A stretch of DNA of 64,000 nt. It comes from Nocardioides sp. Soil805 (lineage in GTDB: Bacteria; Actinomycetota; Actinomycetes; Propionibacteriales; Nocardioidaceae). The stretch is from the NCBI RefSeq assembly GCF_001429625.1, contig NZ_LMSU01000002.1, positions 1 through 64,000 of the forward strand, written 5' to 3'. The notes under the pieces were generated by a model. It saw nothing but the letters and a program-made list of their open reading frames with translations. It ran no database searches and was not told the origin of the DNA. Below are positions 1 to 64,000 of this stretch, piece by piece. The first letter of the stretch is position 1; every line of letters begins with the position of its first letter. Made by a program: the position numbers and the translations under genes.

Positions 1-217
1 CAGGTCGCAACAAGGCACGAAGCCAGTCATTCCGGGGGTCACACCCGCGCTCACCAACCACAGCCCAGCACCATCAGGCTGCGTTGGCGATCCTCACAGC
101 CATTCCGCCGCCTGTCGGCCTGGCTCGAAACATCCGCTCGTGCCAAGGAGCGTGTGCTTGCCCCTGCGCTTCAAGCGATGGGTTGCCCTGGACCGTGGTT
201 CTGGGGAGGCCCCCGGG
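1..217. other. No gene recognised at left edge
   Basis: This stretch lies downstream of the DUF6929-like gene. No reading frame here has actinobacterial codon bias or a recognisable product. Its base composition is a little less GC-rich than the rest of the window. It may be the 3' flank of a gene beyond the left edge. Confidence 0.4.
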
Positions 218-1135
218 TCAGTGCCTGACGTGGAGCCGGGTCGCCCAGGACGCTGCGTCTGGGTCGTCGACATCGGTCACGGCGAACAGGGTCGTGTGCC
301 TTTCGTCGGTATCCAGCACCATCAGTCCCTCGACCTTGATGACGCTGCCGGCGAGTCTGGGCAGGGGGACGACTTCTTGGACATGGTCCCCTCGGATACG
401 TGCCAGGGCCGAGGCCACCACCGGCCCGTCGTCGCGCGGGTCGGGGCTGTCTTCGGCTGCGGCACTGGCGATCTGGTCGCCCCCGGGAAGCGCGACAACG
501 TCGGTGATGGCCAGGCCGACGCCGTCCACGGCGCCGAGGTCGTAGTGCACGGGTCGGGTGGCCGTCACTTGTGATGCGTCGAGGTTTCCCAGGATGGCAG
601 CTACTGCGGTGGATACGTCGATGTCGATGCTTCCCGAGGGCAGCCCGGCCGAGGGGAGCCCGCGGTGGAACCAGCGCAGGGTGTTCCCGACGATGCAGGC
701 GCCCTCGAGGTTGAGGAGCTCGAGGTCAAGGGCCAGGGCGGCCGCGGCGGCGGCGTACACCTGTGCCATCTCGGCGACCACGGCTCTCGGCCGGCCGTCC
801 TCGAGCCGAAGCAGGCACCACTTCATCCGGGCCGGGGAGGACCCGGAGCCCATCACGAGCACCGCTGCCGCCCCACCGACCTCGACCTGGCAGGCGGTCT
901 CGAGGTCCGGTTTGAGGTGCTTGGTCCCGGAGGCCTCGTCGAAGACGTCATGGCCCTCGACGGGCGGGAGGAGCCGTACGCGCGTCGGCGTCCCTCCACG
1001 GAACCAGGCCGCACGGGTGGCGTCGTCCGACACCACCAGGTGACCGTCCCCAAATGGGACGACCGCGGAGGCCGCTCGCACGGGGGCGCCGTCGCGGAAC
1101 CTGAGCCGTTCAGCATGGAGCATCTCGACGTCCAT
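218..1135 (-). CDS. DUF6929-like hypothetical protein
   Basis: The protein has 305 residues, no signal peptide and no membrane segment. Alternating hydrophobic strands and short motifs such as VVSDDA, KPDLE and IKVEGL are reminiscent of DUF6929 proteins, which are predicted beta-propeller-like; the family is a tentative recollection and the role is unknown. I chose the ATG at 1133-1135 (MDVEML...) over an upstream in-frame start because it is preceded by GGGAG and fits the start of the conserved region; MLHAER four codons on is possible. The start codon lies in the loop of a perfect hairpin described separately. It stands alone, with an intergenic gap of about 210 bases to lon, which reads the same way. 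Confidence 0.65.
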   Translation of the reverse strand: MDVEMLHAERLRFRDGAPVRAASAVVPFGDGHLVVSDDATRAAWFRGGTPTRVRLLPPVEGHDVFDEASGTKHLKPDLETACQVEVGGAAAVLVMGSGSSPARMKWCLLRLEDGRPRAVVAEMAQVYAAAAAALALDLELLNLEGACIVGNTLRWFHRGLPSAGLPSGSIDIDVSTAVAAILGNLDASQVTATRPVHYDLGAVDGVGLAITDVVALPGGDQIASAAAEDSPDPRDDGPVVASALARIRGDHVQEVVPLPRLAGSVIKVEGLMVLDTDERHTTLFAVTDVDDPDAASWATRLHVRH

Positions 1136-1148
1136 GACGAGATGCTCC
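1117..1148 (-). promoter_or_regulatory. Start-codon hairpin (RBS sequestering)
   Basis: Perfect inverted repeat with 11-base arms (1117-1127 and 1138-1148, GGAGCATCTCG and its complement) around a 10-base spacer. On the transcript of the DUF6929-like gene the GGAG of the likely Shine-Dalgarno sequence is in the stem and the ATG is in the loop. Inference: translation may be held off until the stem opens. Part of the right half is coding, so the pairing has been kept within codon constraint. Confidence 0.55.
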
Positions 1149-1346
1149 CAGACGCATCGTCGTTCACCCGGGTGCAGGCTTGGTCCACCTGGCCACTTGC
1201 TCGACCCGGTGAACCTCGAGCGGCCAGCCGTAGGCACCCCGGCGGCGCTCGTCGCCGCTCACCCCGCGGGAGCCAGTGACTCTCAAGAACTCCTACAGCT
1301 ACAAACCTGCATTGCTCCCAACCGTGCGGCACTCCCGACCGCCGGG

Positions 1347-3679
<2,333 letters not shown>

Positions 3680-3689
<10 letters not shown>

Positions 3690-3700
3690 GTGGGCTCAAC
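3680..3700 (-). promoter_or_regulatory. HAIR-like (HspR) operator at lon start
   Basis: CTTGAGT at 3680-3686, seven bases, then GCTCAAC at 3694-3700. The actinobacterial HspR operator (HAIR) is CTTGAGT-N7-ACTCAAG, so 12 of 14 positions match with exact spacing. It overlaps the lon ATG (3687-3689). lon is a known member of the HspR regulon in streptomycetes, which supports the reading. Confidence 0.6.
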
Positions 3701-3910
3701 TCCACGGATCAGGGTCGTGTTCCGCAGAAGACCGCTGTTCGTCCAGGGCGAACACGGCGGTCCAGCCCCCGTGGGCGGTGATGTCGTGCTCGGATGGGTT
3801 CCGCTTCGCGCACGTGCGACGTCGCACCCGCGCGGACCATGTGAATTACACGATTGATCTTCACTCATCGGCGTGGCGGGCTTGACTAAAGGCCCATACG
3901 ATCACTCGTT

Positions 3911-5596
3911 GTGCCACAACAGCCTCAGGAGTCACACCCGTCACAGCGCCCCCGCGGGGCACTGGGAGCGCTCCAGTGCGCCGTACGACGTACCCGGCGT
4001 GCGACCACGCTGTTCACCGGCATGCTGGCACTCCTCGTGCTCGTCGTCCCGACCACCGTCGACCGGGTCAGCCTGGCCACGTCGACCTACCTGTGCTCCG
4101 GGTACGCCGGCTGCCAGGCGGCCGGATACGGGAACGCCGGCTACCGCCAGGCGTCGTCCACCGCCTACTGGCGCATGTACACCGGGCACAACTGCACCAA
4201 CTACGTGGCCTACCGGCTGATCCAGTCGGGCATGCCGAACGTCCGGCCCTGGGACGGCAGCGGCAACGCCTCGAACTGGGGTGTGGCCATGGGGAGCATC
4301 ACCGACCAGACCCCCACCGTCGGATCCGTCGCCTGGTACGAGCCGCACGCGAGTCCGGCAGGTGCGAACGGCCACGTCGCCATCGTGGAGCAGGTCATCT
4401 CCGCCACCGAGATCATCGTCTCCGAGGACTACTGGGGCGGCGACTTCCACTGGCGGCACGTCACCCAGTCCGGCGGGGGCTGGCCGACGGGGTTCATCCA
4501 CTTCAACGACCGCGTGGTCGAGCCGACGACGGCTCCTGCCATCGTCGGGACGCCGGCGGTCGGCGCTCCGCTGGAGGTGGCGGCAGGCGCGTGGACACCC
4601 ACGCCCACCAGCGTCACCGTGCGGTGGCTTGCCGACGGCGTCGCCATCCCCGGTGCCACCGCGACCAGCTACGTCCCCACGCCCGACCTGAAGGGCAAGG
4701 CCCTGACTGCCGAGGTCACGGCCGAGCTGGACGGCTACACCGCCGGTCGAGCCAGTCTGGCCACCGCCCCCGTCGCACCCGGAGCGTTCCAGCCCACGGA
4801 GCTGCCGACGATCCAGGGCGTTCCGGAGGTGGGTCAGACGTTGACCCTCACGACGTCGTCGTGGTCACCGCAGCCCGCGAAGGTCACGACGCAGTGGTAC
4901 GCCGACGGGGAGGCTCTTCCCGGAGCCACCGGGGCGTCCCTCGTCCTCAGCCGGGCCCTCATCGACCGACGCATCAGCGCACGCACGAGTGCCACCGCGA
5001 GCGGCTACCGGAAGTCGATCTCGACCGCGCCGGAGACCACCCCCGTCCTCGCCAAGCCCGTCGCCGTCACCAGCCCGTCCCGCGTGGAGGGCACGCCCCG
5101 GGTGGGGAGCCGACTCGCCGTCCGGGCCGGGAGCGTCCGGCCCACTGACGCCTCGGCCACCTACGCCTGGCTCCGCGACGGCCGGCCCATCTTCAAGGCC
5201 ACGCATCCCACCTACACGGTCCGCAGGGGGGACATCGGCCGCGCACTGTCCGTGCAGGTCACCCTGGCCCGGCGCTACTACCGCAGCACCACGGAGACGG
5301 TCGCCGTGGCCCCGGTGACCACCGTTCCCGAGGTCACAGTGCGCACCGATGCCACGCGGAGACGCGTCGTCGTGGACGTCCGTGTCCGCGCTCCCGGGGC
5401 CTCGAGGCCGGACGGAGCGATGACGGTCAGCGTGGGAAACCGCTCGGTCGAGGTCCAGCTCGTCGGCGGGCGGGCGCGAGCCGTCGTACGCGACCTCCGT
5501 CCGGGCGTGAAGCCCGTGGTGGTGCGCTACGCGGGGACCGATGTCGTGCGACCCGCTGTCGCGCGCTCGAAGGTCACGGTGCCGCGGCGCCGCTAG
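3911..5596 (+). CDS. Secreted CHAP amidase/peptidase with Ig-like repeats
   Basis: 561 residues, GTG start. Residues about 22-55 form a long signal region (arginine-rich, then a hydrophobic stretch). Residues about 60-185 are a CHAP domain with catalytic Cys95 (NCTNYVA) and His155 (NGHVAIVE), the layout of cysteine amidases or endopeptidases that cut peptidoglycan. The rest holds three Ig-like modules of about 90 residues (VG.PL.V..G.W.P....V.VRWLADG.AIPGAT pattern) and a fourth, more diverged beta domain. Similar modules occur in the secreted protein at 48161. No wall-binding motif is seen; the modules may bind polymer. A TACGAT box lies eight bases before the GTG, so it may be leaderless. 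Confidence 0.85.
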   Translation: MPQQPQESHPSQRPRGALGALQCAVRRTRRATTLFTGMLALLVLVVPTTVDRVSLATSTYLCSGYAGCQAAGYGNAGYRQASSTAYWRMYTGHNCTNYVAYRLIQSGMPNVRPWDGSGNASNWGVAMGSITDQTPTVGSVAWYEPHASPAGANGHVAIVEQVISATEIIVSEDYWGGDFHWRHVTQSGGGWPTGFIHFNDRVVEPTTAPAIVGTPAVGAPLEVAAGAWTPTPTSVTVRWLADGVAIPGATATSYVPTPDLKGKALTAEVTAELDGYTAGRASLATAPVAPGAFQPTELPTIQGVPEVGQTLTLTTSSWSPQPAKVTTQWYADGEALPGATGASLVLSRALIDRRISARTSATASGYRKSISTAPETTPVLAKPVAVTSPSRVEGTPRVGSRLAVRAGSVRPTDASATYAWLRDGRPIFKATHPTYTVRRGDIGRALSVQVTLARRYYRSTTETVAVAPVTTVPEVTVRTDATRRRVVVDVRVRAPGASRPDGAMTVSVGNRSVEVQLVGGRARAVVRDLRPGVKPVVVRYAGTDVVRPAVARSKVTVPRRR

Positions 5597-5668
5597 TCGC
5601 GATGGACGATTGTCGCGGTCCTGAGCCCTGAGGAGACTGGGGAGATTCCCAACTGCGAAGGAGGGAGC

Positions 5669-6655
5669 ATGAGCATGCCCCCGACATCGGATCGGCCGAG
5701 GAGATCCTCGGTGTTCCTCGCGGTGTTCGCCCTGTTGCTCGTCGCCATGCCTGTGCTGCTGACGAGCAACGCCCACGCCGCATCCACCACCAAGGCCAGG
5801 ACCTGGAAGGTCATGGTCGGCGCGGAGTCGAGCTCCGGCGCCGTACAGACGATGGCCTACGGCCCCAAGAAGATCTGGGTCAACGCCGGCGACACGGTGC
5901 GCTGGGTCGCCAAGTCGATGGAGCCGCACACCGTCTCGTTCATCGACGCCGAGCACCCGGCGGTCCCGTTCGACCTCGCGATCACCTACATGACGGCGCA
6001 GACGTCGAAGCACACGATCTCCAAGCCGGGGCAGTTCCGCAGCTCCGGGATCATGGCTCCGGAACCCGACGCCCTCTTCCCGGACGCGGTCAGGACGTAC
6101 GACCTGACGTTCAAGAAACCGGGCAAGTACCCCTACCTGTGCTACCTCCACGGCAAGGCCATGTCCGGGGTCGTCAAGGTCCGCAAGGCGGGCACTCCCT
6201 ATCCGCACACGCAGGCCGACTACAACGCGATGGCCACCGAGGCGTCGAATGCCGACATCGAGCACGGCCTCGACCTGTGGGCCGACGCGCTCGGTGCCGC
6301 GGACTCCCACCACGTGTACGTCGGGGCCGCGGACATGACGGTGATGGTCAACCGGTTCATCCCCGGCAACATCGTGGTGAAGGTCGGTGACAGCGTCACC
6401 TTCGACATGGCGAGGAACGCGTTCCCGGTCCCGCACACGATCACGTTCGGGCCACCCCCGGCCAACCCGCTCGCGCCCACCGGTGACCCGAAGAACTTCC
6501 AGGGGGGCGCCCTGAGCTCGGGGGTGATCCTTCCGCCGGGATTCGGGCCGCCGCCGAGCACGTTCACGGTGAAGTTCACGAAGGCGGGCACCTACCCGTT
6601 CGTCTGCCTCCTCCATGCCGGCATGGGCATGGTCGGTCAGGTGGTGGTGCAGTAG
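5669..6655 (+). CDS. Secreted two-domain cupredoxin protein
   Basis: 328 residues with a signal peptide ending near ANAHAAS. Two cupredoxin (plastocyanin/azurin-like) domains follow. Each has an upstream His (EPHTVSF, VPHTITF) and a C-terminal copper loop with Cys, His and Met (PYLCYLHGKAMSG and PFVCLLHAGMGMVG), so both probably bind type 1 copper. Probable role is extracytoplasmic electron transfer or copper handling; the partner is unknown. A strong Shine-Dalgarno sequence (GAAGGAGGG, 5657-5665) fixes the ATG. It lies 72 bases after the CHAP gene and is followed by a terminator hairpin. Confidence 0.85.
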   Translation: MSMPPTSDRPRRSSVFLAVFALLLVAMPVLLTSNAHAASTTKARTWKVMVGAESSSGAVQTMAYGPKKIWVNAGDTVRWVAKSMEPHTVSFIDAEHPAVPFDLAITYMTAQTSKHTISKPGQFRSSGIMAPEPDALFPDAVRTYDLTFKKPGKYPYLCYLHGKAMSGVVKVRKAGTPYPHTQADYNAMATEASNADIEHGLDLWADALGAADSHHVYVGAADMTVMVNRFIPGNIVVKVGDSVTFDMARNAFPVPHTITFGPPPANPLAPTGDPKNFQGGALSSGVILPPGFGPPPSTFTVKFTKAGTYPFVCLLHAGMGMVGQVVVQ

Positions 6656-6675
6656 CGCGCACTCGGACGTCGAAG

Positions 6676-6706
6676 GGCTCGTTCCGACCAGCGGTCGGGA
6701 CGAGCC
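6676..6706 (+). terminator. Terminator of cupredoxin gene
   Basis: 14-bp stem (arms 6676-6689 and 6693-6706, one G-U pair) with a 3-base loop, 20 bases after the stop codon and followed by a short pyrimidine run. Confidence 0.7.
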
Positions 6707-6770
6707 TCTCGTCTGGTCGCGACGAGCGAGCGGTGATCTGCCCATCGGTGTATCCTGATGTCGAACAGCC

Positions 6771-6799
6771 TTGCGAATAGATCGCGTCGTGGGTAGGAT
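6771..6799 (+). promoter_or_regulatory. Sigma-A-type promoter for HNH gene
   Basis: TTGCGA at 6771-6776, 17 bases, then TAGGAT at 6794-6799. Box match and spacing are close to the vegetative consensus. The predicted start near 6806 leaves a leader of about 150 bases before the ATG at 6957. Confidence 0.55.
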
Positions 6800-6956
6800 G
6801 GACGTACGTTCCACGAAGTCACCGGGCAGTCGAGATGCCGAGCTGGTGGGGCGAGTTGCGAGGGTGAGTGATAGTCCGGGATCCGGGCCTCCAGGAGCGA
6901 CGACCGTTGTGAGTCACGCGTGCGCGTGACGAGCCGTCGTCGGGAGGAGGCCGTCC

Positions 6957-8225
6957 ATGACACACCCGATCGTTGCTGTCGTCGGCGACGTGCGCGCCTC
7001 CCTGAAGACGGTGGCCGACGTGAACCCGACGTTCATGGCGACCGACGACAAGGCGGCGGCGCTGACCGAGCTGGCGCAGGCCGAGGCCCAGCTGGCCGAG
7101 CTCCGCCTGCGCATCATGGCCGACGCCGATGACCTCGCTGCCGTGATCGCCGCCAAGGACGTGGCCGGATGGCTCGCGAGGATGACCCGCACGCGGGTCG
7201 CCGATGCGCGGGCCGACCTGTCCCTCGCCGTGGCGCTGGACCGACACCACCCGATCCTCGCCGCGGCGATGCGCGAGGGCGACGTCACCCTCGTCCAGGC
7301 GCAGGTCATCCACCGCGCGCTCGTCGCGCTCCCCGCCAGCGTGGATGCGGAGGTGGTGGCACACGCAGAGGCGCACCTGGTCGCCCAGGCGCGTGACTTC
7401 GGCCCCCGGGAGCTCGCCCGGCTCGGGCGCCACATCCTCCTGGTCGTGGCACCGGAGATCGCGGAGGAGGCCGAGGCACGCCGCCTGGCCGAGCTCGAGG
7501 CCAATGCCGCCACCAGGACCCGGCTGACGATGCGCCGCCTCGGCGACGGCACCACCCGAGTCTCCGGCCGTCTCCCGGACGCCGCGGCGACCCGGCTCGC
7601 GACCTACCTCGAGGCACACGCCAACCCGCGCAAGCGCCCCGCCGACGACGAGGACGGGCAGTCTGACGACCCCTTCGCGCGGCTGCCCTACCCGCGCCGC
7701 CTGGGCGAAGCCTTCTGCGCCCTTCTCGAGTCCCTCGATGCCACCCGTCTCCCGTTGCACGGCGGCGATGCCACCACGGTCATCGTCACGATCCCGCTCG
7801 ACTCCCTCAGGGCCGAGCTTGCCACGGCCGAGCTGGTCGGCGCCGGACTCGTCCCGGGCGACGAGCTCACCGGCGAACTCATCACGGCAGCCCAGGCCCG
7901 ACGACTCGCCTGCACGGCACACATCGTCCCCGCCGTCCTCGGTGGTGACAGCGTCCCGCTCGACCTCGGTCGCAGTCGACGCCTCTTCTCACCCGGGCAG
8001 CGCAAGGCGCTTCTGATCCGGGACAGGACCTGCCGGGCCGAAGGATGCGACGTCCCGGGCACCTGGTGCGACGCGCACCATCTCGAGCCCTGGTCCCGGG
8101 GCGGGAGGACCGACGTGGCCGACGGCGTCCTGCTCTGCGGCCACCACCACCACCGCGTCCACGACACCGGCTACCGCCACGACCGCCTCCCCAGCGGAGA
8201 TCTCCGGTTCCACCGGCGCACGTAG
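6957..8225 (+). CDS. DUF222 / HNH endonuclease
   Basis: 422 residues. The N-terminal two thirds are helical and alanine-rich in the DUF222 style. The C-terminal HNH nuclease motif has zinc cysteines and catalytic histidines (CRAEGC...CDAHHLEPW...DG.LLC..HHHRVH, about residues 355-405). Such proteins occur in many copies in actinobacterial genomes and some lie in mobile elements, but no element ends are seen here. Biological role is unknown. GGGAGGAGG sits just ahead of the ATG. Confidence 0.9.
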   Translation: MTHPIVAVVGDVRASLKTVADVNPTFMATDDKAAALTELAQAEAQLAELRLRIMADADDLAAVIAAKDVAGWLARMTRTRVADARADLSLAVALDRHHPILAAAMREGDVTLVQAQVIHRALVALPASVDAEVVAHAEAHLVAQARDFGPRELARLGRHILLVVAPEIAEEAEARRLAELEANAATRTRLTMRRLGDGTTRVSGRLPDAAATRLATYLEAHANPRKRPADDEDGQSDDPFARLPYPRRLGEAFCALLESLDATRLPLHGGDATTVIVTIPLDSLRAELATAELVGAGLVPGDELTGELITAAQARRLACTAHIVPAVLGGDSVPLDLGRSRRLFSPGQRKALLIRDRTCRAEGCDVPGTWCDAHHLEPWSRGGRTDVADGVLLCGHHHHRVHDTGYRHDRLPSGDLRFHRRT

Positions 8226-8240
8226 GACGGGCGCGCCCGC

Positions 8241-8879
8241 TCAGGCCTCCCAGGCGGGGCCGTCGCCCCCGAGCCGCTCGACGAGGCGGGCGGCGACGTA
8301 CGACGCGTTGGCCCGGCGTACGCCCTCGGGGACCTCGGGGAGGTTCTCCTCCCAGTCCAGCAGCGTCGAGCCGCGCAGCTGCGGCATCCGCGCGGGACGG
8401 CCGAAGAAGAAGGGGTGCAGGTGGGCGCTGCCGTCGCCGTAGCGACCCACGTGGCACCGGCCCACGCTCGGGAGCTCCTCGACCGCGGCGGTGATCGCGA
8501 CCGTCAGCCGGCCCATCTCCGAGGCCAGGTCGTCGGGGAGGTCGGCGAGGTCGTGGTGCGCACGCGGCTGGAGGATGAGGGCCAGCGGCAGGCGCATGTC
8601 GAGCACCTTGAGCCGCCACCGCTCGTTGCTCCAGGCCACCTGCGCCTCCTGCTCGGGCGAGGGAGGCTGCTGGCAGGGGCAGTCGGCGAGGTCGTCCCCG
8701 CGCCGGGGCGGCTCCTCGTCGAGCATCGGCTCGAGCGGCTTGATCCGCAGCGTGTCGAGCTCGAAGGGGAAGATGTCCCAGCCCGGCATCAGCTCGATCG
8801 CGACCGGCAGCCGGCCCTCGTCGTCGGTCGCGGCGGCGACGCGGGCGTGGAACTCCTCGGCGGTCTCGAGAGTGCTCAT
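8241..8879 (-). CDS. HIT-superfamily-like hypothetical protein
   Basis: 212 residues, soluble. The segment HVGRYGDGSAHLHPFFFGRPARMP resembles the histidine cluster of HIT/GalT-like nucleotide-binding proteins, with only HLH preserved. A CPCQ pair near residue 67 could bind metal. Function unassigned. It is convergent with the HNH gene, 15 bases between the stops, and lies downstream of the SDR gene on the same strand, 36 bases apart. Confidence 0.7.
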   Translation of the reverse strand: MSTLETAEEFHARVAAATDDEGRLPVAIELMPGWDIFPFELDTLRIKPLEPMLDEEPPRRGDDLADCPCQQPPSPEQEAQVAWSNERWRLKVLDMRLPLALILQPRAHHDLADLPDDLASEMGRLTVAITAAVEELPSVGRCHVGRYGDGSAHLHPFFFGRPARMPQLRGSTLLDWEENLPEVPEGVRRANASYVAARLVERLGGDGPAWEA

Positions 8880-8915
8880 GGGCGATGAGTCAACCAGCCG
8901 GGCCGCCCCGTCGAC

Positions 8916-10436
8916 TCACCAGGGCGAGGGCTTGTAGTCCTTGACGAAGCAGCCGTAGAGGTCCTCGCCGGCCTCGCCGAGCACGATCGGGTCGTAGACC
9001 CGGGCCGCGCCGTCGACCAGGTCGAGCGGGGCGTGCCAGCCCTCGGCGGCGATCCGCAGCTTGTCGTGGTGCGGGCGCTCGTCGGTGATCCAGCCGGTGT
9101 CCACGGCGGTCATCAGGATCCGGTCGGTCTCGAACATCTCGCCGGCCGACGTGCGCGTCAGCATGTTGAGCGCCGCCTTAGCCATGTTGGTGTGCGGGTG
9201 GCCCGCCCCCTTGTAGCGGCGGGAGAACTGCCCCTCCATCGCCGACACGTTGACGACGTACGCCCGCTGGGACCTGGCCGCGGATGCCGCGGCCGCGAGG
9301 GCGGGACGCAGGCGGGAGACCAGCAGGAACGGCGCGATCGAGTTGCACAGCTGTACCTCGAGGAGCTCGAGCGGGTCGACCTCGCTCACGGTCTGGGTCC
9401 ACGAGTTGTTGGTCTGCACGTCCGGCAGCAGCCCGCCCGCGTCGACGGCGGTGCCGGCGAGGTGCGCGTCGAGCGAGGCGTGCCCGGCCGAGAGCGACAG
9501 GGCGGTGAGGGACGCGGCGTTGTGGGCGGCGCGGGCCGAGGCCAGCGACTCGCCCTCGTGGTGGGCGACCGCGGTGTCGGAGAGCGCGCCGGCGATCGCC
9601 GCCGGGTGGGCCTCGCTGATGTGGTCGAAGGTCACCATCTCGGGCAGCACCCGGTCCTCGGGGAGCGGCGCGTGCTCGGCCTCCACCAGCGGCGCGTAGG
9701 CCCCCGGCGTACGACGCACCGTCTGGCAGGCGTTGTTGACGATGATGTCGAGGGGACCCGCGGCCGCCACGTCGTCGGCCAGCGAGATGACCTGGGTGGG
9801 GTCGCGCAGGTCGATGCCGACCACCTTGAGCCGGTGGATCCAGTCGCCGCTGTCGGGCAGGGAGGAGAAGCGGCGCACGGCGTCCTTGGGGAACCGCGTC
9901 GTGATCGTGGTGTGCGCCCCGTCGCGCAGCAGCCGCAGCGCGATGTACATGCCGATCTTGGCGCGACCGCCGGTGAGCAGCGCCCGCTTGCCCGTGAGGT
10001 CGGTCCGCTGGTCGCGCTTGGCGTGGCTGTGGGCCGCACACGTGGGGCACAGCCAGTGGTAGAACGCGTCGACCAGGGTGAAGTCCTGCTTGCAGATGTA
10101 GCAGCCGCGCGGGTTGATCAGCTCGCCGGCGAAGGCGCCGGGGGCCGTCGAGACGAGCGGGATGCCGGACGTCTCGTCGTCGATGCGCACCGGCGACCCG
10201 GTCGCGGTCAGCTCGGTGACCGCGCGGTCGTGGGCCAGCTCCTCGGCGCGCTTGCGGAGCTTGCGCTCGGCCTTGATCGACTTGTACATCCCCGACGCCG
10301 CCCGCTTGACCCGCACGTGGTCGGGGTGGTCGCCGGGCAGGTGGTGCACCTGCTGGAGCACGCGGAGCGTGGTCGCGAGGTCGTCCGGGTCGATGCCGGT
10401 GCCGCTGGCGAGGTCGAGGCCGGGCTGATCAGTCAC
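8916..10436 (-). CDS. Atypical SDR oxidoreductase with zinc ribbon
   Basis: 506 residues. Residues about 115-145 hold two CxxC pairs (CYICKQ..., CPTCAAH) that look like a zinc ribbon. A Rossmann domain follows with TGGRAKIG for NAD(P) binding and NNA (IIVNNACQT). The usual catalytic Tyr of YxxxK is absent: the lysine is in HTNMAK, with Thr four residues before it; the Ser of VNVSAMEG is kept. This divergent SDR type is probably a real family with altered chemistry, and its substrate is unknown. GTG start with TACCAT six bases upstream, so it is probably leaderless. Confidence 0.85.
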   Translation of the reverse strand: MTDQPGLDLASGTGIDPDDLATTLRVLQQVHHLPGDHPDHVRVKRAASGMYKSIKAERKLRKRAEELAHDRAVTELTATGSPVRIDDETSGIPLVSTAPGAFAGELINPRGCYICKQDFTLVDAFYHWLCPTCAAHSHAKRDQRTDLTGKRALLTGGRAKIGMYIALRLLRDGAHTTITTRFPKDAVRRFSSLPDSGDWIHRLKVVGIDLRDPTQVISLADDVAAAGPLDIIVNNACQTVRRTPGAYAPLVEAEHAPLPEDRVLPEMVTFDHISEAHPAAIAGALSDTAVAHHEGESLASARAAHNAASLTALSLSAGHASLDAHLAGTAVDAGGLLPDVQTNNSWTQTVSEVDPLELLEVQLCNSIAPFLLVSRLRPALAAAASAARSQRAYVVNVSAMEGQFSRRYKGAGHPHTNMAKAALNMLTRTSAGEMFETDRILMTAVDTGWITDERPHHDKLRIAAEGWHAPLDLVDGAARVYDPIVLGEAGEDLYGCFVKDYKPSPW

Positions 10437-10442
10437 CGGAGG

Positions 10443-10448
10443 ATGGTA
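10443..10448 (-). promoter_or_regulatory. Leaderless -10 box of SDR gene
   Basis: TACCAT on the minus strand, six bases before the GTG at 10436. No clear -35 box. Position fits a leaderless transcript. Confidence 0.45.
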
Positions 10449-10517
10449 CGGCGGGGGGCCGGGCCCGGAGGATTCCCCGAGGCCGCTGGTCCCGGCGTAC
10501 GAGGCCGGGGGCGGCGG

Positions 10518-11183
10518 TCAGGCGGTGCGCTCGCCCGCGGTGTCCTGGGTCGAGCTGGTGAGCCGCACCCGGTCGGCGCGCAGACCGTGCGCGACGCCCC
10601 ACAGGACGGCCTTGGAGCGGCTGTCGACGTCGATCTTGCGGTAGCAGGACCGGATGTAGGACTTGATGGAGTTGACCGACAGGGCGGTGCGCTCGGCGAT
10701 CTCGAGGTTGCTCAGGCCCATCGTGATGAGCGAGAGCACCTCGGCCTCGCGGGCGGTGAGGCCCTCCTCGCGACCCGGCCAGTCGCCGCCGACGAGGCGG
10801 TTGCCCTTGGGGGCCGGCGACACGATGACCCGGCCCGAGTGGATGGCCTGGAGGGCCTCGACGAGCTGGGAGGCGGTGAGGCTCTTGGAGAGGTAGCCCG
10901 AGACGCCCTGCTCCATGGTCTCGCGGGCCAGCCACGGCTGGAAGTTCCACGTGTAGACGACGACCTTGCCGACGCGCGGGTTGTTGAGCAGGCGGGCGAT
11001 GCCGGGCCCGTTGCCCTGACCCATGCCGAACGTGTCGTAGAGGGCGATGTCGACCTCGTTGAGGATGTTCTTCTGGGCGGCGAGCTCGACGACCTCGATG
11101 CGGTCGCCGTAGCTGCGGAGCATGCCGTCGAGGCCGCGGACGACGACCTCGTCGTCGTTCACGAGTGCAACGCGGATCACCAT
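10518..11183 (-). CDS. LuxR/NarL-type response regulator (orphan)
   Basis: 221 residues. Receiver domain (about 1-120) with Asp10/Asp11 and a probable acceptor Asp50 in IALYDTFG, plus Lys in SGYLSK; then a LuxR helix-turn-helix (LTAREAEVLSLITMGLSN...). No histidine kinase is near. It shares the unusual receiver stretch VVVYTWNFQPWLA and its overall layout with the regulator at 50641, so they are paralogues. It is divergent from the ABC/FtsX operon, 82 bases apart, and may control it. Start at 11183 is supported by TACCAT six bases upstream. Confidence 0.9.
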   Translation of the reverse strand: MVIRVALVNDDEVVVRGLDGMLRSYGDRIEVVELAAQKNILNEVDIALYDTFGMGQGNGPGIARLLNNPRVGKVVVYTWNFQPWLARETMEQGVSGYLSKSLTASQLVEALQAIHSGRVIVSPAPKGNRLVGGDWPGREEGLTAREAEVLSLITMGLSNLEIAERTALSVNSIKSYIRSCYRKIDVDSRSKAVLWGVAHGLRADRVRLTSSTQDTAGERTA

Positions 11184-11189
11184 GGCTGC

Positions 11190-11195
11190 ATGGTA
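11190..11195 (-). promoter_or_regulatory. Leaderless -10 box of LuxR gene
   Basis: TACCAT on the minus strand, exactly six bases before the ATG at 11183. It lies only about 20 bases from the opposing TATGTT box of the ABC operon, so the two promoters probably share control. Confidence 0.45.
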
Positions 11196-11212
11196 CGTCG
11201 CCGCGCGGACTG

Positions 11213-11218
11213 TATGTT
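11213..11218 (+). promoter_or_regulatory. -10 box of ABC/FtsX operon
   Basis: TATGTT preceded by TG (extended -10 form). It predicts a start near 11225 and a leader of about 40 bases containing the GAGGGGGAGG ribosome site. Confidence 0.4.
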
Positions 11219-11265
11219 CCATTCGGTCCGTGATCGACCGTGCCGTGAAACGAGGGGGAGGCCAG

Positions 11266-12165
11266 GTGCAGGACCGTGCACCCGCGACGCCGATGAGTGC
11301 CGCCGTACCACCCGTGGGCGGGCTCGGTGTCCGCTGCGAGGGGGTGGTCCACCTCTACCGCACCTTCGGCGGCCACGACGTGGTCGCGCTGCGCGGCGTC
11401 GACCTCGCCATCGCCCCCGGTGAGCGGGTCGCGTTCCTCGGTCCCAGCGGGTCCGGGAAGTCGACGCTGCTGACCCTGCTCGGCGGCATCCAGAAGCCCA
11501 GCGCCGGACGGATCTTCCTCGGCGACGAGGAGATCTCCCGGATGGGCGAGCGCTACCTCGCCCGGATCCGCTCGCGCAGCGTCAGCACCATGCTCCAGGG
11601 CGCCACCCGCAACCTGCTGCCCTACGCCACCGCCCGCCAGAACATCGCCTTCGCTCGGCTCTCGCTGAGCGGCGCCGAGCGCCGTGACGCCATGCTCGAC
11701 ACCGAGCTGCTCGGCCGGGTCGGCCTCGAGGAGCAGGCCGACCAGGTCGTGTCGACGATGTCCGGCGGCCAGCGCCAGCGCCTCGCCCTCGCCTGCTCGG
11801 TGGCCACCTCACCGCGGCTGCTGCTCGCCGACGAGCCCACCAGCCAGCTCAGCCACGAGGACCGCGACCACGTCCTGCACCTCATCCACTCCCTCGGCGA
11901 CGACTTCGGCACCACGATCGTGGTGGTCACCCACCAGCCCGAGGTGGCCGCGACCTTCCCGCGCACGGTGACCATGAAGGGCGGCCGCGTCGGCGCCGAG
12001 GGCCGCGAGGGCTCCGAGTACGCCGTGGTCGGCGAGGACGGCGTCCTGCACCTGCCGGCCCACGTGGCCGCCGAGTGGCCCCCCGGCACGCTGGTCCGCT
12101 TCGAGGAGGACGAGTCCGGGCGCCTGGTCGTCACCCGTTCCAGCGCAGAGGGAGCCCCCGCGTGA
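11266..12165 (+). CDS. ABC transporter ATPase (LolD/MacB-like)
   Basis: 299 residues from GTG 11266, chosen because GAGGGGGAGG lies just upstream; ATG 11293 is the alternative. ATPase motifs are complete: Walker A GPSGSGKST, Q-loop, signature MSGGQRQRLA, Walker B LLLADEPTS (Ser replaces the usual catalytic Glu neighbourhood residue order DEPT), H-loop VVTHQPE. A C-terminal extension of about 60 residues (EGREGSEYAVVGEDGVLHLP...) is not part of the ATPase fold. First gene of a four-gene operon with overlapping ends; energises export or membrane extraction together with the two FtsX-like permeases. Confidence 0.9.
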   Translation: MQDRAPATPMSAAVPPVGGLGVRCEGVVHLYRTFGGHDVVALRGVDLAIAPGERVAFLGPSGSGKSTLLTLLGGIQKPSAGRIFLGDEEISRMGERYLARIRSRSVSTMLQGATRNLLPYATARQNIAFARLSLSGAERRDAMLDTELLGRVGLEEQADQVVSTMSGGQRQRLALACSVATSPRLLLADEPTSQLSHEDRDHVLHLIHSLGDDFGTTIVVVTHQPEVAATFPRTVTMKGGRVGAEGREGSEYAVVGEDGVLHLPAHVAAEWPPGTLVRFEEDESGRLVVTRSSAEGAPA

Positions 12166-12797
12166 AGGACCTCACCCTCGACCACGTGACCTACGTGGCC
12201 GGTCGGACGCTGCTCGACGACGTCTCGCTGACCTTCCCGGCCGGCCGGGTCACCGCCCTGTCCGGGCCGAGCGGCTCGGGCAAGACCACCCTGCTCTCCA
12301 TCGCGGGCGGGCTGCTCCCGCCCACGTCGGGGACGGCGTCGTACGCCGGGTCGCCGACGTGGACGGGCACCGGCGACCCGCGTCCGGAGGTCGCCTTCGT
12401 CCTGCAGGTCTACGGCCTGGTACCGATCCTGTCGGCCCGCGAGAACGTCTCCATCGCCCTGCGCGCCCGCGGCACGGCCCCGGCCGACGCCGACGAGCAC
12501 GCCGAGGCGGCGCTGGCGCGCTTCGGCATCGCCGACCTCGGCGAGCGCCAGGTCGAGGAGCTGTCGGGCGGCCAGATGCAGCGCGTGGCCTGCGCCCGTG
12601 GCTTCGTGGTCGGCGCCGGTGTGCTGCTCGCGGACGAGCCGACCTCCGAGCTCGACGAGGGCAACCGCGGCGTCGTCCTGGCCGAGCTGCGCGAGGAGGC
12701 GGCGCGCGGCGCCGTCGTCGTCGTCGCCACGCACGACCCCGCGGTCGTCGAGGCCTGCGACGTGCACTTCGCGCTCGACGAGGGCCAGCTGGTGTGA
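12162..12797 (+). CDS. Second ABC transporter ATPase
   Basis: 211 residues, GTG start overlapping the previous stop by four bases (GTGA), indicating coupled translation. Motifs: Walker A GPSGSGKTT, signature LSGGQMQRVA, Walker B VLLADEPTSELD, H-loop VATHDP. It probably pairs with the first ATPase so that each of the two permeases is driven by a heterodimer or its own ATPase. The 19-base gap to the next gene keeps it in the operon. Confidence 0.92.
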   Translation: MKDLTLDHVTYVAGRTLLDDVSLTFPAGRVTALSGPSGSGKTTLLSIAGGLLPPTSGTASYAGSPTWTGTGDPRPEVAFVLQVYGLVPILSARENVSIALRARGTAPADADEHAEAALARFGIADLGERQVEELSGGQMQRVACARGFVVGAGVLLADEPTSELDEGNRGVVLAELREEAARGAVVVVATHDPAVVEACDVHFALDEGQLV

Positions 12798-12816
12798 CCG
12801 GACCGAAGGTGCAGGC

Positions 12817-15156
12817 ATGACCCGCTTCCTGCGCGGGGCCTGGAGCCGCCGCGGGGCCCTCGCGACTCTGGTGGCGATGACCACCGTGGTGGTCGGGGGC
12901 GCCGTGGGCGTGCTCGGCTTCGCGGCCGCCGCCGGCACCTCCCGGCTGCTGGCGGCGCCGCTGCTGCTGCTCGGGGCCGTGGCCGTGCCGAGCATCGGCG
13001 CCGAGCTCGCGACCGCCCGCCGCGAGGAGATCGGCCTGGCCCGCCTGCGCGGGATCCACGGGCCGCGGCTGTGGCGCTTCCTGCTCCTCGAGCCGCTCGG
13101 TGCCGTCGCCGTCGGCACCGTCCTGGGCCTCGCGCTGGGCGCCGGGGTGACCGTGGCGTCGACTTCCCTGTGGCTCGACGACGCGGCCGACCCCCTCGAC
13201 CGCGCGGCCGTCCTCACCGCCGTGGCCACCGCGGTGGCCGGGCTGGTGATCGTCGTCGTCTCCTCCGCGGCCGCGCTCCGCGAGCCGCTGGCCGTCCAGG
13301 TGGCGACCCGTCAGCGTCCCCGCCGGGCGACCACGACGGTGGTCTTCCTCAGCGTGCTGGTCATCGTCGGCGCCGCCGTGGCGGCGTACCGCTCCCGGAC
13401 CGTGGCCACTGCGGACCCGGACGCGCTGGTCCTCCTCGGGCCCGCCCTGGTGGGACTGGCGTTCGGGCAGGTGGCGATCTGGGTGCTGCGCCTGGGCGCC
13501 CGGGTGTCGACCGTCAGCACCGGCGGACGCGGGATCGCGCCCTTCCTGGCCACCCGTCGTCTCGCGCGCGCCGACGACCTGGTCACCCCGCTGCGCCTGG
13601 TGGTGGCGGCGGCGGTGGTGGCGATCCTGGCCACGACCGGGGCCCTGGCCGTCGACGACTGGACCGACACCGAGTCGCGGGTCGCCGCGGCGGGCCCGAC
13701 CTCGGTGGACGTGTCCGGCGGGGCGCTGGGGGCGCTGGCCCTGACCCACGAGCTGGACCCGGAGGGCGAGCACCTGATGGCCACGGCCGTGGTGCCCAAC
13801 CTGGACCGCCTCGCCGAGCGCCGTGCGTACGTCGACGCCACCCGCTTCGCCGCGGTCGTCGGCGACTTCTACGACGGCACCCCGGTCGAGGACGCCGCGC
13901 GCGCGGTGCCGGAGCTGGCGTCGGACCTGCCCGACCTGACCCTGCGGGGCGACCGGCTGACCGTGTCGGCCCGGGCGCTGGCGAAGGGGAGCGGAGACAG
14001 CCGCGGCGTGACCCTCGAGGTCGTGTACGTGGGCAACGACGACGCACGCGGCTCCGCCCTGGTCGACCTGCCCCTCGAGCGCACCGGTGCCCGGGTGACG
14101 CGCAGCGTCCGGCTGCGCGGCTGCGCGGACGGCTGCCAGCTCACCGGGATGGCGGTGACCCGGCTCTTCGGTGAGCGCACCGGCGTCTTCACCTTCGACA
14201 CCACACCGATGACGGTGCTCCTCGAGAGCGTCGAGGTCGGCGACCTGGACCTGGCCCGCCTCGCCTGGCAGCCCGACGTGGGCAACATCAAGTCCAACCA
14301 GAGCAACCGGTTCCGGCTCGACGCCGTCGACCCGCTGCAGCGCGTCACGGCCAACCGGCCCGACGGGCTCGAGGTCGCGGCGCTCCCGGACGGTCCGACC
14401 GGTCTCGTGCTGACCGCAGCAGCCGCGCCGCTGCGGGTGCTGTCCGCCGGCGCCGGCGACCCCGCGCCGCTGGACCTCGGCAGCCAGGAGCGTCCGGCCG
14501 CGGTGGTGGGCGAGTTCGACACCCTCCCGCTGGTCGGGGGGGTCGGGGTGCTGTCCGACCTCGCGGCCGCCTCGGTCGCGTCGGGCCCGACCGTCCCCAG
14601 CACGGAGGTCCGCATCGTGGCGGACGCCGACACCCCCGACGCCGTGCTCGCGCAGGTGGCCGCCGCCACGGGGTCGCCGGCGCAGTCCCTCGAGGACTTG
14701 CGCGACGGCATCGGCACGGACGTGGGGGCCGCGCAGGCGCGGGCCTATGTCCTCACCGCCGTCGCCTGCGTCCTGGTCGCCCTGCTGGCGCTCGCGGCGG
14801 GGGTCGCCCGGCACCGGCGCAGCTACCGCCACGACGTCGCCGCCCTGCGGGTGATGGGGATCGGGGTCGGCACCGCCCGGCGGGCCGGTCGCGCCGAGCT
14901 CGCCGCCCTGGCCCTCCTGGTCGTGGTCGCCGTCACCGTCGGCGGCTGGGCGGCCGTGCAGCTGCTGCTCGGCGGCCTGCCGCTCATCACGCCCAGCGCG
15001 GCGGCGCAGCCCCTCGACACCGGCGCCCGGGTCCCGGCGCTCGTGCTCCCGGCGCTCCTGGCCGCGGCGGCCGTGCTGGTCGTCGGCGGCCGCGCCCGCG
15101 CCGTACGCGACGCCACGACGCGTCCCTCCCTGCTGCGCGACGAGGAGCGCCGATGA
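12817..15156 (+). CDS. FtsX-like ABC permease 1
   Basis: 779 residues from ATG 12817. Several membrane helices in the N-terminal third (residues about 15-290), a large extracytoplasmic domain (about 300-640), then three C-terminal helices with the FtsX-type loop VAALRVMGIGVGTARRA. Family members act in mechanotransmission, lipoprotein or peptide export rather than classical import. The substrate cannot be read from sequence. Its end overlaps the next start (ATGA). Confidence 0.88.
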   Translation: MTRFLRGAWSRRGALATLVAMTTVVVGGAVGVLGFAAAAGTSRLLAAPLLLLGAVAVPSIGAELATARREEIGLARLRGIHGPRLWRFLLLEPLGAVAVGTVLGLALGAGVTVASTSLWLDDAADPLDRAAVLTAVATAVAGLVIVVVSSAAALREPLAVQVATRQRPRRATTTVVFLSVLVIVGAAVAAYRSRTVATADPDALVLLGPALVGLAFGQVAIWVLRLGARVSTVSTGGRGIAPFLATRRLARADDLVTPLRLVVAAAVVAILATTGALAVDDWTDTESRVAAAGPTSVDVSGGALGALALTHELDPEGEHLMATAVVPNLDRLAERRAYVDATRFAAVVGDFYDGTPVEDAARAVPELASDLPDLTLRGDRLTVSARALAKGSGDSRGVTLEVVYVGNDDARGSALVDLPLERTGARVTRSVRLRGCADGCQLTGMAVTRLFGERTGVFTFDTTPMTVLLESVEVGDLDLARLAWQPDVGNIKSNQSNRFRLDAVDPLQRVTANRPDGLEVAALPDGPTGLVLTAAAAPLRVLSAGAGDPAPLDLGSQERPAAVVGEFDTLPLVGGVGVLSDLAAASVASGPTVPSTEVRIVADADTPDAVLAQVAAATGSPAQSLEDLRDGIGTDVGAAQARAYVLTAVACVLVALLALAAGVARHRRSYRHDVAALRVMGIGVGTARRAGRAELAALALLVVVAVTVGGWAAVQLLLGGLPLITPSAAAQPLDTGARVPALVLPALLAAAAVLVVGGRARAVRDATTRPSLLRDEERR

Positions 15157-18100
15157 CCCAGCTCCTCGCCACCGTCCTGCGCGGCCTCCGCGCCCGCGCC
15201 CTGCTCAGCGTCGGCTCGATCGTGCTGACCGCGCTGGCGGTCGGCTCGGCCGTCCTCGGCCCGATCTTCTCCGAGGCCGTCACCAACTCCTACGTCGTGA
15301 CCCGGCTCCGCGAGGCGCCGGCCGCGTCCACGGGTCTGGTCCGGGTGCTGGAGCTGAAGTCCCAGCTCGACCCGCAGGCCGCCCGCGACCTCGCGGTGGA
15401 GGAGTCCGCCGCTCTGGACGGGGGGCCGTGGGGCGAGTCGACGACCACGCTCGTCTCCGCGCAGTACAGCGCGCTGCGCGGTGTGACGCGGTTCTGGGCG
15501 CGCGAGCACGTCTGCGGCGGCCTCGAGGTCACCGGTCGATGCCCGAGCGCGCCCGGCGAGGTGCTGATGCTCAACACGGACGCGGAGAAGACCGGCGCGG
15601 TGGTGGGCGAGCCCCTCGAGCTGCCGATCTTCGAGCCGCCGGAGATCGAGGGCCGCTACCCGCGCCCCCCGCTCGACGAGGTCCTGGTCGTCGGCACCTA
15701 CACCACCCCGCAGTCCGACGACGTCTGGGCGCAGCCGACCCTGCTCACCACCACCAACGAGCAGTCCAGCCTCAAGGGGGGCTACACCCCTTACCAGCCC
15801 GCCCCGCTCATCACCACGACCGACACCGTCGCCTCGCTGGGTCCCGGGGAGTGGACCGTGCGCGTCGACACGCCGCTCGCCGTACCGGCCGACCTCACCC
15901 GCGACGACCTCGACGCCGCCGCCGCGACCGCCGCCCGCCTCGACCAGACCACCGAGGTCGCCGGCGGGGTCCTGGTCGGCGTCCCCGACGTCAACAACCT
16001 CGGCGCCGTGCGCGACGAGGTCCGCGAGCAGCAGGCCACCGCCCGGGCGTCGATCGCACCCGCCGTGCTGTCCCTGGTGCTCGTCGCGCTGGCCCTCCTC
16101 ATGCGCCTGCTGATGGCGGCCAGCGAGATCCGGGTGCCCGAGCTCGCGCTCGCCTCGCTGCGGGGGGTCTCCTCGCGCAAGCTGTGGGTCCTGGGGCTCT
16201 CGGAGCCGCTCGTGGTCCTCGCCGTCTCCGCCCCGATCGGGGCGGCGCTCGGCCTGGGGATGGGCTACAGCCTCACCCGGGCCTGGCTGGTCGAGGACCT
16301 GCCCGTCCCCGTGCCGTGGGTGAGCTGGGCCGCCGCCGGCCTGGTGATGCTCGCCGCGGTCGCGGTCGCCTGCGTGGCCGTGGGACTGGTCGTGCGCGAC
16401 ACGCTCGCCTCCCAGCTCTCCGGCGTACGGCGTCCGCAGTCCTCGCGCCGCTGGTCGGTCGTGGCCCAGCTGGCCCTGGTCGCGCTGGCCCTCGCCGTCC
16501 TGGTGTCCAAGCTGGCCTCGGGCACCGCGGGCGACCCGGACGCCACCGACCTGGTGCTCCCGGTGCTGCTGGCGATCGTCGCCGGGCTGGCCGCCACCCG
16601 GGCCACCGCCTGGCTGGCGACCTGGTGGACGCGACGCGGCCAGCACTCGCGCTCGCTCGGCAGCTTCGTGTCCACGCGGGCGATCTCGCGCCGCCAGGAG
16701 GGCACCCTGGTGATCCTGCCGGTCACTGCCGCCATCGCGGTGGCGGTCTTCGGCGCCGGGGTCTACGACTCGGCCGCCACCTGGCGCGCCAGCGTGGCCG
16801 CGACGGCCTCGCCCGGCGAGGTCACCTGGACCTCGCCGCTCTCCCTGCGCGACACCCGTGACCTGACCCGGCGCATCGACCCCGACGGCGAGTGGGTGAT
16901 GACGGCCGCCGAGGTCCAGAACCCGGGCGCCAACTTCTCCGTCGTCGACGCCGACCGGCTGGCCTCCATCGCCGTCTGGCCGCCCACCTGGACGCCGGGG
17001 CGCACCGTCGAGGAGGTCGCCGCCAGCATCGAGACCGCGGGTGCCGTGCCGAGCCTGGTCGGTCGCCGGCTCTCGCTCACCATCGACAACCGGGCCATGA
17101 CCTCGAGCCCGCTCGCCGTCGAGGTGCGGCTGGGCTCGGTCGGCGGCACCCCCGAACGCGTCTACGTGGGACCGTTCCCGCGGGGCGAGCACACGCTCTC
17201 GGAGCGGCTGCCGCGGACCTGTGCGACGGCCTGTCCGCTCGAGGGGATCACCCTCGGCGGCGGCGCCGGCACCACCATGGAGATGGACGGCACCGCCCGC
17301 GTCGTGGAGGTCGCCGTCGACGGGACTCCCGTCGAGGGGGCGATCGAGGGTGCCGGGTGGGTCGCGGCCCCCGACTCGCAGGCGCCGAGCTCGGTCGCCG
17401 GCCTCAGCACCGAGGACGGCACCATCGACCTGCAGCTCGACACGGACGGGGGAGTCGGGATGGCCCGCCTCACCTCGGGCGGGATCACGCTGAAGCGTCC
17501 CGCGGTCCGCGGCGTCGACGTCTCCGACGAGGCTATCGAGGGCCTGGACGGGTCCGGCGTCATCGGTGTGGAGCCGCGCGGCACCGCCGAGGGGCTGCCG
17601 TTCGTCGGCCCGACCGGCCTGCTGGTCGACTTCGCGTCGTTCGTCAACGACCGCCCCGTCTACGACAACCTCTTCCAGACCCGCGTGCTGATGCGTGACG
17701 GGGCGCCGGCGGAGGTCCGCGACGCCCTCGAGGAGTCCGGGCTGACGGTGGAGACGACGCTGGCCGCCGAGCAGCGGGTCCTCGACCAGAGTGCGTACGC
17801 CCTCGCGCTGCGGCTCTACGCCGTGGTGGCCGCCCTGGTGCTGCTCATGGCGCTCGCCGGCCTCTTCGTCTCCACGGCGGTGCAGCTCCCGGCCCGGCGC
17901 CGGGACGCGGCCGCCCTGCGCGTCGTCGGCGTACCCCGCGGAGCCGTCATGTCGGCCGTCGCCCGCGAGTTCCTCGTGGTGCTGGGCGGGGCCGCCGTGG
18001 CCGGGATCCTGGCCGGGTCGCTGGCGCAGTACGTCGTGCTGCGCACCATCACGCTGGGCTACGTCGAGGACCTCTCCACGCCCCGCCTCGTCGCCGAGAT

Positions 18101-18227
18101 CTCGCCGCTGCGGCTCGTGGTGCTCGCCGCCATCGCCGCGGTGGTCCTCGGAATCGCGGCGTTCGTCAGCGCCTCGATCACCGTCCGGGGGGCCCGGGGC
18201 TCGACTCTGCGTGAGAGCGCCCGCTGA
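15153..18227 (+). CDS. FtsX-like ABC permease 2
   Basis: 1024 residues, ATG overlapping the previous stop. Layout: one N-terminal helix, an extracytoplasmic domain (about 45-290), four helices with LALASLRGVSSRKLWVLG, a second extracytoplasmic domain (about 530-870), and three helices with AALRVVGVPRGAVMSAVAREF. The two FtsX-type units identify it as the partner permease. The extracytoplasmic regions are large for the family, suggesting a protein or peptidoglycan partner. Its TGA lies in the loop of a hairpin made by the 32-bp repeat array. Confidence 0.88.
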   Translation: MTQLLATVLRGLRARALLSVGSIVLTALAVGSAVLGPIFSEAVTNSYVVTRLREAPAASTGLVRVLELKSQLDPQAARDLAVEESAALDGGPWGESTTTLVSAQYSALRGVTRFWAREHVCGGLEVTGRCPSAPGEVLMLNTDAEKTGAVVGEPLELPIFEPPEIEGRYPRPPLDEVLVVGTYTTPQSDDVWAQPTLLTTTNEQSSLKGGYTPYQPAPLITTTDTVASLGPGEWTVRVDTPLAVPADLTRDDLDAAAATAARLDQTTEVAGGVLVGVPDVNNLGAVRDEVREQQATARASIAPAVLSLVLVALALLMRLLMAASEIRVPELALASLRGVSSRKLWVLGLSEPLVVLAVSAPIGAALGLGMGYSLTRAWLVEDLPVPVPWVSWAAAGLVMLAAVAVACVAVGLVVRDTLASQLSGVRRPQSSRRWSVVAQLALVALALAVLVSKLASGTAGDPDATDLVLPVLLAIVAGLAATRATAWLATWWTRRGQHSRSLGSFVSTRAISRRQEGTLVILPVTAAIAVAVFGAGVYDSAATWRASVAATASPGEVTWTSPLSLRDTRDLTRRIDPDGEWVMTAAEVQNPGANFSVVDADRLASIAVWPPTWTPGRTVEEVAASIETAGAVPSLVGRRLSLTIDNRAMTSSPLAVEVRLGSVGGTPERVYVGPFPRGEHTLSERLPRTCATACPLEGITLGGGAGTTMEMDGTARVVEVAVDGTPVEGAIEGAGWVAAPDSQAPSSVAGLSTEDGTIDLQLDTDGGVGMARLTSGGITLKRPAVRGVDVSDEAIEGLDGSGVIGVEPRGTAEGLPFVGPTGLLVDFASFVNDRPVYDNLFQTRVLMRDGAPAEVRDALEESGLTVETTLAAEQRVLDQSAYALALRLYAVVAALVLLMALAGLFVSTAVQLPARRRDAAALRVVGVPRGAVMSAVAREFLVVLGGAAVAGILAGSLAQYVVLRTITLGYVEDLSTPRLVAEISPLRLVVLAAIAAVVLGIAAFVSASITVRGARGSTLRESAR

Positions 18228-18345
18228 GCGGGCGCTTCCTGACACCTGGGCGGCTGCCGACCGGGCACTTGCTGACACCTGGCGCCTGCCGAGCAGGCAC
18301 TTCCTGACACCTGGGGCCCGCCGAGCGGGCGCTTCGTGACACCTG
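18217..18345 (+). repeat. 32-33 bp 3'-end tandem repeat, locus A (4 units)
   Basis: Four units with consensus GCCCGCCGAGCGGGCRCTTC followed by CTGACACCTG, repeating every 32-33 bases. Three carry a short hairpin (arms GCCCGC/GCGGGC or GCCTGC/GCAGGC) with a 3-base loop. In the first the stem extends to eight pairs (18217-18224 with 18228-18235) and the loop is exactly the TGA stop of the permease gene. Same family as loci B and C; no spacers or cas genes. Confidence 0.85.
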
Positions 18346-18467
18346 TGGAGCGACGACCGCCGGGTCAGCCACGGGTGGCGGCACATTGCGAGCGATCGCC
18401 CGATCTGGTGCGGTCCGCCGCCACTCTGGAGGGGTGGGTGCCAGAGACCCAGCGGCCCCGGCGAGGG

Positions 18468-19178
18468 TCAGGCCGCGTCGAAGCGGAAGCCGACCCCGCG
18501 CACGGTACGGATCCAGCGGGCCTCGCCGTGCTCGCGCAGCTTGCGGCGCACGTTGGCGACGTGCACGTCGACGAGGTGGGTGTCGGCGGCGTGGTCGGTC
18601 TCCCAGACCTCGCGGAGCAGGTCGTTGCGCCGCATCACCACGCCCGGTCGGGTCGCCAGCGCCGTGAGGAGGTCGAACTCCGTGCGGGTCAGCTCGACGG
18701 GCTTGCCGTTGACCTCGACGTCGCGCGCGTGCCGGTCGAGGACCAGACCACCTCCACCCTCGATGCGGCCGTCGTGGCTCGGGATCGGGGGCCGCGGCGC
18801 GGCGGAGGAGGAGCGGGGGCGGCGGAACATCGCGGCGATCCGCGCCTGCAGCTCGCGGGGCGAGACCGGCTTGCCCATGAAGTCGTCGGCGCCTGCCTCG
18901 AGGCCCAGCAGCAGGTCGATCTCGTCCTGCCGCTCGCTGACGAACATGATGTAGCAGTCGCTCGCGGAGCGGATGCGCCGGCAGACCTCGAGCCCGTCGA
19001 TGTCGGGCAGGGACAGCTCCAGGACCACGAGGTCGGGCTGCAGCTCGTCGAGGTGGGCCAGGACGGTCCCGCCGCGCGACGCGGTCGAGACCTCGAAGCC
19101 GGCACGCCCGACGATGTCGCCGATGGCGTCCCTGGTGGCCGGGTCGTCGTCGACGACCACGGCAGAGCGGTGCTCCAT
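18468..19178 (-). CDS. OmpR-type response regulator, Asp-to-Glu at phospho-site
   Basis: 236 residues: receiver domain (1-118) and winged-helix DNA-binding domain (about 140-235, ending WIRTVRGVGFRF). The usual LLDLxLPDIDG reads VVLELSLPDIDG, so the phospho-acceptor position, residue 54, is Glu (codon GAG). Acidic pocket Asp10-12, Ser81 and Lys103 are kept. Glu there often mimics phosphorylation, so the protein may be constitutively active; no kinase gene is near. OmpR-type proteins bind direct repeats spaced 11 bp, and such repeats lie upstream of both the divergent GH26 gene and the GT2 operon, its likely targets. GGGGGGAAG precedes the ATG. Confidence 0.92.
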   Translation of the reverse strand: MEHRSAVVVDDDPATRDAIGDIVGRAGFEVSTASRGGTVLAHLDELQPDLVVLELSLPDIDGLEVCRRIRSASDCYIMFVSERQDEIDLLLGLEAGADDFMGKPVSPRELQARIAAMFRRPRSSSAAPRPPIPSHDGRIEGGGGLVLDRHARDVEVNGKPVELTRTEFDLLTALATRPGVVMRRNDLLREVWETDHAADTHLVDVHVANVRRKLREHGEARWIRTVRGVGFRFDAA

Positions 19179-19331
19179 GTTCTTTTTCTTCCCCCCGGAA
19201 GTCTCTCTGAGGTCACATCCTGACCGGTCGGGCCAACTGTGCTGTGGAACGTGCGTCCTTGCTAGAGGAGAGACGAGGCCGTGGAGGGGTTGTTACGGCT
19301 GCCAAACCAGATATGGCAAAACTGTCACCAT

Positions 19332-19348
19332 GTTGACGATTCGTTGAC
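19332..19348 (+). promoter_or_regulatory. 11-bp-phased GTTGAC direct repeat upstream of GH26
   Basis: GTTGAC at 19332 and 19343, exactly 11 bases apart, in the divergent gap between the OmpR-type regulator and the GH26 gene. The spacing of one helical turn is typical of OmpR/PhoB-family sites. A weaker third unit (ACTGTC at 19321) keeps the phase. Confidence 0.45.
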
Positions 19349-19409
19349 ATCATCGCCGGCACCACCCCACCCCTCTGGGTAACCGCGAACGATCACGAAC
19401 GGGAGCACC

Positions 19410-20495
19410 ATGCTGGCAGCGGCCGGGGCCTCCGAGCCCCCCACCCTCGCACCCGACCGTGACCCCGCAGCCTCGGCGCGCACGACCTCGCCAGCGACCG
19501 CCCGCGACCGCCGTACGCCGCGCCGTGCCGGCACCCGGGTGATCGTGCTCGTCGCGGTCGCTCTCGTCCTGGCGTCCGCGATCTTCACCGTCACCGGCGC
19601 CCACGCCGCCAAGGCGCGCGACCCCCTGCAGCGGCACGTGCGCCTCGGCGCCTGGGTCGAGGGGATGACCCTGGAGCCCGCCCGCCTCGACGCCCTGGGC
19701 CGCGAGCTGCGCACCGACATCGCGGTCGCCTCGTACTACTGGGGCTACGGCGACGTCTTCCCGGCGGCCCCCGAGCTCGCGCACAGCCGCGGCGGCACCC
19801 GCGACGTGCTGCTGTCGTGGGACATGGGCGAGACGCGCTTCGTCGAGTGGAGCCGCGGGGACCACGACGCCTACCTCGACCAGATCGCCGAGGCGGCGCT
19901 TGCCTACCCGTACGACGTCTACGTCCGCCCGTGGCCGGAGATGAACGGCGACTGGCAGTCCTTCCAGCCGACCCGCGACGGCGGCAAGGCGTACGGCGGC
20001 ACGCCGACCGAGTTCGTCGCCGCCTGGCGCCACGTCGTCGACCACCTCCGCGCCGCCGGGGTCGACAACCTCAAGTGGGTCTTCAACCCCACCGTCGACA
20101 CCTACGCCGAGACCACGCGGGTCGGCGACATCTGGCCGGGCGCCGGGTACGTCGACGTGCTCGGCCTGGACGGCTTCAACTGGGGCAAGGACTCGCTGTG
20201 GGGCGAGTGGCGCTCCTTCACGGCCGTGTTCAAGAAGCAGTACCAGCGGCTGACCCGGCTGCACCCCACCGCGCCGGTGTGGATCTGCGAGGTCGGCTCG
20301 AAGGAGCCCCGACGCCAGGACGGCGCCCCGCGCGACCACCGGCGCAGCAAGGCGCGCTGGATCACGGACATGATGAGCGCCCGCGCCTTCCCCCGCATCG
20401 ACACCGTCGTGTGGTTCAACGAGGCCAAGGAGCGGGACTGGCGCATCGAGTCGTCCCGCGGCTCGCTCAGGGCGATGCGACGGGCGCTGCGCTGA
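19410..20495 (+). CDS. Secreted GH26-like glycoside hydrolase
   Basis: 361 residues. An arginine-rich N-terminus leads to one hydrophobic segment (about 43-62, ending TGAHA), a signal peptide or anchor. The catalytic domain has the GH26 pattern: acid/base Glu177 in RPWPEMNGDW and nucleophile Glu294 in VWICEVGSKE. GH26 enzymes cut beta-mannans or mixed-linkage beta-glucans; the substrate here is not known. It faces the GT2-LAVTG-sortase operon and its last 29 bases overlap the sortase gene end. Trimming or release of the polymer made by the GT2 is a plausible role. GGGAG precedes the ATG. Confidence 0.85.
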   Translation: MLAAAGASEPPTLAPDRDPAASARTTSPATARDRRTPRRAGTRVIVLVAVALVLASAIFTVTGAHAAKARDPLQRHVRLGAWVEGMTLEPARLDALGRELRTDIAVASYYWGYGDVFPAAPELAHSRGGTRDVLLSWDMGETRFVEWSRGDHDAYLDQIAEAALAYPYDVYVRPWPEMNGDWQSFQPTRDGGKAYGGTPTEFVAAWRHVVDHLRAAGVDNLKWVFNPTVDTYAETTRVGDIWPGAGYVDVLGLDGFNWGKDSLWGEWRSFTAVFKKQYQRLTRLHPTAPVWICEVGSKEPRRQDGAPRDHRRSKARWITDMMSARAFPRIDTVVWFNEAKERDWRIESSRGSLRAMRRALR

Positions 20496-21105
20496 CCCGA
20501 TCGTCGACGCGCACGTCGTCGAGCTCGGCGACGGCGATCAGCCGCTTGGAGGAGCCGTACTTCGGCCAGCAGGTGGTCAGGGTGAGCTTGCGTCCCGGCA
20601 GCGGGTCGAGCACGTGGTGGGCGTCGGCGGCGACCATCCACGGCTCCCGCACGATCCGGTAGACCCAGGTCGTGTCGCCCTGGGTGATCTCGACCGGGTC
20701 GCCGCGGCGCAGCAGGTCGAAGTCGATGAAGGGGTCGCCGTGGCCGGCGCGATGGGCGGCGATGGCCGCGTTGCCCTCCTCGCCCGGCATCGGCGTGCCC
20801 GGGTAGTGACCGGGACCGAGCTCGAGCGCCGGGGCGTCGGTGCCCTCGACGACGGCCCACTCCCAGTCCTCGCCGAACCGCGGGATCCGCAGCTCGGCGA
20901 AGGGCTTCTTGTACGCCGACCGGCTGGCCACCGGGACCGGCACGTCCTTGCGGACGACCGGTCGCGGCGCCGTACCCAGGGAGAGCTCCTGCTGGAGCCC
21001 CTCCTGGGTGCGGTCGGTGCGCCAGTCGTCGTACCCCAGACGCAGGGCGACGCCCCCGGCCACGAGGCCGAGGAGCACGACGACGGCGACGAACCGACGG
21101 ACCAT
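20467..21105 (-). CDS. srtE: Class E sortase
   Basis: 212 residues. N-terminal membrane anchor (5-22), then the sortase fold with His118 (AAHRAGH), Cys179 (TLTTCWP) and Arg188 (SKRLIAV), the catalytic triad. Length and single anchor fit class E sortases of high-GC actinobacteria, which cleave LAxTG and join the product to the cell wall. Its ATG overlaps by one base the TGA of the LAVTG peptide gene (TGATG), so the two are translationally coupled and the peptide is the obvious substrate. Confidence 0.93.
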   Translation of the reverse strand: MVRRFVAVVVLLGLVAGGVALRLGYDDWRTDRTQEGLQQELSLGTAPRPVVRKDVPVPVASRSAYKKPFAELRIPRFGEDWEWAVVEGTDAPALELGPGHYPGTPMPGEEGNAAIAAHRAGHGDPFIDFDLLRRGDPVEITQGDTTWVYRIVREPWMVAADAHHVLDPLPGRKLTLTTCWPKYGSSKRLIAVAELDDVRVDDRVSAAPVASP

Positions 21106-21260
21106 CAGCCGTGACGCCTGGGCATGATCCGTCCCACCGCCATCAGGGCCGCGAGGATCGCGAACCCGGCGAGGAACATCCACATGGCGTCGAACCAGAT
21201 CGAGGCGCCCATGCCGGTGACGGCGAGGGTTCCCCCGCCTGCTGCACCGTTGTTGTACAT
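21105..21260 (-). CDS. 51-residue LAVTG sortase-signal microprotein
   Basis: Starts MYNNGAAGGGT, then LAVTG at residues 12-16, a hydrophobic helix (about 19-43) and a basic tail RIMPRRHG. This is a complete class E sorting signal with almost no mature domain: only about 14 residues would remain after cleavage between Thr and Gly. It has no separate signal peptide, so the single helix must insert with its N-terminus outside. Start is four bases after the GT2 stop, and its stop overlaps the sortase start. It may serve as a minimal wall anchor for the GT2 product, or as a regulator of the sortase. Confidence 0.8.
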   Translation of the reverse strand: MYNNGAAGGGTLAVTGMGASIWFDAMWMFLAGFAILAALMAVGRIMPRRHG

Positions 21261-21264
21261 CTCT

Positions 21265-22401
21265 TCACCACTTTCTCTCGGTGCCCAGGAAGGCCTGGGC
21301 GAATGCGCGGGCCTGGACGGCCTGCAAGAAGATGTCGAACACGAACTCGATGACCACCGGGGCGGCGAGGGCCATCTGGCGCACGCCGCGCGAGCGCACG
21401 GTGACCACCCGCTCGAGGGCGAAGACGCCGGTCAGGGCGAGCCAGAAGGGCTGGATCGCGAAGCCGATGCCGATGGCCGCGACCAGGCTGCCGACGTACA
21501 GGAGCGTGGCGAGGACGCCGAGGAAGCTGAGGAGCTGTCGTCCCCAGTAGCGCCGGGTGACCGGGGTCCAGCCGTAGTCGACGAGGTTCTCGATCGCGCC
21601 GCGCTTCCAGCGCAGCCGCTGGTCGGCGAGGTCGCGCCAGGTCGGCATCACCTCGGTCTCAAGGGTGCACGCGGCCGGCGCGAGGATGTCGTAGCCGAGG
21701 TGCAGCAGGGCCAGCGACAGCTCGTTGTCCTCGGTCAGGACGCGCAGGTCGTATACCGAGCCGGCGCCCGACCGGTCGGGCAGGCGACCGTCACGGCGGG
21801 CCGCCACGACGTCGCGCAGCACGCTGACCGGGAAGACCGAGGCCGTGCCGGTGAGCACCAGGGCCTTGCCGCGCAGCCGGCGTACGTCGCGCTCGTACCG
21901 CGCGTACTCGTTGCGCTGGAACGTGCCCACGAGACCGCCTCCGGGGCCGCCGCGGAACGTGCCGCCGCAGCCGCCGAGGCCACCCTCGCGCAGGTTGGCG
22001 CGGGCGACGGCGAGGAACTCGCGGTCGAGGGTGCAGTCGGCGTCCATGACCAGGACCTGGGCGTGGTCGCCCAGGGTCGGCAGCAGCAGGTCGAGCACCT
22101 GGTTGAGGGCGCCGGCCTTCTTGTGGCTGTTGCCGACGGTCTCGTGGACCTCGACGCCGCGCGCCCGGGCGATCTCGACGGTGCGGTCGGTGCAGTTGTC
22201 GGCCACGACCACGATGCGGTCAGGCGGCCGGGTCTGGTCGCGCAGCGAGTCGAGCGCCGCGCCCAGCGAGGCCTCCTCGTCGTGGGCGGGCAGGAGCGCG
22301 ACGAGAGGTCCCGCGGGCCGGACGGTGCCCCTGGTCGAGGCACCGCGGAGCGCGGTGGGTGGGGTCGTGCCTGTGGTCGTCACACAATGTGATCGATCCA
22401 A
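21265..22401 (-). CDS. Processive-type GT2, polysaccharide synthase-like
   Basis: 378 residues. GT-A domain with PAHDEEASL, DADC (metal-binding DxD), TEDNEL (catalytic) and QRLRWKRG (Q/RxxRW), the motif set of cellulose, chitin, hyaluronan and poly-GlcNAc synthases. Three C-terminal membrane segments (about 288-370) form a short translocation part; no N-terminal helices. Sugar specificity cannot be read. First gene of the operon with the LAVTG peptide and sortase. TTG 22401 is used; GTG at 22383 is equally possible. Upstream DNA carries phased CTTGAC repeats. Confidence 0.88.
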   Translation of the reverse strand: MDRSHCVTTTGTTPPTALRGASTRGTVRPAGPLVALLPAHDEEASLGAALDSLRDQTRPPDRIVVVADNCTDRTVEIARARGVEVHETVGNSHKKAGALNQVLDLLLPTLGDHAQVLVMDADCTLDREFLAVARANLREGGLGGCGGTFRGGPGGGLVGTFQRNEYARYERDVRRLRGKALVLTGTASVFPVSVLRDVVAARRDGRLPDRSGAGSVYDLRVLTEDNELSLALLHLGYDILAPAACTLETEVMPTWRDLADQRLRWKRGAIENLVDYGWTPVTRRYWGRQLLSFLGVLATLLYVGSLVAAIGIGFAIQPFWLALTGVFALERVVTVRSRGVRQMALAAPVVIEFVFDIFLQAVQARAFAQAFLGTERKW

Positions 22402-22442
22402 AAGCGGGAAAGGAATGCGTTTTCACGCAATCTGGTTGAAAT

Positions 22443-22479
22443 CTTGAACAACTTGGCGCGTTCTTGACGCGCCCTTGAC
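22443..22479 (-). promoter_or_regulatory. Phased CTTGAC repeats upstream of GT2 operon
   Basis: CTTGAA, CTTGGC, CTTGAC and CTTGAC start at 22443, 22452, 22463 and 22474 on the plus strand, the last three exactly 11 bases apart. They lie 42-78 bases upstream of the GT2 start, in an unusually AT-rich stretch. Spacing and core match the pair upstream of the GH26 gene, suggesting one OmpR-type regulator for both. Confidence 0.5.
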
Positions 22480-22543
22480 CGTTATCCGGTCGTCGTGACC
22501 TGGGTCACCCTGACATGCGGACGCTGTGCTGTCACGGGCCGTC

Positions 22544-23467
22544 TCAGGCGAGTCGCAGGGCCCGGTTGACCCAGGTGCTCGTCGGCCGCATCCCGACCTT
22601 CTCGTAGAGGCCGAGTGCGCCGGTGCGGGAGTCGGTGCTGAGCTCGGAGACCGTCGCGCCGTGCGCGCGGGCCAGGCGGAAGGCGTCCACGAGGAGCACC
22701 TGCGCCAGCCCTCGCCCGCGCTGGTCGCGGCGTACGGCGAGCCGGCCCACGTAGGCGACCTCGCCCTCCGCGGACACGTGGATGAGGGCGACGCCGACGA
22801 CCGCGCCGGAGTCGTCGGCCACGACGCGCAGGTTCCACGGCTCGAAGCCGGGGCGGCCGACCAGCGCGGCGTGGAAGTCCTCGAAGGACTCCCGCTCCCG
22901 CACGGACCACTCGAGGAACGCGTCCTCGAGGACGTCGTGCGCGGCCCGCAGGTCGCCCTCGGTGGCCGTGCGGACGGCGTACCCCTCCGGCAGGTCGCGC
23001 TCGGCGATCTCGGTGCCGGCCGGCAGCTGGAGGACCCAGCTGGTCCACCGCACCTCGTAGCCGAGCTCCGTCAGCAGGCGGTCGCCCGGACCGCCCTCGG
23101 GGACGGGCATGCCGACGACCGGCGAGCCCAGCCGGCGACCCAGGTCGCGCAGCCACCAGGCCAGCCAGGTCCCGATGCCTCGCCCGCGGTGGGAGGGCAG
23201 CACGGAGGTGTCGGCGCGGTCGACGCCGGAGAGCTCGGCGTAGCCGACCATCAGGTCGCCGTCGAGGACCGCGACCGACCGTGCGGCCAGGTCGTGGCTG
23301 GGTCGGGCCCAGTCGGAGACCAGGTCGGCCTCCTCGATCTCCACCGACCCGAGGTCCTCGAGCTCCTGGGCGGCCATGAGCGCGAAGACGGCGCCGGAGT
23401 CGCCGCGCGTCAGCGGACGGGTGGTGAGGCCGGCGGGCAGGGCCGGGGCGTTGTCGGTGCTGGTCAT
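22544..23467 (-). CDS. GNAT acetyltransferase, two GNAT-like domains
   Basis: 307 residues. Two tandem GNAT folds: the first has a weak acetyl-CoA loop (SVLPSHRGRGIGTWL), the second a good one (RLAVRRDQRGRGLAQVLL, near residue 255), ending with GLYEKVGMRP. Tandem GNAT proteins of this length resemble MshD, but conservation is too weak to assign mycothiol synthesis, and the substrate is unknown. ATG 23467 used; an ATG three codons upstream has a better G-rich leader. Divergent from the helicase gene. Confidence 0.85.
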   Translation of the reverse strand: MTSTDNAPALPAGLTTRPLTRGDSGAVFALMAAQELEDLGSVEIEEADLVSDWARPSHDLAARSVAVLDGDLMVGYAELSGVDRADTSVLPSHRGRGIGTWLAWWLRDLGRRLGSPVVGMPVPEGGPGDRLLTELGYEVRWTSWVLQLPAGTEIAERDLPEGYAVRTATEGDLRAAHDVLEDAFLEWSVRERESFEDFHAALVGRPGFEPWNLRVVADDSGAVVGVALIHVSAEGEVAYVGRLAVRRDQRGRGLAQVLLVDAFRLARAHGATVSELSTDSRTGALGLYEKVGMRPTSTWVNRALRLA

Positions 23468-23590
23468 GCCCCCCATGGTGGCGCCGGGACCGGCCGCTCG
23501 TCGCGTGAATATCCGACCGCCCGCGGCGACCCGGGACCACGTGACCAACGTCGCCGCGACGACGAATCCCGCCCCCGTTGCGCTAGCCAC

Positions 23591-23596
23591 TACCGT
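23591..23596 (+). promoter_or_regulatory. Leaderless -10 box of helicase gene
   Basis: TACCGT six bases before the GTG at 23603; no ribosome site between them. Confidence 0.45.
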
Positions 23597-23602
23597 TGAC
23601 GG

Positions 23603-25360
<1,758 letters not shown>

Positions 25361-25378
25361 GGGCCCGGCCCTGCGGCG

Positions 25379-25402
25379 GAGTCCCCGCCCAGCCGGGGAC
25401 TC
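25379..25402 (+). terminator. Terminator of helicase gene
   Basis: Nine-pair GC-rich stem (25379-25387 with 25394-25402, GAGTCCCCG) and a 6-base loop, 18 bases after the helicase stop. Confidence 0.7.
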
Positions 25403-25405
25403 TGT

Positions 25406-25437
25406 CACCGTGTGACCGTTGCAACGGTCACACGGTG
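25406..25437. repeat. Perfect 32-bp palindrome
   Basis: Gap-free palindrome; half-site CACCGTGTGACCGTTG followed by its exact complement. It starts three bases after the helicase terminator and lies between convergent genes, where an operator has no obvious promoter to act on. It could be a second, two-way terminator or a binding site for a dimeric protein. Confidence 0.6.
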
Positions 25438-25556
25438 GCCGACTCGCCGACATAGTGGCCGGCCGGCGACCCCCCGGACATGCAGCGAGCCGGCGACCCG
25501 CACGTGGTGTGCGGGGCACCGGCTCGAGCTGTTCGTGCCGGGTACGCCGGGTGGCG

Positions 25557-26123
25557 TCAGGCGGACTTGATCGCCGAGATGTCGAACTCGAGCTTGATCT
25601 TCTCGGAGACGAGGACGCCGCCGGTCTCGAGCGCGGCGTTCCAGGTGAGGCCGAAGTCCTTGCGGTTGACCGTGGTCGCACCCTCGAAGCCGACGCGCAC
25701 GTTGCCGAAGGGGTCCTGGGCGGAGCCGGTCTCCTCGAAGGGGATGGTGACCGACTTGGTGACGTCCTTGATGGTCAGGTCGCCAGTGACGGCCCACTCG
25801 GAGCCGTCGCGCTTCACGTCGGTGGAGACGAAGCGGATGTTCGGGTAGGTCTCGGCGTCGAAGAAGTCGCCGGACTTGAGGTGGCCGTCGCGGTCGGCGC
25901 TGCGCGTGTCGACGGTGGCGACGTCGATGGTCAGGTCGACGCGGGACTGCGACGGGTCGGTGGCGTCGACGTGGGCGGTGCCCTCGAAGCCGTTGAACTG
26001 GCCGCGGACCTTGGTGACCATCGCGTGGCGGGCCACGAAGCCGAGCGTGCTGTGCGAGGGGTCGATGGTGTAGTCGCCGGTGATGTCGGCGATGGCGGTG
26101 GTGGGGGTGTCGAAGTCGGTCAT
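25557..26123 (-). CDS. YceI-family lipid-binding protein
   Basis: 188 residues without a signal peptide. Family signatures: YTIDPSHSTLGFVARHAMV near the N-terminus, VRGQFNGFEG, DFFDAETYPNIRFVST and FGLTWNAALETGGVLVSEKIKLEFDI at the end. YceI proteins form a beta-barrel that binds isoprenoid-type lipids; this cytoplasmic version is common in actinobacteria. GGGAG lies eight bases before the ATG. The upstream DNA has a tandem TACGGT repeat (minus strand, near 26165-26178) that may be an operator. Confidence 0.93.
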   Translation of the reverse strand: MTDFDTPTTAIADITGDYTIDPSHSTLGFVARHAMVTKVRGQFNGFEGTAHVDATDPSQSRVDLTIDVATVDTRSADRDGHLKSGDFFDAETYPNIRFVSTDVKRDGSEWAVTGDLTIKDVTKSVTIPFEETGSAQDPFGNVRVGFEGATTVNRKDFGLTWNAALETGGVLVSEKIKLEFDISAIKSA

Positions 26124-26251
26124 GGTGTCTCCCGGTGCAGGTAGGTGGTAGAGGATTCAACTACCGTAACCGTACCGCAGTCCGTTTCATTCCCACCCGG
26201 ATGCGTCCGTACGACGGACCCGGCGCGCGGCCGGCTGTGTGGGCACGACAA

Positions 26252-26283
26252 GGAGCCACCGGCCCCGAGGGGCGGGTGGCTCC
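26252..26283 (-). terminator. Terminator of 47-residue protein gene
   Basis: Nine-pair stem (26252-26260 with 26275-26283, GGAGCCACC), extended by inner CCCC/GGGG pairs; about 20 bases after the stop of the small gene. Confidence 0.65.
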
Positions 26284-26303
26284 GGAGTGGAGTCGGACGT
26301 GAC

Positions 26304-26447
26304 TCAGGCGGCGTGCGGCGCGAGCGCTGCGACGTGCGGCGAGGCCCAGCGTGCCTCCATGCGGGTGCGCCCCGACCCGTCGGTCACCTGGACCCACTGG
26401 CAGACGAGACCGTCGCGCTGCGGTGCAGTCGTCGTGTGGTCGCTCAT
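26304..26447 (-). CDS. 47-residue small protein, unknown
   Basis: MSDHTTTAPQRDGLVCQWVQ... ending VAALAPHAA; one Cys, no membrane segment. Strong support for translation: GGGAGGTGT directly upstream of the ATG, its own terminator downstream, and codon use like the neighbours. The sequence VQVTDGSGRTRMEARW suggests a small beta-sheet. No known function. Confidence 0.65.
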   Translation of the reverse strand: MSDHTTTAPQRDGLVCQWVQVTDGSGRTRMEARWASPHVAALAPHAA

Positions 26448-26646
26448 GTGACACCTCCCGTTCACTTTCTGTTCACCAAGAGTAGACCACCTCCACCCAG
26501 TCGCCAAGACAACGCCGAAATCGGCTCGGGCGCCCCACCTGTACGGCGCGTCGAGGCGCAGCGTGCGAGCTTCTCCTCCACCGCGCTCGGGAGGGCGTGC
26601 TCGGCGAGTCCGACCGGCGGGCCGGGGCGCACGGGGCCTGGGGTGC

Positions 26647-26684
26647 GCGAGCCCCTTGCTGCATGGGGTCAGCAAGGGGCTCGC
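26647..26684 (+). promoter_or_regulatory. Perfect 14-bp hairpin in divergent gap
   Basis: Arms 26647-26660 and 26671-26684 (GCGAGCCCCTTGCT and complement), 10-base loop. No gene ends here, so it is not an ordinary terminator; no U-run follows. It may end an unannotated RNA. Confidence 0.45.
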
Positions 26685-26820
26685 GGGCAGAACTGTCTCA
26701 CCCCCACGGGCGGGTGTCCCGAACTTCTCCAGATCCTCGAACTGGTCAGGACCGGGTGGTCCCCGGGGCCCCGCGGTCCAGACCGGACGCGGCCGCCCGG
26801 GGCGTGACCGTGGCGTCTGG

Positions 26821-26826
26821 CACGAT
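26821..26826 (+). promoter_or_regulatory. Leaderless -10 box of aldehyde dehydrogenase
   Basis: CACGAT six bases before the ATG at 26833. Confidence 0.35.
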
Positions 26827-26832
26827 GAATTC

Positions 26833-28272
26833 ATGAGCGATCAGCCCGAGTTGTTGTTCATCGACGGAGAGTGGCGCGAGGCCAACGACGGCCGCCGGTT
26901 CGAGGTGGAGGACCCCGCCGACGGCTCGGTCCTCGCCCGGGTCGCCGACGCGGGCGAGGTGGACGCCGCGGACGCCCTCGACGCCGCCGTGGCCGCCCAG
27001 GCGGCGTGGGCGGCGACGGCCCCGCGCGAGCGCGGCGAGGTGTTGCGCGCGGCGTACGAGCTGATCATCGAGCGCACCGACGACTTCGCGCGGACCATCA
27101 GCCTCGAGATGGGCAAGCCGCTGGCCGAGGCGGCCGGCGAGGTGGCCTACGGCGCGGAGTTCTTCCGCTGGTTCGCCGAGGAGGCGGTGCGCATCCACGG
27201 CCGGTTCATGAGCGCCCCCGACGGCAAGAGCCGGCTGCTCACCCTCAAACGGCCCGTCGGGCCCTGCCTGTTCGTCACGCCGTGGAACTTCCCGCTCGCG
27301 ATGGGCAGCCGCAAGATCGGTCCGGCGCTGGCCGCCGGGTGCACGGTGGTGGTCAAGCCCGCCGAGCAGACGCCGCTCACGATGCTCAAGCTCGCCGACC
27401 TCCTGCGCGAGGTCGGAGTCCCGGCGGGCGTGGTCAACGTCGTGCCCACCAGCGACGCGGCCACCGTCGTCTCCGCGCTCATGGGCGACGACCGGCTGCG
27501 CAAGGTGAGCTTCACCGGCTCCACCGAGGTCGGCAAGATCCTGGTCCGCCAGTCCGCCGACCACCTCCAGCGCGTCTCGATGGAGCTCGGCGGCAACGCG
27601 CCCTTCGTCGTCTTCGAGGACGCCGACGTCGACGCGGCCGTGGCCGGCGCGATGATCGCCAAGATGCGCAACATGGGCGAGGCCTGCACCGCCGCCAACC
27701 GCTTCCTCGTGCACGCCGACGTGGCCGACGCGTTCGCCACCGCCCTGGCCGAGAAGATGGGTGCGATGACCGTGGGTCGCGGTCAGGACGACGGGACCCA
27801 GGTCGGGCCGCTCATCGACTCCGACGCCGTCGAATCGGTGAGCCAGCTCGTCACCGACGCCGTGCACGACGGTGCCACGGTCGTCACCGGCGGCACCGCG
27901 CCCGGCGGGCCCGGGCACTTCTACCCGCCGACCGTGCTCACCGACGTGCCCGCGGAGGCGCAGATCAACTCCGTCGAGGTCTTCGGCCCGGTCGCCCCGA
28001 TCACCACCTTCACCAGCGAGGAGGACGCGGTCGCCGCGGCCAACGCCACGCCGTACGGCCTTGTCGCCTATGCCTGGACCAAGGACCTCGCCCGGGTCAT
28101 GCGGCTCCAGGAGTCGTTGCAGTCCGGGATGATCGGCATCAACACCGGGCTGGTCTCCAACCCGGCCGCACCGTTCGGCGGGGTCAAGGAGAGCGGCTTC
28201 GGGCGCGAGGGCGGCTTCGAGGGCATCGAGGAGTACCTCGACACGGCGTACGTCGCGCTGCCGGCGGGCTGA
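26833..28272 (+). CDS. gabD: NAD(P)-dependent aldehyde dehydrogenase, SSADH type
   Basis: 479 residues. Oxidises succinate semialdehyde or a related aldehyde to the acid. Motifs: TPWNFPLAMG, VVVKPAEQTPLT, cofactor loop FTGSTEVGK, catalytic Glu in MELGGNAP and catalytic Cys in GEACTAANRF, the latter typical of succinate-semialdehyde dehydrogenases. It stands alone, so no GABA pathway context supports the exact substrate. Start ATG 26833 with CACGAT six bases before it. Confidence 0.93.
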   Translation: MSDQPELLFIDGEWREANDGRRFEVEDPADGSVLARVADAGEVDAADALDAAVAAQAAWAATAPRERGEVLRAAYELIIERTDDFARTISLEMGKPLAEAAGEVAYGAEFFRWFAEEAVRIHGRFMSAPDGKSRLLTLKRPVGPCLFVTPWNFPLAMGSRKIGPALAAGCTVVVKPAEQTPLTMLKLADLLREVGVPAGVVNVVPTSDAATVVSALMGDDRLRKVSFTGSTEVGKILVRQSADHLQRVSMELGGNAPFVVFEDADVDAAVAGAMIAKMRNMGEACTAANRFLVHADVADAFATALAEKMGAMTVGRGQDDGTQVGPLIDSDAVESVSQLVTDAVHDGATVVTGGTAPGGPGHFYPPTVLTDVPAEAQINSVEVFGPVAPITTFTSEEDAVAAANATPYGLVAYAWTKDLARVMRLQESLQSGMIGINTGLVSNPAAPFGGVKESGFGREGGFEGIEEYLDTAYVALPAG

Positions 28273-28286
28273 CTTTTCGTCTTCCC

Positions 28287-28353
28287 GGGGTAGTCCGTGA
28301 CGAACGGACCCCTGGATCGCCGGATCCGCGGTCCGATCGTCACGGACTACCCC
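28287..28353. repeat. 67-bp hairpin element, copy 1
   Basis: Arms of 24 bases (28287-28310 and 28330-28353, beginning GGGGTAGTCCGTGACG) and a 19-base loop; 23 of 24 positions pair, with one internal A-A mismatch. The right arm provides the TAG stop of glpD. A second copy lies at 63905-63971. It sits between convergent genes and may end transcription in both directions. Confidence 0.85.
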
Positions 28354-29882
28354 AGCAGGGCGCCCAGCCGGGAGGCGAGCTCGAGGGCCCGGCGGGCCAG
28401 CGGCTCGGCGACGGCACGGTCGGCGGGGACGAGCCCGACGCGGGTACGCCGCTCCAGCAGGTCGTCGACGTCCACCGCGCCCTCGTGGGTCACCCCGAAG
28501 AGGAACTCGGCCAGCGTGACCTGCACCCGGTCGGAGGCCGGGGCGAGGAGCTCGGCGTCGCCCAGCCCGGTCCGTCGCGCGGTGGCCAGCACGAGGGCGG
28601 CGTCGGTGCCGTACCGGCGTACCAGTCGGCTCGGCAGCTCGAGGCGGGCCAGCTCGTCGCGGGGAGCCGCGCCGAGCAGCGGCGTGGTCGCCGTGACGCA
28701 GGGGCCGGCGGTCAGGCCGGCGTGGGCGATCGCGGCGTCGACGGCGTCCTGGGCCATCCGGCGGTACGTCGTGAGCTTGCCGCCGACCACGGTGACCAGG
28801 CCGGTGGGCCCGGTGAGGACCGCGTGCTCGCGGGAGAGGTCGGAGGTGCGGCCCGGTCCGGCGTCGAGGAGCGGGCGCAGGCCGGCGAAGGCGCCGACCA
28901 CGTCGTCGCGACGCAGCGGTCGGGCGAACGCCGCCCCGACCACGTCGAGCAGGAAGCCGATCTCGGCCTCGGAGGGCTCCGGCACGGCGGGCAGCGGGCC
29001 GTCCACGGGCTCGTCGGTGAGGCCCACGTAGACCGTGCCGTCCGGTTGGGGCAGCACGAGCACGAAGCGGCTGGTCTCCCCGGGGATCGGGGCGGTGACC
29101 GCGACCGTGAGGCCGGGCAGGGTCTCGGCGCGCAGGACCAGGTGGGTGCCGCGGCTGGGCCGCAGCGTGAGGTCGGCGGCCAGGTCGCCGGCCCACACGC
29201 CGGTCGCGTTGACGACCGCACCGGCAGTGACCGCCCGGGTGGCCCCGGTGAGCTCGTCACGCAGGTCGACCCGGGTGCCCGTGGCGGCGGTGACCCGGGC
29301 GCGGGTGCGGACGTGCGCGCCGTACGACGCCGCGGTGCGCGCCACGGTCGTCACCAGGCGGGCGTCGTCCTCGAGCTGGCCTTCCCAGGAGAGCAGTCCG
29401 CCGCGCAGGCCGTCGCGGCGCAGGGCCGGCGCCATCCGCAGCGCCTCGGTGGCCGACACCCGGCGCGGGCCCGGCAGCGTCTCGGCGCCGGTGTGGGCGG
29501 AGATCCGCAGCGCGTCGCCGGCGCGCAGGCCGAGCCGGGTGAGCCAGGTCTGGCGGCGCGAGACGCTCGACATCAGGGGGGTGAGCATCGGCAGCGGGCG
29601 GGTCAGGTGGGGGGCCGTGACCTCCATGAGGATGCCGCGCTCGACCGCGCTCTCGTGGGCCACGCCGACCTGGCCGTGCGCGAGGTAGCGCAGCCCGCCG
29701 TGGACGAGCTTGGACGACCACCGCGACGTGCCGAACGCGAGGTCGTGGGCGTCGAGCGCCAGAACGCCCAGCCCGCGGGTGGCCGCGTCGAGGGCGACGC
29801 CGGCACCGGTGATCCCCAGCCCCACGACGACCACGTCGACGTGGTCGGGCAGGTCGTCGAGGCCGGCGCGGATGCGGGTCAT
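28347..29882 (-). CDS. glpD: Glycerol-3-phosphate dehydrogenase/oxidase
   Basis: 511 residues. FAD enzyme oxidising glycerol-3-phosphate to dihydroxyacetone phosphate at the membrane. FAD loop VVGLGITGAGVALDAATRG at residues 18-36 and GTSRWSSKLVHGGLRYL near 50 are family signatures. A C-terminal alpha domain is present. ATG overlaps the TGA of the TetR gene upstream, so the two form an operon. The last codons and stop are supplied by the hairpin element. Confidence 0.93.
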   Translation of the reverse strand: MTRIRAGLDDLPDHVDVVVVGLGITGAGVALDAATRGLGVLALDAHDLAFGTSRWSSKLVHGGLRYLAHGQVGVAHESAVERGILMEVTAPHLTRPLPMLTPLMSSVSRRQTWLTRLGLRAGDALRISAHTGAETLPGPRRVSATEALRMAPALRRDGLRGGLLSWEGQLEDDARLVTTVARTAASYGAHVRTRARVTAATGTRVDLRDELTGATRAVTAGAVVNATGVWAGDLAADLTLRPSRGTHLVLRAETLPGLTVAVTAPIPGETSRFVLVLPQPDGTVYVGLTDEPVDGPLPAVPEPSEAEIGFLLDVVGAAFARPLRRDDVVGAFAGLRPLLDAGPGRTSDLSREHAVLTGPTGLVTVVGGKLTTYRRMAQDAVDAAIAHAGLTAGPCVTATTPLLGAAPRDELARLELPSRLVRRYGTDAALVLATARRTGLGDAELLAPASDRVQVTLAEFLFGVTHEGAVDVDDLLERRTRVGLVPADRAVAEPLARRALELASRLGALLG

Positions 29883-30460
29883 GGGGCCAGCACCCTCGCG
29901 ATGACCTCCCGCGCCTCGGCGTATAGGTCCTCCTCGCTCACCTCGTCGTCGACCATCGTGTGCCCGCTGAGCACGAAGCCGTGGGCGGCCAGCACCAGCG
30001 AGCGGGCGATCACGGCCGGACGGCCGTCACGGATGGTGCCGCCGGCCTGCCCCGCGCGCACGGCGTCCTCGATCAGGTCGAGGATCAGGTCCTGGGAGCG
30101 GCCGCGGCGGTGCAGCAGGTAGGGCAGGAGCAGCTCCGGGTCGAGCTCGACGATCCGGACGAAGAGCTCGTTGTCGCGCAGGGCGCGGACCGTGGCGAGC
30201 ATCCGGTCGGCGATGTCGAGGTCGGGGTCGCTCGCGGTGACGATCCCGACCCACTCGCGCGTCATCAGGTCCCCGAGCAGCCGGCCCATGTCGGGCCAGG
30301 TGCGGTAGATCGTCATCCGGGAGACGCCGGCCCGGCGGGCGACCTCGGTGAGCGTCGTGCGCCGCCAGCCGACGTCGAGGATGCAGGCCCGGGCCGCGTC
30401 GAGGTAGGCGTCCTGCGGCACGGTGCGCTCTGGAGGGTTGTTGTGACGAAGTGACGTCAT
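29879..30460 (-). CDS. TetR-family repressor
   Basis: 193 residues. N-terminal helix-turn-helix (residues 25-70, TLTEVARRAGVSRMTIYRTWPDMGRLLGDLM) and a helical ligand domain. It leads the glpD operon and is divergent from the AGPS-like gene by 17 bases, so it almost certainly controls both through the operator in that gap. The ligand may be a fatty acid, acyl-CoA or glycerolipid intermediate; this is inference. Confidence 0.93.
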   Translation of the reverse strand: MTSLRHNNPPERTVPQDAYLDAARACILDVGWRRTTLTEVARRAGVSRMTIYRTWPDMGRLLGDLMTREWVGIVTASDPDLDIADRMLATVRALRDNELFVRIVELDPELLLPYLLHRRGRSQDLILDLIEDAVRAGQAGGTIRDGRPAVIARSLVLAAHGFVLSGHTMVDDEVSEEDLYAEAREVIARVLAP

Positions 30461-30477
30461 GTGTCACAGTGTAACGC
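30461..30477. promoter_or_regulatory. Divergent promoter-operator, 17 bp
   Basis: The whole gap between the two start codons. It holds the imperfect inverted repeat TGTCACA-g-TGTAACG, with CACAGT toward the right-hand gene (seven bases before its ATG) and TACACT toward the TetR gene (seven bases before its ATG). Both genes must therefore be leaderless or nearly so, with -10 boxes inside the presumed TetR site. Confidence 0.55.
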
Positions 30478-32061
30478 ATGACGCCCGAGATGCACCCGCT
30501 GCGCTGGGGAGACCCGGCCGCCGCGACGGCCCTGCCCGACGCGGCCCGCGGACTCGTCGAGCTGGCCTTCGGACCCCTCGCCGACGCAGCCGGCGCGGCC
30601 GCCGCCGACACCGCCTCGTCCCTCGCCCCGTCCGCCTTCGACGAGGACCTCCTCGACCGGCTCCGTGCGGTCGTGGGTGCCGACCACGTGCTCACGGACC
30701 CCGCCGTCCGGGCCCTGCACACCCGCGGCAAGTCGACGCCCGACCTGTTGCGGGCCCGCGCCGGCGACCTCACCGACGCCCCGGACGTCGTCGTCCGCCC
30801 TGCCGACCAGGGAGAGGTCGAGGCGCTGCTGGCCGTCGCCGTCGAGCACCGTCTGGCGGTCGTGCCCTTCGGGGGCGGTACGTCGGTCACGGGGGGGCTG
30901 GTCGCGAGGCGGGGGGGCTTCGCCGGGGTCGTCAGCCTCGACCTCGTCCGGCTGGACCGCCTGGTCGCCGTCGACCGCGAGTCGATGACCGCGACGCTCG
31001 AGCCCGGACTGCGCGGACCGCAGGCCGAGGAGCTGCTCGCCGCGCACGGGCTGACGCTCGGCCACTTCCCGCAGTCGTTCGAGTACGCCTCGATCGGGGG
31101 CTTCGCCGCGACCCGGTCCAGCGGCCAGTCGAGCGCGGGCTACGGCCGCTTCGACTCGCTCGTCGTCGGTCTCACCGTCGTGACTCCGTCGGGAGTGCTC
31201 ACCCTCGGCTCGGCCCCGGCCAACGCTGCCGGCCCCGACCTGCGCCAGCTCGTGCTGGGCTCCGAGGGAACCCTCGGCGTCATCACGTCGGTGACCGTCC
31301 GGGTGCGCCGGCTGCCCGCCGTGAAGGTGTACGACGGCTGGCGCTGGCCGTCCTTCGCCGCCGGCTCCGACGCGATGCGGACCCTCGCGCAGGCCGGCCT
31401 GCTGCCCACCGTCATCCGACTCTCCGACGAGAACGAGACCGCGATCAACCTCGCCGACCCCGACTCGATCGGGGCCGGCGGCGACGCGGGCTGCCTCATG
31501 GTCGTGGGCCACGAGGGCGAGCCCGACGCGGTCGCGGCCAAGCGTGCCGCCGTCGCCGCCGTCCTCACCGGCCTCGGTGGGACCGACCTGGGGGAGGAGC
31601 CGGGCCGGGCGTGGGCGCACGGCCGCTTCCACGCGCCGTACCTCCGGGACTCGCTGCTCGACGTCGGGGTGCTGGTCGAGACCCTGGAGACGGCGACCTT
31701 CTGGTCGAACCGGCAGCGGCTGTACGACGCGGTCCGCGACGCGCTGGTCGGCTCGCTCGGGGAGGGGGCGCTGGTGCTGTGCCACGTGTCCCACGTCTAC
31801 GAGACGGGCTGCTCGCTCTACTTCACGGTCGCCGCCCGCCAGGGCGAGGACCCGCTGGCCCGGTGGGCGGCCGCGAAGGTCGCGGCCAGCGACGCGATGA
31901 TCGCGGCCGGTGCGACGATCACCCACCACCACGCGGTCGGCACCGACCACAAGCCGTGGCTGGCGCGGGAGATCGGCCCGGTCGGGGTGCAGGTGCTGCG
32001 GGCGGTCAAGGAGTCGCTCGACCCCACCGGCGTGCTCAACCCCGGGGTGCTCATCCCGTGA
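30478..32061 (+). CDS. FAD-binding oxidase, AGPS-like
   Basis: 527 residues. VAO/FAD-linked oxidase type: PFGGGTSVTGGL (FAD PP-loop, near 138), SIGGFAATRSSGQSSAGYG, GSEGTLGVITSVTV, and the C-terminal HHHAVGTDHKPWL with YETGCSLYFT. This is the pattern of alkyldihydroxyacetonephosphate synthases, which make the ether bond of ether lipids. Bacterial homologues also act on other substrates, so ether-lipid synthesis is a possibility only. Overlaps the DagK-like gene by four bases. Confidence 0.88.
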   Translation: MTPEMHPLRWGDPAAATALPDAARGLVELAFGPLADAAGAAAADTASSLAPSAFDEDLLDRLRAVVGADHVLTDPAVRALHTRGKSTPDLLRARAGDLTDAPDVVVRPADQGEVEALLAVAVEHRLAVVPFGGGTSVTGGLVARRGGFAGVVSLDLVRLDRLVAVDRESMTATLEPGLRGPQAEELLAAHGLTLGHFPQSFEYASIGGFAATRSSGQSSAGYGRFDSLVVGLTVVTPSGVLTLGSAPANAAGPDLRQLVLGSEGTLGVITSVTVRVRRLPAVKVYDGWRWPSFAAGSDAMRTLAQAGLLPTVIRLSDENETAINLADPDSIGAGGDAGCLMVVGHEGEPDAVAAKRAAVAAVLTGLGGTDLGEEPGRAWAHGRFHAPYLRDSLLDVGVLVETLETATFWSNRQRLYDAVRDALVGSLGEGALVLCHVSHVYETGCSLYFTVAARQGEDPLARWAAAKVAASDAMIAAGATITHHHAVGTDHKPWLAREIGPVGVQVLRAVKESLDPTGVLNPGVLIP

Positions 32062-32963
32062 GCACCTCCTTCTCCTTCCTCGTCAATCCCGCCTCCGGCG
32101 GCGGGGCGGCCCCGGGAGCCGTGGTCCCGGTGGCCCGCCGCCTGCGCGACGCGGGGGCGACGGTCGAGGTGACGTACTCGCCCGGCCCGCAGGCCATCCA
32201 CGACCTGGTCGCGGCGGCCGTCGGCCGCGGTGACGTGGTGGTCTCCGTGGGCGGCGACGGCATGCTGTCCTCACTGGCCGGCGAGGTGGCGCGGCTCGGC
32301 GGGACGCTGGGGATCGTGCCGGCGGGCCGGGGCAACGACTTCGCCCGGATGCTCGGGCTGCCCGACGACCCTCTCGCGCAAGCCGACGTGCTGCTCGCCG
32401 GGTCGACGCGCCGTGTCGACCTGGTCTCCTGGTCGGTCGCCGGGTGCTCGCGCGTGGTCGCCGGCTCGGTCTACGCAGGCGTCGACGCCCGGGCCGCCGA
32501 GCTCGTGGACCGGCTCCGCGGCCTGCCCGGCCCGGTGCAGTACCCGTGCGCCGCGGTGCGCGCCCTCGCGGCGTACCGGCCGGCGCGCTACCGCGTCGTG
32601 GTCGACGGCGTGGTCGGCGAGTACGACGCCGCGACCGTCGTGGTGGCCAACTCGCGGTACTACGGCCAGGGGATGGCGATCGCGCCGGCCGCGCGGCTCG
32701 AGGACGGTCTGCTCGACGTGGTCGTGGTCGGGGCGGCGTCCAAGCGGGCGCTGATCCGGTCGTTCCCGAAGGTGTACGACGGCCGGCACGTCGCCCTGCC
32801 CGAGGTCACCGTGCTCACCGGGGCGCGCGTCGAGCTGTCGGCGGATGCGCGGGTGCCCGTGCCGGTCGGCGGGGACGGTGAGCCGCTCGGCGTACTGCCT
32901 CCGCTCTCCGCGCCGCCCGCCGAGGTGGCCGTGGTCCCCGGCGCGCTCACCGTCCTCGCCTGA
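32058..32963 (+). CDS. Diacylglycerol/lipid kinase (DagK/YegS family)
   Basis: 301 residues, GTG start overlapping the previous stop (GTGA). FLVNPASGGG at the N-terminus, the nucleotide motif VVSVGGDGML (near 60) and GTLGIVPAGRGNDFARML define the family, which phosphorylates diacylglycerol or other lipids. With GlpD and the AGPS-like enzyme it forms a glycerolipid module under one TetR repressor. A tandem repeat array begins right after the stop. Confidence 0.92.
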   Translation: MSTSFSFLVNPASGGGAAPGAVVPVARRLRDAGATVEVTYSPGPQAIHDLVAAAVGRGDVVVSVGGDGMLSSLAGEVARLGGTLGIVPAGRGNDFARMLGLPDDPLAQADVLLAGSTRRVDLVSWSVAGCSRVVAGSVYAGVDARAAELVDRLRGLPGPVQYPCAAVRALAAYRPARYRVVVDGVVGEYDAATVVVANSRYYGQGMAIAPAARLEDGLLDVVVVGAASKRALIRSFPKVYDGRHVALPEVTVLTGARVELSADARVPVPVGGDGEPLGVLPPLSAPPAEVAVVPGALTVLA

Positions 32964-33155
32964 CCACCGAGAGGGCACTTTCGTGCGCGTAGATTGCGCC
33001 GACCGGGCACTTCCTGGCACTTCGGACCCGCCGACCGGGCACTTCCTGGCACTTCGGACCCGCCGACCGGGCACTTCCTGACACTTCGGACCCGCCGACC
33101 TCCCCCGTTTCGTGCGCGTGGATCGCGTAGACCTCCCCCGTTTCGTGCAGTACGC
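32964..33155 (+). repeat. 32 bp 3'-end tandem repeat, locus B (mosaic, 6 units)
   Basis: Starts directly after the DagK-like stop. Three central units (32999-33094) are nearly identical, 32 bases each, CCGACCGGGCACTTCCTGGC then ACTTCGGACCCG. Outer units keep the CCGA start but use a second 3' part, TTTCGTGCGCGTGGATCGCG. The units look like exchangeable modules. Sense is that of the upstream gene. Confidence 0.85.
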
Positions 33156-33171
33156 CGGAGGGTTGCGGCGG

Positions 33172-33597
33172 TCAGGCCATCCCACGAAGTCGTGTGGCCA
33201 CGGCGCTCAAGGACTCCGGCTCGACTGACTGAGGAGTCCACGGTGGCGTGAGGGCGTCGCCGTCGTGCCGCGGCACCACGTGCACGTGCAGGTGGAAGAC
33301 GTCCTGCCAGCCGGCACGCCGGTTGGCCTGCATGACGGTCAGTCCGTCGGGGGCCAGAGCCCGATCGATGATGCGAGCCACCGTCCTCACGCTTCGCATG
33401 ACCGTGGACGCCGTGTCGGCGTCCACGTCGAGGAGGTCGTCGGCGTGGGCCTTCGGGATGACGAGCGTGTGCCCGTCAGCTGCTGGGTTGATGTCCAGGA
33501 AGGCCAGGGTGTGCTCGTCCTCGAACACCGTGTGAGCGGGGACGTCGCCGGTCGCGACGGCACAGAACAGGCAGCGGTCGGTGGGGTCCGTGCTCAT
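33172..33597 (-). CDS. HIT-family nucleotide hydrolase
   Basis: 141 residues. Zinc-binding Cys pair CLFC near residue 9 and the histidine triad HLHVHVVPR near residue 105. Such Hint-type proteins hydrolyse nucleotide phosphoramidates or act on nucleotidyl compounds. GGAGGAACG precedes the ATG. Downstream of pirin on the same strand, separated by the repeat array of locus C. Confidence 0.94.
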   Translation of the reverse strand: MSTDPTDRCLFCAVATGDVPAHTVFEDEHTLAFLDINPAADGHTLVIPKAHADDLLDVDADTASTVMRSVRTVARIIDRALAPDGLTVMQANRRAGWQDVFHLHVHVVPRHDGDALTPPWTPQSVEPESLSAVATRLRGMA

Positions 33598-33639
33598 CGT
33601 TCCTCCGTGATGGGCGATGGATGCTCTCGAGCATCATCC

Positions 33640-33744
33640 CGTCGGCGGGAGTCTGGTGTCAGGAAGTGCCCGATCGGCGGGTGTCAGGTGTCAGGAAGCG
33701 CCCGGTCGGCGGGTGTCAGGTGTCAGGAAGCGCCCGGTCGGCGG
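33640..33744 (-). repeat. 32 bp 3'-end tandem repeat, locus C (3-4 units)
   Basis: Read on the minus strand the units are CGCCGACCGGGCGCTTCCTG then ACACCTGACACC, 32 bases each, the last one degenerate. The first unit is coding: it specifies the final RRPGAS of the pirin and its TGA stop. Sense is again that of the upstream gene. Confidence 0.85.
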
Positions 33745-34421
33745 AAGGACCAGACCAGCAGGTCGGTGTGGTCGAGCGCGGTGACGGTCCGCCCGGGCTC
33801 GTCGACGACCTGGGCCGCGTCGCCCTCGGACAGGCGTGGGCCCGCGGCGAGCTGGACGGCGCCGGTGGCGGCGAAGACGTGCAGCCGGGGCGCATCGGGG
33901 AGCGCGACGGTCTCACCGGGAGCGAGGCGGGCCACCCGCAGGGCCGCGCCCGCCGTACGTATCGGGAGGCCGCCCGCCCCCGCGACCGGCACCAGGCCGG
34001 AGACGGCGAGGTCCACCGCCCGCTCGTGGTGCACCGGCGCGCCACCGGGTGAGTCGGGGCGCACCCACGACTGCACGAAGCGCGTCGGACCCGAGGCGGG
34101 GTCGGCCACCTCGGCGTGCCGGATGCCCGACCCGGCGCTCATCGCCTGCACCGAGCCGGGGCCGATCGGGGAGGTGTGACCGGTGGAGTCGGTGTGCAGC
34201 AGCACCCCGGACAGCACCCAGGTGACGATCTCGAGGTCGCTGTGCGGATGGTCGGGATAGCCGCCGCCGGGCTGGAGCAGGTCGTCGTTGTGGCACACCA
34301 GCGGGCCGAAGCCGAGCAGGGCCGGGTCGTAGTGCGGGCCGAACGAGAAGGAGTGCCGCGTCACGCGGTCCGCCTCGTGGGTGGAGAACCTCGTGGATCC
34401 GGCGTACAGGGTCACGGCCAT
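33723..34421 (-). CDS. Pirin-family cupin protein
   Basis: 232 residues. N-terminal cupin with metal-binding HPHSDLEIVTWVLSG and IRHAEV; a degenerate second cupin follows. Pirins are metal-binding proteins, some of which oxidise quercetin or modulate metabolic enzymes. The C-terminal RRPGAS is encoded by the tandem repeat and is unlikely to be ancestral. Divergent from the GH1 gene, 17 bases apart. Confidence 0.92.
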   Translation of the reverse strand: MAVTLYAGSTRFSTHEADRVTRHSFSFGPHYDPALLGFGPLVCHNDDLLQPGGGYPDHPHSDLEIVTWVLSGVLLHTDSTGHTSPIGPGSVQAMSAGSGIRHAEVADPASGPTRFVQSWVRPDSPGGAPVHHERAVDLAVSGLVPVAGAGGLPIRTAGAALRVARLAPGETVALPDAPRLHVFAATGAVQLAAGPRLSEGDAAQVVDEPGRTVTALDHTDLLVWSFRRPGAS

Positions 34422-34426
34422 GCCGA

Positions 34427-34432
34427 TATCTT
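34427..34432 (+). promoter_or_regulatory. Leaderless -10 box of GH1 gene
   Basis: TATCTT six bases before the GTG at 34439. It lies inside the 17-base gap to the divergent pirin start, so both promoters overlap coding DNA. Confidence 0.45.
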
Positions 34433-34438
34433 CGCAAC

Positions 34439-35803
<1,365 letters not shown>

Positions 35804-35813
35804 GGTGCGACGC

Positions 35814-36854
35814 ATGTCGAGTCGCCGGGTCGTGTACGTGGTCGGGTCGGGCCGCAGCGGCACCAGCACGATGAGCGGCACCCTCCAGACGCTGGGGCTG
35901 CACGTGCCGCAGCCCGAGGTCGCCGCCGACGCCACCAACCCCAAGGGCTTCGGCGAGCCGCAGTGGGTCGTCGACCTGCACACCGAGCTCCTCGCCCGCA
36001 GCAACGTCCAGGTCTCCGACGCCCGCCCACGGGCGTGGCTGGACGCCGGCCGGCTCAGCGGTGACCACGCCACCCGCGAGCGGGTCACCGCCTGGCTGGA
36101 GTCGCAGCTCGCCGAGCATGACGAGCTGGTCGTCAAGGACCCGCGTGCCGCATGGTTCCTCGGGCTGTGGCGCGCGTGCGCCGACCGCTGCGACGCCACG
36201 TCGTCGTACATCACCATGCTGCGGCCGGTGACCGAGGTGGTCGGCAGCAAGAAGCAGTACTACGACCAGCGCCAGGGCGACGTCACCCGCACGGCCGCCT
36301 GGGTCAACATGATGCTGCACACCGAGCGCGCGACCCGCGGCGAGCAGCGTCGCTTCGTCCGGTACGCCGACCTGCTCGCCGACTGGACCCAGCCCGTCTT
36401 CGCGATCGGCGAGGCCTTCGACCTGCACGCGGTCAAGACCGCGATGGCCAACGACATCGCGCAGGTCCACAAGTTCATCGACCCCTCGCTGCGCCGGGTC
36501 ACGCTGACCTGGGACGACGTGCAGGTGCCCGTCGCGCTCCGCGAGCTCGCCCAGGAGACGTGGGAGGTGCTCGACGGCCTCGCCGACGAGGGCGGCGACA
36601 CCGCCAAGGCCCACGAGGCCAGCGACCAGCTCCGGGTGGCCTACGGCGAGATGTACGCCGACGCCGAGGCGTTCGCGCACTCCACGACCCTGGCCCAGCG
36701 GCGTACGGCCGCAGCCGAGGCCCGCCGCCCGGCGCAGGCCGGCCCGGCCGAGGGCACCCGCAGCGTCGCCGACCGGGTGCCGCACTCGGTGCGCGCGATC
36801 GTGCCGGAGGGCGCCCGCCGCGGCCTCCGCAAGGCCCTGCGCCGGGAGCGCTGA
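35814..36854 (+). CDS. Sulfotransferase-like P-loop protein
   Basis: 346 residues. VYVVGSGRSGTSTMSGTLQ near the N-terminus is the 5'-phosphosulfate-binding loop of PAPS-dependent sulfotransferases, and VVKDPRAAWF resembles the 3'-phosphate site. The C-terminus is basic (RRGLRKALRRER). Probably adds sulfate to a glycan made by the three glycosyltransferases that follow; the acceptor is unknown. First gene of the operon. ATG 35814 is used; a GTG three codons upstream is possible. Confidence 0.85.
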   Translation: MSSRRVVYVVGSGRSGTSTMSGTLQTLGLHVPQPEVAADATNPKGFGEPQWVVDLHTELLARSNVQVSDARPRAWLDAGRLSGDHATRERVTAWLESQLAEHDELVVKDPRAAWFLGLWRACADRCDATSSYITMLRPVTEVVGSKKQYYDQRQGDVTRTAAWVNMMLHTERATRGEQRRFVRYADLLADWTQPVFAIGEAFDLHAVKTAMANDIAQVHKFIDPSLRRVTLTWDDVQVPVALRELAQETWEVLDGLADEGGDTAKAHEASDQLRVAYGEMYADAEAFAHSTTLAQRRTAAAEARRPAQAGPAEGTRSVADRVPHSVRAIVPEGARRGLRKALRRER

Positions 36855-36862
36855 GGACGCCG

Positions 36863-37831
36863 GTGGCACCCCACATCTCGGACATCCCCTCGCTGGAAGG
36901 GCTCCCCGACTACGACGTGACGTGGCCCTGGTCGCGCGGGGAGCGCCTCGCGCCCGGCCTCACCTGTGTCTTCCGGGTGCGCAACGAGGCCCGCAACCTG
37001 CCGTGGGTGCTGCCGCCCATCCTCTCGGCGGTCCAGCACGTGCTGCTGGTCGACAACGGTTCGACCGACGGCACGCTGGAGGTCGCGGAGGCGATCGCCG
37101 CCGAGTGCGGCGCCGGCGACCGCTTCACCGGGCTCACCTACCCGCACGCCGTGGCCCGCGCCGGTGGCGAGCACCTCGCCACCCCCGCCACCTCGGTGCA
37201 CTCGCTGACGCACTTCTACAACTGGTGCTTCAGCCACGTGCGGACGTCGTACTCGATGAAGTGGGACGGCGACATGGTGCTCACGCCCGAGGGCGCCGGC
37301 ATCCTGCGCGACCTGGCCTGGCAGCTGGAGACCACGCAGACCATCGTGTCCATGCCGCGGCACCCGCTGACCGTGGTCGACGAGCGCACCGGCTGGCTGG
37401 ACCTGTCGCTGCGCTTCCTCGAGCCGTGGGTCTATCCCATGGGTCCGGACTTCACCTTCGTGAAGGCCTTCGACTGGGAGCTGCGCGAGTATCCCGCCGG
37501 GGTCGAGCGGCTCGTCCTCCAGCAGGGCCTGTGCGTCGAGGTCAAGTGGCTCGACGCCGACGAGTACGCCCACTGGCGCACCGAGGGAGTCGACTTCACC
37601 CACACCCGGCTCTACCGCAAGCTGCGCGAGTTCGAGGTGGACGAGGCCATCCGCGCGGGCCGCGCCGAGTCCCTGGGCGGCCTCGTGCGCGTCGACGCAC
37701 CCGAAGGCGTCCACATCATCGACCACGTCACCCGCACCTGGTTGCGCCAGCAGCCCCGACCGCTGGTCACCCACAGCCTCCCCGCCTCGTTGCGGGAACG
37801 CACCCCGCGCGAGCAGGAGGTCCAGCGATGA
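36863..37831 (+). CDS. Glycosyltransferase family 2-like protein
   Basis: 322 residues, GTG start with GAGGA just upstream, eight bases after the sulfotransferase stop. CVFRVRNEARNLPWVL, VDNGSTDGT and KWDGDMVL (DxD-like) are GT2 signatures. No membrane segment; probably a cytoplasmic, membrane-associated transferase. Its end overlaps the next start by four bases. Confidence 0.87.
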   Translation: MAPHISDIPSLEGLPDYDVTWPWSRGERLAPGLTCVFRVRNEARNLPWVLPPILSAVQHVLLVDNGSTDGTLEVAEAIAAECGAGDRFTGLTYPHAVARAGGEHLATPATSVHSLTHFYNWCFSHVRTSYSMKWDGDMVLTPEGAGILRDLAWQLETTQTIVSMPRHPLTVVDERTGWLDLSLRFLEPWVYPMGPDFTFVKAFDWELREYPAGVERLVLQQGLCVEVKWLDADEYAHWRTEGVDFTHTRLYRKLREFEVDEAIRAGRAESLGGLVRVDAPEGVHIIDHVTRTWLRQQPRPLVTHSLPASLRERTPREQEVQR

Positions 37832-39591
37832 GCGTGTCCTTCTCCGGTCATCCCCTCGACGGCTTCACCTCCCCCGAACCCCTCCTGGTCATCGGTGACG
37901 ACGCGTCCGCCGCCGACCTGGCACCGGCCGGTGCCACGTTCACGACCATGGCAGGCACCACCGACATCGGCCGCGGGTGGAAGTCGGTCCTGTGGATGAC
38001 CGCCGACCGCGCCTCCCTGCGCCGGCTCGCCTCGACGATCAGCCGGGTCGGCCAGACCCGCGTCGTCGCGCTCTGGCTCACCGACGCGACCGAGCCCCTC
38101 GTCCTCGTCCCGCGTCCCGAGTGGCCCCCGCTCACGTCGCTGATGGCCCGCGAGGCCGGGCGTGGTGTGCTCACCGTGCTGCGCTTCGCCCAGCCGATCG
38201 GCGCCCACGTGGTGCTCACCGAGCTCGCCCGCCAGGCCGTCCCGGGCGTCGACACCGGCCACGGGGGAGTCGTCGTGGCCTACGTCGGTCGCGAGCCCGC
38301 CGCGGGCCTCGACGTGCGCGCCCAGCTCTACGGCGCCGCGGCCGAGGCGGCCGACGAGGAGGTCGTGGTCCCCGCCGACGTGGTGGTCACGGGTTTCGAG
38401 GCTCGCTCCGCTCGCACCTCAACCACCGAGACGACGGGCGTCCCGGTGCACCCCGTCATCGACCGTGCGCCGACCGTCGTCACGGACCCCGGCCTCGAGC
38501 CCGTCGACGAGATGGTGGTCAACCCGCGCGGCTGGAGGAAGGAGTGGACCGAGCCGGTCCGCGACCTCGCCCCCGACCAGCAGGTGACCGAGGCCGCGAT
38601 CCACGCGCTGCGCGACGTCCAGGGACTCCGCGTCGACCTCGCCACCGCGGACCCGGGGACGGTCGTCCACCTGGCCGCCGCCGGCGTACCGCTCCTCGCC
38701 ACCGGCACCCAGCCCGCGTTCGGCGAGAGCCTGCAGCAAGCACTGCGAGAACAGCCCGACCTCGACGACGCCTTGGCCCGAGAGGAGCACAGCGTCACCG
38801 TGCGGCGCGCGGCCCTGCTCGAGCACTCGACCGTCGCGTGGCGCGCGCGGCTCGCGGCCCGCGCCGGCGTCCGCCACGTCGCGCGGCCGCAGGTGAGCGT
38901 CCTGCTGACCACCATGCGCCCCCACCAGCTCGACTTCGCCCTGCGCCAGCTCGCCCGCCAGCGCGACGCCGACTTCGAGCTCGTCCTGGCCACCCACGGG
39001 TGGGAGGCCGACGAGGCGCAGGTGCGCGCCGCCCTGCCCGGTCGCGACGTCGTCCTCGTCCCGCGCAGCGAGGACACGTTCTTCGGCGACGTGCTCAACG
39101 ACGCCTACGAGGCCGCGTCCGGCGACGTGCTGCTCAAGGTCGACGACGACGACTGGTACGGCCCGCACGCAGTCGTCGACCTGCTGCTCGCCCGTCGCTT
39201 CAGCGGCGCCGACGTGGTCGGGATGCCCAGCGAGTTCGTGTACCTCGCCGAGCTCGGGATCACCACCCGGCGCAACCACCCGACCGAGATCTTCAACCGC
39301 TTCGTCGCCGGCGGCACGATCATGGCCGACCGCGACGTGGTGCGCAGCGTGGGCGGCTTCCGTCCCGTACGCCGCTTCGTCGACGCCCAGCTCCTCAGCG
39401 GCATCGAGGCGGCCGGCGGCCGGATCTACCGCACTCACGGCCTCGGCTACGTGCTGCGCCGGCTCGCCAGCGGCCACCACACGTGGCAGGTCGAGGCCGA
39501 CTCCTTCCGCAAGGAGGGCATCGTGGACCGGGAGTGGGACGGCTTCCGGCCCAGCCGCGAGCTCGAGGTCGACGAGCGGGACCTGCCATGA
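37828..39591 (+). CDS. GT2 glycosyltransferase with N-terminal domain and repeat insert
   Basis: 587 residues. The C-terminal half (about 350-580) is a GT2 domain: VSVLLTTMRPHQLDFALRQL, LNDAYEAASGDVLLKVDDDDWY with the metal-binding acidic cluster. The N-terminal half has no clear family and may bind a partner or acceptor. Between the two, residues about 189-200 (GFEARSARTSTT) are encoded by a 36-bp palindromic repeat inserted in frame. ATGA overlaps at both ends of the gene show coupled translation in the operon. Confidence 0.87.
   Translation: MSVSFSGHPLDGFTSPEPLLVIGDDASAADLAPAGATFTTMAGTTDIGRGWKSVLWMTADRASLRRLASTISRVGQTRVVALWLTDATEPLVLVPRPEWPPLTSLMAREAGRGVLTVLRFAQPIGAHVVLTELARQAVPGVDTGHGGVVVAYVGREPAAGLDVRAQLYGAAAEAADEEVVVPADVVVTGFEARSARTSTTETTGVPVHPVIDRAPTVVTDPGLEPVDEMVVNPRGWRKEWTEPVRDLAPDQQVTEAAIHALRDVQGLRVDLATADPGTVVHLAAAGVPLLATGTQPAFGESLQQALREQPDLDDALAREEHSVTVRRAALLEHSTVAWRARLAARAGVRHVARPQVSVLLTTMRPHQLDFALRQLARQRDADFELVLATHGWEADEAQVRAALPGRDVVLVPRSEDTFFGDVLNDAYEAASGDVLLKVDDDDWYGPHAVVDLLLARRFSGADVVGMPSEFVYLAELGITTRRNHPTEIFNRFVAGGTIMADRDVVRSVGGFRPVRRFVDAQLLSGIEAAGGRIYRTHGLGYVLRRLASGHHTWQVEADSFRKEGIVDREWDGFRPSRELEVDERDLP
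38392..38427 (+). repeat. In-frame 36-bp palindromic repeat in GT gene
   Basis: Starts GGTTTCGAGGCTCGCTCCGC and ends CACCTCAACCACC. This imperfect palindrome resembles a short repeat I recall as common between genes in Nocardioides-like genomes. It is exactly 12 codons long and encodes a linker without breaking the frame. Confidence 0.6.
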
Positions 39592-41135
39592 GCCTGCCCG
39601 TGTCGCGCCGCGGCGACCAGCCCGTCGTACGCCGCAACGAGTGGGACGTCCTGGCGCCCCCGGCCGTCGGGGCGTGGACGCCGACCCGCACCGTGACGGT
39701 GGTCGTCCCGGCGTACAACTCGCACCGCACCCTGCCGCACGTGCTCGCCGGCCTGGCCGCGCAGACCTACCCCGCGCACCTCATGGAGGTGGTGGTCTCC
39801 GACGACGGCAGCACGCCGCCGGTCGAGCTGCCCGCGGTGGTCCCGGACAACACCCGTGTGGTGCGGGTCGCCGAGGGCTGGGGCTGCGCCGGCGCCTGCG
39901 AGGTCGCGGGCCGCGCGAGCGAGGGCGAGCTGCTCTACTTCGTCGACGCCGACATGCTGCTGTGGCCCGACCACCTCGAGGCGCAGCTGCGCTGGCTGCA
40001 CGAGGTCGACTACGCCGTGGTGGCCGGCACCAAGCGCTTCGTCGATCCCGAGCGTCTCCTGGCCCAGGACCCGGCGACCACCCGCCAGCAGGTCGCGTCG
40101 GGCGAGGTCGCGACGCTCTGGGACTGGGAGGAGGCCGAGCCGCACAAGTGGGTCGAGGGGATGTGGCGGCGTACCGACGACCTCACCCAGGCCGGCCCGA
40201 GGGCCTTCCGGTCCTTCGTGGGCGCGACCTTCGCGCTGTCCCGCGACCTGCTCGACGCCGCGGGCGGCTGGGACACCACGCTGCGCCTCGGGGAGGACAT
40301 GGAGCTCGGCCACCGGCTCGGCGAGGCCGGCGGCATCCTGGTCCCCGAGCACGACGCGAGGTCGTGGCACCTCGGCCGCTCGCACGTGATGGAGCGTCGC
40401 GACCAGGTCAACCGCTACAACGACGCGTACCTCGCCAACCTGGTGCCCGGGATGCGACCCAAGCGCAACGCGCACGGCCGCCGCTACGAGACGCCGTACC
40501 TCGAGGTCGTCCTCGAGATGACGGGCGACGCCGACGAGGTGCGCGGCTGCGTCGACGCCGTCCTCGACTCGACCCTCGACGACCTGCGGGTACTGCTGGT
40601 CGGGGACTGGGCGGCGCTGCACGAGGAGCGCATCCACCCGCTGGCCGACCCGCTGCTCGAGACCCGGATCGTGCACCGGACCTACCGCGACGACCAGCGC
40701 GTCGCCCTCGTCGCCGCCGTCCCCGAGGGTCGCACCCGCTCCAGCCTGCGCCTCACCCTCGACTCCGCCGCGCTCGCCCCGACCCCGGGCGCGCTGCTCG
40801 CGCTGGTCGAGGACCTCGAGCGCACCCACGACGGCGCGCTGGTCATCGACGGCGTCGGCCGCCTCGAGCGGGTCGCCGCGGTCACCCGGGCGACCTGGCT
40901 CGGCCTCGGCACCTCCGACGAGGCGCTGGACCGCGTCTACGGCGTACGGCGTGTCCCGGCCGCCGACGCCGGCTTCGTCCCCACCGCCGAGCGCGAGGTC
41001 CCGCGGTACGACGGCAAGCTCAAGAAGCCGGTCCCGTCCGAGCTGGGCGCGACGCCTCCGCCCGAGGGGAACGCCCCGGATGCCACCCCCGAGCCGCCGC
41101 ACCATAAGCGCGGGCTCTGGGGAAGGCTGCGCTGA
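39588..41135 (+). CDS. GT2 glycosyltransferase
   Basis: 515 residues. N-terminal GT2 domain (about 30-290): VTVVVPAYNSHRTLPHVLAGL, VVVSDDGST, YFVDADMLLW (DxD) and RLGEDMELGHRL, with EDxE-like catalytic acid. The C-terminal 200 residues look like a second, degenerate transferase fold (YLEVVLEMTGDADEVRGCV). The end is proline-rich then basic (HHKRGLWGRLR). Last gene of the sulfotransferase operon, so the product is likely a sulfated surface glycan. Confidence 0.88.
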   Translation: MSLPVSRRGDQPVVRRNEWDVLAPPAVGAWTPTRTVTVVVPAYNSHRTLPHVLAGLAAQTYPAHLMEVVVSDDGSTPPVELPAVVPDNTRVVRVAEGWGCAGACEVAGRASEGELLYFVDADMLLWPDHLEAQLRWLHEVDYAVVAGTKRFVDPERLLAQDPATTRQQVASGEVATLWDWEEAEPHKWVEGMWRRTDDLTQAGPRAFRSFVGATFALSRDLLDAAGGWDTTLRLGEDMELGHRLGEAGGILVPEHDARSWHLGRSHVMERRDQVNRYNDAYLANLVPGMRPKRNAHGRRYETPYLEVVLEMTGDADEVRGCVDAVLDSTLDDLRVLLVGDWAALHEERIHPLADPLLETRIVHRTYRDDQRVALVAAVPEGRTRSSLRLTLDSAALAPTPGALLALVEDLERTHDGALVIDGVGRLERVAAVTRATWLGLGTSDEALDRVYGVRRVPAADAGFVPTAEREVPRYDGKLKKPVPSELGATPPPEGNAPDATPEPPHHKRGLWGRLR

Positions 41136-41179
41136 AGACGCGGTTCCCACGGAGGCAACCTGGTCGCCTCGACCTCCGC

Positions 41180-41185
41180 TAGCGT
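41180..41185 (+). promoter_or_regulatory. Leaderless -10 box
   Basis: TAGCGT six bases before the ATG at 41192. Confidence 0.45.
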
Positions 41186-41191
41186 CCGTGC

Positions 41192-41740
41192 ATGGAGATC
41201 CCCTTCGAGCTCAGCGGAGTCGCCGGGCGGGTGCACGTGGACTATCGGCGCAACACCGATCCCGTGATGGTGGGTTGCCCGCCCGACACCGAGGGCTACC
41301 CCGTCTGCACCGCCACCGTCGATCGCCCGTTCCGTGGCTACGACTCGCTCATGGGCTGGGTCCAGCTGGTTCGGTCCGACGACAACGAGAGCGGCGGCGA
41401 ACGCTTCGAGATGGACCCGCTCGCCTTCCTCGGCGACCTGCCTCATCCCTACTGCTGGCTGGGCCTCAACCCCACGCTCTTCGACGCCCCCTCACGGTCG
41501 CCTCGCGTCGACATGGACTGGATGGCCCACAGCTTCCTGTGTGTCCCCGACGACGTGGGCAACGGCCTCGAAGCCCGACTGCTGCTCGGCTTCTCCTGGG
41601 GCTTCGTCGCGCGAGGCGGCGAGATCACGCTCGTCCCGCCGGAGCTACTGGATGGGAGCGCGTGGGACACACACCTCGACACGCTGAGGACGCGACACCC
41701 GGGCTGGCACTTCTCGGCCGGCATGGCCGACCTGGCGTGA
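41192..41740 (+). CDS. Hypothetical protein, 182 residues
   Basis: Soluble, acidic, tryptophan-rich in the middle (PYCWLGLNPTLF, GFSWGFVARGGEITLVPPELL). No family recognised. Codon bias and a clean leaderless start support a real gene. Single transcription unit. Confidence 0.7.
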   Translation: MEIPFELSGVAGRVHVDYRRNTDPVMVGCPPDTEGYPVCTATVDRPFRGYDSLMGWVQLVRSDDNESGGERFEMDPLAFLGDLPHPYCWLGLNPTLFDAPSRSPRVDMDWMAHSFLCVPDDVGNGLEARLLLGFSWGFVARGGEITLVPPELLDGSAWDTHLDTLRTRHPGWHFSAGMADLA

Positions 41741-41843
41741 GCTCGATCGGGGCACCCTCGACATCGGCGGCTGCCGCCTTGGCCCTGTCGGGCGCCGCGA
41801 GAACTCGGTTGTCGTCGGTGGCGGGCGTCGGTAGGAAGGGGCC

Positions 41844-42713
41844 ATGTTGGTGACGCCGGGCGTGGAGTCGTTGGCCGTGGTCATCGAGGAGATGCGCACC
41901 TGGGCGTACGACCCGGACCTGGCTGCGCTGCACGTGGGCGACCTGGGGTGGAACCACCAGTTCGGTGCGCAGGCCCTGGCCGCTGCCCTGCGGGTGTGGC
42001 AGGTCGACGACCGCCTGGCCGCAGTGGGTCTCCTCGACGAGCCCGAGCTCTTGCGTCTCACGGTGGCACCGGGGTTCCGGCACGACGAGGACTTCGTACG
42101 CGACCTCGTGGCCGATCTCGATGCGGACGACGGACGCGTGCTGCCGGCCGGCGAGGTGGCCCTCGAGGCGCGTTTCGGGGGGCCGCTTCACGACCTGCTG
42201 CTGGGCCAGGGGTGGGAGTACGACGAGCCGTGGACGCCCCTCGTGCGCGACCTGTCGGAGGAGGTGCCTGAGCACCACCTGCGCGTCGAGGACGTCGACC
42301 CCGACCGGCTCGACGACCGCCTCGCGGTGCACCAGTCGGCGTTCGACCGCAGCACCTTCACCGCGGAGCGGTGGCGTGCCCTGACGCAGGGACCCGCGTA
42401 CTCCCGCGCCCGGTCGCTGGTGGGGTACGACGAGCAGGACGACGCCGTCGCCATGGTCACGGTGTGGGCGGGCCGGCCGGGCGGACCCGGCGAGCTCGAG
42501 CCCATGGGAGTGGCTCGCGACCACCGGGGACGCGGTCACGGTCGGGCGATCTGCCTCGCCGCCGCCGCGGCCCTCCAGGAGATGGGGTGCTCGCACGCCT
42601 TCGTCAGCACCGCGAGCAGCAACGTGGGTGCCGTGGCGACCTATCGGGCGGCCGGGTACGAGGAGAAGCCCCAGGTGCGCGACCTACGACGATCTGCACC
42701 CCGGTCGACCTGA
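41844..42713 (+). CDS. GNAT acetyltransferase
   Basis: 289 residues. The C-terminal half is a GNAT domain with acetyl-CoA loop GVARDHRGRGHGRAICLAAA and the closing STASSNVGAVATYRAAGYE motif. The N-terminal half looks like a diverged second GNAT fold. Substrate unknown. AGGAAGGGG precedes the ATG. Confidence 0.9.
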   Translation: MLVTPGVESLAVVIEEMRTWAYDPDLAALHVGDLGWNHQFGAQALAAALRVWQVDDRLAAVGLLDEPELLRLTVAPGFRHDEDFVRDLVADLDADDGRVLPAGEVALEARFGGPLHDLLLGQGWEYDEPWTPLVRDLSEEVPEHHLRVEDVDPDRLDDRLAVHQSAFDRSTFTAERWRALTQGPAYSRARSLVGYDEQDDAVAMVTVWAGRPGGPGELEPMGVARDHRGRGHGRAICLAAAAALQEMGCSHAFVSTASSNVGAVATYRAAGYEEKPQVRDLRRSAPRST

Positions 42714-42720
42714 ACGGGTG

Positions 42721-42726
42721 CATCAT
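42721..42726 (+). promoter_or_regulatory. Leaderless -10 box
   Basis: CATCAT six bases before the GTG at 42733. Confidence 0.35.
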
Positions 42727-42732
42727 CCTGAC

Positions 42733-43128
42733 GTGAGGTACCGCCACGTCTGGGCCCGTGTCCTGGAGCACATCGACCATTGGGCCAGCGCCCGGGAGGT
42801 GCCGGGCGGCATCGAGGTCACGTTCGAGCAGTCCCCGGGCGTGGTCCGGACCGTCGAGGTCGTGGTGACGCCACGCGACTGGGACACCTATCTCAGCGTC
42901 ATCTGGGGGACGGATGATCCGCGCGTGACCCCGTTCAAGGACAAGGTGCTCGCGACGCCGGTCGAGATGCGCTACCTCGTCTACGACACCTACGACTGGT
43001 GGCCGTCCCACACGCGTGAGCTGCCGGACGACGACGACCTTCCGCCCGGGCCGGGCGAGTGGGTGGTGACCGACCGTGCCGGCAACGTCATCGACCGCCT
43101 CGCAGACTGGGACGACGTGCAGGACTGA
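42733..43128 (+). CDS. Hypothetical protein, 131 residues
   Basis: GTG start (VRYRHVWARVLEHIDHW). Acidic, tryptophan-rich soluble protein (VIWGTDDPR, YDTYDWWPSHTRELPDDDDLPPGPGEWVV). No known family recognised. Starts 20 bases after the GNAT gene; leaderless box supports the start. Confidence 0.65.
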   Translation: MRYRHVWARVLEHIDHWASAREVPGGIEVTFEQSPGVVRTVEVVVTPRDWDTYLSVIWGTDDPRVTPFKDKVLATPVEMRYLVYDTYDWWPSHTRELPDDDDLPPGPGEWVVTDRAGNVIDRLADWDDVQD

Positions 43129-43220
43129 CGCCCTCGCCGAGACCCACAGGAGCGCACTCACCTGACGCGACGAGTGCGTGGACCTGCCGTCGAGCAGGTG
43201 TCATGGCACGGGGCCTCGGG

Positions 43221-43226
43221 CATGCT
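43221..43226 (+). promoter_or_regulatory. Leaderless -10 box
   Basis: CATGCT six bases before the GTG at 43233. Confidence 0.3.
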
Positions 43227-43232
43227 GCACGG

Positions 43233-43940
43233 GTGAGCGAGGCATGCGACCACGAAGCCATCCTGACGGCAGCCCGCAGTCGGCGGACCGCCCTTCGATC
43301 TCGCGCCATCGACGATGCCTACCGGGATCCCCATACGGAAGAGCTCTTGGCGCAGATGCTCGACGAGTCCGACGACCTCGTCTTCGCCAAGCCCGTCATC
43401 GCTGCTCGCCTCGGTGACTGCGCCGGCGCTCACGGCGACGCCGCTCTCCGGCGAGCCATCCGGGTGTCCGGCCCCGGCAGCCGGGACGTGCGCTGCGCAT
43501 CGCTCCTCGCGCTGGCGAAGCGGATCGGTCCGCTGGCCACGCCGGACCTGGTCGACGGGTTGACCACGCCGGACGGGGTCGTGAAGGACTACGCCGTCCA
43601 TGGTCTCGCCGGAGCCGGCGACGACCGGGCGTTCGAGCAGGTCCTCAGGCACCTGCGCTCCGTCCTCCGGCGCAAGCGCCCATCGCAGTCGCAGGTCGTC
43701 GCAAGTGCGTTGTCGTACCTGGCCCGCCATGTGTCTGATCGAGCTCGCCGGTCCGACCTCGTCGCCTTCGTGCGCAGGCACTGGGATGCCCTCGACCAGG
43801 CTGAGTGGTTCGCGGAGCTCTGGCCCGACGCGGCTCCGGGTGGACCGGACCCCGACGAGGTCCGAGCCCCGAGCGACGCAGCGATCCAGGAGTGGGTCCG
43901 ACGTGGCCTGTTCGGACCGTTGCCCCCACCGCCGCCATGA
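43233..43940 (+). CDS. HEAT-repeat-like hypothetical protein
   Basis: 235 residues from GTG 43233; an ATG at 43203 is the alternative. Paired helices of the form DAALRRAIRVSGPGSRDVRCASLLALAKRIG and DGVVKDYAVHGLAGAGDD resemble HEAT/ARM repeats, usually protein-binding scaffolds. Ends in a proline run (GPLPPPPP). No enzymatic motif. Confidence 0.65.
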   Translation: MSEACDHEAILTAARSRRTALRSRAIDDAYRDPHTEELLAQMLDESDDLVFAKPVIAARLGDCAGAHGDAALRRAIRVSGPGSRDVRCASLLALAKRIGPLATPDLVDGLTTPDGVVKDYAVHGLAGAGDDRAFEQVLRHLRSVLRRKRPSQSQVVASALSYLARHVSDRARRSDLVAFVRRHWDALDQAEWFAELWPDAAPGGPDPDEVRAPSDAAIQEWVRRGLFGPLPPPPP

Positions 43941-43994
43941 TCGGCACGACGCGACTCTCACGACGCGACTCTCATGACACCGGGTCGGTCGCGC

Positions 43995-44861
43995 TCACCC
44001 GAGGACCGAGCGGAGCCGTTCCTCCAGCCGCTGGTTCTCCGGCCCGTCGTCCTCGAAGAAGGCGGCCCGGCCCGGCGGAGGGAGGAACCCGACGACGTCC
44101 ATGACGTCGAAGTACGGCTCGGGCCGACGACCGGTGCGCTCGGTGTACGCGGCGGCGAACAGGTCCGCCGCCGTGTCGCCGTGCACGATCGCCAGGTTGG
44201 TGCAGCAGTGCGCGACGTCCAGCCAGGCCGGCCCGATCGAGGTCTCGACCCAGTCGACGACACCGGTGACGCGGCCCTCGGACAGCAGCACGTTGCGAGG
44301 CTGGAAGTCGCGATGGAGGAAGCGCGGCTCGAACTCAGGGGGAGCGGCGCGCAGGAGCTCGAACGCCGCCAGCCACAGGTCCGGGTCCCTCGCCCAGGGC
44401 GGCACCCGGAACTTCGCCTCCCACGCCCAGGACTGGTAGGCGCGCACGTCGATGGTCGGCTCGACGTCGTGGATGGTGGCGAGCAGGTCGGCCAGCTCGC
44501 CCACGAGGACCTCGTCGAAGCGGTCGACGTCCGTGCACCCCGGCAGCAGGGTCATCAGGTGCGCCGGGACACCGCAGTGGCGGCCCTCGGCATCGAGCGC
44601 CACGGTGCGCGGCGCCGGCACCGGCGTGCTGGCCAGCATCGCCTGGACGTCGCTCTCCCGAGTGGTCAGGCCCGTCCCGTGCGTGCGCCAGGGCTCCCGC
44701 GTCATCAGGCGCAGCACGACCTCGTCCCCGCCCTCGACCGTGAGGGCGAGCATGGTCGAGGTCCAGCCGCCGCTGAGCTCGCGCACGGCCGTGACCGGCC
44801 CGATCACCTCCTGTGCCCACGCAAGGGCAGCCGTCACGTCCAGGTCGTCGGCGGTCAGCAC
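43995..44861 (-). CDS. Aminoglycoside-phosphotransferase-fold kinase
   Basis: 288 residues, GTG start. APH/choline-kinase fold: catalytic HRDFQPRNVLL (Asp and Asn) near residue 198 and metal-binding VVDWVE after it; VLRLMTR holds the ATP lysine region. Such proteins phosphorylate small molecules including antibiotics, homoserine or choline; the substrate here is open. Convergent with the HEAT-like gene. Confidence 0.9.
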   Translation of the reverse strand: MLTADDLDVTAALAWAQEVIGPVTAVRELSGGWTSTMLALTVEGGDEVVLRLMTREPWRTHGTGLTTRESDVQAMLASTPVPAPRTVALDAEGRHCGVPAHLMTLLPGCTDVDRFDEVLVGELADLLATIHDVEPTIDVRAYQSWAWEAKFRVPPWARDPDLWLAAFELLRAAPPEFEPRFLHRDFQPRNVLLSEGRVTGVVDWVETSIGPAWLDVAHCCTNLAIVHGDTAADLFAAAYTERTGRRPEPYFDVMDVVGFLPPPGRAAFFEDDGPENQRLEERLRSVLG

Positions 44862-44939
44862 GCGGACAGTCCACCACTCGGAGGGCGGAGATCGTCGGAC
44901 GTGCCGGCGGGGGCGTCATGGTCGGCGGTCGCTCGACAG

Positions 44940-44945
44940 CACAAT
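44940..44945 (+). promoter_or_regulatory. Leaderless -10 box
   Basis: CACAAT six bases before the ATG at 44952. Confidence 0.35.
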
Positions 44946-44951
44946 GGCTCC

Positions 44952-45512
44952 ATGCTGCGTTCCCGCCTCCACGTCATGGGCGCCAGCGGTGCCGGCACCA
45001 CGACCCTGGCCCGAGCCGTGGCCGACCGATGGGCAGTGCCGCACGCCGACGCCGACGACTACTTCTGGGTGCCGAGCGACCCGCCGTACCAGCAGAGGCG
45101 ACCGGACGCCGAGCGGATCTCGCTCATGGAGCAGGTGTTCGTGCCGCGCGAGGCGTGGGTGCTGTCGGGCTCGATGCTCGGGTGGGGCGACGAGGTCGTG
45201 GCGCGCTGCGACGCGGTCGTCTTCCTGACGCTGGACCCCGACGAGCGGCTGCGTCGACTCGAGGCGCGGGAGCAGTCCCGTCGGGCCGGTCGCGACTTCG
45301 ACGAGGCCGCATGGGCGGACTTCCTGGAGTGGGCCCGGGGGTACGACGACCCGGCGTTCGCGGGCCGCAGCCGTGCGGCACACGAGGAGTGGCTGTCGAG
45401 CCTCGAGTGCCCGGTGCTCCGGCTGGACAGTGCCTCCCCACCGGACGTGCTCCGTGACGCGGTGCTGACGTGGGATCCCGCGGGCGCCGAGGTGCTGCCA
45501 CACCTACATTGA
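44952..45512 (+). CDS. P-loop kinase (adenylate-kinase-like)
   Basis: 186 residues. Walker A GASGAGTTT at residues 10-18 (Thr-Thr in place of Lys-Ser/Thr: GAGTTT lacks the usual P-loop lysine), DADDYFW substrate region, and RLEAREQSRRAGRDF lid. Related to proteins annotated as shikimate/adenylate kinase-like. The missing Lys in GxxGxGKT is notable and may mean altered nucleotide binding; close relatives annotated as small ATPases also have it. Confidence 0.8.
   Translation: MLRSRLHVMGASGAGTTTLARAVADRWAVPHADADDYFWVPSDPPYQQRRPDAERISLMEQVFVPREAWVLSGSMLGWGDEVVARCDAVVFLTLDPDERLRRLEAREQSRRAGRDFDEAAWADFLEWARGYDDPAFAGRSRAAHEEWLSSLECPVLRLDSASPPDVLRDAVLTWDPAGAEVLPHLH
45505..45510 (+). promoter_or_regulatory. 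Leaderless -10 box
   Basis: TACATT six bases before the GTG at 45517; it overlaps the end of the kinase gene. Confidence 0.5.
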
Positions 45513-45516
45513 CGTC

Positions 45517-46050
45517 GTGGACGTCCTTGCCGTGGCCAGTGCCCACATCGACGCAGCGACCCGCGCGGAGCTGCGCCAGCTCTGGGACCGCGCCTTCGGC
45601 GACCGCTTCAGCGACCACGACGCCGATCATGCGTACGGCGGGGTGCACGTGCTGGTCCGCGCCGGCGACCGGCTCGTCGGCCACGCGAGTGCCGTCCCGC
45701 GACGGATCCGGTTCGGGGCGCAGCCGTGGCGCACGGTGGCGTACGTCGAGGCGGTGGCGACCGATCCGGACCGCCAGGGCGAGGGCATCGGTCGGCGCTC
45801 GATGGAGACGCTCCAGGCCGAGATCGCCACGCGCTGGCCGGTGGCGATGCTGTCGACCGGGCGGGCCACCGCCTTCTACGAGGCGCTCGGCTGGGAGAGG
45901 TGGCGCGGTCGCTCGTTCACCGAGACGTCCTCGGGCGTCGTGCCCGACGGCGAGCACGGCGGCCTGATGGTCCTGCGGCGCGAGCTGTCCGTCGTACCGG
46001 ACCTGTCCGTGGACGTGACGTGCGAGGACCGGCCCGGCGACGCCTGGTGA
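45517..46050 (+). CDS. AAC(2')-I-like N-acetyltransferase
   Basis: 177 residues. GNAT fold with features of the chromosomal AAC(2') aminoglycoside acetyltransferases of actinobacteria: YGGVHVLVRAGDRLVGHASAV, VAYVEAVATDPDRQGEGIG (acetyl-CoA loop), ALGWERWRGRSF, and the end CEDRPGDAW, matching the family end C.WR.GD.W. Known members acetylate the 2'-amino group of aminoglycosides; some may act on cell-wall amines. Resistance here is inferred from family only. Confidence 0.85.
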   Translation: MDVLAVASAHIDAATRAELRQLWDRAFGDRFSDHDADHAYGGVHVLVRAGDRLVGHASAVPRRIRFGAQPWRTVAYVEAVATDPDRQGEGIGRRSMETLQAEIATRWPVAMLSTGRATAFYEALGWERWRGRSFTETSSGVVPDGEHGGLMVLRRELSVVPDLSVDVTCEDRPGDAW

Positions 46051-46066
46051 GGGTCAGCACGACGAA

Positions 46067-46131
46067 GGCAGTTCGCGTCCGACCGGGGCGCTCTGAGCGG
46101 GGCGAGGCAGTACGTCGCCGCGAACTGCCTC
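46067..46131. terminator. Alternative hairpins at convergent gene ends
   Basis: GGCAGTTCGCG (46067-46077) can pair with 46119-46129, and GAGGCAGT (46104-46111) can pair with 46124-46131. Two upstream arms compete for one downstream arm. Placement between convergent genes suggests a two-way terminator. Confidence 0.4.
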
Positions 46132-46177
46132 GGTTGTGCGTGGTCGCGGCCCGAGGAGAGGCGAGCGGCGAGGCGGC

Positions 46178-46852
46178 CTACGCCTCCCAGAACCCCTGCA
46201 GGAGCTCGGTCGTCCGCGGGTCGTCCTGCAGGCGGTGCCCGGCACCCGGCACGGTCCGGTGCACGGCACCGAGGGCGGCGAGCGACCGGGCCGTCTCGGC
46301 GTACAGGGGGCTCGAGGGAGCGGTGAGCACGAGGGTGCGCACCGGCAGGCCGACCTCCGGCCGGAGGCCGACACCCCAGGGCGGTGAGAGCTGCCGGAGT
46401 CGGGCGGCGTTGTCCTCGAGGCGCTCGTCCCAGTCCGCGGGTGGCTCGAAGCCCATTCCCTGCGCGAAGAGTCCGAAGAAGTCGCGTCCGGACACGGAGG
46501 GGTCGTCCGCGACCGCGAAGGCGGGGGCCATGTCGGCGACGTGCGCCTCCACGGCCGGCATCCCCCGCGCGAGGTCGAAGCACGCTGGCTCCAGCAGGGC
46601 GAGGGAGAGCACGCGCGCGGGCTCCCGCTGCGCCGCCAGGATCGCCGCGTTGGCGCCGTACGAGTGCGCCACGAGGTGCCCGCCGCCGGTCGAGGACACC
46701 AGGTCCAGGAGACGGTCGGCGTCGCGGGCGGCGTCGTCACCCCGGGGATCGCGACCCAGGAACGACCACCCGCGAGCGGCGTGCGCGGCCTGGAGCGGCC
46801 AGGCCTCGGCGCCGGCCTTCCCGGCACCGTGGACGAAGACGACAGCGGGCAC
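46178..46852 (-). CDS. Alpha/beta hydrolase
   Basis: 224 residues, GTG start. Oxyanion motif FVHGAGKAGAEAWP, nucleophile Ser in LVAHSYGANAA (near 64) and a late His in GAGHRLQDD. Small esterase or lipase-like enzyme, cytoplasmic, substrate unknown. It starts six bases after the stop of the nucleotide-sugar dehydrogenase gene and is probably cotranscribed. Confidence 0.9.
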   Translation of the reverse strand: MPAVVFVHGAGKAGAEAWPLQAAHAARGWSFLGRDPRGDDAARDADRLLDLVSSTGGGHLVAHSYGANAAILAAQREPARVLSLALLEPACFDLARGMPAVEAHVADMAPAFAVADDPSVSGRDFFGLFAQGMGFEPPADWDERLEDNAARLRQLSPPWGVGLRPEVGLPVRTLVLTAPSSPLYAETARSLAALGAVHRTVPGAGHRLQDDPRTTELLQGFWEA

Positions 46853-46858
46853 GGACGA

Positions 46859-48079
46859 TCAGTCCGACCCGAAGAGGTCCCGTGTGTAGACCCGGTCGGC
46901 GACGTCGGCCAGCTCCGGGACCATCCGGTTGGCCACGATCAGGTCGGCCTCCCGCTTGAACGCCTCGAGGTCGGCCATCACCTCCGAGCCGAAGAAGCGA
47001 CCGTCCTCGTCGAGGTGCTCCGCGCCGATCTCGGGCTCGTAGACGACGACCGGGATGCCCTTGGCCTTGATCCGCTTCATGATCCCCTGCACCGAGGACT
47101 CGCGGAAGTTGTCCGACCCGGCCTTCATCAGCAGCCGGTGCACGCCGACGACCCGCGGCCTGCGGTCGATGATGTCGAAGGCGATGAAGTCCTTGCGTGT
47201 GGTGTTGGCGTCCACGATCGCGGTGATCAGCGTCTGCGGGACCTCGGAGTAGTTGGCCAGCAGCTGGCGGGTGTCCTTGGGCAGGCAGTAGCCGCCGTAC
47301 CCGAAGGACGGGTTGTTGTAGTGCGTGCCGATCCGCGGGTCGAGCCCGACGCCGTCGATGATCTGCCGCGACTCGAGCCCGCGCGAGAGCGCGAAGGAGT
47401 CGAGCTCGTTGAAGAACGCCACCCGCATCGCGAGGTAGGTGTTGGCGAAGAGCTTGATCGCCTCCGCCTCGGTCGGCGCGGTGAAGAGCGTCGGTACGTC
47501 GTCCTCGTCCGAGCCCTCGACGAGCAGTGCCGCGAACCGGCGGGCCCGGTCGCTCTCCTCGCCGACCACGATCCGCGCCGGGTGCAGGTTGTCATGCAGG
47601 GCCCGCCCCTCACGGAGGAACTCCGGGCTGAAGATCACGTTGTCGGTGCCGAGCCGCGCACGCACGTCCTCGACGAAGCCGACGGGGATCGTCGACTTGA
47701 TCACCATCGTGGCGTCGGGCGCGTGCCGCAGCACGTCGGCGATGACCGCCTCGACCGAGGCGGTGTTGAAGTAGTTGGTGACCTCGTCGTAGTTGGTCGG
47801 CGTCGAGATGACGACGTATTCCGCGCCGGCGTAGGCCTCGGCGGGGTCTCCCGTGAACGTGAGGTCGAGCTCCTCCTCGGCGAGGAAGCGCTGGATGTCC
47901 TCGTCGTGGATCGGGCTCCTGCCCGCACGCAGGGTCTCGATGCGCGCCTCGTCGAGGTCGAGGCCGACGACCCGGTGGTGGCGGGCGAGGAGGACGGCCA
48001 TGGACAGGCCGACGTACCCGAGTCCGACGACGGCGATCCTGGCGGGTTGTCCGGAGGGTGGCGTGGTCACGCGGCGCAT
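46859..48079 (-). CDS. ugd: UDP-glucose/nucleotide-sugar 6-dehydrogenase
   Basis: 406 residues. NAD-dependent two-step oxidation of UDP-glucose (or UDP-N-acetylmannosamine) to the uronic acid, feeding surface glycans. NAD loop [16 protein letters not shown] near residue 17, [19 protein letters not shown], catalytic Cys in [11 protein letters not shown] and the C-terminal binding region [15 protein letters not shown]. Start uncertain: ATG 48079, or GTG 48070, which has CAGAAT seven bases upstream. The exact sugar cannot be fixed. Confidence 0.93.
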
Positions 48080-48160
48080 TCTGCCCGAGTCCCTGTCCAG
48101 GAACCGTCCGGACGGGCAGGATGCGGGTAGACACGTCACGATCCATGCACGGGGGAACGA

Positions 48161-49474
48161 ATGAACCGCATCACCGCCACCACCACGGGGCTCGCCACCG
48201 TGGTGGCCCTGGCCGTCGCACCGCTGGCCATGACCACCACCGCCGCCCACGGCGCCGACGGCACTGCTGGGGCGGTGGCCGGGTACGGCAGCATCGCCGG
48301 GACCGTCACCGACGACGCGGACGCCCCGCTGGCAGGCGTCGACGTGTCGGTGCTGCGCAACTTCGGCTACGGGGACGAGGTGGTGGGCCAGGCCGAGACC
48401 GACTCGACCGGGGCCTACCGGATCGACGACGTCGAGGCCTACGCCTACTACAAGCTCCGGTTCACCGATCCCGACTCCGACTTCGCGACCGAGTACTACG
48501 ACGACGTCATCGCCGGCCCGGTCGCCACCTGGGTGCCCGTCACCGCCGACGAGGTCACGGCCGGGACCGACGCCTCCCTCGAGGCGGCGGGCCGCATCAC
48601 CGGCCGGCTGACCGTGGGTGCGGGAGCCCCGGTCCCAAACGGCCAGGTCTCCCTCTGGTGGCAGTACGGCCCGAGCGCCTACGTGTCGGTGGACACCTAC
48701 GTCACCGACCAGGACGGCCGCTTCGCCCTCGAGGGTGTCAAGGGGGCGACGTACGCCCTCGGGTTCCGCGACCCGTCCACGGGTGCGAGCGAGTTCTGGG
48801 ACGAGGGCGCCGACCTGTTCAGCGCCACGCCGCTCGTGGTGGAGACCGGCCAGGAGCGCACGGGCATCGACGTCCGGCTCGGCGGCCTGGTGCAGAACAC
48901 GTCCGCCCCCACCATCTCCGGGGTCGCCCAGGTGGGCACGCCCCTCACCGCCGGTCCCGGCACGTGGCAGCCCGCGGGCACCACCGTGACCTACCGCTGG
49001 GTGGTGGGCGACGACACCACGCCCGCCGACGACCCGACCGGTCCGGCGTACACCCCCACCGCGGCCGACCTGGGGAAGAGCATCCGGGTGCTCGCCACCG
49101 GCACGCACACCGCGGGCTGGGTGCCGTCCTCGGCCTGGTCGGCCGCAACGGCGCCGGTCATCGCCGCTCCGGTCCCGCCGGTGGTCGTGGTCCCGCCGGC
49201 GGCCATGGACAACGTGGTCGTCCCCCGCATCAAGGGCACGCTCCGCGTCGGCAGGGTCCTGCGGGTGACCGCCGGGTCGTGGACGCCGGACCCGGCGACC
49301 CTGACGTACACCTGGTACGCCCGGGGCAAGGTCATCAAGAAGGCGACGCACCGCAGGTTCAGGGTCACCGAGAAGCAGCTCGGGAAGCGACTCCGCGTCA
49401 CGGTCACCGCCGCGGCTCCCGGCCACCTCCCGCTGAGCGTGAAGACCGCACGGACGGCTCGGATCAGGCGCTGA
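48161..49474 (+). CDS. Secreted carboxypeptidase-regulatory/Ig-repeat protein
   Basis: 437 residues with a signal peptide ending near TAAHGA. Residues about 42-150 and 150-250 are two CarboxypepD-regulatory-like beta domains ([41 protein letters not shown]). Two Ig-like modules follow ([23 protein letters not shown] and [27 protein letters not shown]), the same type as in the CHAP protein at 3911. Probably a surface or secreted adhesive protein. Convergent with the aminotransferase gene, ends overlapping by 11 bases. Confidence 0.85.
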
Positions 49475-50630
49475 GCGCCCCCAGCGCGGTGGCGGTGCGC
49501 CGGACGATCTCGGCGAGCCGCTCGGGCGAGGTGGCGATGTTGAGCCGCACGTGCCCACCCGTGCCGGGGTGGTAGTCGTGGCCGGGAGCGACCTTGACCC
49601 GGCCCTTCTCCAGGATGACGGCCGCCGGGTCCCAGTCGTCGCGGCCCTCCGGCGCGTAGGCGCGCAGGTCCAGCCAGGCGAGGTACGTCGCCTCGAGCGG
49701 TCGCATCCTGGCCAGCGGCAGGTGCTCGGCCAGCAGGGTCGCCAGCAGGGCGCGCTGCTGGTCGAGCCGCGCGCGCAGCGCCGCCAGCCACGGGTCGCCG
49801 TGGGTGTAGGCCGCCACCGCGCCCACGACCCCGAGCGTCGACCAGGAGTCGTTGCGGGCCATCGGCGCCGCGAAGAGCCGGTCACGGGTGGCGTCGTCAC
49901 CGGTCACCACCTGGGCGCACTTGAGCCCGGCGGTGTTGAACGCCTTGGAGGAGGCGACGACGGCCACGGCGTGCTCGGCGGTCCCGGGCAGCGAGAGGTA
50001 GGGGACGTGCTCGCGCCCGGGGAGCACCAGCGGGGCGTGGATCTCGTCGCTGACCACCCGGGCGCCGTGCGCGGTGACGACGTCCCGGATCCCCTCGAGC
50101 TCGGCACGGTCGAAGACCCGCCCCCACGGGTTGTGCGGCTGGGTGAGCAGCAGGGTGCGGGCGCCGTCGGCGAACAGCCGGTCGAGCTGGTCGAGGTCGA
50201 TGGTGCAGGCCTCGGCGTCGGGGTCGACGACCAGGTCCCGGCGCTCGCGCCCGGTGATCTGCGCGATCTCGAGCTGCGGGCTGTAGGCCGGGACCGGCAT
50301 CACCATCGGACCGGGATCGCTGAGCACGTCGAGGGCGAGGCGCACCCCGGCGGTGACGTCGACGACCGGGAGGACGTGGTCGGGGTCGACCTCGTGGCCG
50401 AACTGCCTGCCGGACCACCCGGCGTACGCCCGGCCGAGCTCGCCACCCACCTCGAGCGGCGGGTAGCCGGTCCGGCCCGCGTCGATCGCCGCGTGCAGGG
50501 CGTCGGTGACGACGTCGGCGGTGGCGTAGTCCATCTCGGCCACCCAGGCGGGGATCACGTCGGGATCGACGGTGCCCCACTTGAGGACCAGGGCTCGGCG
50601 GGCTTCGGCGTCGGTGAGGTCGCGGATCAC
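49464..50630 (-). CDS. MalY/PatB-type PLP aminotransferase or C-S lyase
   Basis: 388 residues. Class I/II fold with [21 protein letters not shown] and the PLP lysine in [25 protein letters not shown] near the N-terminus and the motif set are those of MalY/PatB, cystathionine beta-lyases with aminotransferase folds. GTG start with TAGGGT seven bases upstream, the box overlapping the stop of the LuxR gene; cotranscription with it is also possible (10-base gap). Confidence 0.9.
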
Positions 50631-50637
50631 CCTCCCG

Positions 50638-50643
50638 ACCCTA
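50638..50643 (-). promoter_or_regulatory. -10 box of MalY-like gene
   Basis: TAGGGT on the minus strand, seven bases before the GTG at 50630, overlapping the stop codon (TAG) of the upstream regulator gene. Confidence 0.4.
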
Positions 50644-51288
50644 GGCGGGACGCTCCCGGCGCTGCGCGGCCTCCGGCTCGGCGCGCACGTCGTGGCTGCC
50701 GGGACCGAGGCCGTGGGTGAGCCCCCACAGGACCGCCTGTGACCGGCTGTCGGCGTCGATCTTGCGGTAGCAGGACCGCACGTAGGACTTGACCGAGTTG
50801 ATGGACAGGCCCATCTGGTCGGCCACGTCGTTGTTGGACAGGCCGCCGACGATGAGGGACAGCACCTCCGCCTCGCGCGCGGTGAGGCCCTCGGCCTGGC
50901 CCACCCAGGCGTTGCCACCGGTGAGCCCGCGGCGGTCCGGCGCCACGACGACGCGGCCACCCTGCACGGCGCGCAGGGCCGACACCAGCTCGGCGGCCGG
51001 CAGTCCCTTGGAGAGGTAGCCGGAGGCGCCCTGGCGGATCAGCTCGCCGGCCAGCCAGGGCTGGAAGTTCCAGGTGTAGACGACGACCTTCCCGACCCGG
51101 GCGTCCTCGAGCAGGCGGGCGACCCGACGCTGTCCGCGGCTGGTGGCGACGGTGTCGCACAGGACGATGTCGGCGGAGGACGAGCCGAGGTCGACGAGCT
51201 GGCACCCGTCGCCCTGGGCCTGCAGCATCGCGGCAACGCCACGGACGACGAGCTCGTCGGCGTCGACGAGGGCAACCTTCAGCACCAT
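50641..51288 (-). CDS. LuxR/NarL-type response regulator (orphan, paralogue)
   Basis: 215 residues. Receiver with acceptor candidate Asp45 (IVLCDTVA) and Lys in SGYLSK, and a LuxR helix-turn-helix (LTAREAEVLSLIVGGLSNNDVADQMGLSINSVKSY). It shares VVVYTWNFQPWLA, IRSCYRKID-type helix and an AVLWG..HGL end with the regulator at 10518. The receiver is short between alpha-1 and the acceptor. No kinase nearby. Upstream DNA has the inverted repeat TTTACATCGTAAA. Confidence 0.9.
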   Translation of the reverse strand: MVLKVALVDADELVVRGVAAMLQAQGDGCQLVDLGSSSADIVLCDTVATSRGQRRVARLLEDARVGKVVVYTWNFQPWLAGELIRQGASGYLSKGLPAAELVSALRAVQGGRVVVAPDRRGLTGGNAWVGQAEGLTAREAEVLSLIVGGLSNNDVADQMGLSINSVKSYVRSCYRKIDADSRSQAVLWGLTHGLGPGSHDVRAEPEAAQRRERPA

Positions 51289-51653
51289 CGATCAGCAGTC
51301 CTCTCTCCACGAATACCGCTTTACATCGTAAACCGATACGGCGAAGGGCGGAAGCGTCGGGCGGAGACCGGGCCGGTGGGGCGGACAGGGCGGCTGCCAC
51401 CCCACCGGCGCGGCGAGGTGACGCCACGCTCCTGGCCGGGGTGCGGGTCGGGCCGGGGCCACCCACACTCGCCAGTCGCGGACCCGACGCCGGAGCGTGC
51501 GGGTCCCCTCGAAAGGTGGGGAAACGCTAACCGATGTGTGCCGATCTTCGCCAGACAACGTCCCGGATCGCGGGACCTTCGGTACTGGTCGCCCGGCTCC
51601 TGCCCGCCGTACGTTCCGAGTGAGGGCACCGGCGAGGCGAGGGAGTGGGACTC
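51289..51653. other. Divergent regulatory region, no gene
   Basis: About 365 bases between the LuxR gene and the PPOX gene. It contains the inverted repeat TTTACATCGTAAA (51320-51332), a ten-pair hairpin (51372-51381 with 51400-51409) and CCGATGTGT at 51531, a motif repeated upstream of the DUF4331 gene. No coding signal. Confidence 0.5.
51320..51332. promoter_or_regulatory. Operator-like inverted repeat
   Basis: TTTACATCGTAAA: five-base arms around ATC-G spacing of three, 32 bases upstream of the LuxR start; AT-rich against the GC background. Possible site for the adjacent regulator. Confidence 0.4.
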
Positions 51654-52079
51654 ATGGACGAGGACGTGGTCACCGTGCTGTCGGCGGACGAGTGCTGGCA
51701 GATGCTGCGCGAGGAGGAGTTCGGACGGCTCGCCTTCCGGCTCGTCGACGAGGTCCACATCACCCCGATCAACTACGCCGTCGACGGGGACACCCTGCTC
51801 TTCCGCACCGCCGAGGGCAACAAGCTGCTGTCGGTCGCGATGGGGTCCGAGGTCGCCTTCGAGGTCGACCGGTACGGCGAGGACGCCGCCCGCAGCGTCG
51901 TCGTACGGGGGACGGCACGCCTGCTGCCCGAGGACGAGGAGCACCGCTCGGAGAACGTCCCGCTCCGGCCCTGGGTGCCGACGCTCAAGTACAACGTCGT
52001 CGAGATCACCCCGAAGGTCGTCTCCGGGCGGGCGTTCACGCTGGAGCGCCCCTGGCTGCACCTGCGCCCGCACGAGTGA
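51654..52079 (+). CDS. Pyridoxamine-5'-phosphate oxidase-family protein
   Basis: 141 residues. Split-barrel flavin-binding fold: EEEFGRLAFRL..EVHITPINYAVDGDTLLFRTAEGNKL and SVVVRGTARLL. Such small PPOX proteins bind FMN, F420 or heme and act as reductases. ATG 51654 used, GGGAG nine bases upstream; an in-frame GTG three codons upstream is possible. Confidence 0.88.
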   Translation: MDEDVVTVLSADECWQMLREEEFGRLAFRLVDEVHITPINYAVDGDTLLFRTAEGNKLLSVAMGSEVAFEVDRYGEDAARSVVVRGTARLLPEDEEHRSENVPLRPWVPTLKYNVVEITPKVVSGRAFTLERPWLHLRPHE

Positions 52080-52262
52080 CCCGAGGAGCTCCGGGCGAGT
52101 AGCCCTTCGCCCCCTCTCGGCGCTCGCGTCTCCCGCGGCGCCAATCTGTTGGCCGATGTGTCTCCGAACACAGTGCACCCCGACCCGCCAATGGAGTCTC
52201 GGGCTGCCCGAACCAGCCGCATGCCAGATCGCGGTCCGGGCCAACACAAGGAGTAGTCGCTG

Positions 52263-53753
52263 ATGAAACGCACACGACTCACCACGCGGCAAGGGGCGAT
52301 CGCCCTGGCCTGCACCGGAGGCCTGCTGACAGCGGTCGGCCTCGCCGGTCTCGGTCCGCTTGCCGCCACCGCGTCAAGTCACCGGGAGGCGCCACTCATC
52401 TCGGGGACGCCGCAGTACGACACGACGGACCTCTATGCGTTCCGCAGCCCGGAGAAGCAGGGCACCGTCACGCTGGTCGCCAACTGGCTGCCCTTCGAGG
52501 AGCCGGCCGGCGGCCCGAACTTCTACAGCTTCGCCACGGACGCGCAGTACGACATCCACGTCGACAACAACGCGGACGCCAAGCCCGACGTGACCTTCCG
52601 GTGGACCTTCAAGGACCACTACGTCACCAAGGACACGTTCCTGGCCGCCACCGGCCCGGTGACGTCGCTCAAGGACAAGAACCTGAACTACTACCAGACC
52701 TACAAGCTGGTCAGGATCGCCAAGAGCGGCAAGGTCAAGACGATCGTCAACAACAAGCGGGTCGCCCCGTCGAACATCGGCAAGGCGTCCATGCCCGACT
52801 ACGCCGCGCTCCGCAAGGAGGCGACGACCATGCCGGAGAAGAACGTCAAGTCCTTCGTCGGTCAGGCCGAGGACCCGTTCTTCCTCGACCTGCGGGTCTT
52901 CGACCTGTTGTACGGCGGTGACCTGTCCGAGGCCGGGGACGACACCCTGGCCGGGTTCAACGTCCAGTCGGTCGCCCTCCAGGTGCCCAAGCGGTGGCTC
53001 GCCAAGAAGGGCAACGCCACGAAGAACCCGGTGATCGGCACCTGGTCGACCACGCAGAAGAAGTCGACCAACGGCACGTACGTCCAGGTCTCGCGCCTGG
53101 GCAACCCGCTGGTCAACGAGGTCGTCATCCCGCTGAAGCTCAAGGACGGCTTCAACGCCTCCAAGCCGACGCAGGACGTCGGGGCGCTCAAGTACGTCAC
53201 CAACCCCGAGCTGCCCAAGCTCGTCGAGTCGGTCTACGGCATCGACGCGCCGAAGACCCCGCGCGACGACCTCGTGTCGGTGTTCCTCACCGGCGTCAAG
53301 GGCCTCAACAAGGCCAAGGGCAAGGTGACGCCGAGCGAGCAGCTGCGCCTCAACATGTCGACTCCCGTCACGGCGGAGCCCAACCGGCTCGGCGTGATCG
53401 GTGGCGACACCCAGGGCTACCCCAACGGCCGCCGGCTCGGTGACGACGTCATCGACATCGCGCTCCAGGTCGTCGAGGGCGAGCTCGTCGGATCCGCGAA
53501 CGACCTCGGTGACGGCGTCAACGTCAACGACGCTGCCTTCGGGGACACGTTCCCCTACCTGGCCCTCCCGGCCAGCGGCAGCAACGCCGACCCGCACCCG
53601 TCCACGGGAGCGTCCGCCAAGCAGTCCAGCACCCAGGGACCGCTCGACGGCGTCCTGCTGGGCCGTGAGGGCTCGATGGCCATGTCCGGCGTCGGGCTGC
53701 TGGCGCTGGTCGCCGGCATCGGTGGTGCCCTCCGGCGCCGTCGCGACGTCTGA
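52263..53753 (+). CDS. DUF4331 secreted protein
   Basis: 496 residues. Signal sequence (about 10-38, ending ATA-SSHREAP), then the DUF4331 pattern SSHREAPLISGTPQYDTTDLYAFRSPE and a long beta-rich domain. The C-terminus has a hydrophobic helix after SMAMSG and the tail RRRRDV, like a worn sorting signal or a membrane anchor. Function of DUF4331 is unknown. AAGGAG nine bases upstream fixes the ATG. Followed by a strong hairpin, then the TPR gene. Confidence 0.9.
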   Translation: MKRTRLTTRQGAIALACTGGLLTAVGLAGLGPLAATASSHREAPLISGTPQYDTTDLYAFRSPEKQGTVTLVANWLPFEEPAGGPNFYSFATDAQYDIHVDNNADAKPDVTFRWTFKDHYVTKDTFLAATGPVTSLKDKNLNYYQTYKLVRIAKSGKVKTIVNNKRVAPSNIGKASMPDYAALRKEATTMPEKNVKSFVGQAEDPFFLDLRVFDLLYGGDLSEAGDDTLAGFNVQSVALQVPKRWLAKKGNATKNPVIGTWSTTQKKSTNGTYVQVSRLGNPLVNEVVIPLKLKDGFNASKPTQDVGALKYVTNPELPKLVESVYGIDAPKTPRDDLVSVFLTGVKGLNKAKGKVTPSEQLRLNMSTPVTAEPNRLGVIGGDTQGYPNGRRLGDDVIDIALQVVEGELVGSANDLGDGVNVNDAAFGDTFPYLALPASGSNADPHPSTGASAKQSSTQGPLDGVLLGREGSMAMSGVGLLALVAGIGGALRRRRDV

Positions 53754-53766
53754 TCCACCTCAACCG

Positions 53767-53801
53767 GCCCGACCGCGCGGGAACCACTCGCGCGGTCGGG
53801 C
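53767..53801 (+). terminator. Terminator/attenuator after DUF4331 gene
   Basis: Perfect 13-bp stem (53767-53779 with 53789-53801, GCCCGACCGCGCG) and 9-base loop, 33 bases before the TPR gene start. May reduce read-through into the transporter genes. Confidence 0.65.
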
Positions 53802-53833
53802 TGCACCACCGCTCCGCTCCGGAAGGGCGCCCC

Positions 53834-55141
53834 ATGCGTAGAACCCTCACTGTGGCCGGCATCGGCCTGGTGCTCGCCGTCTCCGGCGGCATCGGCTTCG
53901 CGACCACCTCCGACCCCGCGACCACGGCCCCGGCCGGCTCCGTCGGGCGCATCGTCCCGGACTCCGGACAGGACCTCGAGGCGAGCATCGCCGCGCTGCA
54001 GGACACCTTGCGGCGCGTGCCCGGTGACCACGGCTCCTGGGCCAACCTCGCCGTCGCCTACGTCGAGCAGGCGCGGGTCTCCGGCAACGCCACCTACTAC
54101 GACAAGGCCGACGAGGCCGCCGCCCGGTCCTTCGAGGTCGAGCCCGACGACAACTTCGCCGCGCTCGCCTCCCGGGCCGCCATCGCCGCGGCCCGCCACG
54201 ACTTCTCCGAGGCGCTGCGCAGCGCCGACGACGCGCTCGCCATCAACCCCCGAGACCTCGGCGCCCTCGCCATCCGCGTCGACGCCCTCACCGAGCTCGG
54301 CCGGTACGACGACCAGCTGGAGGCCCTGCGTACCGCCGACCGGCTCCAGCCGAGCACCGCCGTGGCCGCCCGCTACGCCTACGCCTACGAGCTCCGTGGC
54401 GACCTCGACCGGGCCCTCGACATCCTGCGCCGCGCGGCCGCCGTCGGCTCGCGCGCCGACAAGGCGTACACCCTCACCCTGGCCGCCGACATCCTCCGCA
54501 AGCAGGACCGGCTGGCCGAAGCCGGCCGCCAGCTCGACATCGTGCAGGAGGCCGTGCCCGGCTACCTGCCGGGGCTCGTGTCGTCGGCCCGCCTCGAGAC
54601 CGCGCGCGGCGACCTGGAGGGCTCCGTCGTGCTGTGGCGCGACGTCGTCGCCCGGCAGCCGCTGCCCGAGTACCTCACCGAGCTCGGCGAGCTGCTCGAG
54701 CACCTGGGCCGCCCCGGCGAGGCCGACGCCCAGTTCGCCGTCGTGCGCACCACGATCGAGCTCCTCGACGCCAGCGGTGTCCGCACCGACCTGGAGACAG
54801 CGCTGTTCGAGGCCGACCACGGCTCCGCCGAGCGGGCGCTGAGCCAGGCGCGCGCCGAGTGGCGCCAGCGCCGGAGCGTCCACGTGGCCGACGCCCTCGC
54901 CTGGGCGCTGCACCGCAACGGCCGCGACCGCGAGGCGCTGACCATCGCCCGCGCGGCCACCCGGCTGGGGTCGCCGGAGGCGAAGTTCTGGATCCACCGC
55001 GGCACCATCGAGGCCGCGCTGGGCATGGGCGACGAGGCTCGCACGCACCTGCGGCGTGGACTCGACACCGACCCGGGCCAGTCGCCCTGGCAGCGCGACG
55101 AGGCCCGCCGCACCCTCTCCGAGATCGAGGTCGGCCGATGA
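53834..55141 (+). CDS. Secreted/anchored TPR protein
   Basis: 435 residues. N-terminal hydrophobic segment (about 5-25), then tetratricopeptide-type helical pairs from about 65 to 430 (GDHGSWANLAVAYVEQAR, DFSEALRSADDALAINPRD, GDLDRALDILRRAAAVG). Protein-protein scaffold outside the membrane. GGAAGGGCG precedes the ATG. Its stop overlaps the start of the NicO-type gene (ATGA), so the two act together. Confidence 0.87.
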   Translation: MRRTLTVAGIGLVLAVSGGIGFATTSDPATTAPAGSVGRIVPDSGQDLEASIAALQDTLRRVPGDHGSWANLAVAYVEQARVSGNATYYDKADEAAARSFEVEPDDNFAALASRAAIAAARHDFSEALRSADDALAINPRDLGALAIRVDALTELGRYDDQLEALRTADRLQPSTAVAARYAYAYELRGDLDRALDILRRAAAVGSRADKAYTLTLAADILRKQDRLAEAGRQLDIVQEAVPGYLPGLVSSARLETARGDLEGSVVLWRDVVARQPLPEYLTELGELLEHLGRPGEADAQFAVVRTTIELLDASGVRTDLETALFEADHGSAERALSQARAEWRQRRSVHVADALAWALHRNGRDREALTIARAATRLGSPEAKFWIHRGTIEAALGMGDEARTHLRRGLDTDPGQSPWQRDEARRTLSEIEVGR

Positions 55142-56637
55142 GAGCCCTCGCACGCATCCTGCTCGCCCTCGGTGCCGTCGCCGGCTGCCTGTTCGTCACG
55201 GCCGGCCCGGCCTCGGCGCACCCGCTCGGCAACTTCACGGTCAACCGCTACACCGGCATCCTCGTCCAGGCCGACGGGTTCGAGGTCGACCACGTCGTCG
55301 ACCTCGCCGAGATCCCGACCGCGCAGCTCGGCGACGCGATCGACGACCTGCCCGCGCTGGCCGAGCGCGAGTGCGCCACGACCGGCCGCGGGCTGCGGCT
55401 GGAGGCGGGAGGCAGCGCCGTACGACTCACGCTCGAGAGCTCGTCGGCATCGCTCGCCGACGGCGAGGGTGGCCTGCCGATCACCCGCATCACCTGCGGC
55501 TACCGCGGTGCTGCGGACGTCGGCGCTGGCGAGGTCACCTTCCGCGACGAGACGGCACCCGGGTCGGTGGGCTGGCGCGAGGTCACCGCGGTCGGCGACG
55601 AGATGACGCTGACCAGCTCGGACGTCCCGGCCGAGAGCACCAGCGACCGCCTCACCTCCTATCCCGAGGACCTGCTCCAGTCCCCGCTCGACGTCACCGC
55701 CGCCACGCTCGTCGTGTCACCCGGTGGACCGGCCGGCGTGCTCCCGGGCGCCACCGACGAGGGTCCGACGACCACCGACGGCAGCTGGCTGTCCGCGCGG
55801 GCCACCGCCCTCCTCGGGCAGAACGGAGGCGTCGCCGCGTTCCTCGCCGTGCTGGTGGCACTGACCCTGGGCGCCACCCATGCGCTCTCGCCCGGTCACG
55901 GCAAGACCGTCATGGCGTTCTACCTCTCCCAGCGGGGCGACAGCTCGCTGCGCTCGGCCTTCGCGGTCGGCAGCGCGGTCACCGTCGCCCACACGGGCTC
56001 GGTCCTCGTGCTGGGGGTCCTGGTCTCGCTCAGCAGCGCCTTCGTCCCGGCCCGGATCTATCCCTGGCTGACGCTCGCCACCGGCCTGCTGATCGTCGGC
56101 CTCGGGCTCTACCTGCTGGCCCGGCTGCGCAGCGACGACAGCCACGGGCACGGGCACGGACATGGTCACGGACATGGTCACGGCCACGGCCACGGCCACG
56201 GTCACGGCCACGAGCACGACGACGCCCCGCAGCACGCGCACGCCGCCGGCGCCCCGGCGCACGGCACGACGGCCACCGCCGTGGCCCCCGCGTCCACGGA
56301 GCCGCAGACCGCCCCCGGACGCTGGGGCGTCTGGGTGATGGGCCTGGTCGGTGGGCTGGTGCCCAGCCCGTCGGCGCTCCTGCTGCTCCTCGCCGCGGTG
56401 GCCCTGGGTCGCGCGTGGTTCGGCTTCGTCCTCGTGCTCGCCTTCGGCGTCGGGATGGCCGTCTCGCTCGCAGCAGTCGGACTGCTGGCCCGCGACGTGG
56501 TCACGCGCCTCGAGCGCCTGGCGCTGCAGAGGGGCTTCCTGGCCGGCAACCTGCGCACCTTCCTGAGGTACGGCGCCGCGTTCGGCATCTGCGCGGTCGG
56601 CACCGGTGTCGTCGTCCGCACGCTCGTCGGCCTCTGA
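55138..56637 (+). CDS. NicO-type Ni/Co transporter with His-rich loop
   Basis: 499 residues. Signal peptide (to about residue 27, ASAHPLGN), an extracytoplasmic domain of about 200 residues, then six membrane helices with HALSPGHGKTVMAFYLSQRG, the NicO/RcnA metal motif. Between helices three and four lies a run of eleven HG pairs followed by HEHDD, a metal buffer. NicO members import or export nickel or cobalt; the direction is not settled. Overlaps the TPR gene and lies 108 bases before cbiM. Confidence 0.88.
   Translation: MRALARILLALGAVAGCLFVTAGPASAHPLGNFTVNRYTGILVQADGFEVDHVVDLAEIPTAQLGDAIDDLPALAERECATTGRGLRLEAGGSAVRLTLESSSASLADGEGGLPITRITCGYRGAADVGAGEVTFRDETAPGSVGWREVTAVGDEMTLTSSDVPAESTSDRLTSYPEDLLQSPLDVTAATLVVSPGGPAGVLPGATDEGPTTTDGSWLSARATALLGQNGGVAAFLAVLVALTLGATHALSPGHGKTVMAFYLSQRGDSSLRSAFAVGSAVTVAHTGSVLVLGVLVSLSSAFVPARIYPWLTLATGLLIVGLGLYLLARLRSDDSHGHGHGHGHGHGHGHGHGHGHGHEHDDAPQHAHAAGAPAHGTTATAVAPASTEPQTAPGRWGVWVMGLVGGLVPSPSALLLLLAAVALGRAWFGFVLVLAFGVGMAVSLAAVGLLARDVVTRLERLALQRGFLAGNLRTFLRYGAAFGICAVGTGVVVRTLVGL
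56143..56208 (+). repeat. Hexanucleotide repeat encoding (His-Gly)11
   Basis: Eleven CAYGGN units in frame in the NicO-type gene. Third positions vary, so the run is kept at protein level rather than as a simple slippage tract. Confidence 0.85.
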
Positions 56638-56705
56638 GCGCGAGAGCCGGATCACACCTGCGCGCGATCTCCCCCATCCGATCGGACTCTGGTGCCGAAC
56701 CACCG

Positions 56706-56728
56706 TTGTTGCACATGCAGTGCAACAA
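56706..56728 (+). promoter_or_regulatory. Nur-type nickel operator upstream of cbiM
   Basis: Perfect inverted repeat: TTGTTGCAC (56706-56714), five bases, GTGCAACAA (56720-56728), 17 bases before the cbiM ATG. The core TTGCAC-N5-GTGCAA fits the Nur box described for Streptomyces (tTGCaa-N5-ttGCAA). Implies nickel-dependent repression of the transporter. Confidence 0.6.
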
Positions 56729-56745
56729 GACCCGGGAGGTCACCC

Positions 56746-57432
56746 ATGCACGTGCCCGACGGATTCCTGGACGCACCGACCTCGCTGGCCACCGCGGGGG
56801 TGGCGGTCGCCGGCATCGCGGTCGCCCTGCGGGGTGCCCGCCGTGAGCTCGACGACCGCGTCGCGCCGCTCGCCGGCATCATCGCGACCTTCGTGTTCGC
56901 GGGGCAGATGATCAACTTCCCCGTGGCGGGAGGGACCAGCGGGCACCTCATGGGGGGTGCGCTGACGGCCGTCCTCGTCGGTCCCTACACCGGGCTGCTC
57001 TGCATGACCGTCGTCCTGGCCGTCCAGGCGCTGATGTTCGCCGACGGCGGCATCACCGCCCTGGGCACCAACGTGGTGCTGATGGGGGTCGTCGCCGTGG
57101 TCGTCGGGTACGCCGTGTTCCGCGGGGCCCTGCTCGTCCTGCCGAGGCGGATCTCCATGGTCGCGCCCGCCGCCGCCCTCGGGGCCGTCGTCTCGGTGGC
57201 CGCGAGCGCGGCGACGTTCGTGCTGCTCTACTCCGTCGGCGGTGTCGTCCCGATCCCGTTCGACACGCTGCTGACCGCGATGCTCGGGGTGCACGTGGTG
57301 ATCGGGGTCGGGGAGGCCGTGATCACGTTCGTGGTCGTCGCCGGGATCGTCACCGTGCGCCCGGACCTGGTGCACGGCGCACGCCGACTGGTCGCCACGC
57401 GCGAGCTGGAGACCAGGCTGGTGTCGGCATGA
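56746..57432 (+). CDS. cbiM: Ni/Co ECF transporter S component CbiM/NikM
   Basis: 228 residues, about six membrane helices. The N-terminus MHVPDGFLD is the conserved metal-binding end of CbiM/NikM; GTSGHLMGGALTAVLVGPY is a further signature. Substrate-binding subunit of an energy-coupling-factor transporter. GGGAGG precedes the ATG and a Nur-type operator lies upstream, so nickel is the likelier metal. No separate cbiN/nikN gene is seen between it and cbiQ. Confidence 0.94.
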   Translation: MHVPDGFLDAPTSLATAGVAVAGIAVALRGARRELDDRVAPLAGIIATFVFAGQMINFPVAGGTSGHLMGGALTAVLVGPYTGLLCMTVVLAVQALMFADGGITALGTNVVLMGVVAVVVGYAVFRGALLVLPRRISMVAPAAALGAVVSVAASAATFVLLYSVGGVVPIPFDTLLTAMLGVHVVIGVGEAVITFVVVAGIVTVRPDLVHGARRLVATRELETRLVSA

Positions 57433-57493
57433 GGCTCCGCCGGCCTCCCGCGCCGACGCGGGTGCGTGCGTGTCCGCACCGCGGGGACGAGTG

Positions 57494-58162
57494 ATGGGCG
57501 CCCCGCACGGGCACCGGCTGCACTTCCACGGCCACTCCCCGCTCCACCGGGCTCCGGCCCACCTCAAGGTGGCCGGCCTCGTCGGCTTCATGCTCGTCGT
57601 CGTGGCGACGCCGCTGGCGTGGGCGCCGTCCTTCGCGGCGTACGCCGTCGTGCTCGGCGTCCTGGTCGCCGTGTCGGGCGTGCCGGTGGCCTACCTGGCG
57701 CGGCGCATGGTCGTCGAGACCCCGGTGCTGGTCTTCGCCGCGGTGCTGCCGTTCGTCGCCTCGGGGCCCGAGGTCGAGGTCGCCGGGGTGTCGCTGAGCG
57801 AGCCGGGCCTGCTCGCCGCCGCCGGGCTGCTCACCAAGGCCACCCTGGGTGTCCTCGCCAGCCTGCTGCTCGCCGCCACGACCGATCCGCGTGACCTCCT
57901 CGCCGGGCTCGAGCGGCTCCGCGTGCCCAGCCAGCTCGTGCAGATCATGGGGTTCATGGTCCGCTACCTCGAGATCGTCACCGACGAGCTGCGCCGGATG
58001 AGGACCGCTCGCGAGTCCCGCGGTTTCACCGCCCGCGACCCGCGGCACTGGCCGGTGCTGGGGCGCTCGGTCGGCGCCCTGTTCATCCGCTCCTTCGAGC
58101 GCGGCGAGCGGGTGCACCTGGCGATGATCGCCCGCGGGTACGACGGCAGCGCACGCCGATGA
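57494..58162 (+). CDS. cbiQ: ECF transporter T component CbiQ
   Basis: 222 residues from ATG 57494 (GTG 57470 possible). Five or so membrane helices and the coupling motifs ARESRGF and ARGYDGSARR that contact the ATPase. The N-terminus HGHRLHFHGHSPLHR is rich in histidine, which may stand in for the missing CbiN or bind metal. Its end overlaps cbiO by four bases. Confidence 0.92.
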   Translation: MGAPHGHRLHFHGHSPLHRAPAHLKVAGLVGFMLVVVATPLAWAPSFAAYAVVLGVLVAVSGVPVAYLARRMVVETPVLVFAAVLPFVASGPEVEVAGVSLSEPGLLAAAGLLTKATLGVLASLLLAATTDPRDLLAGLERLRVPSQLVQIMGFMVRYLEIVTDELRRMRTARESRGFTARDPRHWPVLGRSVGALFIRSFERGERVHLAMIARGYDGSARR

Positions 58163-58899
58163 GCACCCCCGTCCTCGACCTGCAGTCGGTGGCGTTCGCC
58201 TACCCCGACGGCCACCAGGCGCTCTTCGGCGTCGACCTGCACGTGCACCGGGGCGAGCGGGTGGCCGTCCTGGGACCGAACGGCGCCGGCAAGACCACGC
58301 TCGTGCTCCACCTCAACGGCATCCTGGCGCCGGGTCGCGGCACGGTGCGCGTGTCCGGCCTGCCGGTGGTCAAGGAGAACCTGGCCGAGGTCCGCCGCCG
58401 CGTGGGCATCGTCTTCCAGGACCCCGACGACCAGCTCTTCATGGGCAGCGTCCGCGACGACGTCGCCTTCGGCCCGCGCAACCTCGGGATCCGTGGCGCC
58501 GAGCTCGACCGACGGGTGATGGCCGCGCTCGACATGGTGGGCATGGCCGACTTCGTCGACCGTCCTCCGCACCACCTGTCCTTCGGCCAGCGACGCCGCG
58601 TGGCGGTGGCGACCGTGCTCGTGATGGAGCCGGAGATCATCGTGCTCGACGAGCCGAGCTCGAACCTCGACCCCGCGTCGCGCCGCGAGCTCGCCGACAT
58701 CCTCACCGGCCTCGACGTCACCTTGATGATGGTCACCCACGACCTGCCCTACGCCCTGCAGCTGTGCCCCCGGGCGGTCGTGCTCTCCGACGGCGTCATC
58801 GCCGCACAGGGTCGGACCCTCGACATCCTCACCGACGACGCCCTGATGGCGGCCCACCGTCTCGAGCTGCCCTACGGGTTCGACCCGCACCGGTGCTGA
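58159..58899 (+). CDS. cbiO: ECF transporter ATPase CbiO
   Basis: 246 residues, ATGA overlap with cbiQ. Walker A GPNGAGKTT, Q-loop VFQDPDDQLF (the DDQLF form is typical of ECF ATPases), signature LSFGQRRRVA, Walker B IIVLDEPSSN and H-loop VTHDLPY. Completes the CbiMQO importer. Confidence 0.95.
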   Translation: MSTPVLDLQSVAFAYPDGHQALFGVDLHVHRGERVAVLGPNGAGKTTLVLHLNGILAPGRGTVRVSGLPVVKENLAEVRRRVGIVFQDPDDQLFMGSVRDDVAFGPRNLGIRGAELDRRVMAALDMVGMADFVDRPPHHLSFGQRRRVAVATVLVMEPEIIVLDEPSSNLDPASRRELADILTGLDVTLMMVTHDLPYALQLCPRAVVLSDGVIAAQGRTLDILTDDALMAAHRLELPYGFDPHRC

Positions 58900-58948
58900 C
58901 CCGGGATCCGGGCACGGCTCCGCGCCGATCCGGGTTGGGCGGCCCCGT

Positions 58949-58954
58949 TAGGTT
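58949..58954 (+). promoter_or_regulatory. Leaderless -10 box of 46-residue gene
   Basis: TAGGTT six bases before the ATG at 58961. Confidence 0.5.
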
Positions 58955-58960
58955 GCCGGC

Positions 58961-59101
58961 ATGGGATTCATGAAGAAGGCCGGCGCCCTCGGAGTCGCCA
59001 AGATGGTGTTCGACGAGGCGCGCAAGCCCCACAACCAGGCGAAGATCAAGCAGGCCGTGCAGCAGCTCAAGGACCGGCGCAACCAGCCTCCCGCCCGCTG
59101 A
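58961..59101 (+). CDS. 46-residue basic small protein
   Basis: MGFMKKAGALGVAKMVFDEA... ending RNQPPAR; one amphipathic then one charged helix. The leaderless box at the right spacing and good codon use support expression. Could associate with membrane or nucleic acid; function unknown. Confidence 0.65.
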   Translation: MGFMKKAGALGVAKMVFDEARKPHNQAKIKQAVQQLKDRRNQPPAR

Positions 59102-59123
59102 GCCCCGGGGGCCGCGTCCTCGC

Positions 59124-59291
59124 CTAGAGGTTCCGGGGGAGTGCCTCGAGGACGGCGTCGGCGGCACGCAGTCCCACGATCAGCGTCGCGGCGCAACCGG
59201 CCACGACCGCCCCGCCGCAGACCGCCAGGATGTGACCCTCGGTCCAGCCCGAGAGCTCGGCCAGTGAGCTGAGGTACGGCGTCGGGGGCAT
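59124..59291 (-). CDS. 55-residue small membrane protein
   Basis: MPPTPYLSSLAELSGWTEG then one hydrophobic segment (about 20-45) and a short tail. GGAG lies eight bases before the ATG. No family recognised; it could be chance, but the codon pattern and ribosome site favour a gene. Confidence 0.5.
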   Translation of the reverse strand: MPPTPYLSSLAELSGWTEGHILAVCGGAVVAGCAATLIVGLRAADAVLEALPRNL

Positions 59292-59385
59292 GGTGGGCTC
59301 CGTTCCTGGGCGGGACCCCACCGTGTCCCGCCTCCGTCCCCGACGCCTCCCCCGCAGCGGGTGAGGGTGCGTGCGGTGGGCCGGC

Positions 59386-60357
59386 TCAGAACACCCGCGC
59401 CCCGACGCCCCAGGCGTCGAGCGAGGCCTGGGAGCTGTCGATGCGCCAGTCCGCCTCCTTGAGCAGCGAGAACCACGTGACGCCCCGGACCTCGGGGTGC
59501 GCCGCCAGCCAGCCCCACATGTCGCTGATCCAGGCGGCCTTGTCGCCGCCGGCGCCCTCGGGGGCGGCGGTCTCGGTGACGTGCACCGGTCGGGTGCTGA
59601 TCGACCCGAGCTCGGCGACGCCCGGGCCGAAGACGTCGGCGAACGACTGCCACGTGGACCACGGCTGCGTGGTGCCCCAGTTGTAGCCGTCCAGGCCGAC
59701 CCGTCCGACGTAGCTGTCGCCGGGGTAGAGCGACGCCAGGGGGGTGGAGCCGGGGTAGGGCACGTTGGCCGACCAGCTCCACGTCACGGTGGTGACCTTG
59801 GCCCGGCGGAACAGGTCGACGACGTGGCGCCAGGCGGCCGCGTGGTCGCCGGGGCCGTTGCCGTTGACACCCTCCGCCCACGGGTACCAGTCGCCGTTCA
59901 TCTCGTGCGCGAACCGGATGACCAGCGGCTGGCCCCACGACTTCACCTGCGTCGCCCACCGCTTGATGTAGGCGTCGTGCTGGCCGGTGGTGATGGTGTC
60001 GAGGGCGTACGCCGGCTGCTCCGGGCCCGCGGCCGGGTCCCAGGGCTCCCACGTCAGCTCCGGCACGGCACCCGCCGCGATGATGCGCGACGCGTCGGCG
60101 GCCGGGAAGTCGCCCCCGTCCGACCACGCGGAGTAGAAGGTGACCTGGTCGAGGTCGGCGCCGGTGCGGCTGGAGACGGACAGCGCCTCGGACAGGTCCG
60201 TGGGGGCACCGGCGACCGCGATCCCCACGACGCGCTCCTCGGCGGGAGCGGGCTGCGGGGCGGTGGGCCTCGCGGCGGACGCGGGCGCGCCGAGGGCGGC
60301 GGCCGTCACCACGCCCAGGGCGAGCGCGGCGAGGAGGTACGGGCGGCGGATCTGCAT
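59386..60357 (-). CDS. Secreted GH26-like hydrolase
   Basis: 323 residues. Signal peptide with APASA-A cleavage near residue 28. Catalytic Glu152 in RFAHEMNGDWYPW and Glu262 in VHVTETAAPEG match the GH26 acid and nucleophile. Same class as the protein at 19410 (both have GLDG(F/Y)NWG and a final DWRI(D/E)SS motif) but secreted free. GGAGG precedes the ATG. Stands alone. Confidence 0.85.
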   Translation of the reverse strand: MQIRRPYLLAALALGVVTAAALGAPASAARPTAPQPAPAEERVVGIAVAGAPTDLSEALSVSSRTGADLDQVTFYSAWSDGGDFPAADASRIIAAGAVPELTWEPWDPAAGPEQPAYALDTITTGQHDAYIKRWATQVKSWGQPLVIRFAHEMNGDWYPWAEGVNGNGPGDHAAAWRHVVDLFRRAKVTTVTWSWSANVPYPGSTPLASLYPGDSYVGRVGLDGYNWGTTQPWSTWQSFADVFGPGVAELGSISTRPVHVTETAAPEGAGGDKAAWISDMWGWLAAHPEVRGVTWFSLLKEADWRIDSSQASLDAWGVGARVF

Positions 60358-60538
60358 CGGGAGGCCTCCGAGTGGGCGTCTTGCCGGTTCCTTGAGGAAC
60401 CGTAGGTGTCCTCGGGTCACCCCGCTGTCGAACACGTGAATCCGTCGGGGAGCACGCGCGTCACCCGTTCACGGGAAAAGCCCGCGCGAACGACCCGAGT
60501 CGTGCCGGGGTGGCCAAGGCTGGTGACCGGAGGCGCTC

Positions 60539-61087
60539 ATGACCATCACCATCACCCACCCCGGTGCCGCACTGCTCGCGCCCGCGCTCGACACCCTCGC
60601 CGACGTCGTCTCCGGTGACTGGGCCAGCGCCGCGCGGCTGTGCGCCGTACGACTCGACGACCCCGCCTCCTGCGGCTTCGACCTCGACGTCGTCGCTGTC
60701 CGCGCCGGGGTCGTCCGCAGCCCTCGGCAGGCCTACGACTACCGCGTGCACCACCGGTTCCTCGTCGTGGACGAGCACCCGGCCGTCGTCGCCGCCGCCC
60801 TCGACCTCTACGTCAGGCTCTGGACCGGCCAGTGGGACACCATCGAGCAGGTCGCCCCGACCCGCACGCGGCCGATCACCGGCTGGCGTCCGCTCGAGCT
60901 GCTCGAGGCCCGGATCCGCCACCAGCTCCCCGACACCTGGTCGGGTCGCCCGTACGCCGCCCAGAGCCTGTTCCTCGCCCCGCCCACGGCGCGACTGGCC
61001 CACCAGGTCCTCACCGAGCTCGACGGGGGCGTCCCGCCACACCAGTACGACGTCCCGGCCGGGCCGGCCGCCGTGCACGTCACCTGA
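60539..61087 (+). CDS. Hypothetical protein, 182 residues
   Basis: Soluble, Trp- and His-containing (YDYRVHHRFLVVDEHPAVVAAALDLYVRLWTGQWDTIEQV). No family recognised. TGACCGGAGGCGCTC places GGAGG six bases before the ATG. Convergent with the serine hydrolase gene. Confidence 0.7.
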   Translation: MTITITHPGAALLAPALDTLADVVSGDWASAARLCAVRLDDPASCGFDLDVVAVRAGVVRSPRQAYDYRVHHRFLVVDEHPAVVAAALDLYVRLWTGQWDTIEQVAPTRTRPITGWRPLELLEARIRHQLPDTWSGRPYAAQSLFLAPPTARLAHQVLTELDGGVPPHQYDVPAGPAAVHVT

Positions 61088-61105
61088 CCGGCCTCGGACT
61101 CGGCC

Positions 61106-62119
61106 TCAGTCGCCGAGGCGTTCGTCGAGGAGCGTGACGAGCGGCCAGGAGCCACGCGACCAGTTCGAGACGACCGTCCAGGTGAGCGCCGTCGAGGGCT
61201 GGTGCATGCTCGTGAACGACACCCCCGCGTCGTACCCCTCCAGCCACGCCGCGTCGCGGATCGCGCTGAGGTGGATGCCCAGGCCGTAGCGCCTCGACTC
61301 CTCCGGCCAGTCGCTGTGCGGTCGCAGCATCTCGGCGACCAGCGCAGGTCCGACGATCCGTCCCGCCATCAGCGCCGACCACAGCGCGTGGACGTCGGCC
61401 ACGGTCGTGTAGGCGCCGCCGTCCCCGCTGCCGCGGACCGGGAGGTGCAGGACGTTGGTCCGCAGGCCGTCCACGGCGAGGTAGCCGCGGGCGGCACTCC
61501 CGGGGAGCTCGTCGGAGCGCAGGAACCCGGTGTCGACCATGCCGGCCGGCTCGCACACGAGCGTGCGGACCAGCTCGTGGAAGTCGACGCCCGACGCGCG
61601 CTCGACCAGCAGCGCCAGCACGACGTAGCCCCCGTTGCAGTAGGCGAACCGCTCCCCGGCCGGCGACACGGTCGGGTGCCCGTCCAGCTCCGGCAGGAAC
61701 TGCTCGGTCGTCGCGAGCGCATGGACCGGGACGGTCAGGACGTAGTCGGTGATGTCGCCGCCGGCCGTCTCGTCGAGGTAGTCGCCGATGCCGGAGCGGT
61801 GGGCGAGCAGGTGCTCGACGGTGACGTCGTCGGCGATCAGCGGCAGGTCGGCGCCGAGGAGCGACCGGGCGGTCGTGCCCAGCGCGAGCGTGCCGCGCTC
61901 GACCAGGGCCATCACGACCAGCGCGGTGAGGGTCTTGGAGCCGCTGGCCATCGCGAGCCGGGTGTCGACGGTGTTCGGGACCCGGTGAGCCCGGTCGGCG
62001 TACCCGTGGGCGACGCAGACCTCCGTCGCGCCGGCGCGGTCGACGCGGACCACGCCGGAGAAGCCGGTGCGCTCCGCGACGTCGGCGATCGCCGCCCGCA
62101 ACGACTCGCTGTCGGCCAC
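61106..62119 (-). CDS. Serine hydrolase, beta-lactamase family
   Basis: 337 residues, GTG start, no signal peptide. Class C/DD-peptidase fold: SxxK in ASGSKTLTAL (Ser near 59), Tyr in FAYCNGGYVVLA and VRGSGDGGAYTT toward the third motif. Likely cytoplasmic esterase or peptidase, not a secreted beta-lactamase. Four bases downstream of the VOC gene; the two are probably cotranscribed. Confidence 0.92.
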   Translation of the reverse strand: MADSESLRAAIADVAERTGFSGVVRVDRAGATEVCVAHGYADRAHRVPNTVDTRLAMASGSKTLTALVVMALVERGTLALGTTARSLLGADLPLIADDVTVEHLLAHRSGIGDYLDETAGGDITDYVLTVPVHALATTEQFLPELDGHPTVSPAGERFAYCNGGYVVLALLVERASGVDFHELVRTLVCEPAGMVDTGFLRSDELPGSAARGYLAVDGLRTNVLHLPVRGSGDGGAYTTVADVHALWSALMAGRIVGPALVAEMLRPHSDWPEESRRYGLGIHLSAIRDAAWLEGYDAGVSFTSMHQPSTALTWTVVSNWSRGSWPLVTLLDERLGD

Positions 62120-62123
62120 GGGC

Positions 62124-62825
62124 TCAGGCCAGGCCCGACGGCGCCGCGGCCGCGGGCGGAGGAAAGACGCAGAACTCGTTGCCCTCCGGGTCGGCGAGCA
62201 CCGTCCAGTGCGGCTGGTCCCACAGCCGCGTCGCCCCGCGTGCGAGGAGGTCGTCGACGCGACCCACGACGTCCCAGTGCACCCGGTTGGGCTCGGTCCG
62301 CGGCTCGGGGACCGGCGCGAAGTCGAGCGTCATCCGCTCGTCGACGGCGACGCCGGTGAGCGTCCAGCAGTCGTGCTCGGCGAGGTACGTCGGCTCCGCG
62401 CCGAACAGCCCACCCCACCACCGCGCCACCAGCTCGTGGTCGCCGCAGTCGATGCCGATGCCGTGGATGCGGTACGCCGGCAGCTGCTCGGGGCCGCGGA
62501 CGAACGCGCAGAACTCGTTGCCCTCCGGGTCGGCCATCACGGTCCACCCCAGGCCGGTCTCCTCCGCCGGTGCGAGCACCGTGGCGCCCAGGCCGACCAG
62601 CTCCTCGACCGACGCGCAGTCGACGTCGAGGTGCACGCGGTTCTTGACGCGGTGCGGCCGGTCGACGGGGTTGACCCACAGGGAGTGACGCGGGGTCGGT
62701 CCGGCGAGCCGGGCCGGTGCCTCGCCGTCGGCGACCTCGAGCCCGCTGACCGCGGCCCAGAACTGGGACTCGACGCCGACGTCCACCGCGTCGATGCACA
62801 GGTCCTGCCACGTCACGAGGCTCAT
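62124..62825 (-). CDS. VOC (glyoxalase-like) two-domain protein
   Basis: 233 residues. Two copies of a glyoxalase_6-type domain of about 115 residues; each ends with NEFC and has (V/L)ADPEGNEFC. Metal-binding residues of true glyoxalase I are only partly kept, so binding or an unknown lyase/dioxygenase role is likely. ATG 62825 chosen; a TTG four codons upstream is possible. Confidence 0.9.
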   Translation of the reverse strand: MSLVTWQDLCIDAVDVGVESQFWAAVSGLEVADGEAPARLAGPTPRHSLWVNPVDRPHRVKNRVHLDVDCASVEELVGLGATVLAPAEETGLGWTVMADPEGNEFCAFVRGPEQLPAYRIHGIGIDCGDHELVARWWGGLFGAEPTYLAEHDCWTLTGVAVDERMTLDFAPVPEPRTEPNRVHWDVVGRVDDLLARGATRLWDQPHWTVLADPEGNEFCVFPPPAAAAPSGLA

Positions 62826-62877
62826 GTCGCCAGTCAATCAGGAAGGCGGCGTCGGGTCAGCCCCCATCGGGGGTGCC

Positions 62878-62883
62878 TATGCT
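62878..62883 (+). promoter_or_regulatory. Leaderless -10 box of fabH-type gene
   Basis: TATGCT six bases before the ATG at 62890. Confidence 0.5.
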
Positions 62884-62889
62884 CGCGAC

Positions 62890-63891
62890 ATGACGATCCG
62901 ACAGGCCACCGAACTGACGCACGCAGCGATGCTGGGACTCGGCGTCCACCGACCCGAGCGGGTCGTCACCAACGACGAGATCTGCGAGGTCCTGGACTCG
63001 AACGACGAGTGGATCCAGAGCCGGTCGGGGATCAGGACGCGGCGCTTCGCCGGCCCGGACGAGACCCTGATCGGGATGGCGACCAGCGCCGCCGAGCGCG
63101 CGCTCGCCGTCTCGGGCGTGGGCGCGGACCAGCTCGGCTGCGTCATCGTCGCCACGTCGACGCACCCCGAGCACACGCCCGCGTCGGCCCCGCAGGTCGC
63201 GACCCGGCTCGGCTCGACGGCGGCGGCGTTCGACGTCTCCGCCGGGTGCGCGGGCTTCTGCCACGCCCTCAACCTGGCGTCCTCGATGGTCCGCTCCGGC
63301 GCGGAGGAGTACGTGCTGGTCGTCGGGGTCGAGCAGCTGAGCCGCTTCATGGACCCCACCGACCGTGGGACGGCGTTCATCTTCGCCGACGGGGCCGGCG
63401 CGGTCGTCGTGGGACCTGCGGAGGCGACGGGCATCGGGCCGACCGCCTGGGGCTCGGACGGCTCGCAGGCGCACGTCATCAACCAGACGCCGAGCTGCCT
63501 GCCCGCGCACGGCGAGAAGTCCGACCACCCCGTCGTACAGATGGAGGGCACCGCGGTCTTCCGCTGGGCCCCGTTCGCGATGGCCGAGGTCGCGCACGAG
63601 GCGCTCGCCGGTGCCGGGGTGGCGGTCGACGACCTCGACGCCTTCATCCCGCACCAGGCCAACCTGCGCATCACCCAGACGCTCTCGCGCAACATCAAGC
63701 TGCCCGAGTCGGTGGCCGTCGCCACGGACGTCGTGGACTCCGGCAACACCTCGGCGGCCTCCGTGCCGCTCGCGATGGAGGCCATGCTCCGCAAGGGCGA
63801 GGCGAAGGCCGGGGACCTGGCGCTGCTCATCGCGTTCGGGGCGGGCCTGAGCTACGCCGGCCAGGTCGTCACGCTGCCGCCGCACGAGTAG
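62890..63891 (+). CDS. fabH: Beta-ketoacyl-ACP synthase III
   Basis: 333 residues. Condenses acyl-CoA with malonyl-ACP to begin fatty-acid synthesis. Catalytic triad Cys120 (SAGCAGF), His255 (IPHQAN) and Asn286 (SGNTSAAS); IQSRSGIRTRRFA near the N-terminus is the family CoA region. It is not in a fab cluster here, so it may serve a secondary lipid or polyketide. Followed by the second hairpin element. Confidence 0.93.
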   Translation: MTIRQATELTHAAMLGLGVHRPERVVTNDEICEVLDSNDEWIQSRSGIRTRRFAGPDETLIGMATSAAERALAVSGVGADQLGCVIVATSTHPEHTPASAPQVATRLGSTAAAFDVSAGCAGFCHALNLASSMVRSGAEEYVLVVGVEQLSRFMDPTDRGTAFIFADGAGAVVVGPAEATGIGPTAWGSDGSQAHVINQTPSCLPAHGEKSDHPVVQMEGTAVFRWAPFAMAEVAHEALAGAGVAVDDLDAFIPHQANLRITQTLSRNIKLPESVAVATDVVDSGNTSAASVPLAMEAMLRKGEAKAGDLALLIAFGAGLSYAGQVVTLPPHE

Positions 63892-63904
63892 GCGGCCCCG
63901 GCGT

Positions 63905-63971
63905 GCGGTAGTCCGTGACGATCGGACCCCGGGATCGCCGGATCGAGGGTCCGTTCGTCACGGACTACCCC
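63905..63971. repeat. 67-bp hairpin element, copy 2
   Basis: Arms 63905-63928 and 63948-63971 around a 19-base loop (63929-63947), same sequence family and size as 28287-28353. The single internal mismatch is at the same place but T-T instead of A-A, and a G-to-C change adds one near the base. Lies 14 bases after the fabH stop. Confidence 0.85.
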
Positions 63972-64000
63972 GGCGAGGGCGACCGCGTCCGCCCGCGAGC

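Follow-up and report, generated by a model that had tools for sequence, protein, structure and literature searches.

In the 64,000-nucleotide window from Nocardioides sp. Soil805 analysed here, genes for a GT2 synthase, a microprotein with a sorting signal and a sortase stand in one string on the strand opposite a GH26 hydrolase gene. The conserved core of this arrangement is the GT2-microprotein pair, and a sortase of class E or F adjoins only part of the loci. We read the locus as a synthase-dependent beta-glucan system in which a transpeptidase couples the glucan to the cell wall, and we give this reading a probability of roughly 0.45. The genes are as follows:

21265 to 22383, minus strand: GT2 synthase, 372 aa from a GTG start, assigned from Pfam, alignment and an AlphaFold2 model
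21105 to 21260, minus strand: microprotein, 51 aa, with an MYNN start, LAVTG, one TM and RIMPRR
20467 to 21105, minus strand: class E-type sortase, 212 aa, with H118, C179, R188 and Y101
19410 to 20495, plus strand: GH26 hydrolase, 361 aa, Lic26A-like, with a signal-like N-terminus
18468 to 19178, minus strand: OmpR-type response regulator, beyond the GH26 gene

The string of GT2, LAVTG microprotein and sortase is as tight as the earlier note had described it, coordinates included: the GT2 stop ends at 21265 and the microprotein begins at 21260, leaving a 4-base gap, and base 21105 is common to the microprotein stop and the sortase start. For the GT2, TTG 22401 and GTG 22383 are both possible start codons. 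Pfam matched GT2 (1.6e-17), sortase (7.2e-26) and GH26 (1.1e-9) domains, the last agreeing, together with the plus strand and the signal-like N-terminus, with the GH26-like hydrolase named in that note. All four genes, with the sortase of class E type, are present in each of the seven close loci, which comprise the window and six other genomes (L041–L045 and L056) and represent five genomic settings. Nocardioides terrigena is one species that carries the quartet. Of these seven, just three keep the OmpR-type regulator beside GH26, namely the window, L041 and L056; these have common flanks, so the regulator is probably a neighbour of the locus rather than a component.

The GT2 carries DAD, TED and QRLRW motifs and C-terminal membrane helices, and residues D114, D116, T217–D219, Q255, R256, R258 and W259 are invariant in 29 aligned GT2s. 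In the fold ranking of its AlphaFold2 model (mean pLDDT 88), hyaluronan synthases come top (Chlorella virus hyaluronan synthase, Z 26.4), and cellulose and chitin synthases (E. coli cellulose synthase, Z 23.4) and the mannosyltransferase PcManGT (Z 24.9) also rank high. The DxD, TED and QxxRW motifs and the synthase fold expected of a processive enzyme are thus all found, as the proposal of a synthase-type GT2 had anticipated. The N-terminal TM helices that precede the GT domain in hyaluronan synthases are absent: the alignment of the model to 8sne starts at 8sne residue 79, and peak hydropathy before the GT domain is at most 1.36 in measurable rows of the MY type, compared with at least 2.14 in those of a sister GT2 type. 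In NCBIfam the GT2 comes closest to PgaC/IcaA, reaching 38 bits where the cut-off is 422.

The microprotein contains a complete sorting signal, in which LAVTG, preceded by 11 neutral residues, is followed by a TM, its single hydrophobic stretch, and the basic tail RIMPRRHG. We found no signal peptide, judging from the sequence alone, and the protein probably sits N-out/C-in. Sortase cleavage would fall between T15 and G16, so the tail expected at the wall, MYNNGAAGGGTLAVT, would have 15 residues up to the Thr, instead of the approximately 14 given previously. In the microprotein, the window and L041 differ by 20 synonymous codon changes and 6 that are non-synonymous (dN 0.067, dS 0.96; the pair L046/L048 was out of register and left out). 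The microprotein is under purifying selection and, since the gene set also recurs elsewhere, is more than a chance ORF. We also considered a phage holin identity and rejected it, as matches reached only E 0.025–0.028 and 14.7 of 100 bits in NCBIfam.

Our wider comparison used 80 named loci, the best 80 of at least 573 confirmed and so no basis for a prevalence estimate; 76 of them, with 26 others, make up the 102 rows of the GT2 tree. L089, L105, L117 and L121 were dropped, having no GT2 call, as was L139, which presumably repeats L109; the GT2s of L064 and L149 are identical, and the GT2 gene call of L047 is too long. Sixty rows are of the microprotein type, decided by whether the small protein starts with MY or has the motif, 31 are of the sister type, three are of other kinds (L053, L075 and L135), and in eight a partner was not found, including L128, which is placed among Streptomyces of the MY type. 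The general form of the microprotein is an MY start, usually L[AP]xTG, one TM and RxxP. By script, L[AP]x[TS]G with varying X occurs in 44 of the 60, where mean K/R is 0.39 in the N-tail and 3.7 in the C-tail; the script missed the LPNTG of L083 and counted LAMSG as a motif. Motif conservation, which the earlier note proposed to check, holds for most rows in this broader form; in 15 of the 60 (16 by script) the motif is absent from its usual place: eight belong to an Actinomadura group (P-x-[LVM]-G), in which a class F sortase occurs, three have LTYAG, three are Streptomyces, and the last is L133, scored as degenerate because of the excessive distance between its LAATG and the TM. On one occasion L044 read VATSG instead of LAMTG. 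L061 has neither the motif nor an adjacent sortase. Tyr occupies position 2 in 57 of 60 microproteins, a count biased upward because the rows were picked by MY start or motif and because the start score favoured MY (or MANY).

Within 1.5 kb of the GT2-microprotein pair, a sortase was found at 18 of the 60 loci and a beta-glucanase (GH26 or GH16) at 19, compared with none for either at the 31 sister loci. These neighbours were counted with six-frame profiles built from the set's own loci, which picked up several GH16 genes and, at L041 and L043, sortases that gene calling had overlooked, and which other hydrolases near sister loci could escape. The adjacent sortase is of class E in 11 loci and of class F in seven. 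An adjacent sortase was not seen in 42 of the 60 and a glucanase not in 41, with some contigs ending early and only about 3.1 kb covered for 15 rows (L140–L153 and L158), where missing neighbours mean little; unlinked sortases are present in all 12 named genomes tested. The fewest changes on the GT2 tree are six for the sortase and seven for the glucanase. The triplet suggested as conserved thus recurs in full in the close loci, but not its sortase across the wider set. When the microprotein profile was searched by itself, a GT2 stood immediately upstream of 16 of the 19 matches outside the genus. The sister GT2s have N-terminal TMs and a different small partner, which has a single hydrophobic stretch and carries KxLPK at its C-terminus and to which the microprotein has a weak hhalign match (probability 18%, E 0.0013); GGDEF/EAL neighbours occur at 13 of the 31 sister loci vs none of the 60. 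L076 looks intermediate, with LADTG plus ..LNTIGYLLLATRNLLP.

The sortase contains the full triad listed in the earlier note (H118, C179 and R188), as well as Y101 in a GHY stretch, which we equate with the class E Tyr through the conserved GHY of solved class E-like chains rather than of SrtE1 itself. This Tyr, whose role was described for SrtE1 (PMC5148588), is present in all class E-type sortase rows aligned except L050, which has GHL and is another sortase of the genome that holds the window. Among the sortase classes in NCBIfam, class E (NF033747) scores best, at 153.6 bits with the next at 61.3. This lies just below the cut-off of 160, so we write "class E-type" where class E had been claimed; three like neighbours score 217.1 (L087, over), 155.7 (L056, under) and 152.7 (L077, under).

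The GH26 protein aligns with Lic26A over residues 77–360 (1e-40) and, among solved structures, is nearest to C. thermocellum Lic26A; its Glu177 and Glu294 correspond in the alignment to Glu109 and Glu222 of that enzyme, which we take to be the catalytic residues. We rejected a mannanase identity, as mannanases match only partly, at 2e-6 or weaker. GH16 proteins replace GH26 elsewhere: an endo-1,3-glucanase type in L060 (3.3e-53 to 3dgt) and an EglC-like protein in L061; seven Arthrobacter/Paenarthrobacter loci have a GH16-like protein. The Arthrobacter protein has a poor model (pLDDT 49.8) and no domain detected by Pfam, and carries EIDLCE, which presumably differs from the strict lichenase form. 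Because the GH26 lies closest to a lichenase and is replaced by GH16 glucanases elsewhere, the GT2 product is probably a beta-1,3/1,4-glucan, as judged from these neighbouring hydrolases. The available text of PMC7157769 calls Lic26A the single reported GH26 lichenase and describes a second Lic26A-type enzyme that also cut xyloglucan well.

An XrtR-like exosortase was found in 8 of 388 genomes, three of these loci having been known before the count, and it forms a comparable trio with other GT2s, mostly in the order microprotein-exosortase-GT2. A GT2 is present in all eight loci and an L[AP]xTG protein in six, five of which are small with an MY start; these were found by motif only, so the MY count is free of start-choice bias. 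In the genome of the window no XrtR match was found at 1e-8, and the neighbour of the GT2-microprotein pair is the sortase.

What is established is the set of genes with their motifs, its repeated co-occurrence and the selection on the microprotein; from these we infer the chemistry. The GT2 would polymerise and extrude a glucan, most likely beta-1,3/1,4-linked given the hydrolases. The microprotein would be its small membrane partner, inserted without a signal peptide with the N-tail out and the basic tail in, and through a putative contact may give one TM helix to a GT2 that does not have the N-terminal TMs of the sister clade. The sortase would cleave the tail at T|G and join it to a peptidoglycan precursor, fixing to the wall the tail and any glucan bound or linked to it, so that the microprotein may tether or prime the polymer, and GH26, or elsewhere GH16, would trim or release the glucan. 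A stronger version, which we consider unlikely, makes the microprotein both protein primer and carrier: Tyr2 would be glucosylated, the GT2 would elongate from it, the tail would lead the chain across the membrane, and the transpeptidase (a class E or F sortase, or the exosortase in sister systems) would move the glycosylated tail to the wall precursor.

It is possible, though we lean against it, that nothing glycan-bearing is fixed to the wall and that the microprotein does no more than serve the synthase as a structural or regulatory subunit, in the way that PgaD serves PgaC, and is switched off, released or matured by the sortase cut. The GT2-microprotein linkage is kept where the standard motif was not found (the Actinomadura group and Arsenicicoccus), and the different small partner of the sister GT2s, their GGDEF/EAL neighbours and the intermediate look of L076 point the same way; yet this by itself gives no account of the repeated association with three kinds of transpeptidase, and leaves unexplained a Tyr2 that is near constant in the 60 rows, where the count is biased, and present in all five small proteins from XrtR-like loci. 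PcManGT, which ranks high by fold, and the absent N-terminal TM would fit a GT2 that is no polymerase and transfers just one sugar, or a few, to a lipid or to the microprotein, with the glucanases serving nutrition, but QxxRW, TED and C-terminal membrane helices are typical of processive synthases and the best fold matches are hyaluronan synthases, making this quite improbable. We regard as very improbable the view that the sortase anchors the microprotein as it would any small surface peptide, with GT2 and GH26 merely co-regulated neighbours: the sorting signal is complete and the sortase lies in the same gene string, but the microprotein-only search returns a GT2 neighbour far more often than a sortase, and the GT2 link is found outside the class too.

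Under our preferred reading of a glucan coupled to the wall, the arrangement, common to many soil actinobacteria, points to a way in which Gram-positive cells might keep a glucan made by a synthase at the wall. Sortases anchor proteins and pili, and the recurring link of sorting-signal microproteins, synthases and three transpeptidase kinds offers a candidate further role for sortases and the exosortase. If the primer version were true, actinobacteria would have a general route, independent of LCP ligases, for anchoring a synthase-made polysaccharide to the wall through its reducing end.

Our search of open-access text did not find a GT2-microprotein-sortase system described, and the known systems each share part of it. 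PgaCD and BcsA-type synthases have a GT2 with D, D, D, QxxRW, and Pga has a separate membrane partner; control by c-di-GMP is known for Bcs and Pga, whereas window-type loci have no GGDEF/EAL neighbours. The NCBIfam families NF053846 (XrtP-associated) and TIGR03111 (XrtG-associated), which we know by name only, likewise tie a transpeptidase to a GT2, but theirs is a membrane-embedded exosortase and a different GT2, and the window GT2 scores 34.7 bits against a cut-off of 520 for the exosortase-associated glycosyltransferase model. NF058583 (LAXTG_small_WW) is a small LAXTG protein of similar length whose name mentions neither GT2 nor sortase; 16 of 22 microprotein family members match it at E up to 0.1, with a maximum of 36.8 bits among ten scored and none of 394 genomes over its cut-off of 65. 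RiGT2 from Romboutsia ilealis and BgsA from Sinorhizobium, both synthases of mixed-linkage (1,3;1,4)-beta-glucan, share the GT2 motifs D, D, D, QxxRW and probably the product class, and the word "sortase" is absent from the available text on them (PMC10374906). Streptomyces coelicolor SrtE1, a class E sortase, resembles the window enzyme in its LAXTG signal, catalytic triad and conserved Tyr in the beta3/beta4 loop, but its known substrates in the available text are chaplins rather than a synthase partner (PMC5148588), and class F sortases have physiological roles described as unknown in PMC13251363. The GspA/LcpA/SrtA system of Actinomyces oris, likewise an actinobacterium with a sortase substrate, has adjacent lcpA and gspA genes: according to PMC6381275, an unknown glycan is transferred by an LCP phosphotransferase to a Sec-exported sorting-signal protein, which the housekeeping sortase then fixes to the wall. 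The window system instead combines a GT2 synthase with a microprotein without a signal peptide, with sortase and glucanase adjacent in part of the loci, and GspA/LcpA/SrtA is a precedent in that a sortase substrate there takes a glycan to the wall.

The locus consists of four genes:
21265-22383, minus strand, GT2 glycosyltransferase
21105-21260, minus strand, microprotein of 51 codons
20467-21105, minus strand, class E-type sortase
19410-20495, plus strand, GH26 hydrolase
The three minus-strand genes are separated by a 4-base gap and then a 1-base overlap, the GH26 gene is oriented towards them, and the GT2, sortase and GH26 each have a Pfam match, in agreement with the tight order facing a GH26 gene described in the earlier note. 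The microprotein (MYNNGAAGGGTLAVTGMGASIWFDAMWMFLAGFAILAALMAVGRIMPRRHG) has no signal peptide; its LAVTG motif, which the sortase would cut between T and G, is followed by a single hydrophobic stretch and then by basic residues, and an N-out, C-in topology is therefore likely. Codon comparison with a close relative (L041) gave 20 silent and 6 residue-changing differences (dN 0.067, dS 0.96), and thus the microprotein is a protein under selection. The window sortase is one of four in its genome, and in alignments it has a Tyr equivalent to the one whose importance for LAXTG has been described in class E sortases (PMC5148588). Elsewhere in the window, 52263-53753 encodes a protein that looks exported, lacks a clear LPXTG motif and ends in a weak anchor-like tail (16.3 bits, below the cut-off).

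In a search of the genus, the microprotein was present in 6 of 98 genomes, and the nearest named GT2 among the 80 best-ranked named loci (573 were confirmed) was that of Nocardioides terrigena (90%). The seven close loci (window, L041-L045 and L056), examined as 18-19 kb stretches with a six-frame scan, all contain the four genes, the sortase being of class E type throughout. The flanks of L041 and L056 are shared with the window locus, whereas L042, L043, L044 and L045 each have different ones, and in L043 the GH26 gene lies on the opposite side of the GT2. Because all seven are complete despite these differing flanks, the four genes are kept as a set, and the triplet of the earlier note does recur in other genomes. 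The same genus contains a second type (L046-L048), in which the GT2 is accompanied by a MYD..LA[LM][TS]G microprotein and the opposite strand encodes a class F-like sortase.

The wider family was viewed on a GT2 tree of 102 sequences, built from 76 of those 80 best-ranked named loci together with 26 other entries. At 60 tree loci the partner is an MY-type microprotein (starting with MY or bearing the motif), and none of the measurable GT2s has an N-terminal transmembrane segment, whereas at 31 sister loci the partner is another small protein (FVAINT..KxLPK..ETRSIHPDAP) and the measurable GT2s do have one. Counting loci rather than independent events, in a sample biased towards window-like loci and with 15 of the 60 MY-type loci covered over only about 3.1 kb, a sortase lies within 1.5 kb of the GT2 at 18/60 MY-type vs 0/31 sister loci and a GH26 or GH16 glucanase at 19/60 vs 0/31; both occur at 7/60 MY-type loci and at least one at 30/60. 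A GGDEF/EAL protein is near the GT2 at 0/60 vs 13/31. The fewest changes on the tree are six for the sortase and seven for the glucanase. The triplet claimed earlier is thus complete in the close loci, but in the MY type at large the sortase is adjacent in just those 18.

The window's own genome has a second, sister-clade GT2 with an N-terminal transmembrane segment (L049 8654-12571; C1 about 1734650-1738570), accompanied by a GGDEF-EAL-like protein and by a partner of 72 residues that ends in ETRSIDPDAPV; this and sister loci such as L118, L124, L127 and L130 look like a c-di-GMP-linked synthase trio. Two GT2 partners (L053 9974-10330, L083 7011-7418) combine an LPNTG anchor segment with another hydrophobic part that by eye resembles the sister-clade partner, and the L076 partner (LADTG + LNTIGYLLLATRNLLP) looks intermediate. 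Outside the MY type, GT2s with a small motif-less partner have a GH26-like (L075 346-1383) or GH16-like gene (L135 6001-7053) less than 1 kb away, so glucanases can accompany a synthase whose partner has no sorting signal.

The motif L[AP]x[TS]G was scored in 44/60 MY-type microproteins by a script that missed the LPNTG of L083. Motif and class E-type sortase occur together at 11 of the 60 loci, motif and class F sortase at 3, and class F sortase without motif at 4, all Actinomadura; 30 loci with and 12 without the motif have no sortase neighbour. An unlinked sortase may serve such loci, since the 12 named genomes tested each have 2 to 13 sortases. L150 and L153, probably Streptomyces, pair a class E-type sortase with LPVTG/LPITG. 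At the Actinomadura class F loci, P-x-[LVM]-G occupies the position of A-x-T-G, and in Actinomadura rudentiformis (L061) both the motif and an adjacent sortase are missing. In the Actinomadura loci L057 (4953-5558), L058, L059 and L070 the class F sortases lie upstream of the GT2, and the xP[FW][LVM]G that replaces LAxTG in the partner peptides is possibly a new class F sortase signal.

Searching with the microprotein profile alone provided a test free of GT2 bias. It matched 21/394 genomes of the class, with a GT2 directly upstream in 16/19 matches outside the genus; elsewhere a NodC-like GT2 (L156/L200) lies directly downstream, a weak GT2 match lies downstream (L155), or the match anchors a large protein (L154). 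In the phylum 24 of 396 genomes matched: GT2-linked microproteins beyond the class carry LPETG, LPDTG, LAHTG or LAYTG (L168, L171-L174, L181), and twelve matches, mostly tails of larger proteins, have no GT2 nearby (L177-L180, L182-L189).

Near matches to the NCBIfam family LAXTG_small_WW led to loci that combine a microprotein, an exosortase and a GT2. Three of these exosortases scored 72-75 bits against the XrtR model (cut-off 150), and one GT2 scored 208 of 520 bits against the XrtP-associated glycosyltransferase. XrtR-like exosortases occur in 8/388 genomes of the class, none above the XrtR cut-off, with a GT2 at 8/8 loci and an L[AP]xTG protein at 6/8, five of these small and starting MY. 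As exosortases are not known to be related to sortases, the recurrence of this trio gives the strongest indication that the synthase is tied to processing of such a peptide. XrtR/P/S-type exosortases with a GT2, usually with an MY..L[AP]xTG microprotein (L191, L192, L193, L176, L221-L228), offer a glimpse of an exosortase version of the system.

In structure comparison the GT2 model (pLDDT 88) aligns with hyaluronan synthase over 321 residues (Z 26.4, rmsd 3.1), with the mannosyltransferase PcManGT over 289 (Z 24.9, rmsd 3.5) and with cellulose synthase over 319 (Z 23.4, rmsd 3.9), a common predicted fold that leaves the product unfixed. The window GH26 is closest to C. thermocellum Lic26A, the only GH26 lichenase reported until a second, which also cut xyloglucan (PMC7157769). 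The neighbour is of the GH16 endo-1,3-glucanase type in Microbacterium (L060) and an EglC-like GH16 in Actinomadura rudentiformis; at seven Arthrobacter/Paenarthrobacter loci the neighbour matches a 1,3-1,4-beta-glucanase profile best (4e-4), and its poor model (pLDDT 49.8) matches GH16 enzymes. The substrate common to these families suggests a beta-1,3- and/or beta-1,3-1,4-glucan.

We propose that the microprotein would act as a membrane partner of the synthase, because the GT2-microprotein pair persists without motif and sortase, and because MY-type GT2s lack the N-terminal helices of the sister clade. The sorting signal would couple the microprotein to the wall, and probably the glucan with it. 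Least certain is that the microprotein goes beyond coupling and covalently tethers or primes the glucan; a candidate site is Tyr2, found in 57/60 MY-type microproteins (a biased count) and in 5/5 small proteins at XrtR-like loci.

We found no account of the GT2, microprotein, sortase and glucanase set in the open-access literature, most subscription papers being beyond reach. The closest process described is in Actinomyces oris, where LcpA is reported to glycosylate the sortase substrate GspA (PMC6381275). Among curated names, the nearest are exosortase-linked glycosyltransferases and a small LAXTG protein, from which the proteins described here differ in scoring below the cut-offs.
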